Assembly (NCBI GenBank): GCA_016212085.1
Contig: JACRHL010000016.1
Coordinates: 62,001 to 126,000 of the forward strand
Direction of reading: 5' to 3'
DNA: 64,000 nucleotides
From: Nitrospirota bacterium
Lineage (GTDB): Bacteria > Nitrospirota > JACRHL01
Shown here: piece after piece, positions 1 to 64,000 of the stretch
Numbering within the stretch: the first letter of the stretch is position 1
How the letters are laid out: each line of letters starts with the position of its first letter
The notes under the pieces: model-generated
The model's database searches: none
Told to the model about the DNA's origin: nothing
Seen by the model: only the letters and a program-made list of their open reading frames with translations
Position numbers and translations under genes: made by a program

Positions 1-1
1 G

Positions 2-490
<489 letters not shown>

Positions 491-532
491 GCCGGGCCGC
501 ACACTTTTTTTTCGGGAACGGAGATCCCACCG

Positions 533-1555
533 ATGCTCAAGAAGAAGGCCCGCTACAACGTGGCCGTGGTCGGCGCCACCGGCGCCGTGGGCGAGGAGAT
601 GCGCGAGACCCTGGAGCAGCGCGACTTCCCCGTCGACTGCCTGCGCCTGCTCGCCTCCGAGCGCTCCGAGGGCAAGACCCTGGAGTTCCGGGGCCGCGAA
701 TACAAGGTGGAGCGGCTCACCCCCAATTCGTTCCAGGGGATCGACATCGCCCTGTTTTCCGCCGGCGGCGGCCGCAGCCTGGAGTTCGCCCCCCACGCGG
801 TGGCGGCGGGGGCGGTGGTGGTGGACAACTCGTCCGCCTTCCGCATGGACCCCAAGGTGCCGCTGGTGGTGCCGGAGGTGAACGCCCACGCCCTCAGGCA
901 CCACAACGGCATCATCGCCAACCCCAACTGCTCCACCATCCAGATGGTGGTGCCGCTGAAGCCCATCCACGACCACGCGCGCATCCGCCGCATCGTGGTG
1001 TCCACCTACCAGTCCGTGTCCGGCACCGGCCAGAAGGCCATGGACGAGCTGTTCAAGCAGAGCGGCCAGGTGCTCAACATGGTGCAGGTCAGGCCCGAGG
1101 TGTACCCGCACCAGATCGCCTTCAACTGCCTTCCGCAGATCGACGTGTTCGACACGGACGACTACACCAAGGAAGAGCTGAAGATGGTCAACGAGACCCG
1201 CAAGATCATGGAGGATCCGGACATCCGGGTGACCGCCACCACCGTGCGCGTGCCCGTGTTCCGCTGCCACTCGGAGAGCGTCAACATCGAGCTTGAGCGG
1301 CCCCTGTCCGCCAACGAGGCGCGCGCCCTGATGAGCGCCATGGACGGGGTGGTGGTGCTCGACGACCCGAAGCGCGGCCTGTACCCCCTGGCCACCGAGG
1401 TGGCCGGGTCCGACGCGGTGTACGTGGGCCGCGTGCGGGTGGACCGCACGGTGGAGAACGGCCTGAACATGTGGATCGTGGCCGACAACCTGCGCAAGGG
1501 CGCCGCCCTGAACGCGGTGCAGATCGCCGAGCGGCTGATCCAGGACCTGGGCTGA
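533..1555 (+). CDS. asd: aspartate-semialdehyde dehydrogenase
   Basis: 340 aa; VVGATGAVGEEMRETLEQRDFP N-terminus, NPNCSTIQMVVPLKPI active-site Cys motif. Confidence 0.96.
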   Translation: MLKKKARYNVAVVGATGAVGEEMRETLEQRDFPVDCLRLLASERSEGKTLEFRGREYKVERLTPNSFQGIDIALFSAGGGRSLEFAPHAVAAGAVVVDNSSAFRMDPKVPLVVPEVNAHALRHHNGIIANPNCSTIQMVVPLKPIHDHARIRRIVVSTYQSVSGTGQKAMDELFKQSGQVLNMVQVRPEVYPHQIAFNCLPQIDVFDTDDYTKEELKMVNETRKIMEDPDIRVTATTVRVPVFRCHSESVNIELERPLSANEARALMSAMDGVVVLDDPKRGLYPLATEVAGSDAVYVGRVRVDRTVENGLNMWIVADNLRKGAALNAVQIAERLIQDLG

Positions 1556-1561
1556 CGGCGG

Positions 1562-2740
1562 ATGGGCGTGCCCACCCCCATCTACCTGGATCACGCCGCC
1601 ACCACCCCGGTGCGGCCGGAGGTGGTGGCGGCCATGCTGCCCTACTTCACCACCTACTTCGGCAACGCCTCCTGCACCTACGAACTGGGCAAGGCCTCGC
1701 GCGAGGGGCTGGACCGGGCGCGGGAGCAGGTGGCGGCGGTGCTGGGCTGCCGCCCGCGGGAGGTCACCTTCACCGCCGGCGGCACCGAGGCGGACAACCT
1801 GGCCATACTGGGCGTGGCGCGGGCGCTCTCCGGGCGCGGCCGCCACATCGTCACCTCGGCCATCGAGCACCACGCGGTGCTGTACACCTGCCGGGCCCTG
1901 TCCGAGGACGGCTGGCGCATCACCGAGCTGCCGGTGGATGCCCACGGCCGCGTGAACCCGGCGGACGTGGAAGAGGCCATCACCGACGACACGGTGCTGG
2001 TGACCATCATGCACGCCAACAACGAGGTGGGCACCGTCCAGCCCATCGCCGAGATCGGCCGGGTCACCCGCCGGCGCGGGGTGTTGTTCCACACGGACGC
2101 GGTGCAGGGCTTCGCCCACGTGCCCACCCCGGTGGACGAACTGGGGGTGGACCTGCTGTCCCTCTCCGGGCACAAGTTCCACGGCCCCAAGGGGGTGGGG
2201 GCGCTCTACGTGCGCAAGGGGGTCAGGCTCTCCCCCATCCAGTTCGGCGGCAAGCAGGAGCGCGGCCTGCGCCCCAGCACCGAGAACGTGGCCGGCATCG
2301 TCGGCATGGGCATGGCGGCGGAACTGGCGGCGGCGGAGATGGACACGGAGGTGGCGCGCCAGACCGCCCTGCGCGACCACCTCATCGCCCGGCTCCTGGC
2401 TCTGCCCGACACGCGCCTGAACGGCCACCCCACCCTGCGCCTGCCCAACAACGTGAACGTGAGCGCCGCCGGCGTGGAGGGCGAGGCCCTCAACCTGCGC
2501 ATGGGCATGCACGGCATCGGCACCTCCACCGGCTCCGCCTGCACCACCGGCTCGCCCACCCCCTCCCACGTGCTCACCGCCATGGGCGTGCGGGAGCCGT
2601 GGCTGTCGGGCAACCTGCGCCTGACCCTGGGCAGGCAGACCACCCTCGCGGACGTGGACCGGGCCGCCGAACTCTATGCGCAGATCGTCACCGCCCTGCG
2701 GCAGGCGTCGCCCACCTACCGCGAGCGGTGCACGTCGTGA
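1562..2740 (+). CDS. NifS/IscS-type cysteine desulfurase
   Basis: YLDHAATTPVRPEVVAAMLPYF; SLSGHKFHGPKGVGALYVRKG PLP-lysine motif; STGSACTTGS catalytic Cys region. Confidence 0.95.
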   Translation: MGVPTPIYLDHAATTPVRPEVVAAMLPYFTTYFGNASCTYELGKASREGLDRAREQVAAVLGCRPREVTFTAGGTEADNLAILGVARALSGRGRHIVTSAIEHHAVLYTCRALSEDGWRITELPVDAHGRVNPADVEEAITDDTVLVTIMHANNEVGTVQPIAEIGRVTRRRGVLFHTDAVQGFAHVPTPVDELGVDLLSLSGHKFHGPKGVGALYVRKGVRLSPIQFGGKQERGLRPSTENVAGIVGMGMAAELAAAEMDTEVARQTALRDHLIARLLALPDTRLNGHPTLRLPNNVNVSAAGVEGEALNLRMGMHGIGTSTGSACTTGSPTPSHVLTAMGVREPWLSGNLRLTLGRQTTLADVDRAAELYAQIVTALRQASPTYRERCTS

Positions 2741-3471
2741 GCCGCGACCGCTTTTCCACCGCCGCGCGCCGCGCCGTGTACGAGGCCATCTACCGGCGGC
2801 GCGACATCCGCGAGGGCTACACCGGCGAACCCATCGACCACGCCACCCTGGCGCGCCTGCTGCACGCCGCCCACCACGCCGCCAGCGTGGGCTTCATGCA
2901 GCCCTGGAACTTCATCCTGATCCAGAGCGGGGAACGCCGCGAGCAGCTGTGGCAGGTGGTGGACAAGGAGCGCCGCAGCGCCGCCGTGATCTTCGAGGGG
3001 CAGCAGGCCAGGCAGTTCCCATCCATCAAGATCGAGGCGCTGCGCGAGGCGTCGGTGGTGATCTGCGTCACCGTCGACCCGTCCCGGCGCGGGCCCCACG
3101 TGCTGGGCCGCATCAGCGACGAGGACACGGACCTCTACTCCGCCTCCTGCGCCGTCCAGAACCTGTGGCTGGCGGCCCGCGCCGAGGGCTTCGGGATGGG
3201 CTGGGTGTCGTTCTACCGCAAGCCGGACATCCGCCACATCCTGGAGCTGCCGCACCACATCAACCCCATCGGCCTCATCTGCCTGGGGCCGGTGACCGCC
3301 TTCCCGGATCAGCCGGTGTTGCAGACCATCGGCTGGGCCCAGCGCATGCCGCTGGAGGAGCTGGTGTTCTACGAATCGTGGGACCGGCCGGCGCCGGAGC
3401 CCGGCGGCCCGTGGGAGGGCATGCCCGAGGCCGTGAGGAATAGCAACTTCCAATCACCGGGAATTCCATGA
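2737..3471 (+). CDS. bluB: 5,6-dimethylbenzimidazole synthase (BluB)
   Basis: YEAIYRRRDIREGYTGEPI...SVGFMQPWNFILI...GMGWVSFY flavin-destruction enzyme family; GTG start overlapping the upstream stop (start inferred). Confidence 0.9.
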   Translation: MSRDRFSTAARRAVYEAIYRRRDIREGYTGEPIDHATLARLLHAAHHAASVGFMQPWNFILIQSGERREQLWQVVDKERRSAAVIFEGQQARQFPSIKIEALREASVVICVTVDPSRRGPHVLGRISDEDTDLYSASCAVQNLWLAARAEGFGMGWVSFYRKPDIRHILELPHHINPIGLICLGPVTAFPDQPVLQTIGWAQRMPLEELVFYESWDRPAPEPGGPWEGMPEAVRNSNFQSPGIP

Positions 3472-4616
3472 AAGACGGCATTTTCCCAGTCCAGGAATTA
3501 CGGCAAGCCGTAAAGAATGGTTGGATCGCCGGCCCTTCACTGGAAGAGCGGCAGTTTCAACCATCCAGCCTTGATCTACGGTTGGGGGGAAAAGCGTACC
3601 GCGTTCAATGCAGCTTTCTTCCGCAAGACCGTAAAGTCGAGCAAGTGCTCCCTGAACTAACGATGTATGAGTTTGACCTGGGGCCTCACGCAGTACTTGA
3701 ACGAGGAAACGTTTATCTAATCCCGCTGCAGGAAACCCTCAGCCTACCAGAGGATGTGAAGGGGCGCACAAACCCCAAAAGCAGCACCGGTCGGCTCGAT
3801 ATTTTCACGCGTGTTATTACAGACTTCTCTGCGCGCTTTGAAGATATTCGCGCCGGTTATTCCGGACCCTTATATTTGGAAGTTGTCCCCATAACATTTA
3901 CAGTACACGTAGAAGCCGGTTTATGTCTTAATCAACTCCGTCTTTTTAGAGGTGAACCAAGACTTAGTGATGATGAGCTACAGCGCCTTTATAAGAAAGA
4001 GCCCCTGCTAATCAACGAGAAAGGGCGGCCTATAACAATAACGGCCTCCGCGCAACACCAATTGCTCCCCGAAGGGGGAGCTTCGGAAGATCGCGCAATT
4101 ATCCGCAGAGGGTTATACATGAGCATTGACTTGAAAGGGCAAAAAGACCGGAATATTGTCGGGTATAAAGCCAGGAGAAACAGCAAGACTATAGACCTTA
4201 CAAAAGTAAAATCACACAATATTGACGAATATTGGGAGCCTGTTTCCGCACGTGACAAAGGTGGTCTAATCCTTGAACCAGAAGAGTTTTATATCTTCGC
4301 TTCCAGGGAGAGGGTGTGGGTACCACCCGATCACGCAGCTGAGATGACCGAATATGACGCCGGCTCTGGTGAGCTACGTACACATTATGCCGGTTTCTTT
4401 GACCCAGGGTTTGGCGTCCGGGGAAAAAAGAAGAAAAAGGGCACTGCAGCAGTACTGGAAGTGAGGGCCCACGATGTGCCATTCCGCATCGAGCACGGCC
4501 AGGTGTTTTTTAAGCTGGTGTACGAGCGGTTAACTGCTTCTCCTGACGTGGTCTATGGCGCGGCAGGATCCCATTATCAAAATCAGGGTCTTGCCCTGTC
4601 CAAGCACTTCCGCTAG
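3468..4616 (+). CDS. dcd: 2'-deoxycytidine 5'-triphosphate deaminase, long tandem-domain form
   Basis: 382 aa; QPSSLDLRLGGKAYR, KGRTNPKSSTGRLDIFTRVI, C-terminal AGFFDPGFGV...AVLEVRAHDVPFRIEHGQ; ATGA overlap with bluB; visibly lower G+C than flanks. Confidence 0.85.
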   Translation: MKDGIFPVQELRQAVKNGWIAGPSLEERQFQPSSLDLRLGGKAYRVQCSFLPQDRKVEQVLPELTMYEFDLGPHAVLERGNVYLIPLQETLSLPEDVKGRTNPKSSTGRLDIFTRVITDFSARFEDIRAGYSGPLYLEVVPITFTVHVEAGLCLNQLRLFRGEPRLSDDELQRLYKKEPLLINEKGRPITITASAQHQLLPEGGASEDRAIIRRGLYMSIDLKGQKDRNIVGYKARRNSKTIDLTKVKSHNIDEYWEPVSARDKGGLILEPEEFYIFASRERVWVPPDHAAEMTEYDAGSGELRTHYAGFFDPGFGVRGKKKKKGTAAVLEVRAHDVPFRIEHGQVFFKLVYERLTASPDVVYGAAGSHYQNQGLALSKHFR

Positions 4617-4631
4617 CCGGCCAATCCGGCC

Positions 4632-5714
4632 ATGGCGGCCCCCGACCACAGCGGCGAGCACACCCGGGACTACTGGTTCGACCTGCCCCCGGAGCGCATC
4701 GCCGACCGGCCCGCCGCGCGCCGCGACGCCGCGCGCCTGATGCACCTGCCCCTGGACGGTGGCGCCCCCACCCACCACGCCTTCGCCGACCTGCCAACGC
4801 TGCTGTCCCCCGGCGACCTGCTGGTGCTCAACGACACGCGGGTGTTCCCGGCGCGCATCGGCGCCACCAAGCCGGATACGGGCGGCCGCATCGAGCTGCT
4901 GCTGGTGGAGCCGCTGGAAGGCGGCGCGTGGAAGGCGATGGTGAAGGGGCGGCTGCGGCCGGGCACCGCCATCCGGCTGGACGGCGGCCTGGACGGCACC
5001 GCCCTGGACGACCTGGGCGACGGCTTCTGGCGCTGCCGCTTCGGCGGCGACGCGGCCACCCACCTGGAGGCCCACGGCGCGCTGCCGCTGCCCCCCTACA
5101 TCAAGCGCCCGCCCGACCGGGCGGACCGGGACACCTATCAGACCGTGTTCGCCCGCGAGACCGGCTCGGTGGCCGCGCCCACCTCGGGCCTGCACTTCAC
5201 GCCGGAACTGTTCCGGGCGCTGGCGGAGCGGGGCATCCGGCATGCCTTCGTCACCCTGCACGTGGGGCCGGGCACCTTCCTGCCGGTGCGCGCGGAGCGG
5301 CTGGACGACCACGTCATGCACGCGGAGCGCTACCACGTGCCGGCGGACACGGTGGCCGCCATCGCCCGCGCGCGCGCCGCCGGCGGCCGCGTCATCGCCT
5401 GCGGCACCACGGTCACCCGCACCCTGGAGAGCGCCGCCGGCGCGGATGGCGCCGTGGCGGCGGGGGCGGGCAGCTCGGTCCTGTTCATCCGCCCCGGCTA
5501 CCGCTTCCAGGTGGTGGACGGGCTGATCACCAACTTCCACCTGCCGGGCTCCACCCTGCTCATGCTGGTGGCCGCCCTGGCCGGGCGCGGGCGGGTGCTG
5601 GCGGCATACGCCGAGGCGGTGGCCGCCGGCTACCGGTTCTTCAGCTATGGGGACGCGATGCTGCTGGACCGCGCGGGACCGGCGCGCCCGCCGCTCAGTG
5701 GTGAACGGGCATGA
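4632..5714 (+). CDS. queA: S-adenosylmethionine:tRNA ribosyltransferase-isomerase
   Basis: FDLPPERIADRPAARRDAARLM; GDLLVLNDTRVFPARI; TSGLHFTPELF; LITNFHLPGSTLLMLVAA. Confidence 0.96.
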   Translation: MAAPDHSGEHTRDYWFDLPPERIADRPAARRDAARLMHLPLDGGAPTHHAFADLPTLLSPGDLLVLNDTRVFPARIGATKPDTGGRIELLLVEPLEGGAWKAMVKGRLRPGTAIRLDGGLDGTALDDLGDGFWRCRFGGDAATHLEAHGALPLPPYIKRPPDRADRDTYQTVFARETGSVAAPTSGLHFTPELFRALAERGIRHAFVTLHVGPGTFLPVRAERLDDHVMHAERYHVPADTVAAIARARAAGGRVIACGTTVTRTLESAAGADGAVAAGAGSSVLFIRPGYRFQVVDGLITNFHLPGSTLLMLVAALAGRGRVLAAYAEAVAAGYRFFSYGDAMLLDRAGPARPPLSGERA

Positions 5715-7005
5715 AGCCGCACACCCGGTCGCGGCCGGTTTCCTTGGCCTGGTACACCGCCTGGTCGGCGCCGGCGATGAGGGTCTCCTGGTCGCGGCAA
5801 CAGGTGCCGTCCACCTGCGCCACGCCGCAGCTCACGCTCAGGCGCAGCACCCCCTTGGGGGTGGCGACGGCCAGCTCCTTGACCGCCAGGCGGATCTCCT
5901 CGGCCTTGGCCATGGCGCCCTTCAGGTCCGTCAGCGGCAGCAGGACGACAAACTCCTCGCCGCCGAAGCGGGCCATGCAGTCGGACTGGCGCAGGGTGAC
6001 GGGCAGCACCCGCGCCAGCTCCTTGAGCACCTGGTCGCCCACCGGATGGCCATGGGTGTCGTTGATCTGCTTGAAGTGGTCCACGTCGAGCAGCACCATG
6101 GACAGGGGCAACCCGTGGCGCTCCGCCAGACGCAGCTCCTCCGACAGGCGCATGTCGAAGAAGCGGCGGTTGTAGAGCCCGGTCAGCGGGTCGGTGACCG
6201 CCAGCTTTTGCAGGGAGACGTTGCGGTTGGCAAGGCTCTCGTGCAGATAGGCGTTCTTGAGGGTGCCCGTGGCGTGGGTGGCGATCAGCTCGCACAGCCG
6301 CGCCTCGCGCTCGGAAAAGCCGCCGCCGCGGCGCGCCAGGCACAGCATCATGGTGCCCAGGGCCGGGTCGTCCACGGTCAACGGCACCACCAGCAGGGCG
6401 CTGATGCCGATGCGCCGCAGGTCGGCCAGGGCGGGCGCCAGGAACGGCGCCTCGGCCACGTCGTTCACCATCACGGTGGTGCCGGTCTCCAGGGCGCGCA
6501 GCAGTTCCGGATAGGCGGCAAGGCCGATGCGCAGGGTGCGCGAGCCGAACCCCTCCCTTGCCTCCAGGATCTCCCGCGAGATGAGAATGCTGCCCACCGT
6601 GCGCGCCTCGTCCACATGGGTCACCGAGCAGCGGAAGGCGCCGATCACGGCGGACACCTGCTGGATCAGGGTCGCCAGCACGTCGTTGGGCTGGAGCGAG
6701 GCGGACAGGGCGCGGCTGGCGCCGGCCACCGCCGCCAGGTCACGCAGTTCGTCGGTCAGGGTGACGCTGCGGTCGGTACTCACGCGCAGGTGGCGCGCCA
6801 GCAGCACGCACGCCGTGGCCACCACCCCCAGCACCGCCGTATGCGGCAGCCAGCCGCCGTCGGGCATGGCGCGCCACAACAGCAGGGCATCGGCCAGGGC
6901 GGCCACCGCGAGCAGGATCAGCAGGCGGCGCGGCCTGACGTTGTCGGATGAATACCGCAAATGCTCCCTCTGCCGAAACGGGCGAGGCAACCGGTCGGTT
7001 GCCAC
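5695..7005 (-). CDS. GAF-like sensor diguanylate cyclase (GGDEF domain)
   Basis: DPLTGLYNRRFFDMRLSEEL...ARFGGEEFVVLLP; N-terminal hydrophobic segment then GAF-like region; 3' end overlaps queA 3' end convergently by 20 bp. Confidence 0.9.
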   Translation of the reverse strand: MATDRLPRPFRQREHLRYSSDNVRPRRLLILLAVAALADALLLWRAMPDGGWLPHTAVLGVVATACVLLARHLRVSTDRSVTLTDELRDLAAVAGASRALSASLQPNDVLATLIQQVSAVIGAFRCSVTHVDEARTVGSILISREILEAREGFGSRTLRIGLAAYPELLRALETGTTVMVNDVAEAPFLAPALADLRRIGISALLVVPLTVDDPALGTMMLCLARRGGGFSEREARLCELIATHATGTLKNAYLHESLANRNVSLQKLAVTDPLTGLYNRRFFDMRLSEELRLAERHGLPLSMVLLDVDHFKQINDTHGHPVGDQVLKELARVLPVTLRQSDCMARFGGEEFVVLLPLTDLKGAMAKAEEIRLAVKELAVATPKGVLRLSVSCGVAQVDGTCCRDQETLIAGADQAVYQAKETGRDRVCGFMPVHH

Positions 7006-7044
7006 TACCCATTTCGGCGCCGGGCAGCCACCCCTAAAGGGCCG

Positions 7045-7869
7045 TCACGCGCCTTTCGCCGGTTGTGGCGCCAGGCCGATGCGGGCGAGCAGGAACGCGG
7101 CAAAGAAGAGAAAGACCAGGATCAGCACGATGGTGCCGCCGGTGGCCACGTCCCAATAGAACGACAGCACCAGGCCGCCGGCCACCGCCAGCCAGCCGGA
7201 GACGATGGCGATCACCAGGATGCCGCGCCAGTTTGCGGCAAGCTGATAGCCGATGGCGGCGGGAATCACCAGCAGGGCCGAGGCCAGCACCAGCCCCACC
7301 ACGTGGATGGCCGCCACCACCGTGCAGGCGATGGCCACCAGCAGCCCGAAATAGAGGGCCCTGGCCGGAATGCCGGTGACCTGCGCCACCTCCTCGTCGT
7401 AGCTGACGAACAGCAGTTCCTTGAAGAAGGTGGCCACGAAGCCGAGCACCAGCAGCAGCACCCCCAAAAGCTCCCACAGCTGCGCCGTGTCCACCGCCAG
7501 GATGTTGCCGAACAGGTAGCTGTACAGGTCGCCCTGATAGCGGTCGGAAAACCCCACCAGCACCACGCCCAGGGCCATGATGCCGGTGCTCAGGATGCCG
7601 ATGGCGGCGTCCTCGTTGATGCGCCCGCCACGGGTGACGGCGCCGATGCCGAGCGCCGCCGCCACACACACCGCCAGCGTGGTGAGCAGCGGGCTGACGC
7701 CGGTGAGCAGCCCCAGCGACACGCCCCCCAGCGCCGCGTGGGAGATGCCGATGCCGGCGAACGCCATGCGCTTCAGGAGCACGAACAGGGACAGCACCGA
7801 ACACAGCAGGCTGACGCTGAGGCCGGCCACGAATGCCCGCTGCATGAAATCGAAGGCGAACAGCTCCAC
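7045..7869 (-). CDS. znuB: zinc ABC transporter permease
   Basis: FDFMQRAFVAGLSVSLLCSVLSLFVLLKRMAFAGIGISHAALGGVSLGLL; ABC-3 family permease; GTG start inferred just after znuC stop. Confidence 0.9.
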   Translation of the reverse strand: MELFAFDFMQRAFVAGLSVSLLCSVLSLFVLLKRMAFAGIGISHAALGGVSLGLLTGVSPLLTTLAVCVAAALGIGAVTRGGRINEDAAIGILSTGIMALGVVLVGFSDRYQGDLYSYLFGNILAVDTAQLWELLGVLLLVLGFVATFFKELLFVSYDEEVAQVTGIPARALYFGLLVAIACTVVAAIHVVGLVLASALLVIPAAIGYQLAANWRGILVIAIVSGWLAVAGGLVLSFYWDVATGGTIVLILVFLFFAAFLLARIGLAPQPAKGA

Positions 7870-7871
7870 GC

Positions 7872-8669
7872 CTAGACCCCGCCGTGACGGTGGGTGTGCC
7901 CGGGGTGGTCCGGGTGGTGCGAGAAGAAGTCGAACTCGCAGGCGTAGGCACGGCCCAGGTCGTGGCTTTCCATCACGTCGCGCGGGTGGCCATGCACGTG
8001 CAGGGTGCGGTTGATGCACGCCAGCTCGTCCGCATAGGCGGCCAGCATGGCCACGTCGTGGGACACGGTGATGATGGTCAGGCCGCGCTCCATCTGAAGG
8101 TCCTTGAGGAGCTGGTACAGACGCGCCTGGTGGGGCAGATCCACCCCCTCGGTGGGCTCGTCGAGCACCAGCAGGCGGGTTTCGCGGCACAGGGCGCGGG
8201 CGATCATCACCCGCTGGGTCTGGCCGCCGGACAGGGCGCCGATGGGGCGCGTGGCCAGCTCCTCCAGCCCCATGCGCCGCAGGCTCGCCATGACCATCTC
8301 CCGGTCGTCCGCCGACGGGCGGCGCCCCACGCCGATGCAGCAGGAGCGCCCCATCATGACCACGTCGAACACGGAAAACGGCGCCCAGCGTTCGGTGAAG
8401 CTGCGCTGCGGCACATAGCCGATGTGGTGGGCGCGGCGACCCAGCTCCCACGGTGGCGAGCCCAGCACCCGCACCACGCCGCGGGTGGGCCGGTACACCC
8501 CCAGGATCACCTTGAGGCAGCTGGTCTTGCCGGCGCCGTTGGGGCCGATCAGCCCCAGAAAACGCCCCGGCGCCAGCGCCAGGGAGATGCCGGACAGCAC
8601 CTCGCGGCGCTCCAGCGCCAGATCGACATCCTTCAGGTAAACGACCGGGGCGGGCGCGGCGTCGGTCAT
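7872..8669 (-). CDS. znuC: zinc ABC transporter ATP-binding protein
   Basis: GLIGPNGAGKTSCLKVILG Walker A; ALSGGQTQRVMIARAL signature; VLDEPTEGVD; His-rich tail. Confidence 0.93.
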   Translation of the reverse strand: MTDAAPAPVVYLKDVDLALERREVLSGISLALAPGRFLGLIGPNGAGKTSCLKVILGVYRPTRGVVRVLGSPPWELGRRAHHIGYVPQRSFTERWAPFSVFDVVMMGRSCCIGVGRRPSADDREMVMASLRRMGLEELATRPIGALSGGQTQRVMIARALCRETRLLVLDEPTEGVDLPHQARLYQLLKDLQMERGLTIITVSHDVAMLAAYADELACINRTLHVHGHPRDVMESHDLGRAYACEFDFFSHHPDHPGHTHRHGGV

Positions 8670-9562
8670 GGCCCGAGCGCCTCCACGAAGGCCGCCGTGT
8701 TGAAGCGCATCAACGCCGCATAGCTCGCGCCGGAGACGGTGCCCGGCATGCCGATTTCGTCGACGGTGACCACCCGGCCGTGGAACTGGCCGGCCACCGT
8801 GTAGGCGGCGCGCGGGTTGAACTGGGGCTCGATGAGGACCGCCCGCGCCCCCGCCCGGCGGGCGGCGGTCACCACCTGCATCATCCAGCGGGCGGACGGC
8901 TCGCGGCCCGGAATGGGCTCCACCACCGCCACCTGGTTCAGGCCGTAACGCTCGGCAAAGTAGGCCCAGGGGCCGTGGAAGGCCACGAACGCCCCGCCGG
9001 CGAACGGCGCCAGGGCGCGGGCGATCTCGTCGTTCAGGCCCGAAAGGCGGGTGGCCAGTTCCCCCGCGCGGCGGGCGAATTCGGCGCCGTGGCCCGGCGC
9101 CACCTGGGTCAGGGCGACGGCCAGGGCGGGCACCACCTGGTCGCGCACCAGGACCGGGTCGAGCCAGAAGTGGGGGTCGCCCTCGGCGTGATCGTGGCCG
9201 GCGCCCTCCCCGTGGTCGGGTTCGTCCGCGGCACCACGCAGCGGCACGTGGCCGGCCAGGATCAGGTGCGGCCGGCCCTTGCGCACGGCGGTGGCCATGC
9301 GTTCCGCCCAGGGGTCGAGCCCCGCGCCCACGGACACGAACAGGTCCGCTCCGGAGAGGCCGCGCACCTGGGCGGGGGAGGGCTCGAAGCCGTGGGGCGA
9401 CACGCCGGGCTTGAGCAGGGTGGTCACCGTCACCCGGTCACCCCCCACCTCCTGCACCAGCAGCGCCAGGGGATGGATGGAAACGGCCACCTTGACGGCC
9501 TGGGCCAGGGCCGTTCCGGGAAACGCCAGCAGCAGACACACCAGGGCCGCCACACGGCCCAT
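8666..9562 (-). CDS. znuA: zinc ABC transporter substrate-binding protein
   Basis: Signal peptide MGRVAALVCLLLAFPGTALA; VAVSIHPLALLVQEVGGDRVTVTTLLKPGVSPHGFEPSPAQ; His/Asp loop HGEGAGHDHAEGDPHFWLDP; start inferred (alternative 9613). Confidence 0.92.
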   Translation of the reverse strand: MGRVAALVCLLLAFPGTALAQAVKVAVSIHPLALLVQEVGGDRVTVTTLLKPGVSPHGFEPSPAQVRGLSGADLFVSVGAGLDPWAERMATAVRKGRPHLILAGHVPLRGAADEPDHGEGAGHDHAEGDPHFWLDPVLVRDQVVPALAVALTQVAPGHGAEFARRAGELATRLSGLNDEIARALAPFAGGAFVAFHGPWAYFAERYGLNQVAVVEPIPGREPSARWMMQVVTAARRAGARAVLIEPQFNPRAAYTVAGQFHGRVVTVDEIGMPGTVSGASYAALMRFNTAAFVEALGP

Positions 9563-9689
9563 GCCGCCGCGCGGGGGGCCGACGGGGTTGGTATGTGGAG
9601 TCCGCCAGAACATGCTGATTCGGGGTGCCCGGCGCGGGGCGGCCACGGCCGGCCTCACCCGTGGGGAGCCGGCCGTGGCAAGGCTGGAG

Positions 9690-9785
9690 TCAGCGGCTGC
9701 GCCGTTGGTGCCGGGTGCGCTTGAGCAGCTTGCGGTGCTTGTGCTTACGCATCTTCTTGCGGCGCTTCTTGATGACTCGGGACAT
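9690..9785 (-). CDS. 31-aa highly basic protein, bS22-like / AURKAIP1-COX24 domain
   Basis: MSRVIKKRRKKMRKHKHRKLLKRTRHQRRSR, preceded by strong SD AAGGAGATTTTATG; resembles mycobacterial bS22 and the mitochondrial AURKAIP1/COX24 C-terminus. Confidence 0.85.
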   Translation of the reverse strand: MSRVIKKRRKKMRKHKHRKLLKRTRHQRRSR

Positions 9786-9930
9786 AAAATCTCCTTGGAA
9801 ACCATCTGCATCGCCAGTATCACACCGCACACGCACGGCGTTTGCCCGGCTGTTGGAAAGAGCAGGAAAAAGTAACACAATCCGGGGTGGTCAGACAACG
9901 AAAGGCGTTGGAAACCCGGAAAAATCGCCC

Positions 9931-10437
9931 CTAGCCATTTCCGGTGGAACCCTGCGAGGCGACGATCTGGAGCGTGTCGAGCACGCTGTTCACCGACGGA
10001 TTGCCATGCCGGTCCACCACCCTCACGCGCACCTGAAACAGGTTGTCCGGCGGGTAACAGGCCACCGGAACCTGCACCCGTTCGTCCGTCACCACGTCGA
10101 GGGTCAGGTCCCCCAGCAGCCGTTCCGGGTTCGGGATCTGGTACACCAGCTCCACGTCGCGCGCCACGCCGTCGCAGTCCTGATAGCTCACCGTGATCAG
10201 GACCCGGTCCATGTCCTGGTCCGGGTCCACCGCGCGCACGATGAAGCGGATGGGAAAGGTGACCAGCTCGCCGTTGGCCCCCGAAACGCCGATGTCCGGC
10301 GGGTTGGGCACCTGGCTGTCGAGGTCGACGATGCCCGGCGGCGAGCCGTTGCGGACAGCGGACCCGCTGCCCGCATCGGTACGCGGGCCGCAGGCGCACA
10401 AGGCCCACGCGGCCAGCCAGACCGCTCCCCTATTCAT
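9931..10437 (-). CDS. putative lipoprotein with Ig/PKD-like beta-sandwich region
   Basis: Lipobox-like WLAAWALCAC at N-terminus; PPDIGVSGANGELVTFPIRFIVRAVDPDQDMD resembles Ig-like extracellular domains. Confidence 0.65.
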   Translation of the reverse strand: MNRGAVWLAAWALCACGPRTDAGSGSAVRNGSPPGIVDLDSQVPNPPDIGVSGANGELVTFPIRFIVRAVDPDQDMDRVLITVSYQDCDGVARDVELVYQIPNPERLLGDLTLDVVTDERVQVPVACYPPDNLFQVRVRVVDRHGNPSVNSVLDTLQIVASQGSTGNG

Positions 10438-10497
10438 GACGGGAGATGTGGTGGGACGGCCCGCCCCCGCGGAGGGTCGGGGCCGGTGCCGCGGCCG

Positions 10498-10707
10498 TCA
10501 GGCGGCGTTCAGCAGATTCCAGGTGAGGTACTCGTCCCCGCAGTGATCGCAGCCGGAGAAGCGGTCCCCCTTCTTGAAATCGGACTCCTCGCCGCAGGTG
10601 GTGCACTCGTAGGTGCCGCCCTCCCCGCAGAGGTCGCCGATCTTGTTGGGGATGGCGTCGAGGTCGACGTTCCCGGCGTCCTCCTGGTAGTTAAGATCGT
10701 AATCCAT
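10498..10707 (-). CDS. small acidic single zinc-ribbon protein (69 aa)
   Basis: MDYDLNYQEDAG...YECTTCGEESDFKKGDRFSGCDHCGDEYLTWNLLNAA, two CxxC knuckles; start inferred inside ORF 10498..10737. Confidence 0.7.
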   Translation of the reverse strand: MDYDLNYQEDAGNVDLDAIPNKIGDLCGEGGTYECTTCGEESDFKKGDRFSGCDHCGDEYLTWNLLNAA

Positions 10708-10915
10708 ATGGTTTAACCAACCCTCGGCGCTAGGCACCCAAACAAACAGGTGCGTGTTGATACAAATGGACCCGGGCCTTAAATGTATCCCAAGGCCATC
10801 CTTAAGGCAAGCGCGGTCGAAACTTGATCGGGCGGTGCCCGGTCCCCTACTCTATTAGACCCATTCCACTGGCTTTCGACATCCGCAATCCCAACCGATC
10901 GAGCATACGGACACC

Positions 10916-11749
10916 ATGAACAACCAAACCTACAAACCTGCCAGCCTCGGCCCCGCCGGCCCCGCCGGCCTCATCGCCATCGGCGTCGCCATCCTGCTTT
11001 TCCTGGTGTACAACTTCGCCTTCGAGACCGTGGGCGCCGGCGAGCGCGGCGTGGTGTTCTCGAAGTTCGGCGGCGTGCAGAAGCAGGTGCTGGGCGAGGG
11101 CCTGCACTTCAAGATCCCGTTCATCGAGGACATCATCCCGGTGGACGTGAAGGTGCAGAAGTCGCAGACCCGCGCCGAGGCGTCGTCCAAGGACCTGCAA
11201 ACGGTCAGCTCGATCTTCGCCATCAACTACCACGTGGACCCGGCGCAGGTGCACGTGGTGTTCCAGGACGTGGGCGTGGACTTCAAGAGCCGCATCATCG
11301 ACCCGGCGGTGCAGGAGGCGGGGAAGGCGGTCACCGCCCAGTATTCCGCCGAGGAGCTGATCACCAAGCGGCCCGGGGTGCGCAACGACATCAAGGCCAT
11401 CCTCAAGGACCGGCTGCTGGACTTCCACATCGTGCTGGACGAGTTCTCCATCGTCGCCTTCGAGTTCTCGCCGGAGTTCGACGCCGCCATCGAGTCCAAG
11501 CAGACCGCCGAGCAGAACGCCCTGAAGGCCAGCCGCGACCTGGAGCGCATCAAGGTGGAGGCGGAGCAGAAGGTCACCCAGGCCAAGGCCGAGGCGGAGG
11601 CGCAACGGCTCCAGGCCCAGACCATCACCCCCAACATCCTGACGCTGCGCGCCATCGAGAAGTGGGACGGCAAGATGCCCACCGTGGTCGGCGGCGACGG
11701 CGGCGTGCCGTTCATCAACGTGGGCGAGCTGCGGGACGCCAAGCGCTGA
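10916..11749 (+). CDS. prohibitin/SPFH-domain membrane protein
   Basis: TM helix then FETVGAGERGVVFSKFGGVQKQVLGEGLHFKIPFIEDIIPVDVKVQK; RIIDPAVQEAGKAVTAQYSAEELITKR; coiled-coil tail. Confidence 0.93.
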   Translation: MNNQTYKPASLGPAGPAGLIAIGVAILLFLVYNFAFETVGAGERGVVFSKFGGVQKQVLGEGLHFKIPFIEDIIPVDVKVQKSQTRAEASSKDLQTVSSIFAINYHVDPAQVHVVFQDVGVDFKSRIIDPAVQEAGKAVTAQYSAEELITKRPGVRNDIKAILKDRLLDFHIVLDEFSIVAFEFSPEFDAAIESKQTAEQNALKASRDLERIKVEAEQKVTQAKAEAEAQRLQAQTITPNILTLRAIEKWDGKMPTVVGGDGGVPFINVGELRDAKR

Positions 11750-11755
11750 CGGGCT

Positions 11756-11773
11756 GCGGCCAAAAGCCGCTTT
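11756..11773 (+). terminator. weak candidate intrinsic terminator after the prohibitin gene
   Basis: GCGGC-caaaa-GCCGC hairpin followed by TTT, directly after the stop at 11749. Confidence 0.3.
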
Positions 11774-12226
11774 GTCGGGCAAGCCCGCGCCCGGCACGGG
11801 GAAGTGCCGGCGCAAGGGGCCGGGCGGGCTTCCTCAACATTCCGAAAAGCGCACCCCCGAACGGGGAGGAAGGAGGCCCTGTCCGGGGCTCTCACCGGAC
11901 AGGGCCTGATCAGGCAGGCTGGAAAAGAGAGGCCCGAGTCGGTTTGTCCCCGGCCTTGCGGCCGGCGACGTGAGAACCAGTGCCGGCGGTGAGCCGGCGG
12001 CACGCCGGAACGCGATGCGTTCACGGAAGGATGCGCGCCCGTTGGGGGGCCTCCCCTTGGGAAGCAATTCTGCTACACCGGATACAAAGCAGACTTCGTG
12101 CCAAAAACGGCGCACGCCCGCCCCGTCCGGGGGCATTCCCCTTGCGTTTCAATCAGATAAATTGTTAACGAATGAATTACCAGGCCCCCGCTCGGGGCGG
12201 GACCGCACGCGGGACGCGCGGAAGTG

Positions 12227-12814
12227 TCACGAATTTTGTCGGAACCGCGCCAAAATGTCGTCCATGGTGAAGAGGGCGTCGAGGGTCAGGCCGTGCCCGG
12301 CCACCGCCTGGCGGCCCCCCTCGTCCCGGTCCACCACCGCCACCGCGCGGGTGACGTTGTAGCCCGCGTCGCGCAAGCGGCGGATCGCCTCGACGGTGGA
12401 CTTGCCGGTGGTGCACACATCGTCCACCACGGCCACCGGCAGGGAAACGTCCGCCGGCCCCTCGATCCAGGCGCCGGTGCCGTGGCCCTTGGCGGCCTTG
12501 CGCACGATGGCGGCGCACAGGGGCTCCCCCTGAAGCTGGCTGACCAGCGAGATGGCGGTCACCAGCGGATCGGCCCCCAGGGTCAGCCCGCCCACCGCGC
12601 CCAGGCCGCGCCCGCGCACCTTCTCGAACAGCAGCCGCCCGCACAGGTAGGCGCCCAGGGGGTGCAGGGTGGTCTGCTTGCAATCCACGTAATAGTGGCT
12701 GTGGCGCCCGGAGGTGAGGGTGAAGCCCTCCTCCGAGTAGCGGAACGAGCGGGTGACCAGCAGGTCGAGCAGCGTGTCGCGCGCCTCGGCCAGGGATGGG
12801 GTGGATGGGGTCAT
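12227..12814 (-). CDS. pyrE: orotate phosphoribosyltransferase
   Basis: FTLTSGRHSHYYVDCKQTTLHPLGAYL; VAVVDDVCTTGKSTVEAI PRPP motif; start inferred at ATG 12814. Confidence 0.92.
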   Translation of the reverse strand: MTPSTPSLAEARDTLLDLLVTRSFRYSEEGFTLTSGRHSHYYVDCKQTTLHPLGAYLCGRLLFEKVRGRGLGAVGGLTLGADPLVTAISLVSQLQGEPLCAAIVRKAAKGHGTGAWIEGPADVSLPVAVVDDVCTTGKSTVEAIRRLRDAGYNVTRAVAVVDRDEGGRQAVAGHGLTLDALFTMDDILARFRQNS

Positions 12815-12843
12815 GGGGTGGGCTCGGTCGGCAACAGGGGGCG

Positions 12844-13866
12844 TCAGCGGTCGCGATCGACCACATAGTCCGCCAGGGCCAGCAGCGCCTGGCGGTCGGG
12901 TCCGTCCGGGAACGCGAGGGTGATGGCCTGCTTGGCCACCGCCGAGTACTCGCGGGCGCGGGCGTGGGCGTCGTCGATGGCGCGGTGGCGGTGCATGAGG
13001 TCCAGGGTGAAGCGCAGGTCGTCCTCGGACGGCTCGTCGTCGAGGGCGATGATGTCCGCCAGGCGGGTGCGCTCCGCGTCGTCGCAGCGTTGCAGGGCGT
13101 AGAGCAGCGGCAGGGTGATCTTGCCGTCCTTCAGGTCCACCCCCAGGGCCTTGCCGAACACCTGGGTGTCGGCCTGGTAGTCGAGGGTGTCGTCGGCCAC
13201 CTGGAAGGCGATGCCCACGTTGCGGCCGTAGGTGCCCAGGGCCTCCAGCCGGGCGCCGTCCAGGCCGCCGAGCATGCCGCCCACCAGGCAGGCGGTGCGC
13301 ATCAGGGCGGCGGTCTTCATGTCGACGATCTTGATGTAGTCGTCCTCGACAATGCGCATGTCGCCGCACACGGCGAGCTGGAACACCTCGCCCTCGGACA
13401 TGCGCTCCACCGCGTGGGTGAGCACGCGCACCACACCCAGGTTGCCGAGGGAGACGGACACCGCCAGGGCGCGGGCGTACAGGTAATCGCCCACCAGCAC
13501 GCTGCCGGCGTTGCCCCACACGGTGCGGGCGGCGTCCTGGCCGCGGCGCACGTCGCCATCGTCCACCACGTCGTCGTGCAGCAGGGTGGCGGTGTGGATG
13601 TATTCGATGACGCAACCCAGCAGGGCCACGTCGTGATGGGCCACGCCGGCGCTGCCCACCCCGGCCATGCGCGCCGACGCCGCCAGCAGCATGGGGCGGA
13701 AGCGCTTGCCGCCGCTGCCCAGCACATAACGCGCCACCTCGCCCACCAGATCCACGTCGGAGACCAGGTTGGCGGTGAGTTGTGCCTCCACCGCCGCCAG
13801 GTCCGCCGCGTAGCGCTGCCAGACGTTGGTCTGCGTCGCCGCCACTCTGTCCGTTTGCGTTGTCAT
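12844..13866 (-). CDS. ispB: polyprenyl (octaprenyl-type) diphosphate synthase
   Basis: GSGGKRFRPMLL; LLHDDVVDDGDVRRG first DDxxD; FQVADDTLDYQAD second Asp motif; start inferred at MTTQTDRVAA. Confidence 0.92.
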   Translation of the reverse strand: MTTQTDRVAATQTNVWQRYAADLAAVEAQLTANLVSDVDLVGEVARYVLGSGGKRFRPMLLAASARMAGVGSAGVAHHDVALLGCVIEYIHTATLLHDDVVDDGDVRRGQDAARTVWGNAGSVLVGDYLYARALAVSVSLGNLGVVRVLTHAVERMSEGEVFQLAVCGDMRIVEDDYIKIVDMKTAALMRTACLVGGMLGGLDGARLEALGTYGRNVGIAFQVADDTLDYQADTQVFGKALGVDLKDGKITLPLLYALQRCDDAERTRLADIIALDDEPSEDDLRFTLDLMHRHRAIDDAHARAREYSAVAKQAITLAFPDGPDRQALLALADYVVDRDR

Positions 13867-13933
13867 CGGAGATGGGAATGCTACGGAGCGCGCCGGTTTT
13901 CTGTCAAGAAGCGGCGCATCGGCATCCGCCGGA

Positions 13934-15925
13934 TCAACGGAATGCAAGATCCAGCTCCTTCAACTCGCGGATGCGGTCGCGCAGGCGCGCCGCCGCCTCG
14001 AACTCCAGCGCCTTGGCGGCGGTTTTCATGGCCTCGGTCAGGCGGGCGATCTCGGCGGGGATGGCCTCGGGCGATATGGCCGCCTCCGTGTCGTCCCCCA
14101 GGTCCACGGTCACGTAGTCCGCCTCGCAGGCGGCCACAAGCTCCTCGCCGATGCCCTTCACGATGCCCGTTGGGGTGATGCCGTGGGCCTGGTTGTAGGC
14201 GTGCTGGATGGCGCGCCGGCGGGCGGTTTCGTCCATGGCCTGGCGCATGGAGTCGGTCATCCGGTCCGCGTAGAAGATCACCCGGCCGTTGATGTTGCGG
14301 GCGGCGCGCCCGGCGGTCTGGATGAGGGAGCGGACGCCGCGCAAAAACCCCTCCTTGTCCGCGTCCAGCACCGCCACCAACGACACCTCGGGCAGGTCGA
14401 GCCCCTCGCGCAGCAGGTTCACGCCCACCAGCACGTCGAACTCCCCCCGGCGCAGGTCGCGCAGCAGGGCGCTGCGCTGGATGGTCTTGATGTCGCTGTG
14501 CAGGTAGCGCACCCTCACCCCCAGCCCGTCGTAGTAGGTGGTGAGGTCCTCCGCCATGCGCTTGGTGAGGGTGGTCACCAGCACCCGCTCGCCCGCCGCC
14601 ACCCGGCGGCGGATCTCCGCCAGCAGGTCGTCCACCTGGGTGCCCACCGGGCGCACCTCGATCTCCGGGTCCATCAGGCCGGTGGGGCGGATGATCTGCT
14701 CCACCGTCGCGCCGCCGGATTTGTTCAGCTCGTAGGGGCCCGGCGTGGCGGACACGTAGACCGCGTGGCGCTGGAAATGCTCGAACTCGGCGAACCTGAG
14801 GGGCCGGTTGTCGAGGGCGGACGGCAGGCGGAAGCCGTAGTCCACCAGGGTGGTCTTGCGGGTGCGGTCGCCCTCGTACATGGCGCCGATTTGCGGAACC
14901 GTGGCGTGGGACTCGTCGATGAACAGCAGGAAGTCGCGCGGGAAATAATCCAGCAGGGTGGGCGGCGGCTGCCCCGGCAGGCGGCCCGAGAGGTGCCGCG
15001 AGTAGTTCTCGATGCCGTTGCAGTAGCCGATCTCGCGGATCATCTCCAGGTCGAAGCCGGTGCGCTGCTCCAGGCGCTGCGCCTCCAGCAGCTTGTGTCC
15101 CTTGTGCAGCGCGCGCAGGCGCTCCTGCAACTCCTCCTCGATGGTGGCCAGGGCGTCGTGCATGCGCTCGGGGGGGATCACGTAGTGGCTGTTGGGATAC
15201 ACGGCCACCTTGGGAACCTCGCGCAGCACCCGGCCGCGCAGGGGGTCCACCTCGTGGATGGCCTCGATCTCGTCGCCGAACAGGGTGACGCGGATGGCCA
15301 CATCCTCGCTGGCGGCGGGAAAGATCTCCAGCACGTCGCCACGCACCCGGAAGGTGCCGCGGAAGAAGTCGTACTCGTTGCGCTGGTACTGGATGTCCAC
15401 CAGCTTGCGCAGCACCTGGTCGCGGTCGATGGTGGCGCCCCGCTCCAGGAACACCATCATCTGGTGGTAGGCCTCCGGCGAGCCCAGGCCGTAGATGCAC
15501 GACACGGACGCCACGATGATCACGTCGTTGCGCTCGAACAGCCGGCTGGTGGCGTCGTGGCGCATGCGGTCGATGGCGTCGTTGATGGCCGAGTCCTTCT
15601 CGATGTAGGTGTCCGACGAGGGGATGTAGGCCTCCGGCTGGTAATAGTCGTAATAGCTGACGAAGTAGCCCACCGCGTTGTCCGGGAAGAACGCCTTGAA
15701 CTCCTGGTACAGCTGGGCCACCAGGGTCTTGTTGTGGGCGATCACCAGGGTGGGCATTTGCAGCCGCTGGACGATGTTGGCCATGGTGTAGGTCTTGCCG
15801 GAGCCGGTGACGCCCAGCAGCACCTGGTGGGCGTTGCCCGCCCGCACCCCTTCCGTCAGGCGCAGGATGGCCTGCTCCTGGTCGCCACTGGGGGCGAACG
15901 GCGCGCTCAGGCGGAACTCAGCCAC
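13934..15925 (-). CDS. uvrB: excinuclease ABC subunit B
   Basis: [94 protein letters not shown] start inferred. Confidence 0.97.
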
Positions 15926-17030
15926 CGGCGGCCTCCAGGGTCTGCCCGAAAAGCTGTCCGGTGACCGGCCCGGAAGGCTGTCCGGCCATCTGCGCGGCGA
16001 TCTTCTGGTGGGCGCGCGGCAGCGCCAGGCCGGCCACCGCGTCGCCCGCCAGCCAGCGGTGGTCCACATGGAAGCGGGGCGCCACCGCGTCCGCCGCCGC
16101 CCGGCAGTGGAACGGGTGCAGGGTCACCCGGCGGTGGGTGAAGGCGTGCCTCACCGGCGCCAGGGGCGTGGCCACGGCCACCGTCAGGCCGAAACGCTCG
16201 CGCAGGTTGCGCGCCACCCCATCGGCCACGGCCTCGCCGTCCGCCACGCGGCCGCCGGGGAACTCCCACATGCCGCCCAGCAGCCCCTTGGGCGGGCGCC
16301 GCACCAGCAGCAAGCGGCCGCCGTGGGCCACCACGCCGACGGCGATGTGATGGTGGGGCGTGGCCGCCCTGGGGGTTTTGCACGGAAAGCCCTCCGGGTT
16401 GCCGGCCGCCGCCGCGCGGCACCGGGCGGACAGGGGGCAGGCGCCGCAGGCGGGCGCACGCGGGGTACACAGGGTGGCACCCAGCTCCATCATGGCCTGG
16501 TTGTGGTCGCCGGGGCGGGCCGGGCTGAGCAGCTCCGCCGCCAGGGCCCACAGGTGCTGGCGGGTGGCCCGCCCGGCCACCGGATCGGCGATGGCGAACA
16601 GGCGCGTGAGCACCCGCTCCACGTTGCCGTCCAGCACCGGCTCGGAGCGGCCGAAGGCGATGCTGGCCACCGCCCCGGCCATGTAGGGGCCGATGCCGGG
16701 CAGGGTCTTCAATGCCGCCGCCGTATCGGGCAGACGGCCGCCGTGGTCGGCGAGCACCACCCGCGCGGCCTTTTGCAGGTTGCGGGCGCGGGAGTAGTAG
16801 CCCAGCCCCTCCCAGGCCTTGAGCACGTCCCCCTCCGGCGCCGCCGCCAGCGCCTGGACGGTGGGAAAGCGTTGCAAGAAGCGGTGGTAATAGGGGATGA
16901 CCGTGGCCACCTGGGTCTGCTGGAGCATGGCCTCGGACACCCAGATGGCGTAGGGGTCCGCCGTGCGCCGCCACGGCAGGTCGCGCCGGGCGCGGTCGTA
17001 CCAGGCGAGCAGCGGGGCGGAGACGGTCAC
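15918..17030 (-). CDS. mutY: A/G-specific adenine DNA glycosylase with C-terminal NUDIX-like domain
   Basis: [66 protein letters not shown] Fe-S; GTG start inferred; overlaps uvrB start by 8 bp. Confidence 0.94.
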
Positions 17031-17770
17031 ACCGCCGTCGCCCCGCCATCCACCATGAGGATGGCGCCGGTCACCCAGCCGGCCTCGCCGGAGCACAGGT
17101 AGCGGGCGGCGCCGGCCACGTCCGCCGGCTGGCCGATGCGGCCGATGGGGTGGATGGCAACCATGTCCTCCAGGGCCTGGGCCACCGCCTCCCTGGGCAT
17201 GACGGTCTCGAAGATGGGCGTCTCCACCACCGCCGGGCAGATGCAGTTGACGCGCACCCCCTGCGGGGCCAGCTCCGCGGCCATGGCCTTGGTGAGGGTG
17301 ACCACCGCCCCCTTGCTGGCGCCGTAGGCGGTGGCGCCCGCCAGGCCGCGCACGCCCAGGGTGGACGCAATGTTGAGGATGTTGCCGCCGCGCGCAATCA
17401 GGTGCGGCAGGGCCGCCTGGGCCATGTAGTACGGCCCCTTGACGTTCACCGCCAGATGCAGCTCCAGCACCGCCTCGGTGGTCTGGGCCAGGGGCGCGAA
17501 GCGCGCCACGCCGGCGTTGTTGACCAGCACGTCCAGGCCGCCCAGGCGCTCCACGCAGGCGGCCACCATGGCGCGGGCGTCCTCCGGGCGCGACACGTCG
17601 CCCGCCAGCCACTGACAGCCGATCTCGTCGGCCAGCATCCTCAACGGCTCCTCGCGGCGGCCGGTGACGAACACCCGCGCCCCCTCGGCGGCAAAGCGCC
17701 GCGCGATGCCGGCGCCGATGCCGGTTCCGCCACCCGTGATCAGGGCGATCCTGCCTTCCAGACTCACCAT
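17027..17770 (-). CDS. SDR-family oxidoreductase
   Basis: ALITGGGTGIGAGIARRFAAEGARV; NNAGVA; YGASKGAVVTLTKAMA. Confidence 0.92.
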   Translation of the reverse strand: MVSLEGRIALITGGGTGIGAGIARRFAAEGARVFVTGRREEPLRMLADEIGCQWLAGDVSRPEDARAMVAACVERLGGLDVLVNNAGVARFAPLAQTTEAVLELHLAVNVKGPYYMAQAALPHLIARGGNILNIASTLGVRGLAGATAYGASKGAVVTLTKAMAAELAPQGVRVNCICPAVVETPIFETVMPREAVAQALEDMVAIHPIGRIGQPADVAGAARYLCSGEAGWVTGAILMVDGGATAV

Positions 17771-18265
17771 CTATTCCTCCTCCAGCCGGTTTTCGCGGCG
17801 CGCCTCCAGGCCGATCAGGGCAACGCCCATGAGCAGCATGGCGCCGTTCAGCATCACCGATACATGGTGCAGTTGGTCCAGCCGCTCGCGCAACGCCCCG
17901 GTGCCGTCCGCGCCGCCGGCCTGCGCCTGCCACAACTGGCCGCGCACGTCGATGATACGGGGTGCCACGTTCCAGCGGTTGTGGGCGGCGGCGGCGATCA
18001 TGCCCGCCAGCAGCAGCACCGCCGCCCAGCGCCCCACATCCCAGCGGGAGCGCGCGGCCAGGGCCGCCACCGCCGCGAGGGCCACCAGGCCGAGCACCAC
18101 GCCCATGAGGTAATAGGCGCCGAACACGGCCCCCATCACCGAGCCGGCGCTCTCCCGGGGCAGCAGCCGGAACGCGGTGGGGGCCACCAGGAACGACACC
18201 GCCACGATGGCCCCTACCCAGGTGCCCAGGGCCAGGCGGAAGACGAAGCGCAGGGCGAGGTTCAC
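17771..18265 (-). CDS. DUF4149-like integral membrane protein
   Basis: 164 aa, four predicted TM segments, [25 protein letters not shown] pattern. Confidence 0.7.
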
Positions 18266-19125
18266 CGGTTGACGATCTCCGTGCCGATGCCCGTGTCGGT
18301 GAACAGCTCGAGCAGGATGGCGTGGGGCACCCGGCCGTCGATGATGTGGACCTTGCCCACCCCACCGTCGAGGGCGTCGAAGCAGGCGCGCACCTTGGGC
18401 ATCATGCCGCCGGAGATCACCCCCTGCTCGATCAGCGCGTCCACCTGGGTGCGGGTGAGGTGGCCGATGAGGTTCCTGTCCGCGTCCAGGATGCCGGCCA
18501 CGTCGGTGAGCATCAACAGCTTTTCCGCGTGCAGGGCGTGGGCGACGCTGCCCGCCGCCAGGTCGGCGTTGATGTTGTGGGCCTGACCCTTGTCGTCCAC
18601 GCCGATGGGGGCGATCACCGGGATGAAGCGCCCCTGCTCGAGCTGGGCGAGGATGCCCGGGTTGATCCGCGCCACCTCGCCCACCAGCCCCATCCCCGCG
18701 TCCTCGCCCTTGCGGTTCCTCAAGGGACGCGCCTGGATGAGGTTGCCGTCCTTGCCGGTCAGGCCCACGGCGCTGCCACCGTGCTGGTTGATGAGGCTCA
18801 CGATCTCCTTGTTCACGGTGCCGCCCAGGACCATCTCGACCACCTCCATGGTGGGCGCGTCGGTAAAGCGCACGCCGTCCACGAAGCGCGCCTCCATGCC
18901 CAGCCGGTCCATCATCCTCGATATCTTGGGCCCGCCGCCGTGCACCACCACCGGATTGATGCCCACCACCTTGAGCAGCACCACGTCCTGGGCGAACTGG
19001 TGCTTGAGGGCGTCGTCGGTCATGGCGGCGCCGCCGTACTTGATGACCACGGTCTTGCCGTGGAACGCCCTCAGGTAGGGCAGCGCCTCGATGAGGATCT
19101 GGGCGCGTTGCGGGTTGCCGGTCAT
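18262..19125 (-). CDS. argB: acetylglutamate kinase
   Basis: [50 protein letters not shown]. Confidence 0.97.
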
Positions 19126-19182
19126 GTGTCTGCCCCTTCGCGGTCAGCGAGAAAAGGTGGATGGGCGCCCGCCCATGGCGGG

Positions 19183-20505
<1,323 letters not shown>

Positions 20506-20554
20506 CGAAAAAAAATGCCGTCGTTTCAGCGTGTTTAGGGGTTCCGGTGCGGCA

Positions 20555-20560
20555 ATTATA
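20555..20560 (-). promoter_or_regulatory. candidate -10 element (TATAAT) upstream of hslU
   Basis: Reverse complement reads CACGCTATAATTGCCG about 50 bp upstream of the hslU ATG; -35 not convincing. Confidence 0.4.
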
Positions 20561-20608
20561 GCGTGCCCGGCCGCGCCGTTGGGCGATTGGCCCGCGAAAT
20601 CCGGGCGT

Positions 20609-21418
20609 TCACCGTTCCGCCCCCGCCGCGCCCGGCGGCTCCGCCTTGAGCAGCACCCCGGCCCGGTGCGCGGTGCCGGAGGCCGCCTGGCTCTCGGTGA
20701 GCACGGCCACCAGGGCCGCGGCGAGGCGTTGCACGCGGTTCGGGTCGTGGGCGGAAAGCTGCGCGCGGTAGCGGGCCTGGAGGGGGTCGAAGTCGGTGAA
20801 CGCCGAGGCCTTCAACTCGTAGCGCCCCATGTAGGCCGCGCCGCCGGGGGGCACGGGCTGCTCCGTCCGGGCGATCATGTCCTCGGGAAAGTAGACCAGG
20901 GTGATCGGCCCCTCGCCAAACCGGAACGCGGCCGCCACCGCCGTGTAGCGGCCCGTGGCGGCGCCGCCCAGGTAGGCGCGCCCCCCCACCACGTGGGTGG
21001 AGGCGTACAGCACCGGCTCCCACACGGGCCGGCCCCCCTCGTCGTACAGGCAGGTGGGGTCGCCACCGGCGGCGAAGCCCCCCTCGCCGTCGATGGCGCC
21101 CACCGATCCACGGTGCTCCGCCGCCGCCTCGCCCAGGGGCTGGGGACGCTCCAGGTCGCGGGCGAACAACGCCTCGCGCGGGACGCAGGGCGAGCCGTTC
21201 AGGCCGCTGATGCGGGCGAAGTACACCCGCTCCGGGCGCAGGGAGATGAGCCCCATCTGGCGCAACGTCACGTCCACCCACACCGCCGGCGGCGCCACCC
21301 CTTCGGGCAGGGCCGCGTCCACGGCGGCCGGAGGGCGCGGGCCCGAGGCGCAGCCGGTGGCGGCCACCACCAGGCAGGCGAGCGTCAGCCGGGCGAGGGG
21401 GACAAGATGGGCGTGCAT
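20609..21418 (-). CDS. putative lipoprotein of unknown function
   Basis: Signal/lipobox [15 protein letters not shown]; no family recognised. Confidence 0.6.
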
Positions 21419-21656
21419 GCCTGCTCCAACGCCGCGCGTGGCGGCCCCAGGTGTTTTTCGTCATGGCGCGGCCCACGGAGCGGTCGTGGATGGGCCGCCG
21501 CACCGGATCGTGGCTGGCCACCACCCGCCGGGTGGTGTGGAAGCTCGGGCAGGCGTCGTCCCACCGCGTCGGAATCGTCCATGCGTCGTTCCCAGGGCTC
21601 CGAAGGAGCGTTACCCGATGGTAGGCGGGGCCGGTGCCGTTGGCAAGGCGGGGGGG

Positions 21657-23048
21657 TCAGGCCTTGGCGGTCAGGGCCAGCAGCGGGCGGCCGAGCTTCT
21701 CGTAATCGTAATCGCCGATGAATGCCGCCGCGCCGCGCCAGTCCTTGAACTCCGAGACGAAGCGCGAGATGTTCGAGTAGACATTGCCGACGAAGTAATC
21801 CGCCTCCAGGGCCAGCAGCACGTCCCGCACCACCTCCTCGCCCAGGCGCACGCGGCCGGGGCCCTCCTGAAAATGCACGCCCACCGTGCCCCGCGTGCGC
21901 TGGCAACGGGTGGACACCACCCGCTCCCCGAAGGCCTTCGTGAACCGCTCCAGCTCCACCTCGCTGTCGGTGAGGACAAACAACCGGTGGTCCGGGCAGC
22001 GCTTCAGCGCCCGTTCCACCAGGCCCATGGTCTTGCGGTTGACGGCCTTCAGGTCCGCCCGTTCCACCGCCTTGTCGGAGCCCCGGACGTGCACCGCCAC
22101 GTAGGGCCCCGGCAGGTGCTCGCGGCGGAACGCCGCGGCCTGCGCCACCCGGGGCGGGGCGAACGCGATGTATTTGCGGATCAACGCCCGGTTGATGTCG
22201 CGCACCGGCCTGCCGTGCAGCGGATGCCCGTCGGGAATCCAATGCTTCAACTCCGACACCCAGCAGTAGAAGTCGCTCACCACCAGCGGCTCGGCGCGGC
22301 CCAGCAGATCGATGGGCCCGAGCCGCGAGAACGGGCCGTTCCAGACGTTGTTGTTGTCGGTCAGCAGGTTGTCCGCCGTCCACTTGGGCGGAAAGATCCC
22401 GCCCTCCTCCCGGGGCAGGTCGGCGGCGGCCATGTCCGACAGGGGCTTGAAAAAATGGCGGAATGCGTCCACGCCGCCGCCGTCGGAGAACAGGCAGTTG
22501 TCACCCCAGTGCACCACCGGGATGCGCCCGGTCAGCTCCGCCAGCAGGCAGTGGCCGATCACGTGGTGCACCTCGGAAAAGAAGCCGGCCCCCCACGCCT
22601 TGATGAGCAGGTAGCGCGGCGCGCCGCCCGGAAGCGGCGCCGGGGCCGCGCGGAGCGCCTCGGGCAGCGCCGGGAACTCCCGCTCCGCCCGCTCCCGGTC
22701 GGCCCGCGCCACGGGCCAGTCCGGGTTGCAGCGCACGGCCGCGCGGAACCGCTCCAGGCCGGGCCGGGGCAACCCGGCCATCCACGCGACGCCCCCCAGC
22801 AGGTGGTGCGCCTCGGCCAGTTCGGGCGCCAGTTCGAGCGCCATGCGGCAGCGCAGGTCGGCGAGGCGAGGCTGCCGTTTCTGGAACCACTGGGCCGCGT
22901 CCAGAAAATGGGCCCGCGCCAGCAGCGTGCGCGCCTGGGCGCCGTTCCGGGCGTCGTCCAGCAGCGGACCGCACAGGGCATGCACCTGGGACAGGTCGCC
23001 CCGCGCCAGGGCGCCGGTTGCCTGCTGGATGGCTTGCGCGGTTTTCAC
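21657..23048 (-). CDS. TPR-containing protein with fucosyltransferase (GT23/NodZ-like) C-terminal region
   Basis: N-terminal TPR-like helices; C-terminal YVAVHVRGSDK...LFVLTDSE...LEADYFVGNVYSNISRFVSEF resembles the NodZ/FUT8-type nucleotide-sugar binding motifs. Confidence 0.6.
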   Translation of the reverse strand: MKTAQAIQQATGALARGDLSQVHALCGPLLDDARNGAQARTLLARAHFLDAAQWFQKRQPRLADLRCRMALELAPELAEAHHLLGGVAWMAGLPRPGLERFRAAVRCNPDWPVARADRERAEREFPALPEALRAAPAPLPGGAPRYLLIKAWGAGFFSEVHHVIGHCLLAELTGRIPVVHWGDNCLFSDGGGVDAFRHFFKPLSDMAAADLPREEGGIFPPKWTADNLLTDNNNVWNGPFSRLGPIDLLGRAEPLVVSDFYCWVSELKHWIPDGHPLHGRPVRDINRALIRKYIAFAPPRVAQAAAFRREHLPGPYVAVHVRGSDKAVERADLKAVNRKTMGLVERALKRCPDHRLFVLTDSEVELERFTKAFGERVVSTRCQRTRGTVGVHFQEGPGRVRLGEEVVRDVLLALEADYFVGNVYSNISRFVSEFKDWRGAAAFIGDYDYEKLGRPLLALTAKA

Positions 23049-23248
23049 GGGAATCGGGCGCTCCCTGTCGGCGGTTGGTACGGTGGCGGCGCGCGGCCGG
23101 CGGCCCGGAGGATTCTACCATCCCGGAACGCCGCCGCAGGGACATCGGCCAGGCGCCGCTTGAAAACGGGCGGCCCCCCCTATAACCTCTGGTCAAGCCG
23201 ATCGGCCGGCGGCGCCGCTCCCGCCGTGGCGGACCGCCCAACCACGGG

Positions 23249-25045
23249 GTGACCATTTTTGTGAAGCGCACGTCCTCGATCCAATCCCCCGCCGCCCTGT
23301 TCGGCGCCGGCCTGGCGGTATATGCCGTCATGGCGGCGCTGGGTTGGTACAAGCTCCGCTTCGGCTTCAACTTCATCGACGAGGGCATGTACATGGCCGA
23401 CAGCTGGCGCCTGGCCATGGGCGACCGGTTGTTCCCCGACAGCGCCCCCAGCGTGGCGCGCATGTACGTGCTGTTCAACGCGCTGATCTTCAAGCTGTGG
23501 CCGGAGATCACGCTGCTCGGCTTCCGCCAGCTCCAGTTCGCGCTCTCCCTGCTGACGGCGCTGGGCCTGAGCCTGGCGGTCTACCGGTGGACGCGCGCGT
23601 ACTGGTACCTGCCGTGGATGCTGTCGGTCCTCGCCTTCACCGGCCTGGACCCGGTCGGCAAGGAATCGAACCTCTCCTATTACGCCTACGCCTCCCTGTC
23701 CGTGACCTGGTTCGTGATCCTGCTGCTGTTCGCGCTCCGGTGCGCGCACCGCTGGGGGCGCCGGGCGCTGCTGGCGGGCGCCGGCGCCGCCCTGTGGGGG
23801 CTGGGCATCGCCATGCTGCCGCTGGGCGCGGCGAGCGTGGCCTGCCCGGTGGCCCTGTGGCTGGCGTGGCGGCGGCTTGCCACCCACCCCGAACGGTTCA
23901 CCCTGGCCGACCTGATCTGGATACTCGCGCCGGTGGCCGTGGGCTGGGCGGGGCTGATCGCCCTCAACCATCCGCAGTTGCTCGATTCCGTGCGGGTGGT
24001 GGCCGGCTATTTCGAGGAAGGGGGCAAGACCGACAACGGCCTCAACCTGCCGGCCCTGGAATTCATCGGGGTGGTGGCGCTGCTGGTGGGCGGCATGGTG
24101 GCCGCCCTGCGCCGGCCCGGCCGCCGGGGGCTTGCACTGGCCGCGGCGGTGGCGGGACTGCTGTTCTGGGTGGTGGACACGAACCTGTTCGGCGCGCTGG
24201 CCGGCTATTGGCACGGCTGGTTCGACGCCCCCATGTGGTTCAGCGCCCTGCTGACCGTGGCCATGCTGGGGGTTGCCGTGCAGGCGGCCGGCGCCATGGC
24301 CGCCGGGCGGCGCTGGGACGACGACCGCCTGCTCCTGCTGGTGCTGCTGCTCCCGGCGGGGGTGGTGACGGCGCTGCTCGCCTATTTTTCGCAAATGGGC
24401 ATGCTGGCGCCCAGTTACGTGGCGCTGCCGGCGGCCGTGGGCACGGGACTGTTGTTCCTGCGGGCCGTGCCGGGGGCGGCCCGGGGCGTGCAGGCGGGGG
24501 CGCTGGTCGCGCTGCTGCTGCCGTTCCATTACCAGCTCGCCTGGGCCGACTGGCGCTTCACCTATTTCGACTTCGTGCCACACAAGCTGGTGCGGACGGT
24601 CGATGGCGGCTTTGCCGACGGCATTCGCACCAACCCGCTGTATGCGGACCTGATCGACTGGATGGGCGACCGGGCCGCGCGCCTCTCCACCCCGGAGGAG
24701 CGCGTCATCGCCCTCAACACGGCGCCCATGGTGCACATGGTCACCCACCGGCTGCCGGCGTTGAACCACACCTGGCTGGGCATGGCGCGCTCCATGTCGC
24801 TGCGCCAGGACGCGGTGGCGCTGATGGCGGAGCAGGGGCGCGAGCCCAGGCTGGCGTTCGTGTTCCTGTGGCCGCCGGTGTTCTACCCCATCTCCCTGAA
24901 GGAAGGAACCGCCGGGATCGGTCCCCCGCTTCAGTACACGCGGCTCGACCCGGTTTTCGACCATGTGGTCCGCACCATGCGCCCGGTGGACGTGTTCCGC
25001 TTCAAGGGAACCGAGTGGGTGGTCCTGTACCGGCGCCCGGACTGA
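23249..25045 (+). CDS. polytopic GT-C-like membrane glycosyltransferase (putative)
   Basis: 598 aa, many TM helices; N-terminal luminal acidic motif NFIDEGMYM after the first TM. Confidence 0.55.
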   Translation: MTIFVKRTSSIQSPAALFGAGLAVYAVMAALGWYKLRFGFNFIDEGMYMADSWRLAMGDRLFPDSAPSVARMYVLFNALIFKLWPEITLLGFRQLQFALSLLTALGLSLAVYRWTRAYWYLPWMLSVLAFTGLDPVGKESNLSYYAYASLSVTWFVILLLFALRCAHRWGRRALLAGAGAALWGLGIAMLPLGAASVACPVALWLAWRRLATHPERFTLADLIWILAPVAVGWAGLIALNHPQLLDSVRVVAGYFEEGGKTDNGLNLPALEFIGVVALLVGGMVAALRRPGRRGLALAAAVAGLLFWVVDTNLFGALAGYWHGWFDAPMWFSALLTVAMLGVAVQAAGAMAAGRRWDDDRLLLLVLLLPAGVVTALLAYFSQMGMLAPSYVALPAAVGTGLLFLRAVPGAARGVQAGALVALLLPFHYQLAWADWRFTYFDFVPHKLVRTVDGGFADGIRTNPLYADLIDWMGDRAARLSTPEERVIALNTAPMVHMVTHRLPALNHTWLGMARSMSLRQDAVALMAEQGREPRLAFVFLWPPVFYPISLKEGTAGIGPPLQYTRLDPVFDHVVRTMRPVDVFRFKGTEWVVLYRRPD

Positions 25046-25084
25046 GCATCCGCCAGGATGGGCGCGTGCGCGCCCGGCCGCCCG

Positions 25085-25876
25085 CTACGGCTCGTACCCC
25101 AGCAGGCGCACCGCCCGGCGGTAGTCCCTGTTGGCCCGGAACTGCGCCAGCAGCCTGGGCTCGCACGGCTGCCGGGGGAGCGGCCTGATGGCCCCCTCCT
25201 CGCGGTTGGTCTGGCGGCTGCCGGTGATGGTTTCGTAGGCCGGCCACTTGTCGATGAAGCCCGCGTCGAAGGGCAGCGCCAGCGCCTCGCACAGGCGGGT
25301 CATGACCTGCTCCGGCTGCCGGGTAAAGTCCTCGTAACGGAAAAAACCCACCTGGGCGCCCTGCTCCGCGTAGTGGGCATACCCCCTCAAGAAGGCCTTG
25401 AGGGAGAAGGTCCGGTTGTCCAGCGCCCCCTTCACCAGGTCGAGCTTGCGCACGCTCAGCCACTGGTCGACGGGGTGGCGCACCAGCGCCGCCCGCCGCA
25501 ACTGGAAGCGGCCCGCCAGCGCGTCCACCAGGGCGAACCGGTAGGCCGGCTTGGGCACCCACGGCACCCCGGTAAAATCCAGGTGGGCCCAGTCGCGGAT
25601 CACCAGGCACAGGCCCCGCTCGCGGGCGCGCCGCTCGATGAGCGCGATGGCGTCGGCAAACGGTGCGCCCTGGAGGGCGCGCAGCTCGTCCGCCGTCAGC
25701 AGGCCGAACCAGTCACGGGCCTGCTCGAGCGGGTTGAACATCCGCACCGCCGCCGGGTGGATCTCGCTCAGCATCGCCACGCCGTCCATGCAGCCGACGC
25801 ACTTGCCCATGACGGTGCCCCCGGCCCGCGCCATGTTGTGGATGATCCGGATGGTCGGCTGTTCAGCGCTGGACAT
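25085..25876 (-). CDS. sulfotransferase-like protein (putative)
   Basis: P-loop-like HNMARAGGTVMGKCV; ALVRHPVDQWLSV; FFRYEDFTRQPEQVMTRLCEALALPFD as in sulfotransferase PAPS-binding regions; start inferred at MSSAEQ. Confidence 0.6.
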   Translation of the reverse strand: MSSAEQPTIRIIHNMARAGGTVMGKCVGCMDGVAMLSEIHPAAVRMFNPLEQARDWFGLLTADELRALQGAPFADAIALIERRARERGLCLVIRDWAHLDFTGVPWVPKPAYRFALVDALAGRFQLRRAALVRHPVDQWLSVRKLDLVKGALDNRTFSLKAFLRGYAHYAEQGAQVGFFRYEDFTRQPEQVMTRLCEALALPFDAGFIDKWPAYETITGSRQTNREEGAIRPLPRQPCEPRLLAQFRANRDYRRAVRLLGYEP

Positions 25877-25922
25877 GGCAGGCACCTGGGGCACGGCCAT
25901 GCGGACAGGCACGCGCCAAACG

Positions 25923-25973
25923 AAAAAAGCCCGTGGCCGGGTTACGGTTCTGCACCATAACCGGGCCACGGGC
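25923..25973 (-). terminator. intrinsic terminator downstream of the tRNA pair
   Basis: On the minus strand, about 20-bp stem GCCCGTGGCCCGGTTATGGT / ACCGTAACCCGGCCACGGGC followed by TTTTTT. Confidence 0.85.
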
Positions 25974-26005
25974 CCAACACCCCGGCGCGACCGGCCGGCT
26001 CGGAT

Positions 26006-26080
26006 TGGTAGTCCCTAGGGGAATCGAACCCCTGCTTCCGCCGTGAGAGGGCAGCGTCCTAACCGCTAGACGAAGGGACC
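26006..26080 (-). tRNA. tRNA-Glu (anticodon CTC), CCA encoded
   Basis: GGTCCCTTCGTCTAGCGGTTAGGACGCTGCCCTCTCACGGCGGAAGCAGGGGTTCGATTCCCCTAGGGACTACCA; cloverleaf folds by eye, anticodon loop CTCTCAC. Confidence 0.95.
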
Positions 26081-26085
26081 AAACT

Positions 26086-26159
26086 TGGCTGGGGGACTAG
26101 GATTCGAACCTAGGCTGGCGGAGTCAGAGTCCGCTGTCCTACCACTAGACGATCCCCCA
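26086..26159 (-). tRNA. tRNA-Gln (anticodon CTG), CCA encoded
   Basis: TGGGGGATCGTCTAGTGGTAGGACAGCGGACTCTGACTCCGCCAGCCTAGGTTCGAATCCTAGTCCCCCAGCCA; anticodon loop CTCTGAC. Confidence 0.96.
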
Positions 26160-26231
26160 GTGAACCACTCCCGCTGCCCACCCTTGAATGGATGACGGGA
26201 CACCGGAGTCGCCCCCTGAACAAAGAGGGCT

Positions 26232-26261
26232 ATTTTAGGAAACCGTTCCGGCACCTGTCAA
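26232..26261 (-). promoter_or_regulatory. sigma70-type promoter for the tRNA-Gln/Glu operon
   Basis: Minus strand TTGACA-N18-TAAAAT upstream of tRNA-Gln. Confidence 0.75.
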
Positions 26262-26441
26262 CCGGCAAGGCGAATTCCGGCGGCGCGGGCGGATGGACGG
26301 CGCGGCGGCGGCCCGCCGCGCGCGGGGAAATCGATTCGAAATTCATCGAACAATGTGACATGATCTTGATTTACTTTATATTTTTTCGGTCCACATCGCC
26401 CCGGCGGCGCCTCGGAAGCGTCGGATCACGGTCCGGACGCC

Positions 26442-26470
26442 TTGACAGGCAGCCCGGCGTGCCACATATT
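26442..26470 (+). promoter_or_regulatory. arsR promoter, TTGACA-N17-CATATT
   Basis: Perfect -35 at 26442-26447, 17-bp spacer, -10 at 26465-26470, a few bases before the arsR ATG. Confidence 0.65.
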
Positions 26471-26497
26471 TCTAACTATGTCGAACTATCGAAATAT
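26466..26497 (+). promoter_or_regulatory. candidate ArsR operator (inverted repeat ATATTTC...GAAATAT)
   Basis: Perfect 7-bp arms 26466-26472 and 26491-26497 bracketing the arsR start codon and overlapping the -10. Confidence 0.5.
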
Positions 26498-26816
26498 ATC
26501 CCTGGAGCGATTGTGCGCCGCCTTCGGCGCCCTGTCCAACCCCCATCGGCTGCGTATCTTCCTGCGCCTCACCGCCTGCTGCCCGCCGGGCGCCGCCCGC
26601 GAGGCGGACGCGGCCTGCTGCGTGGGCGAGCTGGGGGCGGAGCTGGGCGTCGCCCCGTCCACGGTGTCGCACCACATCAAGGAACTGGAGCGCTGCGGGC
26701 TGATCCACATGACGCGGCGCGGCCGCAACATCATCTGCCAGGCGGACGGCGACGCAGTGAGCGCCCTGCGGCGCTTCTTCGACCGGCCGCTGGCCCCGGA
26801 GAACCATACACCATGA
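26478..26816 (+). CDS. arsR: ArsR/SmtB-family metalloregulator
   Basis: GALSNPHRLRIFLRLTACC...ACCVGELGAELGVAPSTVSHHIKELERCGLIHMTRRGR; start at MSNYRN inferred because the listed TTG start is the -35 box. Confidence 0.9.
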   Translation: MSNYRNISLERLCAAFGALSNPHRLRIFLRLTACCPPGAAREADAACCVGELGAELGVAPSTVSHHIKELERCGLIHMTRRGRNIICQADGDAVSALRRFFDRPLAPENHTP

Positions 26817-27613
26817 ACACCAAGACAAACCCCAACGCCGTCCGTGCGGCGGTGCGCAAGGCCTACGGCAAGGTGGCGCAGGGCGGTGGCGGCGCGGGCG
26901 CGGCACCGCCCGGCTGTTGCGGCGGGGGCGACGTGGCGCCCGTGGACGCGGCGCGCCTCGGCTACTCGCCGGCGGAACGGGAGGCCATCCCGGCGGGCGC
27001 GGACCTGGGGCTGGGCTGCGGCAATCCCACGGGCATCGCCGGCCTGGCCCCGGGCGAGACGGTGCTCGACCTGGGCTGCGGCGCCGGCATGGACGTGTTC
27101 CTGGCCGCCCGCCAGGTGGGCGCAACGGGCCGGGTGATCGGTGTGGACATGACCCCGGAAATGCTGGCCCGGGCGCGGGAAAACGCCGCCCGCCAGGGGG
27201 CCGTCAACGTGGAGTTCCGCCTGGGCGAGATCGAGCACCTGCCGCTGGCGGACGCCAGCGTGGACGTGGTCATCTCCAACTGCGTGGTGAACCTGTCGCC
27301 GGACAAGCCCCAGGTGTTCCGCGAGGTGTTCCGGGTGCTGCGGCCCGGCGGCCGCATGGCCATTTCCGACGTGGTGGCGCGCGGCGAGCTGCCCCGGGAG
27401 ATCCAGGACAATCCGGCGCTGATCGCCACCTGCGTGGGCGGCGCGGCCCCCATCGACGCCCTGCGGCGCATGCTCGCCCTGGCCGGCTTCGACCCGGTGC
27501 GCGTCACCCCCCGGGACGGCTCCCGCGACTTCATCCGCGACTGGGCGCCCGGCACGGGCATCGAGGAGATGGTGGTGTCGGCCACCATCGAGGCGGTCAG
27601 GCCCGCCGGTTGA
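26813..27613 (+). CDS. arsM: arsenite S-adenosylmethyltransferase
   Basis: [64 protein letters not shown] overlap with arsR. Confidence 0.93.
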
Positions 27614-28526
27614 CCGGGGGGCCCGCTCCGGGGCGGCGGAACAGGCGCCACAGGGCCCGTTGCAGGGGGATGCCGAACAGGGCGTCCACCAGCAGCACGT
27701 ACATGCCGGGCCGCACCAGCGGCCAGGTACCCAGGGCCTTGAGCAGGCAGGCCGTGCCCGCGCCCAGGTCGCGGTCCCGGAAATACAGCTCCGCCAGCTC
27801 GAACCGCCGCAACGCCTTGATCTTGCGTCGATAGACGGGACCGAACGTCGCCAGCTCGGCGGCGTGCTTCGCCAGGAACCGCTCCGTGGCTTGCGCCATG
27901 GGCGCCGCAGGCGGGCGCGGCCCACGGTAAACCCGGGCCAGGTATGCCGGTACCACGCCCATGCGGTAGCGCTGGGCGTAACGCAGCACCCAGTCCCAGT
28001 CCTCGTACCGGTACAGGGTCTCGTCGTTCAGGCCGACATCCGCATAGATGTCCCGGCGCACCACCAGGGTGCTGCCGGGGCTCAGGTCGCAGCCCATGAA
28101 GATCTGGCGATAGCTGACGAGCGTGGGCGTCCTCGCGAACAGCTCGGCGCCGTCCACGATCAGGTAGCCGGTGCAGCTTGCCGCCACGTCCGGCGGCGCG
28201 GCGTCCAGCGCCGCAATCTGTACGGCGAGCTTTTCGGGCAGCCACTCGTCATCCGAATCCAGGAACGCCACGTAGCGCCCCAGGGCGGCGCGGATGCCCG
28301 TGTTGCGGGCGGCGGCGGCGCGGCGGTTGGTGGCGTGGCGCAGCAGGCGCACGCGCGGGTCCGCATAGGCCGCCACCACCTCGGCCGTGCGGTCCGTGGA
28401 GGCGTCGTCCACCACGATCAGCTCCAGGTCCGTCAGGGTCTGCGCCAGCACGCTGTCCAGGGCCCTCGCGATGGTGCCCTCGCGGTTGTAGGCGGGGATG
28501 ATGACGCTGACGGCGGGCCCGCCCAT
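27597..28526 (-). CDS. family 2 glycosyltransferase
   Basis: [42 protein letters not shown]; start inferred. Confidence 0.9.
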
Positions 28527-29461
28527 CACATCCGCCCCTTGAACATCGGGCGCAACGGCATGCGCGCCAGGCGCCACAGGATGGAGCCGCCCAGGGCGGC
28601 GGGAAACAGCGGCGCGTGCCGCCAGCCCGCCCAGGCGAAGCGCAGGGCATCCCCCGGCCGCCCGTCGCGCAGGGCCTCCAGGGCGCCGTCGATGGCCGCC
28701 TTGCCGTGCCAGCGGCGGCAGGCGGCGCGCACGTGGGCGGGCATGGCCGGGTCGGCAAGATAGCGCTCGGCCATGCGCAGGTACTCCCGGATACAGGCCA
28801 GGGCATGGGGGCCGCCCGCCTGCATGGTCAGCGAGCCCGCGTGGGCGCGGTACTGGTAGAGGGTTTGCGGCACCACCGGCCCGGATACCCCGGCGATGGC
28901 GGCGCGCAGCAAAAAGTCGCGGTCGGCGGCGATGGGGTAGGCGGGGTCGTACCCACCCACCCGCGCGTACACGGCGCGGCGGAAGAAGCGGGCGTTGATG
29001 ATGGGAGCGCCGATGGTGATCTCGCGCAGCGACAGGGGGGCGTGGCGCGCCGCCGGATAGTCACACACCACCTGCCAGCCGCCACCCGGCCGCGCCGCCA
29101 GAAGCTCCGCCCCGCCGGCCACCATCCCGGCATCCGGCGCCGCCGCGAACGCGGCGGCCACCGCGTGAAGGCAGCCGGAGGGGTACAGATCGTCGCTGTT
29201 CAGGTGGCCGATCACGTCGCCCGTGGCACGGGCGACGGCCTTGTTCAGGGCGTCGTACAGGCCAAGGTCCGGCTCGCTGACCACCTGCAAATGCGGATAC
29301 TCCGCCAGGATCTCCAGGGTACCGTCGGTGGAGCCGCCGTCGGCGATGAGGTGCTCCACGTTCGGGTAATGCTGGGCCAGCACGCTTTCCACCGCCGCGC
29401 GGATGAATCCGGCGCGGTTCAGGCAGGGGGTGACGATGGAAATGCGGGGTGGTGCGGCCAA
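28526..29461 (-). CDS. family 2 glycosyltransferase
   Basis: ISIVTPCLNRAGFIRAAVESVLAQHYPNVEHLIADGGSTDGTLEILAEY. Confidence 0.9.
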   Translation of the reverse strand: MAAPPRISIVTPCLNRAGFIRAAVESVLAQHYPNVEHLIADGGSTDGTLEILAEYPHLQVVSEPDLGLYDALNKAVARATGDVIGHLNSDDLYPSGCLHAVAAAFAAAPDAGMVAGGAELLAARPGGGWQVVCDYPAARHAPLSLREITIGAPIINARFFRRAVYARVGGYDPAYPIAADRDFLLRAAIAGVSGPVVPQTLYQYRAHAGSLTMQAGGPHALACIREYLRMAERYLADPAMPAHVRAACRRWHGKAAIDGALEALRDGRPGDALRFAWAGWRHAPLFPAALGGSILWRLARMPLRPMFKGRM

Positions 29462-29625
29462 ACGGAACGGGTTCTAACCAAGGCAGGGGTGACGCGACCG
29501 ACCCCGCGGCCGGTGGCGCGGGGCGACCGCCATGGGATTCTTTCGGTATCTTACTACACGGGACTTCGAAAAAGGCCCACCCCCGCAACCGGACACCGCC
29601 TGAACATGGGTCCTGCCTGGGCCGG

Positions 29626-30849
29626 TCAATCCTCGGCGGCGCCGTCGCCCCTCAGGGCGGACTCCACATCGCCCACCCAGGCGATGGCCCCCAGATAGGC
29701 GGCGCGGATCACCGACGGCTCCAGGCCGATCTCGATCACCTTGTCCCAGTTGCCGTACTCGTAGGCGAGCACGCACTCCAGCGTCGCCCCCTGCGCCCCC
29801 GCGTGGGCCAGCAGGGCGTCACGCAGCTCGTCGGTGATGGGCAGGGCGTCGAGGATTTCGGCCATGGGCGAATCCATCAGGGCGTCGAGCACGGAAAACA
29901 GGCCCACCGTGAAGAACACGTCGGCGTTGGGGAAGCGCTTGGCCTCCGCCAGCAGCTCGCACATCTTGGCGCGCACCATGGCGGTGACCATCAGCTCGTG
30001 GGGCTTGTCCGACACCTCCGACATGGAGATCAGGGTGGCCCAGCGCTTCACGCTCTTCAGGCCCAGCAGCACCAGCGCGTGGTGGATCGACTCGATGCGC
30101 CGCGACAGGCCGAAGAACGCCGAGTTGATATAGCGCAGCAGGCGGTAGGAGAGGCCCACGTCCTGGCTGATGAGCCGTTCCAGGGCCCCGACGGTGATAT
30201 CCGGGTCGTTCAAGGCGGCCAGGAGCTGCACCACCGCCAGCCGGTTGGCCGGGACGCGCTTGCCGGCGATCACCTTGGGGCGGCAGAAGAAGTGGCCCTG
30301 GAAGTAGTGGAAGCCCAGCTCCCGGCACAGCTGGAAGCAGTCCTGGTCCTCCACCTTCTCGGCCAGCAGCAGCCCCCGGAAGTCCTTCAGGGCCGTCACC
30401 TGACCCCGGATGTCGTCCGGCGTCATGCCCAGCACGTCCACCTTGATGATGTGCGCGCGCTGCACCAGCGGCTCCCACGACACGTCGTAGAAGAAGTCGT
30501 CCAGCGCCATCTGGAAGCCCGCCTCGGCAAGGCCGGTGACCGCCTCCACCACCGGCCCGTCCGGATCGATGGTTTCCAGCACCTCGAGCACCACCTTGTC
30601 CTTGGGCAGGGCCGTCAGTTTCTCCGACAGCAGCACCGCGCGGGTCAGGTTCACGAAGGCGTGGTGCGCCCCCACCAGCCGGTCCAGGCCGAAATCCATG
30701 ATGGCCGTGAAGATCATCTGCGCCGAGGCCAGGTCGGCATCGGTGATGTTGGCGCGGTTCTCGAAGCTGTCGCGGTACAACAGCTCGTAGGCGGCAACGT
30801 TGAGGTTGCGATCGTAGATCGGTTGCCTGCCGATGAAAATATCGTTCAT
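29626..30849 (-). CDS. EAL-HDOD hybrid signalling protein (probably non-catalytic EAL)
   Basis: IFIGRQPIYDRNLNVAAYELLYRDS (EAL degenerate), GFHYFQGHFFCRP, then HDOD region LISQDVGLSYRLLRYINSAFFG; start MNDIFIG inferred. Confidence 0.85.
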   Translation of the reverse strand: MNDIFIGRQPIYDRNLNVAAYELLYRDSFENRANITDADLASAQMIFTAIMDFGLDRLVGAHHAFVNLTRAVLLSEKLTALPKDKVVLEVLETIDPDGPVVEAVTGLAEAGFQMALDDFFYDVSWEPLVQRAHIIKVDVLGMTPDDIRGQVTALKDFRGLLLAEKVEDQDCFQLCRELGFHYFQGHFFCRPKVIAGKRVPANRLAVVQLLAALNDPDITVGALERLISQDVGLSYRLLRYINSAFFGLSRRIESIHHALVLLGLKSVKRWATLISMSEVSDKPHELMVTAMVRAKMCELLAEAKRFPNADVFFTVGLFSVLDALMDSPMAEILDALPITDELRDALLAHAGAQGATLECVLAYEYGNWDKVIEIGLEPSVIRAAYLGAIAWVGDVESALRGDGAAED

Positions 30850-30986
30850 TGCGCCAGCTATCAAGAGGGGAACGGGGCGATCCCGGACGGCGGCCTGGGA
30901 CCACCCGGCCCTTTCTTATCGGATGCTGGCGAAGGCTCTCCAGTACAAAGCGGGGCGCCTTGGCACGGCGGAGCCGGGCGGGCCGC

Positions 30987-31796
30987 TCAGGGCCACCTCA
31001 CCTCCGGCGGCAGCGACATGAGGATCGCCTCCACGTTGCCGCCGGTTTCCAGGCCGAAGGTGGTGCCCCGGTCGTAGAGCAGGTTGAACTCCACGTACCG
31101 GCCGCGGCGCACCAGTTGCGCGTCCCGCTGCGCCGGCGTGAAGGGCAGCTCCTTGCGGCCGGAGACGATCTCCGGGTAGGTGGCCAGGAAGGTCTCGCCC
31201 ACGTCGCGGACGAAGGCGAAGTCCGCCTCCACGTCGCCGCTGTCCAGGTTGTCGAAGAAAATGCCGCCGGCGCCGCGCGGCTCGTTACGGTGCCTGAGAA
31301 AGAAATATTCGTCGCACCATGCGGAAAAGCGCGGGTGGTAGGTGGCGTCGTGACGGTCACAGCAGGCCTTCAGGCGCTGGTGGAACAGCGCCGTGTCCTC
31401 CGCGAACGGCTCGTAGGGGGTCAGATCGGTGCCGCCGCCGAACCAGCCGGCGGTGGTTTCGATGCGGCGCAGATTCAGGTGCACGGCGGGCACCATCGGG
31501 CTGCGCGGATGCGCCACCAGGGAGATGCCGCACGCGCGGAACGCGCCGCTTCCGGCTCCGGGCACCTGGGCCCGGAGCCGCTCGGGCAGGGTGCCCCGCA
31601 CGGCCGAGACGTTCACCCCGACCTTCTCGAACACCCCGCCGCGCATGAGCGCCATCTCGCCCCCGCCACCGCCCTGGCGGTCCCAGCGGGTGCGCTCGAA
31701 GGTGGCGCCGTCGAGCCGCTCCAGGGCGGCACAGATGCGGTCGCGCAGGTCCTCGAAATACGCCTGGGCACGTTGGTTGATGGCCATGACCGGCAT
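30987..31796 (-). CDS. hemF: oxygen-dependent coproporphyrinogen III oxidase
   Basis: GGGGEMALMRGGVFEKVGVNVSAVRG; HLNLRRIETTAGWFGGGTDLTPYEPF; YVEFNLLYDRGTTFGLETGGNVEAILMSLPP. Confidence 0.97.
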   Translation of the reverse strand: MPVMAINQRAQAYFEDLRDRICAALERLDGATFERTRWDRQGGGGGEMALMRGGVFEKVGVNVSAVRGTLPERLRAQVPGAGSGAFRACGISLVAHPRSPMVPAVHLNLRRIETTAGWFGGGTDLTPYEPFAEDTALFHQRLKACCDRHDATYHPRFSAWCDEYFFLRHRNEPRGAGGIFFDNLDSGDVEADFAFVRDVGETFLATYPEIVSGRKELPFTPAQRDAQLVRRGRYVEFNLLYDRGTTFGLETGGNVEAILMSLPPEVRWP

Positions 31797-31840
31797 TGTA
31801 ACGGCCGGCGCCGGCGCCGCGCCGCAACAAAAACGAACCG

Positions 31841-32965
31841 CTACGGGGCCTTTTGCGCCTCGATCAGCGTTTGCAGCTCGCGGGCCAGGGTGGTGCTGCG
31901 GATCTGCTTGAGCTTGTCGTGCTCGCGCTCGGCGGTGGCCATGTCACCCGCCTTCAGGGCCACCTGGCCCACCAGGAAATGCAGGTCCGGGTCGCGGTCG
32001 TTGCGGCTGGAGGCCTCGCGCACGTGGGGCAGGGCGGCCTTGGCATCGCCCATGTCGAGCAGCAACCGGCCCAGGCCGAGTTGGGCCTCCAGGTTGAACT
32101 TGTCGAGGGCGATGGCCTGCTCGTAGGCGGCCACCGCGTCGGCACGCTTGCCGGCGGCGGCGCGCGCCTGGGCCAAAAACACCTGGTGGGCCGGGCTGCC
32201 CGGATCCAGCGCCACCACCTTGGCATAGGCCTCCGTCGCCTCCTGGGGCTTGTGCTGTGCCATGCGGGTGTGGCCCAGCTCCACCAGGGCCACCAGGTCG
32301 TCGCGGGTCTCCACCTGGTCCAGGGCCAGGGTGAGCAGCTCTGCGGAGCGTTCCAGGTGGCCCAGCTCGCGCTCGATCACCCCCAGCCGGCGCAGGGCGT
32401 AGGTGCTCTCGCCCGTGAGCGCGCGCACCTTCTCCAGGTGCGCCACCGCCTCCTGCGGGCGGGCGGTGACACGGTAGAATTCCGCGATGCGCGCATGGGG
32501 CTCGGCGTGGTCCGGGCGCAGCGCGACCCACTTCTTGAACAGCGCCTCCGCCTCTGCGTCCCGGCCCTTGCCCTGATACAACACGCCCAGGCGCTCCAGC
32601 AGGGGCGGATAGTCCGGGTGGACGCCGTGCAGCATCTCCAGCAGCGCCACCCGCTCCTTGTACTCGCTCTTGTCGAGCTGGTGCAGGAAGTAGGTCTGCA
32701 CGTGGTGCCCCTCCGGCGCCAGCTTCACCCCCCGCGCCAGGGCCTCGAACCCCTCCGCCGGATTGCCCAGCTCGAAGTGCAGGCGGCCCAACTCGAAGAA
32801 CAGGTCCGGCCGCGGATCGGTGGCGACGCGCTTGGCCAGGGTGGCCAGCCGCGCGCGCGGGTCCTGCGGGGCCTCCTTGTCCTGGGCGGTGAGGGTGAGC
32901 GCGGCCAGCCCCACGCAGGCCACCAGCCCGGCGGCAACGCCCCATGCGCGCGCGGAGTGCCTCAC
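31841..32965 (-). CDS. TPR-repeat protein with N-terminal TM/signal anchor
   Basis: Repeated TPR pattern (DPRPDLFFELGRLHFELGNPAEGFEAL and later repeats); GTG start inferred. Confidence 0.85.
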   Translation of the reverse strand: MRHSARAWGVAAGLVACVGLAALTLTAQDKEAPQDPRARLATLAKRVATDPRPDLFFELGRLHFELGNPAEGFEALARGVKLAPEGHHVQTYFLHQLDKSEYKERVALLEMLHGVHPDYPPLLERLGVLYQGKGRDAEAEALFKKWVALRPDHAEPHARIAEFYRVTARPQEAVAHLEKVRALTGESTYALRRLGVIERELGHLERSAELLTLALDQVETRDDLVALVELGHTRMAQHKPQEATEAYAKVVALDPGSPAHQVFLAQARAAAGKRADAVAAYEQAIALDKFNLEAQLGLGRLLLDMGDAKAALPHVREASSRNDRDPDLHFLVGQVALKAGDMATAEREHDKLKQIRSTTLARELQTLIEAQKAP

Positions 32966-33551
32966 GCCAGCGTCTCCGGAAAGTATTCGGTGATGGACAT
33001 CACCGGCCGCCCCCGGTGGATCACCCGGTAGGTGCGCCACACCACCCGCTCGTCCGCCGCCAGGTTCAGGGCGGTGGCGCACCGGTGGCCCAGGTGGGGC
33101 GCCTCGGCGGCGGCGCATGCGCCGCAATCGACGATCTCCTTGAAGGTCTCCAGCCGGTGCTCGAGCATCAGCTTGCCCAGGGGCTCGCGCTCCGCCAGCA
33201 GCGCCTCCTGCATGCCGAGGGGCAGGGCGGCGGGCACGATGCGCGAGAAGGCGGCGGCCAACGTCACCCCCGAGCCGCGGCCGAACAGGGCGACGCCGCG
33301 GTCCATCAGGCGTGTGCCCAGCTCCACCTCCAGCTCCCGGTTGGCGCGCCCCTCGTAGGCCCGGAACCCCTGCTCCAGGACGCGGATGCCCACCTCCTCG
33401 CCAAAATGGGCGGCGAGCGCCTCGGTCACCGTGCCGTCGGTGGTGAGCAGGGTGCGCAACAACGGCGACAGGCGCCCGAAATCAAGACGCGCGGCCACCA
33501 GTTCGCGGTGCGTGGGCACCCGCTGCAACATCATGGCGGGCCGGGGGCCGG

Positions 33552-33555
<4 letters not shown>
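32962..33555 (-). CDS. chorismate-lyase-like (UbiC/DUF98 fold) protein
   Basis: [19 protein letters not shown]...[23 protein letters not shown] resembles the chorismate pyruvate-lyase family; ATGA overlap with gyrA stop. Confidence 0.65.
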
Positions 33556-36059
<2,504 letters not shown>

Positions 36060-36118
36060 GGAACGTCTCTACAGCTAACGGGCTTGGCGGTTCACGTGAT
36101 GCCTGGGTGACCGGGGGG

Positions 36119-38602
<2,484 letters not shown>

Positions 38603-38613
38603 CTATCGCCCGC

Positions 38614-39729
38614 TCACAGGCGCATGGGCATGACCAGCGTCAGGTATCCCGGATCGCCGGAATCGCGGATCACGCACGGGCTCAAGGGGTCGTCCGTCTC
38701 CACCCGCACACTGTCGCCATCGACGTTTTGCAGCACGTCGATGAAGTACCGGGCGTTGAAGCCGGTGGTGAAGTCGGGCCCCTCATAGACCACCGGAATC
38801 TCCTCCGTGGCCTCACCCATGTCCGGGTGGTTGGCGGCCAGGGTGAGGGTGTTGCCGCTCAGCGAAAAGCGCACCGCCCAGGTTTTTTCCTGACACAGCA
38901 GGCTGACGCGCTTGAACGCCGCCGCCGCCTCCACCTTGGGCAGGGTGATGGAGGTGGACAGCGTCTTGGGAATCACCCGGTCGTAACTGGGGAAGGTGCC
39001 CTCCACCAGCTGCGACACCAGGGTGAGGCGCTCCTTCTTGAAGATCACCCGCTTGTCGGTGAAGCCCAGGGAGATATCACCCCCGTCCTCGTCGAGCAGC
39101 TTGCGCATCTCGACCAGGGCCTTGCGCGGCACGATGGCCGACACGTTGAGGGCGCCGTCCACCTGGATCGGGCGCTCGATCATGGCCAGCCGGTGGCCGT
39201 TGGTGGCCACCATGCGGTAGATCACCTCACCCCCCTCCGGGCCCGCCTGCACGGTCATCAGGACGCCGTTCAGCACGTAGCGGGTGTCGATATCGCCCAC
39301 GGCGAAGAAGGTCTTGCGGATCATGGTGGCGAACACGTCGCGGGCCACGGGCACCCGCACCTCGCCCTCCGGCTCCGGCGCGGGCGGAAAATCGGCGCTG
39401 GGCAGGCTGGCCACGCGGAAGTGGGAGCGGCCCGAGGTGATGGACACCCACTGGTCCTGCTCCGCCAGTTCCACCGGGCCGTCCGCCAGCTCGCGGCAGA
39501 TCTCGAACAGCTTGCGGGCCGACACGGTGATGCCGCCGGGCTGCAACACCTCGCCCTGATAGGTGCCGCGGATGCCGATCTCCAGGTCGGTGGCGAACAT
39601 GTGGATGCCGTCGGCATCCGCCTCGAGCAGGATGTTGGACAGAATGGGCACCGTGTTGCGCCGCTCCACGACGCCCTGCACACGGGCCAGGCCGGCCAAC
39701 AGTTCACTCCGTTCCATGCGGATTTTCAT
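38614..39729 (-). CDS. dnaN: DNA polymerase III beta sliding clamp
   Basis: ERSELLAGLARVQGVVERRNTVPILSNILLEAD; C-terminal YLTLVMPMRL. Confidence 0.98.
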   Translation of the reverse strand: MKIRMERSELLAGLARVQGVVERRNTVPILSNILLEADADGIHMFATDLEIGIRGTYQGEVLQPGGITVSARKLFEICRELADGPVELAEQDQWVSITSGRSHFRVASLPSADFPPAPEPEGEVRVPVARDVFATMIRKTFFAVGDIDTRYVLNGVLMTVQAGPEGGEVIYRMVATNGHRLAMIERPIQVDGALNVSAIVPRKALVEMRKLLDEDGGDISLGFTDKRVIFKKERLTLVSQLVEGTFPSYDRVIPKTLSTSITLPKVEAAAAFKRVSLLCQEKTWAVRFSLSGNTLTLAANHPDMGEATEEIPVVYEGPDFTTGFNARYFIDVLQNVDGDSVRVETDDPLSPCVIRDSGDPGYLTLVMPMRL

Positions 39730-39776
39730 AACCTATTCCCTTCCTTCAGTCCGGCGGGCGCACCTTCGCGCGACCG

Positions 39777-41162
<1,386 letters not shown>

Positions 41163-41199
41163 GCGGCCGGACGGAACGTTACGCACAGATCGCGACACG

Positions 41200-41620
41200 G
41201 CTGTGGACAACCGCCAAACAGGCCGCCGGCCAAATGGTTATCCCCTTCGTGGCGGAAAACCGACACCCGGCTAATGGCGCGATAACTATATGGATTCTCG
41301 CGGAAAATCATCGGTCAGCGCGCCTATCCACATGGCTTGGGGAGAGTTGTTCACACGATTCCCGGTGATCCGGGCGCGGACGGCCTGAGATTACCCCAAA
41401 AGGGCCCGCCGATTCAAGGTTTCTCACCCCGTCACATGCTAATCCCATCACGCGCCGCCCCTCTGTGGATGTGTATGGGAACGAACCACTACTCCACAGC
41501 CGACAACACACGTCATGCCATTGAAATAAAATGGTAAACGGGGTTACTCACAGTATCCACACCCCCTATGCACTACGCCTTCTCTTTTTAAATATAAAGA
41601 CCAGTAAGAAGGAAGAGGCC
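41200..41620. other. candidate chromosomal replication origin (oriC)
   Basis: DnaA-box-like 9-mers: TGTGGACAA 41202, TTATCCCCT 41238, CTATCCACA 41324, TTGTTCACA 41347, TGTGGATGT 41464, TACTCCACA 41490, TTACTCACA 41544, GTATCCACA 41553; AT-rich stretches 41520-41537 and 41580-41611; next to dnaA; coding strand bias flips here. Confidence 0.8.
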
Positions 41621-41769
41621 GCGCGGGGTGGGTCGGGCATCACCCCACCCCGGTCCCGATGGGCATCGACCGGGCGTCCGGTCTCGGGTGAGTGGTTGAC
41701 GGTTGACGGGGCCCGTGGGAAACGATAGGATGTTTGGCTATTTTCCGTACTTTGGAGCAAGTCCAACCC

Positions 41770-42243
41770 ATGAAAGTCATTCTCAAGGACGACGTCCCCA
41801 ATCTGGGCCGGCTGGGTGACATCAAGGAAGTCGCCGCGGGGTATGCGCGCAATTTCCTGATCCCGCGCGGGCTGGGGATTGCCGCGACCACGAAGAACGT
41901 GGCCGAGGTGGAGCACGAGCGGCGCCTGATCGAGATCCGCCTGGCGGAGCGCCGCAAGGGTGCCGAGGCGCTGGCCGCCAAGGTGGCCAAGCTGACGGTC
42001 TCGGTGCCGGTGAAGGTGGGCGAGGACGGCCGCCTGTTCGGCTCCGTCACCGCCAAGGACCTGATCGCCGCCCTGGCGGACCAGGGGGTCGAGGTGGACC
42101 GCCACGCCATCGTGCTGGAGCAGCCGATCAAGTCGGTGGGCGCGCGCACGGTCGACGTGAACGTGGGTCACGGCGTGACCGCCAAGCTGAGTGTATCGGT
42201 GGTGGCCGAGGAGGCGGGATCGGCCGGCGAAGCGGGCGCCTGA
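41770..42243 (+). CDS. rplI: ribosomal protein bL9
   Basis: MKVILKDDVPNLGRLGDIKEVAAGYARNFLIPRGLG; start moved downstream of the ORF-track start. Confidence 0.97.
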   Translation: MKVILKDDVPNLGRLGDIKEVAAGYARNFLIPRGLGIAATTKNVAEVEHERRLIEIRLAERRKGAEALAAKVAKLTVSVPVKVGEDGRLFGSVTAKDLIAALADQGVEVDRHAIVLEQPIKSVGARTVDVNVGHGVTAKLSVSVVAEEAGSAGEAGA

Positions 42244-42252
42244 TCCGCTCCG

Positions 42253-42281
42253 TTGACCCAGCTCAGGTCGTGTGTTAGCGT
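42253..42281 (+). promoter_or_regulatory. candidate ilvB promoter TTGACC-N17-TAGCGT
   Basis: Upstream of the leader ORF and ilvB. Confidence 0.4.
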
Positions 42282-42299
42282 GCGGGAATCCCTTTAGGA

Positions 42300-42361
42300 A
42301 TGCGGGGTTCTCGTACGGCACCCGCGTCCTGCACCACCACGAGGCGGCGGGCGGTTTTGCA

Positions 42362-42365
<4 letters not shown>
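42300..42365 (+). CDS. 21-aa leader peptide/uORF of the ilvB operon (putative)
   Basis: ATG CGG GGT TCT CGT ACG GCA CCC GCG TCC TGC ACC ACC ACG AGG CGG CGG GCG GTT TTG CAA TGA = MRGSRTAPASCTTTRRRAVLQ; stop overlaps ilvB ATG (ATGA). Confidence 0.55.
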
Positions 42366-45706
<3,341 letters not shown>

Positions 45707-45728
45707 GGCCGGTGCGACAAGGGCCCGC

Positions 45729-46370
45729 ATGAAGACCACCGCTCAGGGGGCATTGATCGCCCGCGAGGGCTATCCGTTCATCGCCCTCGCGGCCGGCCTG
45801 TGTCTGACGGCCTATCTGGCCTGCTGGGCCTACACGGCGGTATTGCTGTTCGCCCTCACGGTGTGGGTGGTGTGGTTCTTCCGCAACCCGCCGCGCATCG
45901 TGCCCGAGGGCGAGAACCTGGTGATCTGCCCGGCGGACGGCCGCGTGCTGGACGTGATCCCGGACCCCACCCGCGATGGCGAGGGGGTGCGGGTGGCGAT
46001 CTTCATGAATGTCTTCAACGTGCACGTGAACCGCCTGCCCGTGTCCGGCGAGGTGGTGGCGACGGAGTACATCCCCGGCAGCTTCATCAACGCCAGCTTC
46101 GACAAGGCCAGCGAGCAGAACGAGCGCAACCGCATCACCATGATCACGCCGCGGGGCCACCGGGTGGTGTTCGTGCAGATCGCCGGGCTGGTGGCGCGGC
46201 GCATCGTGAGTTGGGCGCGCTCGGGGATGTACGGCGCGGCGGGTGATATATTTGGGCTGATCCGCTTTGGTTCGCGGGTGGACGTCCACCTGCCCGATGG
46301 CACGGAGATCTGGGTGCGCGCGGGTCAGCGTGTCACCGCCGGCGAAACGGTCCTTGGGAGGCTTCCATGA
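45729..46370 (+). CDS. psd: phosphatidylserine decarboxylase (short form)
   Basis: NVFNVHVNRLPVSGEV...ARSGMYGAAGDIFGLIRFGSRVDVHLP with GS cleavage motif. Confidence 0.94.
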   Translation: MKTTAQGALIAREGYPFIALAAGLCLTAYLACWAYTAVLLFALTVWVVWFFRNPPRIVPEGENLVICPADGRVLDVIPDPTRDGEGVRVAIFMNVFNVHVNRLPVSGEVVATEYIPGSFINASFDKASEQNERNRITMITPRGHRVVFVQIAGLVARRIVSWARSGMYGAAGDIFGLIRFGSRVDVHLPDGTEIWVRAGQRVTAGETVLGRLP

Positions 46371-47116
46371 TGGAACCGATGCACGCGAGGCGCCGCGGGG
46401 TCTACCTGATCCCCAACCTGCTCACCACCTGCAACCTGATCGCCGGGTTCTACTGCCTGGTGGCGGCCTACCACGGCAAGTTCGAGCATGCGGCGTTCGC
46501 CATCGTGGCGGCGGGCATCTTCGACATCCTCGACGGCCGGGTGGCGCGCGCCATGGGCGGCGGCAGCCGCTTCGGCGTGGAATACGACTCGCTGGCGGAC
46601 CTGATCTCGTTCGGCCTGGCGCCGGCGTTCCTCATGTATTCCTGGGCGCTGGAGGCGTTCGGCCGGGTGGGGTGGGTGGCCGCCTGCCTGTACGTGATCT
46701 GCGCCGCCCTGAGGCTGGCCCGCTACAACGTGAGCCAGGAGGACCCCACCACCAAGGCCGCCATGTTCACCGGACTGCCTAGCCCGGGCGCCGCGGGCAT
46801 GATCTGCAGCATCGTGTTGTTCGAATCGAAGTACGGGATGTTCGGCAAGGCCATGCCCATGGTGGCGCTGGTGCTGGTGTTCGTGCTGGCGTTCCTGCTG
46901 GTGAGCACGGTGCCCTATGGCCGGGGCACCTCCAGCGAGCCCCACCCGTTCCTGAACCTGGTCTCCGGCGTCCTGGTGCTGGTGGCGGTGGTGGCCGAGC
47001 CGCACCTGGTGCTGTTCCTGATCGGCATCGCCTACACCGGTTCCGGCCTGCTGCGCTGGGCCTGGATGCGCCAGAAGGCGGCGCGGGGCGCCTCCACCGG
47101 CTACGGGGGGAACTGA
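46367..47116 (+). CDS. pssA: CDP-diacylglycerol--serine O-phosphatidyltransferase
   Basis: IFDILDGRVARAMGGGSRFGVEYDSLADLISFGLAPAF CDP-alcohol phosphotransferase motif. Confidence 0.95.
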   Translation: MMEPMHARRRGVYLIPNLLTTCNLIAGFYCLVAAYHGKFEHAAFAIVAAGIFDILDGRVARAMGGGSRFGVEYDSLADLISFGLAPAFLMYSWALEAFGRVGWVAACLYVICAALRLARYNVSQEDPTTKAAMFTGLPSPGAAGMICSIVLFESKYGMFGKAMPMVALVLVFVLAFLLVSTVPYGRGTSSEPHPFLNLVSGVLVLVAVVAEPHLVLFLIGIAYTGSGLLRWAWMRQKAARGASTGYGGN

Positions 47117-47152
47117 CGCCCCCTCGTGTTGGTGTGTCATGCCAATCCGTTC

Positions 47153-47181
47153 TTGACCCGTTCGGCGCGCTCTTCTAACAT
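47153..47181 (+). promoter_or_regulatory. sigma70-type promoter for rpiB-glyA-nrdR
   Basis: TTGACC-N17-TAACAT in the 111-bp gap upstream of rpiB. Confidence 0.6.
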
Positions 47182-47227
47182 GCGTGTGCGCGTCTGGCGC
47201 CCCACCCTTTGACCCGAGACCTTCCCG

Positions 47228-47685
47228 ATGGTTTCCGACCGGCCCATTGCCATCGCCTCCGACCACGGCGGCCTGGACCTCAAGAACCAGGTGGTGCGCC
47301 TGTTGCAGGACGATCTGGGCCTGAAGGTGGACGACATGGGCGCCTTCTCCGACGAGTCGGTGGACTATCCCGACTACGGCATGCTGGTGGCCAGGGCGGT
47401 CTCCACCGGCCAGGCGGACCGGGGCATCCTGATCTGCGGCACCGGCATCGGCATGTCGATCATCGCCAACAAGTTTGCCGGCGTGCGCGCCGCCCTCTGC
47501 CACAACGCCGACACCGCCCGCCTGAGCCGCGAGCACAACGACGCCAACATCCTCGTGCTGGGTGGCCGGGTGCTGAGCGGCGAACTGGCGCGGGAGATGG
47601 TGCGCATCTGGTTCAACACGCCCTTTGAGGGCGGCCGCCACAAGCGCCGGATCGACAAGATCCGCGAACTCGAAGAACACTGCTG

Positions 47686-47686
<1 letters not shown>
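47228..47686 (+). CDS. rpiB: ribose-5-phosphate isomerase B
   Basis: [71 protein letters not shown]. Confidence 0.96.
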
Positions 47687-48915
<1,229 letters not shown>

Positions 48916-48994
48916 TCCGGCCGGTCGGCGCGGCATGGTGCCGCGCCCCGGGGAAACCTGACAGGAGGCCCGACGGAGGCGCCCCACGGCAGCC

Positions 48995-49453
48995 ATGAGA
49001 TGCCCGTTTTGCAGTTACCCCGAGGACAAGGTGGTGGACTCCCGCAGCAGCCGGGAGGGGCGTGAAATCCGCCGCCGCCGCGAGTGCCTACGGTGCGGCC
49101 GCCGCTTCACCACCTATGAGCGCCTCGAAAGCCAATCCCCCCTGGTGGTCAAGAAGGACGGCACCCGCGTGCCGTTCGACCGGGCCAAGGTGCTGGCCGG
49201 CATGGTGCGCGCCTGCGAGAAGCGCCCGGTGGCCATGTCGGACCTGGAGGCGGTGGTGAACCGCATCGAGCAGGCGGTGCAGGACCAGCCGGAATCCGAG
49301 GTGTCGTCGCGCTTCATCGGCGAGCAGGTGATGGACGCCCTCTACCGCCTGGACCAGGTGGCCTACGTGCGCTTCGCCTCCGTGTACCGGGAGTTCAAGG
49401 ACGTCAACGCGTTCATGGACGAGGTGAAAACCCTGCTGCGCCACGACCGTTGA
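48995..49453 (+). CDS. nrdR: transcriptional repressor NrdR
   Basis: MRCPFCSYPEDKVVDSRSSREGREIRRRRECLRCGRRFTTYER zinc ribbon plus ATP-cone. Confidence 0.97.
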   Translation: MRCPFCSYPEDKVVDSRSSREGREIRRRRECLRCGRRFTTYERLESQSPLVVKKDGTRVPFDRAKVLAGMVRACEKRPVAMSDLEAVVNRIEQAVQDQPESEVSSRFIGEQVMDALYRLDQVAYVRFASVYREFKDVNAFMDEVKTLLRHDR

Positions 49454-49472
49454 CGGACGCATCATCGCCAGC

Positions 49473-50807
49473 ATGATCCAACTGTTCCGATCCTTCCTGG
49501 GCGGCATCCACCCCGACTACCGCAAGGAGATGAGCGCCGCCGCCCCGGTGCGCGACCTGCCCCTGCCGGAGCGGGTGGCGGTGCCGCTGATCCAGCACAT
49601 CGGCATGCCCTGCGAGCCGCTGGTGACGGTGGGCGACAGGGTGCTCACCGGGCAACCCATCGGCGACGCCCAGGGGCTGATGAAGGCGCGGGCGCACGCC
49701 ACCGTGTCGGGCACGGTGACGGCCATCGCCCTGCTCCCGCACCCCAGCGGCCGCGAGGTGCCCGCCGTGGTGATCGAGTCCGACGGCGCCGACGAGTGGG
49801 TGGCCCTGGAGCCCTGCCCGGACTACCTGGAACAGCCCGCCGCCACCCTGCTCGCGCGCATCGCCGACGCGGGCATCGTGGGGCTGGGCGGCGCGTCGTT
49901 CCCCACCCGCGTGAAGCTGTCGCCGCCGGCGGAGCACCGCCTGGACACCCTGATCGTCAACGGCGCCGAATGCGAGCCCTACCTGACCGCCGACCACCGG
50001 CTGATGGTGGAGGAGGCGCCGCGCGTGGCGGAGGGGATCCGCGTCATCGCCCGCATCCTGGGGGTGGAGCGCGTGATCGTGGGCATCGAGGACAACAAGC
50101 CCGACGCCATCCGGGCCATGCGGGCCGCCCTGGCCGCCAGCGACCGCCCGGTGACCCTGGGGGTGCTGCCCACCAAGTATCCGCAAGGGGGCGAAAAGCA
50201 GCTCATCGCCGCCCTCACCGGGCGCGAGGTGCCCAGCGGCGGCCTGCCCATGGACGTGGGGGTGGTGGTGCACAACGTGGGCACCGCGGCGGCGGTGCGC
50301 GACGCGGTGTGCCTGGGCAGGCCGCTGGTGGAGCGCATCGTCACCGTGACCGGCGAGGGCATCGCCCGCCCCGGCAACGCCCGGGTGCGCCTGGGAACCC
50401 CGGCCCGGGTGCTGGTGGAGGCCTTCGGCGGCACGGTGGGCGACGTGGGCAAGGTGGTGTTCGGCGGCCCCATGATGGGGGTGGCCCAATACAACCTGGA
50501 CGTGCCGGTGGTGAAGGGCACCTCGGGCATCCTGGTGATCCCCAAGGACGGGATCGACGCGGGGACCATCCGCCCCTGCATCCGGTGCAGCGCCTGCATC
50601 GAGGTGTGCCCCATCGGGCTGTTGCCCAACATGATTTCGGTGTGCGCCGAGCGCGGCGCGTTCACGGACAGCCAGCGGTTCCACCCCTTCGACTGCATCG
50701 AGTGCGGCTGCTGCTCCTACGTGTGCCCGTCGTACCGGCCGCTGGTGCAGATGATCCGCTTCGCCAAGTCCGAGGTGCGCGCCATCAAGCAGAAGGAGCA
50801 CCACTAG
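49473..50807 (+). CDS. rnfC: Rnf complex subunit RnfC
   Basis: VAVPLIQHIGMPCEPLVTVGDRVLTGQPIG; CIRCSACIEVCPIGLLPN and CIECGCCSYVCPSYRPLVQMIR. Confidence 0.94.
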   Translation: MIQLFRSFLGGIHPDYRKEMSAAAPVRDLPLPERVAVPLIQHIGMPCEPLVTVGDRVLTGQPIGDAQGLMKARAHATVSGTVTAIALLPHPSGREVPAVVIESDGADEWVALEPCPDYLEQPAATLLARIADAGIVGLGGASFPTRVKLSPPAEHRLDTLIVNGAECEPYLTADHRLMVEEAPRVAEGIRVIARILGVERVIVGIEDNKPDAIRAMRAALAASDRPVTLGVLPTKYPQGGEKQLIAALTGREVPSGGLPMDVGVVVHNVGTAAAVRDAVCLGRPLVERIVTVTGEGIARPGNARVRLGTPARVLVEAFGGTVGDVGKVVFGGPMMGVAQYNLDVPVVKGTSGILVIPKDGIDAGTIRPCIRCSACIEVCPIGLLPNMISVCAERGAFTDSQRFHPFDCIECGCCSYVCPSYRPLVQMIRFAKSEVRAIKQKEHH

Positions 50808-50835
50808 GGGCCTTTCCCCGCCGTGGCACCCAGAC

Positions 50836-51924
50836 GTGAGCGAGGAGACCCCCACCCCAACCCCCGGCGTGGCGCCGGGGCCCAGGCCGGCACGGCCGGC
50901 GGCCGCCGCCAAGGCCGGACGCGAGGCGGAGCCGGAGTACACCCTGTCGTCGTCGCCCCACGTGCGGCGCCGGGTGAGCATCCGTTCCGTCATGGCCGAC
51001 GTGCTGATCGCCCTGGCCCCGGCCACCCTGGTGGGGCTGTGGTTCTTCGGGGTCCATGCCCTGTTCGTGGTGGCGTTGTGCGTGGGCGCCTGCGTGCTGG
51101 TGGAGGTGGCCGCCCAGCGCATGCGCGGCCAGAAGGTGACGGTGGACGACCTGAGCGCCGCGGTCACCGGCCTGCTGCTGGCCATGACCATGCCCCCCCG
51201 CGCCGAGTGGTGGCTGTGCCTGATCGGGGCGCTGGCCGCCATCGGCCTGGCCAAGCACGCCTTTGGCGGGCTGGGCTACAATCCCTTCAACCCGGCCCTG
51301 TTCGCGCGGGTGGTGCTGCTCATCTCGTTCCCGGCGCAGATGACCTCGTTCTACACCCCCACCCCCCTGGGGCTGGACGCGGTGAGCACGGCCACCCCCT
51401 TGAACCAGCTCCAGGAGGCGCGCATCCGCGGCCTGGGGCTGGGCGACACGGCGGATTTCGACCTGACCGCGGCGTTCCTGGGCAACATGCCCGGCTCCCT
51501 GGGCGAAACCTCGGCCCTGGCGATCCTGCTGGGGGGGCTGTACCTGCTGTGGCGCGGCCACGTGCGCTGGGACATCCCGGTGAGCATGCTGGGCACCATC
51601 GCCCTGGTGTCGGGCATCTTCTGGTGGCTCGACCCGAGCCGCTACCAGTCGCCGTGGTTCCACCTGTGCACCGGCGGCGTGATGCTGGCGGCGTGGTTCA
51701 TGGCGACGGACATGGTCACGTCGCCCCTCACCGTCCGGGGCAAGGTGATCTTCGGGGTGGGGTGCGGCCTGTTGACCATCGTCATCCGCCTGTGGGGCGG
51801 CTATGCGGAGGCGGTGTCGTTCGGCATCCTGCTCATGAACGCGGCGGTGCCCATCATCGACCGCTACACGGCGCCGCGCCTGTATGGCAGCGGGCGCGCG
51901 CCCCGGCGGGGGCCGGCCCGGTGA
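50836..51924 (+). CDS. rnfD: Rnf complex subunit RnfD
   Basis: SSSPHVRRRVSIRSVMADVLIALAPATLVGLWFFG; GLGYNPFNPALFARVVLLISFPAQMT; MATDMVTSPLT. Confidence 0.93.
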   Translation: MSEETPTPTPGVAPGPRPARPAAAAKAGREAEPEYTLSSSPHVRRRVSIRSVMADVLIALAPATLVGLWFFGVHALFVVALCVGACVLVEVAAQRMRGQKVTVDDLSAAVTGLLLAMTMPPRAEWWLCLIGALAAIGLAKHAFGGLGYNPFNPALFARVVLLISFPAQMTSFYTPTPLGLDAVSTATPLNQLQEARIRGLGLGDTADFDLTAAFLGNMPGSLGETSALAILLGGLYLLWRGHVRWDIPVSMLGTIALVSGIFWWLDPSRYQSPWFHLCTGGVMLAAWFMATDMVTSPLTVRGKVIFGVGCGLLTIVIRLWGGYAEAVSFGILLMNAAVPIIDRYTAPRLYGSGRAPRRGPAR

Positions 51925-52475
51925 CGCGCCTGGTGCTGGCGCTGATGGTGGTGTGCGTGATCGGCGCGGTGATCCTGGCGGGCACCGACCGCATCACCCA
52001 GGGCCCCATCGCCGAGCAGAAACGGCGCGAGATCGTGCGCAGCCTCGACAGCGTGCTGCCGCCCCACTCCAACGCCCCGGACCAGGACACCCGGGTGATC
52101 CGGCCGGAGGGCGGCAAGGAGATGACCCTCTACCTGGCCAGGCGGGATGGCGCCTGGGTCGGCACCGCGATGGTGGTCACGGCGCCGGACGGCTATTCGG
52201 GCAACATCGACGTGATGGTGGGCATCGACCGCGCCGGGGCCATTGCCGGCGTGGCCATCCTGGCCCACGCGGAAACGCCGGGCCTGGGCGACAAGATCAT
52301 CACGGACCCGCGCTGGCTGCCCGCGTTGCGCGGCCGTACCCTGGACAACACCCACTGGGCGGTGAAGAAGGACGGCGGCGACGTGGACCAGTTCACCGGC
52401 GCCACCATCACCCCGCGCGCGGTGACCGGGGCGGTGAGGCGCGCCCTGGAAATCTGCCGGGAGTACTGCGGTTAG
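51921..52475 (+). CDS. rnfG: Rnf complex subunit RnfG (FMN-binding)
   Basis: AHAETPGLGDKIITDPRW; DQFTGATITPRAVTGAVRRAL flavinylation motif; GTG start overlapping rnfD stop inferred. Confidence 0.92.
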   Translation: MTRLVLALMVVCVIGAVILAGTDRITQGPIAEQKRREIVRSLDSVLPPHSNAPDQDTRVIRPEGGKEMTLYLARRDGAWVGTAMVVTAPDGYSGNIDVMVGIDRAGAIAGVAILAHAETPGLGDKIITDPRWLPALRGRTLDNTHWAVKKDGGDVDQFTGATITPRAVTGAVRRALEICREYCG

Positions 52476-52543
52476 CGGCCCCGTCCAACCCGGTGGCGCG
52501 CGGGCAGGCTCAACCCCGGTGCCGGACCCGCCGACGGGATTCC

Positions 52544-52572
52544 TTGTGCGGCGGCCGGGCCGCGTTTACATT
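52544..52572 (+). promoter_or_regulatory. weak candidate internal promoter within the rnf cluster (TTGTGC-N17-TACATT)
   Basis: Located in the 150-bp rnfG-rnfE gap. Confidence 0.3.
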
Positions 52573-52625
52573 GGATTGAGCGCGCCGCGCCACCCCGGCG
52601 GCGTAAACCCCATTGGGATTGCCTG

Positions 52626-53324
52626 ATGCAGCCCGAGACCACAACCCCGCCCCGCCCCGCCCACATGGGCGACGTGGCCGTGCTGCCGCCGGGCGCCCTG
52701 CCGGAGGCGCGGCCCGCCACCAGTGCGCGCGAACTGGCGGCGGACTTCACCCGCGGCATCTGGCGCGAGAACGCGGTCTTCAAGCAGATGCTGGGCCTGT
52801 GCCCGTCCCTGGCGGTGACCACCTCCGCCGTGAACGGCATGGCCATGGGGCTGGCCACCCTGGTGGTGGTCGCGATGTCCAACGCCAGCGTGTCCGCCGT
52901 CCGCAACCTGATTCCGGGCAGCGTGCGCATCCCCGCCTTCGTCGTCATCATCGCCACCTTCGTCACGGTGGTGGACCTGACCATGAACGCCTTCGCCCAC
53001 GAACTGCACAAGACGCTGGGGCTGTTCATCCCGCTGATCGTGGTGAACTGCATCGTGCTCGGCCGCGCCGACGCCTTCGCCTGCAAGCGCCCGCTGCCGC
53101 GCGCGGTCTGTGACGGCCTGGGGGCGGGCACCGGCTTCACCCTGGCGCTGGTGGTCCTGGGTAGCGTGCGTGAGCTGGTGGGGTTTGGCACCGTGTTCGG
53201 CGTTTCCGTGTTCGGCGCGGCGTACCCGCCGTTCCTGCTGTTCATCCTGCCGCCGGGGGCGTTCATCGTCATGGGGCTGATGCTGGCGGGCGTGAACCGG
53301 CTGCAAAGCCGGATGGGGGGGTGA
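52626..53324 (+). CDS. rnfE: Rnf complex subunit RnfE
   Basis: FTRGIWRENAVFKQMLGLCPSLAVTTSAVNGMAMGLATLVVV. Confidence 0.94.
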   Translation: MQPETTTPPRPAHMGDVAVLPPGALPEARPATSARELAADFTRGIWRENAVFKQMLGLCPSLAVTTSAVNGMAMGLATLVVVAMSNASVSAVRNLIPGSVRIPAFVVIIATFVTVVDLTMNAFAHELHKTLGLFIPLIVVNCIVLGRADAFACKRPLPRAVCDGLGAGTGFTLALVVLGSVRELVGFGTVFGVSVFGAAYPPFLLFILPPGAFIVMGLMLAGVNRLQSRMGG

Positions 53325-53327
53325 CCG

Positions 53328-53912
53328 GTGGCCGGTGAGCTTGCCCTGATCGCCGTCAGCGCCATGCTGGTGAACAACTTCGTGCTGGCGCGCTTTCTGG
53401 GAGTGTGCCCGTTCCTGGGCGTGTCGCGCAAGACCGAGTCGGCCCTGGGCATGGGCGCGGCGGTGATGTTCGTGATGACCGTGGCCAGCCTGGTCACCTG
53501 GCTCATCCAGCGCCTGGTGCTGGTGCCGTTCCACCTGGAGTATCTGCAAACCATCACCTACATCCTGGTGATCGCCGCGCTGGTGCAACTGGTGGAGATG
53601 GTGGTGCAGAAGACCAGCCCGGTGCTGTACCAGGCGCTGGGTATCTTCTTGCCGCTCATCACCACCAACTGCGCCATCCTGGGGGTGGCCATCCTGGTGC
53701 AGCAGAAGGCCTACGGCTTTTTGGAGACGCTCACCTTCGCGATGGCGGCCTCGGCGGGCTTTGGCCTGGCGCTGGTGCTGCTGGCGGGCATCCGCGAGTC
53801 GCTGGAGCTGGCGTTCGTGCCCAAGGCGTTCCAGGGCAACGCCATCGTGCTGGTGGCGGCGGGCATGCTGTCGCTGGCGTTCATGGGCTTCTCGGGCCTG
53901 GTGCGAGGCTAG
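53328..53912 (+). CDS. rnfA: Rnf complex subunit RnfA
   Basis: MLVNNFVLARFLGVCPFLGVSRKTESALGMGAAVMFVMTVAS; LITTNCAILGVAIL. Confidence 0.95.
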   Translation: MAGELALIAVSAMLVNNFVLARFLGVCPFLGVSRKTESALGMGAAVMFVMTVASLVTWLIQRLVLVPFHLEYLQTITYILVIAALVQLVEMVVQKTSPVLYQALGIFLPLITTNCAILGVAILVQQKAYGFLETLTFAMAASAGFGLALVLLAGIRESLELAFVPKAFQGNAIVLVAAGMLSLAFMGFSGLVRG

Positions 53913-53917
53913 CCCGG

Positions 53918-54967
53918 ATGCTGGCGGCGATCCTGACACTGGGCGGCATGGGGGCCGTGGCCGGCCTGGGGCTGGGCCTGGCGGCGAAGCGGTTCGCCGT
54001 GGAGGTGGACGCCCGCCTCGAGGGGCTGCTGGGCGCCCTGCCGGGCATCAACTGCGGCGCCTGCGGCTACGCGGGCTGCCGCCCCTGCGCGGACGCCATC
54101 AACCTTGGCCGGGCGGGGGTGAACGCCTGTCCGGTGGGCGGGCAGGAGACGGTCATCGCCCTGGCCGCCATCATGGGCGTGGAGGCGGTGGACGCGGTGC
54201 GGCAGGTGGCGCGCGTCTTCTGCACCGGCGGCGTGGCGGAGGCGCGGCGCGCGTTCCAGTACCAGGGGCTGGACGACTGCAACGCGGCGGTATTGGTGTC
54301 CGGCGGCGGCAAGGCGTGCGTGTTCGGCTGCCTGGGCCTGGGCTCGTGCGTGACCGCCTGCCCCTACGACGCCATGTACATGAACGCCAACGCCGTCCCG
54401 GTGGTGATCGACGGCAGGTGTACCGGCTGCACCCTGTGCGCCCCCGCCTGCCCCAAGGACCTGATCGACATGGTACCGGCCACCGCCAGCGTGCAGATCC
54501 TCTGCAGCTCCACCCACAAGGGGTCGGAGGTGAAGAAGGTCTGCACCGTGGGCTGCATCGCCTGCGACATCTGCGTGAAGGTCTGCCCCTACGAGGCGAT
54601 CACCATCAACGCCTTTCTGGCCGAGATCGACCACAATCGGTGCACCAACTGCGGCCTGTGCGTGGCCAAGTGCCCGGACGACACCATCCTCGACTTCAGC
54701 GGCGTGCGCCCCAGGAGCTTCATCCTGGTTGAGCCGTGCACGGGCTGCACCTGGTGCCGCGACGTGTGCCCCACCAACGCCATCAGCGGCGAGCAGGACC
54801 GGCCGCACGTGGTGGCCCCGGAAAAGTGCATCGGCTGCTACCTGTGCAAGGACATCTGCCCCGAGGACGCGGTGGAGATGCGCGGGCCCGACGTGTACCG
54901 CCTGCCTGGGGTGTGGGTGACGGCGGAGCCGGTGCCCAACCGGCTGACCCTGGTAAATATCCGCTAA
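53918..54967 (+). CDS. rnfB: Rnf complex subunit RnfB, multi-ferredoxin form
   Basis: LPGINCGACGYAGC followed by CTGCTLCAPAC, CTVGCIACDICVKVC, CTNCGLCVAKC, CTGCTWCRDVC, CIGCYLCKDIC; start inferred inside a longer ORF. Confidence 0.94.
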   Translation: MLAAILTLGGMGAVAGLGLGLAAKRFAVEVDARLEGLLGALPGINCGACGYAGCRPCADAINLGRAGVNACPVGGQETVIALAAIMGVEAVDAVRQVARVFCTGGVAEARRAFQYQGLDDCNAAVLVSGGGKACVFGCLGLGSCVTACPYDAMYMNANAVPVVIDGRCTGCTLCAPACPKDLIDMVPATASVQILCSSTHKGSEVKKVCTVGCIACDICVKVCPYEAITINAFLAEIDHNRCTNCGLCVAKCPDDTILDFSGVRPRSFILVEPCTGCTWCRDVCPTNAISGEQDRPHVVAPEKCIGCYLCKDICPEDAVEMRGPDVYRLPGVWVTAEPVPNRLTLVNIR

Positions 54968-54968
54968 T

Positions 54969-55955
54969 TCAAATCGGATTTAGCGGGGTTCCGAACACCC
55001 GCCGCACCCGGTTGGCGGCGTCGGCCACGCGGCGCGCCAAAATCCCGTCGTTTTTCGCGGCCGCCAGGATGCCCTCGAAGGCATTTTCCCAGACCGGCCG
55101 CTGCCTGCATATCAAAAGCATGTCCGCGCCAGCCAGAATGGCCTTTACGGCCCTTTCCGGGGGGGTGTGGTTTTGCGCCACCGCCGCCATTTCCAGGTCG
55201 TCGGAGATCACCACCCCCTCGAACCCCATCTTGTGCTTGAGCAGCCCGGTGAGGATTTCGTGCGAGAACGTCGCGGGCTGATGGGGGTCCCAGGCCGGGT
55301 AGACCACGTGGGCGGTCATAATTGTTTTTAATATGGGCATTAATGCCGCGTAGGGGGCCAGCTCCACCCGCTCCAGCCGGTCCGCCGGGTGGCGCACCGT
55401 GGGCAGGGCCAGGTGCGAATCCAGCTCCGTGTCGCCGTGGCCGGGAAAGTGCTTGCCGCAGGCGGTCACCCCCGCCGCGTGCAGGCCGCGGATGGCCTGG
55501 GCGGCGAAGGCGGTCACCACGTCCGGGGTGCGGCCGTAGGCACGGTCGCCGATGATGGGGTTGGCGGGGTTGGTGTCCACGTCGAGCACCGGGGCGAAGT
55601 TGAGGTCGATGCCCAGATCCTTCAGGAAGCGCCCGGTGGCCAGGCCCCAGCGGTAGGCGGCGTCGGGGTCTCCCCCGGCGGCGATGGCGCGGGCGGTGGG
55701 GCCGGCGGGCAGGCCGGCCCTGTCCAGCCGCGCCACCCGGCCCCCCTCCTGGTCGATGCCGATGGGGATGGCGCGGCCGGCGGCGGCGCGCAGGCGGCGG
55801 GTGAGGGCGCGCACCTGCCGCGCGGATTCCACGTTGCGGGAGAACAGGATCACGCCGCCCGCCCGGCCGTCGGCCAGGGCGTCCAGCACGGGCTGCTCCG
55901 GGCCCTCGTAGCCGATCATCAGGATGGTGCCGACGTCGCGGCGCAGGTTGCTCAT
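54969..55955 (-). CDS. nagZ: beta-N-acetylhexosaminidase (GH3)
   Basis: GGVILFSRNVESARQV; IGIDQEGGRVARLD; GKHFPGHGDTELDSHLALP; start MSNLRRD inferred. Confidence 0.94.
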   Translation of the reverse strand: MSNLRRDVGTILMIGYEGPEQPVLDALADGRAGGVILFSRNVESARQVRALTRRLRAAAGRAIPIGIDQEGGRVARLDRAGLPAGPTARAIAAGGDPDAAYRWGLATGRFLKDLGIDLNFAPVLDVDTNPANPIIGDRAYGRTPDVVTAFAAQAIRGLHAAGVTACGKHFPGHGDTELDSHLALPTVRHPADRLERVELAPYAALMPILKTIMTAHVVYPAWDPHQPATFSHEILTGLLKHKMGFEGVVISDDLEMAAVAQNHTPPERAVKAILAGADMLLICRQRPVWENAFEGILAAAKNDGILARRVADAANRVRRVFGTPLNPI

Positions 55956-55959
55956 GGTG

Positions 55960-56766
55960 TCACTCCTGGGGAAATTCGCGCCCGTCGCCCAGGTAGGGGC
56001 GGCCCCGGCCCGGGGCATGGGCGGCGCGGATGGCGCGGCCCACGTAGCCCAGGGCGCGGCGGATGCTCTCGCGCAGCGGCAGGCCGTGGGCCAGATGGGC
56101 GGTGATGGCGGCGGTCAGGGCGCAGCCGGTGCCGTGGGGCACGGCGCCCATGTGGCGCGGGTGGCGCCAGGTGGTGATGCCCTCCGCGTCCGCCAGGGTG
56201 TCGACCACGTGGTTCTTGTCGGGCAGGTGACCGCCGGTGATCAGCACCGCGCGGGCACCGGATTCGCGCAGGGCCTGGGCGCAGCGGGCGGCGTCGGCGC
56301 CGTTGGTCACCGGCTGGCCCCACAGCAGCGCCGCCTCGTCCCGGTTGGGGGTGATCAGGGCGGCGTGGGGCAGCAGGCGCTCCGCCAGCAGGCGGTGGCC
56401 CGGGCCGGTGAGCAGTTCCGCCCCGGAACTGGCGTGGCGGATGGGGTCGATGACCAGGTTGGGCAGGGGCCGCCCGTCGAGCAGGTCCGCCAGCGCCGCC
56501 ACCACCTCGTCGGTGCCGAGCATGCCGGTCTTGGTGGCAGCGGGGGGCATGTCGGCCAGCAGATGGGCGAGCTGGCGGGTGACGAACGCGGCGGGCAGCG
56601 GCATCACCTCGGCCACGCCCACGGAGTTCTGCACGGTGAGGGCCGTGGGCACCGCCATGGGGTGCGCGCCGAGCCGCGTGAACACGGCCACGTCGGCTTG
56701 CAGGCCGGCGCCGCCGGAGGGATCGGAGCCGGCGATGGAAAGGGCGCGGGGGGGCGTGCGCGTCAT
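55960..56766 (-). CDS. thiD: hydroxymethylpyrimidine/phosphomethylpyrimidine kinase
   Basis: ALSIAGSDPSGGAGLQADVAVFTRLGAHPMAVPTALTVQNS; GTGCALTAAITAHLA. Confidence 0.95.
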   Translation of the reverse strand: MTRTPPRALSIAGSDPSGGAGLQADVAVFTRLGAHPMAVPTALTVQNSVGVAEVMPLPAAFVTRQLAHLLADMPPAATKTGMLGTDEVVAALADLLDGRPLPNLVIDPIRHASSGAELLTGPGHRLLAERLLPHAALITPNRDEAALLWGQPVTNGADAARCAQALRESGARAVLITGGHLPDKNHVVDTLADAEGITTWRHPRHMGAVPHGTGCALTAAITAHLAHGLPLRESIRRALGYVGRAIRAAHAPGRGRPYLGDGREFPQE

Positions 56767-56776
56767 GCGGGGCGCG

Positions 56777-57667
56777 TCAGGGATGGGGAACGATCAGGAC
56801 CGATGCCTCGGCGTGCTTGAGCACCTTGTGGGAGGTGCTCCCCAGGAAGAACTCGCGGACGCCGGACATCCCCTTGCTGCCCAGCACGATCAGGTCGGCG
56901 CTCACCTCGCGGGCGGCGTCGAGGATGCGGCGCCGGGCGTCCCCCTCCAGGAGGAACGGGCGCACCTCGGCGAAGCGGCCGGCCAGGGCGGCGGCATCCT
57001 CCTTGAGCAGCCGCTCGCCGTGATGGCGCTGCGCCTCCCCCACCCGGTACAGGGTGTCCAGCACCGGCGGAACGGGCTCGCCCATGCCGAGGTGCAGCTG
57101 GTCGTTGGCGGCGGGGATCACGTGCAGCAGGTGGCAGACGGTTTCCGGCGGAAACGGCAGGGCGCACAGGGCCTGGATGGCGTGGCGGGCGTTGGCGGAG
57201 CCGTCGGACGCCACCAGCACGTCCGGCGCGCCGCCCTTCAGCGGGCGCTTGACCACCCACACCGGGCACGGGGCGTGCTTGACCACGGTGAGGGAGATGG
57301 AGCCGAGCAGCACGCGCATCCAGCCGGTCACGCCCAAGGCGCCCATCACGATCAGGTCCACCCCCAGGGCGGCGGCGTTGTCGACGATCTGCTGCGCCGG
57401 GTGGCCCTCGACGCGGCGCACGTCCAGATCGAAGCCGCGGGGCGCCACGATGGCGCGCGCCTCCTCGATCACCTGGGCGGCCCGGCGATCCTCGTCGGCG
57501 CGCAGGGTGTCGAGGGTGCGGCGGGCCATGGCGGATTCGGCGGGCACATAGCGGGTGATCACGTGCAGCAGCGTGACGCGGGTGGCGGCGGCAAACGGCG
57601 TGGCGGCAACGGTGCGCAGCGCCTCGCGGGAGCCGTTCGAGCCGTCGACGGCGATCAGGATGTGCAT
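56777..57667 (-). CDS. tandem universal stress protein
   Basis: Two UspA units: MHILIAVDGSNGSREAL...DLIVMGALGVTGWMRVLLGSIS and DVLVASDGSANARHAI...DLIVLGSKGMSGVREFFLGSTSHKVLKHA. Confidence 0.93.
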   Translation of the reverse strand: MHILIAVDGSNGSREALRTVAATPFAAATRVTLLHVITRYVPAESAMARRTLDTLRADEDRRAAQVIEEARAIVAPRGFDLDVRRVEGHPAQQIVDNAAALGVDLIVMGALGVTGWMRVLLGSISLTVVKHAPCPVWVVKRPLKGGAPDVLVASDGSANARHAIQALCALPFPPETVCHLLHVIPAANDQLHLGMGEPVPPVLDTLYRVGEAQRHHGERLLKEDAAALAGRFAEVRPFLLEGDARRRILDAAREVSADLIVLGSKGMSGVREFFLGSTSHKVLKHAEASVLIVPHP

Positions 57668-57748
57668 CGGCTGCCCTCCAGGGTCATGGGCATAGCTTAG
57701 CCCTCCGTACTGGCCACATCAAACCGCCCGGGGGGGGGCGGCACCGGT

Positions 57749-58591
57749 TCAGACCTCGGCGAGCAGGCGGGCGATCAGCCGCTCGCGCTGCTCCGGGCCC
57801 TTGTAGCGGATCTCGATGCGGCCGCTGCGCTTGCCCTCGCTGACCGCCACGGCGGTGCCCAGGCGGGCCTTGAGCCGCGCTTCCAGGTCGCGCAGGTCGG
57901 CGGGCTTCCTGGGCTTGGGGGCGGGCGGTGTCTGCTGCCGCGCGACCACGGCCTCGAGCTGGCGCACGGACAGGCCGTCGGCGACCACCCGGCTGGCCAG
58001 GTTCACCTGAAGGTCGGGCCGGTCGGCGAGGGCCAGCAGCACCTTGGCGTGGCCGAGGCTGATGCGCTCCTCGTGGATGTGCCCCTGCACCGGCGCGGGC
58101 AGGTTGATCAGGCGCACGATGTTGGCCACGCTCGATCGCTCCTTGCCGACCCGCGCGGCCACCTGCTCCTGGGTGAGGTGGAACTCGGTGATCAGGCGCT
58201 GGTAGGCCAGGGCCGACTCCATGGGGTTGAGGTTCTTGCGCTGGAGGTTCTCCACCAGCGCCAGCTCCAGCGACTCGGCGCGGTCCGCGTCGCGGATCAG
58301 GGCCGGGATGGCGTCGCGCCCGGCCAGCTTGGAGGCGCGCCAGCGGCGCTCGCCGGAGATCAGCTCGTAGCCGCCCTTGGGGTTCTGGCGCACGGTGACG
58401 GGTTGCAGCACCCCCTGGCGGGCGATGGAGTCGGCCAGCTCGGCCAGGCCCGCCTCGTCGAACACCACGCGCGGCTGGTAGGGGTTGGGGGAGATGTCGG
58501 CCAGCGGCAGGTCGCGCAGGGTGCCGGTGGCGGTGTCGACGGAGCCGATCAGGGCGCCTAGGCCCTTTCCCAAAGCCTGTCGGGTGGTCAT
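57749..58591 (-). CDS. parB: chromosome-partitioning protein ParB
   Basis: KGLGALIG; ELISGERRWRASKLAGRDAIPALI GERR motif; HTH and C-terminal dimerisation region. Confidence 0.97.
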   Translation of the reverse strand: MTTRQALGKGLGALIGSVDTATGTLRDLPLADISPNPYQPRVVFDEAGLAELADSIARQGVLQPVTVRQNPKGGYELISGERRWRASKLAGRDAIPALIRDADRAESLELALVENLQRKNLNPMESALAYQRLITEFHLTQEQVAARVGKERSSVANIVRLINLPAPVQGHIHEERISLGHAKVLLALADRPDLQVNLASRVVADGLSVRQLEAVVARQQTPPAPKPRKPADLRDLEARLKARLGTAVAVSEGKRSGRIEIRYKGPEQRERLIARLLAEV

Positions 58592-58606
58592 GGCGGTCCT
58601 TTACTG

Positions 58607-59401
58607 TTAGCGGGCGGCGTGGCTGAGCGCCGGGCGGGCCCCGGTGCGGGCGACGATTTCCCCGGCCAGGGCCAGATAGGCCTGGGCGCCGTTGGAGGCG
58701 ATGTTGTAGAGCAGGATGGGGCGGCCGTGGCTGGGGGCCTCGGCCAGGGTGATGTTGCGCGGTATGACCGCCTCGAACACCTTGGCGCCGAAGTGACGGC
58801 GCACCTCGGTCATCACCTGCCGGCACAGGTTGTTGCGGCGGTCGGCCATGGTCAAGAGCACCCCCAGCAGGGCCAATTGCGGGTTGAGGTGGCGGCGCAC
58901 CAGGTCGATGGTCTTGGTGAGCTGGCCGAGCCCCTCCAGGGCGTAGTATTCGCACTGCACGGGCACCACCACCGAATCGGCGGCGGTGAGGGCGTTGAGG
59001 GTGACGATGCCCAGCGACGGCGGGCAGTCGAGCAGGATGTAATCGTAGCGGTCGCGCACCCGGCCGATGGCCTCCTTGAGGCGCAGCTCGCGCCCGGCCT
59101 CGTTTACCAGCTCCACCTCGGCGCCCACCAGGTCCACATGGGAGGGGGCCACGGCGAGGCGCTCCATCTCGGTGGCGCAGGCCACCAGGTCGAGGTCGGC
59201 GCCGCGCATCAGCACGTCGTAGACGGTGTGTCGGCAGGCGCGCGCGTTCACCCCCACGCCGCTGGTGGCGTTGCCCTGCGGGTCCATGTCGATCAGCAGG
59301 GTGCGGTAGCCCGCCACCGCCAGCGAGGCGGCCAGGTTCACGGCGCTGGTGGTCTTGCCCACCCCGCCCTTCTGGTTGGAGACGGAGATTACGTGGCCCA
59401 T
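58607..59401 (-). CDS. parA: chromosome-partitioning ATPase ParA
   Basis: MGHVISVSNQKGGVGKTTSAVNLAASLA deviant Walker A; YIDLLDCPPS-type motif (YDYILLDCPPSLGIVTLNAL). Confidence 0.97.
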   Translation of the reverse strand: MGHVISVSNQKGGVGKTTSAVNLAASLAVAGYRTLLIDMDPQGNATSGVGVNARACRHTVYDVLMRGADLDLVACATEMERLAVAPSHVDLVGAEVELVNEAGRELRLKEAIGRVRDRYDYILLDCPPSLGIVTLNALTAADSVVVPVQCEYYALEGLGQLTKTIDLVRRHLNPQLALLGVLLTMADRRNNLCRQVMTEVRRHFGAKVFEAVIPRNITLAEAPSHGRPILLYNIASNGAQAYLALAGEIVARTGARPALSHAAR

Positions 59402-59503
59402 CGGTTGCCTCCCTCCGGCAAAGCGCGCGGCGTACCGGCCCAGGTCCGGCCGCGCTTCCAAGTGGGCAGAGCGTACCACATCGGCGGCGGAGAAAACACG
59501 CCC

Positions 59504-59519
59504 TGTTCCACGTGGAACA
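59504..59519. promoter_or_regulatory. parS centromere site 1
   Basis: Perfect 16-bp palindrome TGTTCCACGTGGAACA upstream of parA. Confidence 0.93.
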
Positions 59520-59536
59520 AGGGGCCGGAAGAGGGG

Positions 59537-59552
59537 TGTTCCACGTGGAACA
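59537..59552. promoter_or_regulatory. parS centromere site 2
   Basis: Identical 16-bp palindrome TGTTCCACGTGGAACA, 33 bp from site 1. Confidence 0.93.
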
Positions 59553-59671
59553 AGGGGGCGCGGCCGAAAAAATGCCGTCGATTTGGCGCCCGCCGCCCGG
59601 CGGCGTATCATCGTGCGGCCGGCGGCGTGGCCACCGGACCGGTTCAAGACACGGGGGACGGAGGAGGTTTC

Positions 59672-61021
59672 GTGAGAAAGGAATGGTTGCTGCTGGCCGC
59701 CACGGTGGCCGTGACCCTGGCCCTGGCGCTGGGGGGGATCCGCCTGCTGGCCCCGCAGTTGCTGGGGGGTGATGTGCCGGTGGACCGGCGCGTGGTGCGG
59801 GCCGCCGAGGAGGTGCCGCCGTTTTTCGACCTGGTGCTGAACCCGGCGGACCTGACGCCGGACCGATCCTTGATCAACGACCCCTATGTGGGTCACCGGC
59901 GCGCCGTGATGGTGCCGGAGAACGCCGAATTCAACGCCCCCTTCGACCTGCTCGGGTTCCGCAACCGTTCCGTGCCGGTGGTGGCCGACGTGGTCGCCCT
60001 GGGCGACAGTCAGACGGTGGGCACCAGCGCCGTGTTCGACCAGAGCTGGCCGCGCCATCTGGAGCAGGCCCTGGCCGCCCGGCAGGCGTCCGTCTACAAC
60101 ATGTCGGTGGGCGGCTGGGGGGCGGTGCAATACCTTTACATGTTCGACAAGGCGGCCCTGTTCCGTCCCCGTGTGGTGGTGGTGGCCTTCTACACGGGCA
60201 ACGACCCGGTGGACAGCCTGCACCTGGCCTACAGCTTCGAGCCCTGGAAATCCCTGCGTGGCGCGCCGGAAAAACCGAAGGCGGCGCCCCTGACCTGGCC
60301 GCCGGACCCGGCGGACACGTGGGCGGTGCGCTTCGCGGACGGGATGACCACCGCGTTCGCCGCGCGCACGCGCCTGTCGGCCAACGACCGGGACTATCCG
60401 GGCACCCTGGAGGGGTACCGCATCATGGCCGAGGCCGCCCGGCGCATCGACGCGCGCGCGGCGGAGCTGGGCATCGCCGTGATCTACACCATCATCCCCA
60501 CCAAGGAGATGGCCCATGCGGCCAAGCTGCGGGCGGAGGGCATCGCGCCGCCGCCGGACTTCGTCAGGCTGGTCCAGCACGAGACGCAAAACATCGCCGA
60601 GCTGTCCGCCGAGCTGTCCGCCCTGCCCCACGGCCGCTATGTGGACGTGGCGTCCCTGTTGCAGCGCGCCGCCCTGGGGCCGGCGCCCCTGTACCCGGCC
60701 AACGAGAACGGCCACCCGCTGGCCGCCGGCTACCGGGTGATCGCCCTGGCGCTGGCGCCCCACGTGCAGGCCCAGCTGCCGCCGCCGCTCGCGGACGGGG
60801 TGGCGCTGTGGGCCGACCCGGAGCACCCGGGCGGGGGCAAGGTGTACCTGGTGCGCGACGGCGGGGCGCGCCTGTTCAACAGTCAGGAGGTGTTCCTGAA
60901 AAACGGCTGGAAGTGGCAGCCGGCGACGTTCCGCCCGGTGACCCTGCGCGACCTGGCCGCGCTGCGCAACCTGGGGCTGATCGAGACCGTGGACCCGGCC
61001 GCCTACGGGCCGCGCCCCTGA
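59672..61021 (+). CDS. SGNH/GDSL-like hydrolase family protein, membrane-anchored
   Basis: N-terminal TM; VADVVALGDSQTVGTSAVFDQSWPRHLEQAL block I GDSQ; VVVVAFYTGND block; GTG start with GGAGG SD. Confidence 0.75.
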   Translation: MRKEWLLLAATVAVTLALALGGIRLLAPQLLGGDVPVDRRVVRAAEEVPPFFDLVLNPADLTPDRSLINDPYVGHRRAVMVPENAEFNAPFDLLGFRNRSVPVVADVVALGDSQTVGTSAVFDQSWPRHLEQALAARQASVYNMSVGGWGAVQYLYMFDKAALFRPRVVVVAFYTGNDPVDSLHLAYSFEPWKSLRGAPEKPKAAPLTWPPDPADTWAVRFADGMTTAFAARTRLSANDRDYPGTLEGYRIMAEAARRIDARAAELGIAVIYTIIPTKEMAHAAKLRAEGIAPPPDFVRLVQHETQNIAELSAELSALPHGRYVDVASLLQRAALGPAPLYPANENGHPLAAGYRVIALALAPHVQAQLPPPLADGVALWADPEHPGGGKVYLVRDGGARLFNSQEVFLKNGWKWQPATFRPVTLRDLAALRNLGLIETVDPAAYGPRP

Positions 61022-61108
61022 CCGTCGGCCCCTGGCAAAGGCGGGCCGGTTGGCCTATGCTGACGGTCCGGCGCGCCCGCCCGGGGCCGCCCAACCCGAT
61101 CGCGAGAG

Positions 61109-61921
61109 GTGATGACCATGGATTTGGACCTGAAGGATCGCGTGGTGCTGGTGAGCGGCGCCAGCGAGGGTATCGGCCGCGCCATCGGCGAGGCGTTCGC
61201 CCGCGAGGGGGCGCGGGTGATCCTGAGCGCGCGCCGTGCCAACCGCATGCAGCCGGCGGTGGAGGCCATAACCAAGGGGGGCGGCAAGGTGGACGGCATC
61301 GGCGCCGACCTGACCAATCCCGCCGAGGCGCAGGCGCTGCTGGACGACATCCGCCGCGCCCACGGCCGGCTGGACGTGCTGGTCAACAACCTGGGCGCGG
61401 TGGTGGAATTCGCCGGCTTCGAGGACGTGACCGACGACGCCTGGCAGGAGAGCTGGGACGTGAACGTCATGAGCACCGTGCGCCTGACCCGCGGCGCGCT
61501 GCCCTTGCTGTCCGCGTCGGACCGGCCGCGGGTGCTGTTCATCGGCTCGCTGGGGGCCAAGCAGCCCACCGGGGTGTGGCCGCACTACAACGCCACCAAG
61601 GCGGCCATGGTCAACCTGTCCAAGTCCCTCGCCATGCAGTGGGCCAAGAAGGGCATCACCGTGAACGCCATCTCCCCCGGCCCCATCTGGACGGAAAGCT
61701 GGGACCGGGAGGCGGCGCAGCTCGCCGGCCGCAAGGAGGTGTCGGTGGAGGAGGCGGGCCACCTGCTCATCGCCAGCAAGGAGAAGAAGGTGCCCCTGGG
61801 GCGTATCGGCACCCCGGCGGACGTGGCCGGGGTGTGCCTGTTCCTGGCCTCGCCCCACGCCAACTGGATCACCGGCGCCAACATCCCGGTGGACGGCGGC
61901 ATGCAGCGCGCCGCCGTGTGA
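61109..61921 (+). CDS. SDR-family oxidoreductase
   Basis: VVLVSGASEGIGRAIGEAFAREGARVIL; NNLGAV; YNATKAAMVNLSKSLA. Confidence 0.92.
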   Translation: MMTMDLDLKDRVVLVSGASEGIGRAIGEAFAREGARVILSARRANRMQPAVEAITKGGGKVDGIGADLTNPAEAQALLDDIRRAHGRLDVLVNNLGAVVEFAGFEDVTDDAWQESWDVNVMSTVRLTRGALPLLSASDRPRVLFIGSLGAKQPTGVWPHYNATKAAMVNLSKSLAMQWAKKGITVNAISPGPIWTESWDREAAQLAGRKEVSVEEAGHLLIASKEKKVPLGRIGTPADVAGVCLFLASPHANWITGANIPVDGGMQRAAV

Positions 61922-61924
61922 CGG

Positions 61925-62902
61925 TCACAGCCGGACGCTGGCGCCGCCGAGGGGGAACCACTCCGGCTGGGTCACCCACGCCTCGGGCAGCACCTCGAAG
62001 TGGCTGACGTGGGCGCGCCCGTTCTCGATGTCGTGCAGGTCGAAGCCGTCCTTGGCGAGGCAGAACACGAACTGGCGCACCCGGAAGCTGGACTCCACGT
62101 CCGTGGGCGACGGGGGTGACAGGAGCTGGTTGTGGAAGTGGTAGATGCCGGCGTAGTTCCAGCCCGGCATGTGCCCGAGGGTGGCCTTGAAATCCACCGG
62201 AAGCACCAGGTAGCGTGCGTCCGAGGCCGTCTCCAGCGCATATATCACGCTCTCGAACGCCGCCTGCTTGACGTTTTCGGCAAAAATCGGGCTGGCGAGT
62301 ATCTTGCCCACCCGCTCCACCGTGTCGGCATTCATCGCCAGCGCCGCCAGCAGCTCCGCGTTTTCCGGCGCCAGCAGGCGGTCAAGCACCTGTTCCGGCG
62401 GCAGTTTGCGCAGGGTGTCCAGCAGGGCGCCGTTGGAGGAGGGCACCGGGTGCAGCCGTGGCTCGCGGGCCGGGCCCACGGCCAGCACCCCCCCCAGCTC
62501 GGTATCGGTAACCTGGCGGGAGGCCCACAGGGCCAGGTAGATGGCGCGCTTGTCGGCTTCCACATGGGCCGCCACCTCCGCCGGGGTGACCGGGTTGGAG
62601 CGGCTGGCATAGGTGTGCAGCAGCTCCTTGGCATGGCCGATGGCCGTGTAGGGGAATTCGTGGGTGACGATCCGGGTCATCAGCGGGATGCCGGACAGGA
62701 AGGTGCGGTTCTGGTCCAGCAGTCCGCCCTGCGCGTCACCGCTAACGGTCATCAGCGCCGCCAGCAGTTGCAGGTAGATCACCAGCACCGGAACCAGCCA
62801 GTAGTCGTTGAAGAAGCGCCGCAGACGCCCCCACGGGGTGCGCGAGCGCCGCTCCACGCGCACGGGGTGGCGCAGTCTGGATCGGGTGGGGATTCGGATC
62901 AT
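61925..62902 (-). CDS. membrane-anchored protein with C-terminal JAMM/MPN+-like motif, unknown function
   Basis: Single N-terminal TM (YWLVPVLVIYLQLLAALMTVSG); C-terminal NYAGIYHFHNQLLSPPSPTDVESS contains H-x-H-x7-S-x2-D. Confidence 0.7.
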   Translation of the reverse strand: MIRIPTRSRLRHPVRVERRSRTPWGRLRRFFNDYWLVPVLVIYLQLLAALMTVSGDAQGGLLDQNRTFLSGIPLMTRIVTHEFPYTAIGHAKELLHTYASRSNPVTPAEVAAHVEADKRAIYLALWASRQVTDTELGGVLAVGPAREPRLHPVPSSNGALLDTLRKLPPEQVLDRLLAPENAELLAALAMNADTVERVGKILASPIFAENVKQAAFESVIYALETASDARYLVLPVDFKATLGHMPGWNYAGIYHFHNQLLSPPSPTDVESSFRVRQFVFCLAKDGFDLHDIENGRAHVSHFEVLPEAWVTQPEWFPLGGASVRL

Positions 62903-63160
62903 AGGCCCTGTTGGCGGCGGTGATCGGCCACGGAACAGGCGGTTCCGAGGCCGGTCCGCCCTGGGTGCGCGGCAACCCGTGGTGAAACGCCAGCGTTTTC
63001 AACCATTATCGGGCCGTCGTGGCGATTACTGAACCCCGCCGTCCGGCGCCGGTATCACGCCGGCGCCGGAAACCGCTTGCCTAACCCGCCGGGTTTGGTC
63101 CATCTTGAGCTTTTGCCCGCCCGCGTACAACCGGGCGCGTGGACCGACATAAGGAGTGCC

Positions 63161-63847
63161 ATGACGGCGGACGGCTATCGCATGAAGGTCGCGCGGGTGC
63201 AGCAGGAGGGGGTGGACATGCGCCATCTCATGCTGGATTGCCCCGCCCCCTACCCGTTCGGTTACGGCCAGTACGTGCAGCTGGGCCTGCCGGACCAGAA
63301 GCCGGGCTACTTCGCCATCGCCAGCCACCCGGAACAGCGGGAGCGCATCGAGTTCCTGGTCAAGGACGGCGGCGGCGCGGCGGGGCAGCTCTATCACGTG
63401 GCGACGGGCGACGAGCTGGCGGTCAGCGCCCCCATGGGCCCGGGGTTCCCGAGGGAGCACCTGCTGGGCCGCAACGTGATGTTGATCGGCGTGGGCTCGG
63501 GCATGGCGCCGTTGCGCAGCGTGATCGGGTCGATCCTGGCCAACCGGGCGGATTACGGCCCGCGGGTGATGCTCCTCTACGGCGCGCGCACGCCGTTCCA
63601 CGTCCCGTTCCGGCCGGAAATCGCCAAGTGGCGCGGGCAGGTCGAGGTCTACAAGGCCATGAGCCGGCCGGGTGACACGGACTGGAACGGCTACGTGGGC
63701 TACGTGCAGCAGATCATCGAGGGGCTCGCCCTGCCCAAGTCCAACACCATTGCCTGCGTGTGCGGCATGCGCCCCATGGTGGACGCCGTCAAGGCCAAGC
63801 TGGCGGAGATGGGCATCACCGAGGACGACGTGTACCTGAACTTCTGA
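63161..63847 (+). CDS. ferredoxin-NAD(P)+ reductase-like flavoprotein
   Basis: PFGYGQYVQLGLPDQKPGYFAIAS; MLIGVGSGMAPLRSVI; CVCGMRPMVDAVKAKLAEMGI; start at ATG after AAGGAG. Confidence 0.85.
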   Translation: MTADGYRMKVARVQQEGVDMRHLMLDCPAPYPFGYGQYVQLGLPDQKPGYFAIASHPEQRERIEFLVKDGGGAAGQLYHVATGDELAVSAPMGPGFPREHLLGRNVMLIGVGSGMAPLRSVIGSILANRADYGPRVMLLYGARTPFHVPFRPEIAKWRGQVEVYKAMSRPGDTDWNGYVGYVQQIIEGLALPKSNTIACVCGMRPMVDAVKAKLAEMGITEDDVYLNF

Positions 63848-64000
63848 TGCCGGAACCGCCGCTCCACGTCCTGTTCCTGTGTACCGAGAACGCCTGCCGC
63901 AGCCAGATGGCCGAGGCCTGGATGCGCCACCTGAGCGGCGGCCGCGTGCGCGCCTCCAGCGCCGGCGTGCGGCCCGGCGCGTTGCACCCCATGACCGTGC
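63847..64000 (+). CDS. LMW-PTP-fold arsenate reductase-like protein (truncated by window end)
   Basis: MPEPPLHVLFLCTENACRSQMAEAWMRHLSGGRVRASSAGVRPG, CX5R P-loop CTENACR; TGATG overlap with the upstream gene. Confidence 0.85.
   Translation, partial: MPEPPLHVLFLCTENACRSQMAEAWMRHLSGGRVRASSAGVRPGALHPMTV

Follow-up and report, generated by a model that had tools for sequence, protein, structure and literature searches.

Gene, motif and domain layout

The window, that is, the whole 64,000-nucleotide stretch of DNA analyzed here, carries on its minus strand a JAMM-like gene whose features are listed in Table 1. A 263-aa open frame on the plus strand (window 62132-62923) overlaps this gene; the conserved protein is the one encoded on the minus strand.

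As claimed in the original prediction, the product contains an exact match to the JAMM consensus H-x-H-x7-S-x2-D near its C-terminus (HFHNQLLSPPSPTD, residues 255-268), and this is the single match to HxHx7SxxD across the six frames of the window. Since the mean count of such strings in mononucleotide-shuffled windows is 0.15, the motif by itself is suggestive only. It was counted as real because it is kept in all 25 members of the protein family described below. H255, H257, S265 and D268 are invariant in these proteins, which are down to 25% identical in pairwise comparison, and so is E135. The original prediction had sought the catalytic Glu in the segment FESVIYALE, which was ruled out by its poor conservation, E217 being Glu in 3 and E224 in 14 of the 25 proteins. 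The predicted catalytic Glu is instead E135, whose match to the JAMM Glu requires that a family-specific insert be left out of the comparison. Also invariant in 25/25 proteins are R18, R19, R28, R29, N32, W35, P38, N65, G71, F83, P84, G89, H90, E93, S128, G137, G138, S155, N157, L164, S227, K239, G243, N258, P264, S272, R276 and G286.

Table 1. Positions of the JAMM-like gene and of the features of its product within the window
Feature	Position	Strand	Basis
JAMM-like gene, whole	61925..62902	minus	Open reading frame and translation: ATG start, 325 aa; 24 homologues align over nearly the entire length
Arg-rich segment, residues 14-30, predicted cytoplasmic	62813..62863	minus	Invariant R18, R19, R28, R29, then N32, W35, P38; charge counts
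Single transmembrane helix, ~residues 36-54	62741..62797	minus	Hydropathy averaging 2.19 across 19 residues, compared with 0.94 for the second-ranked segment
Conserved linker, residues 55-111	62570..62740	minus	N65, G71, F83-P84, G89-H90, E93 invariant in 25/25
JAMM/MPN-like domain, residues 112-306	61985..62569	minus	hhalign match to Prok-JAB with P = 2e-5 at full length, 9.3e-7 with the insert omitted
E135, predicted catalytic Glu (TDTELGG)	62498..62500	minus	Invariant in 25/25; matched to the Prok-JAB Glu that lies in the E-A/C-C-G-I-L segment
Family-specific insert, ~residues 160-226 (~65 residues), between E135 and HxH	62225..62425	minus	Without Prok-JAB counterpart; its omission makes the two halves collinear
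HFHNQLLSPPSPTD	62099..62140	minus	H255, H257, D268 predicted Zn ligands; S265 predicted oxyanion-stabilizing Ser; 4/4 invariant in 25/25

The single N-terminal transmembrane helix that had been anticipated was recovered, with no second segment of similar hydropathy. The top hydrophobic segment is this helix, preceded by a K/R-rich sequence, in 17 of 18 members; in the same proportion of members, the 25 residues before the helix contain 5-9 K+R, compared with 2-6 after it. Because the K+R excess precedes the helix, an N-in, C-out topology is predicted with this charge bias as its sole basis, and the JAMM domain probably faces the periplasm. The MPN-like domain itself, expected at residues ~190-325, was found to extend over residues ~112-306 instead and to be split by the insert. 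Between the helix and this domain, F83, P84, G89, H90 and E93 (residues 83-93, window 62624-62656, minus strand) form an invariant cluster that could have a structural role or constitute a second site.

Distribution and genomic context

The protein family to which the gene belongs is retained across four bacterial families of one phylum. In a first protein search, 12 loci were found in 11 of 61 genomes; a profile search across 396 genomes of this phylum yielded 18 proteins in 17 genomes, and further searches of three families brought the total to 25 proteins (24 homologues in addition to the window protein) in 24 genomes. Pairwise identities range from 25 to 97%, with a median of 36%. The gene was found in 4/4 genomes of its own bacterial family and in 7/10, 7/8 and 6/6 genomes of the families f8, f25 and f31, respectively. 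A single-sequence contig scan matched only a Nitrospira sp. MAG contig, and no relatives were found in viral contigs or in plasmids. One f8 genome (G058) contains two JAMM gene copies on separate contigs (L040 and L041), each adjoining the same kind of transglycosylase gene, which may reflect either a paralogue or a mixed assembly.

The gene order around the JAMM gene is kept within each lineage and differs between lineages. In its own family, the gene is flanked on one side by parB-parA, a GDSL-type hydrolase gene and an SDR gene, with parB ~3.3 kb away in the window (57749-58591), and on the other side by an oxidoreductase gene and a low-molecular-weight phosphatase/arsC-like gene. In f25, parB, two bactofilin genes, mnmA and a gene for a small protein whose N-terminus is hydrophobic lie on one side, and rplI, prs and the L25 gene on the other. 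The order parB, bactofilin, mnmA, bactofilin adjoins the JAMM gene there (L043 3397-8758; L078, L079), as does, at most loci, the gene for the small protein, which is uncharacterized and has no Pfam match. The JAMM gene of f8 is divergent from a LysM transglycosylase gene and two M16 peptidase genes follow. In f31 (L045, L080, L081, L084), the JAMM gene and the end of queC share 8 bases; rplI, nfeD and a stomatin-like gene come next, forming a membrane-protease neighborhood.

Envelope and proteolysis genes recur among these neighborhoods; a common functional neighborhood shared by all four families was looked for and rejected. Because nothing is common to all four, the substrate cannot be read from the context, as the original prediction had anticipated from the neighbors in the window. 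Its statement that no E1/E2 or ubiquitin-like partner is encoded nearby likewise held, since no E1, E2 or ubiquitin-like gene is present among the conserved and Pfam-scanned neighbors, the scan having covered part of the neighboring open reading frames.

Relationship to the JAMM/MPN+ superfamily

To compare the family with known JAMM domains, 30 Prok-JAB sequences of this phylum were assembled into a reference alignment. The profile of the 25-member family matched it in hhalign with a score of 42.1 (P 2e-5) at full length and of 44.5 (P 9.3e-7) when columns 160-226, corresponding to the insert, were omitted. With the insert omitted (18 members), the profiles align collinearly over a stretch that runs from the helix preceding E135 to beyond D268, and E135 is placed on the JAMM Glu; the alignment that retains the insert is significant but does not place E135 there. 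The omission was a choice made after the first alignment, so that the significance of the full-length match is independent of it and the placement of E135 depends on it. In the controls, 100 column shuffles scored at most 23.3, the reversed profile 14.5 and eleven unrelated neighboring families at most 18.2 against Prok-JAB. RadC, an accepted superfamily member, reached 36.0 (P 5e-5) against the same alignment; by this yardstick, the resemblance of the window family to Prok-JAB at least equals that of an accepted member.

None of the curated models was matched at its cut-off. The window protein does not reach the cut-off of the Pfam Prok-JAB profile (PF14464; 14.2 vs 25 bits), which is a weak match for 5 of the 9 members tested (best E 0.01), none of which passes the cut-off. 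No relevant match was present in NCBIfam, PADLOC or PHROGs. A PDB profile search aligned the Mov34/MPN chain 2kcq_A across the motif (E 0.96). A uracil-DNA glycosylase chain obtained in a single-sequence PDB search (E 0.0011) was absent from the profile search and was dismissed as a chance match. Elsewhere in the same genome, two ordinary Prok-JAB matches lie over the Pfam cut-off (G000:C22:180628-180951 and G000:C15:140455-140775), and RadC is encoded at G000:C3:28985-29347.

AlphaFold models of the full protein and of residues 108-306, built from two sequences each, had pLDDT values of 40 and 44, and Foldseek with the low-confidence full-length model returned nothing meaningful. Because of this low confidence, we infer the MPN fold from the sequence profiles. 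Taken together, the conservation in 25/25 proteins and a Prok-JAB match above all controls bear out the view of a membrane-anchored protein with a JAMM/MPN+ signature, and they support membership in the JAMM/MPN+ superfamily, with the family lying outside Pfam Prok-JAB as currently defined.

Proposed function and relation to known JAMM systems

These findings point to a membrane-tethered JAMM/MPN+ zinc peptidase with a periplasmic catalytic domain, a reading to which we assign a probability of roughly 70%. The single N-terminal helix would anchor the protein in the inner membrane, leaving the Arg-rich tail on the cytoplasmic side and the JAMM domain on the periplasmic side. A zinc ion would be held by H255, H257 and D268, the zinc-bound water would be activated by E135, and S265 may stabilize the tetrahedral intermediate. 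Lying between E135 and HxH, the insert occupies the same place in the sequence as the substrate-binding insertion of AMSH and would probably determine which substrate is cut, most likely a protein of the membrane or the periplasm.

The nearest profile is that of Prok-JAB, and the prokaryotic JAB domains known by 2012 were reported to be intracellular (PMC3482391), so that a membrane-anchored peptidase with a cytoplasmic catalytic domain and, like the classical bacterial JAMMs, a ubiquitin-like or sulfur-carrier substrate has to be considered. We regard this arrangement as unlikely: the distribution of charges predicts an outward-facing C-terminus, the inspected neighborhoods revealed no gene for an E1, an E2 or a ubiquitin-like protein next to the JAMM gene, and two ordinary Prok-JAB matches lie at other sites in this genome. 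Still less probable is a JAMM-fold protein that uses its metal site for non-peptidase chemistry. A nuclease role was proposed for divergent JAB clades such as RadC and toxin JAB (PMC3482391), and both the insert and the HxHN context, compared with HSHP in most Prok-JAB proteins, depart from ordinary enzymes; however, the profile is far nearer to Prok-JAB than to RadC (44.5 vs 18.0), and a periplasmic site would be ill-suited to a housekeeping nuclease. A chance occurrence of HxHx7SxxD in a membrane protein without relation to JAMM would agree with the frequency of such strings in shuffled windows and with the lack of a Pfam match above the cut-off, but it is already contradicted by five residues invariant in 25 divergent proteins and by the calibrated match to Prok-JAB, and we consider it very improbable.

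The established role of JAMM enzymes is that of ubiquitin-type isopeptidases; their prokaryotic members are mostly intracellular and tied to ubiquitin-like or sulfur-carrier systems. If the reading of a periplasmic peptidase is correct, JAMM chemistry would reach the bacterial envelope in an anchored family that has an intact predicted active site, occurs in four bacterial families and has no such partner nearby, and it would then have to be asked what such a peptidase cleaves in the absence of a ubiquitin-like tail. We lean, by a little over even odds, toward a family of JAMM metalloproteases, so far undescribed, that are anchored in the inner membrane, act in the periplasm and operate without ubiquitin-like proteins, the fold having been recruited to envelope protein processing. 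In line with the suggestion that a membrane-tethered JAMM protein could be undescribed, neither the family libraries nor the searched literature contained a description, and queries that combined JAMM with Nitrospirota or were aimed at membrane-anchored JAMM proteins of bacteria returned nothing relevant.

The window family shares with Prok-JAB the catalytic set E...HxHx7SxxD and the collinear order E-x-x-G-I/V, then Y-x-x-x-P before HxH, then P-S-x-x-D. The Prok-JAB matches found here are mostly open frames of 130-200 aa with a short Glu-to-HxH spacing, whereas the window family has in addition the transmembrane anchor, the conserved linker of ~57 residues and the insert, and falls below the Pfam cut-off. 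The likeness to PDB 2kcq (Mov34/MPN/PAD-1) spans the strand, HxH and P-S-x-x-D region at an E of 0.96 only, and 2kcq is a 153-residue chain without anchor or insert. RadC (PF04002) has the HxH...PSxxD core in common with the window family, which scores only 18.0-18.6 against the RadC profile (Prob ~1%, near noise); this comparison ruled out a kinship with RadC, for which, to our knowledge, no transmembrane anchor has been described. The same catalytic set is present in eukaryotic JAMM deubiquitinases of the AMSH/Rpn11 type, and in AMSH an insertion between the Glu and HxH helps to bind ubiquitin. In contrast to these enzymes, the window protein is membrane-anchored, and no ubiquitin system was seen at its locus. 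The JAB toxin modules of polymorphic toxin systems are JAB domains that leave the cytoplasm, as proposed for the window family, which differs from them as a stand-alone chromosomal gene present in most members of four bacterial families. The window family fits neither the JABs described as intracellular nor those that a 2006 survey linked with E1 and ubiquitin-like genes (PMC1779556).
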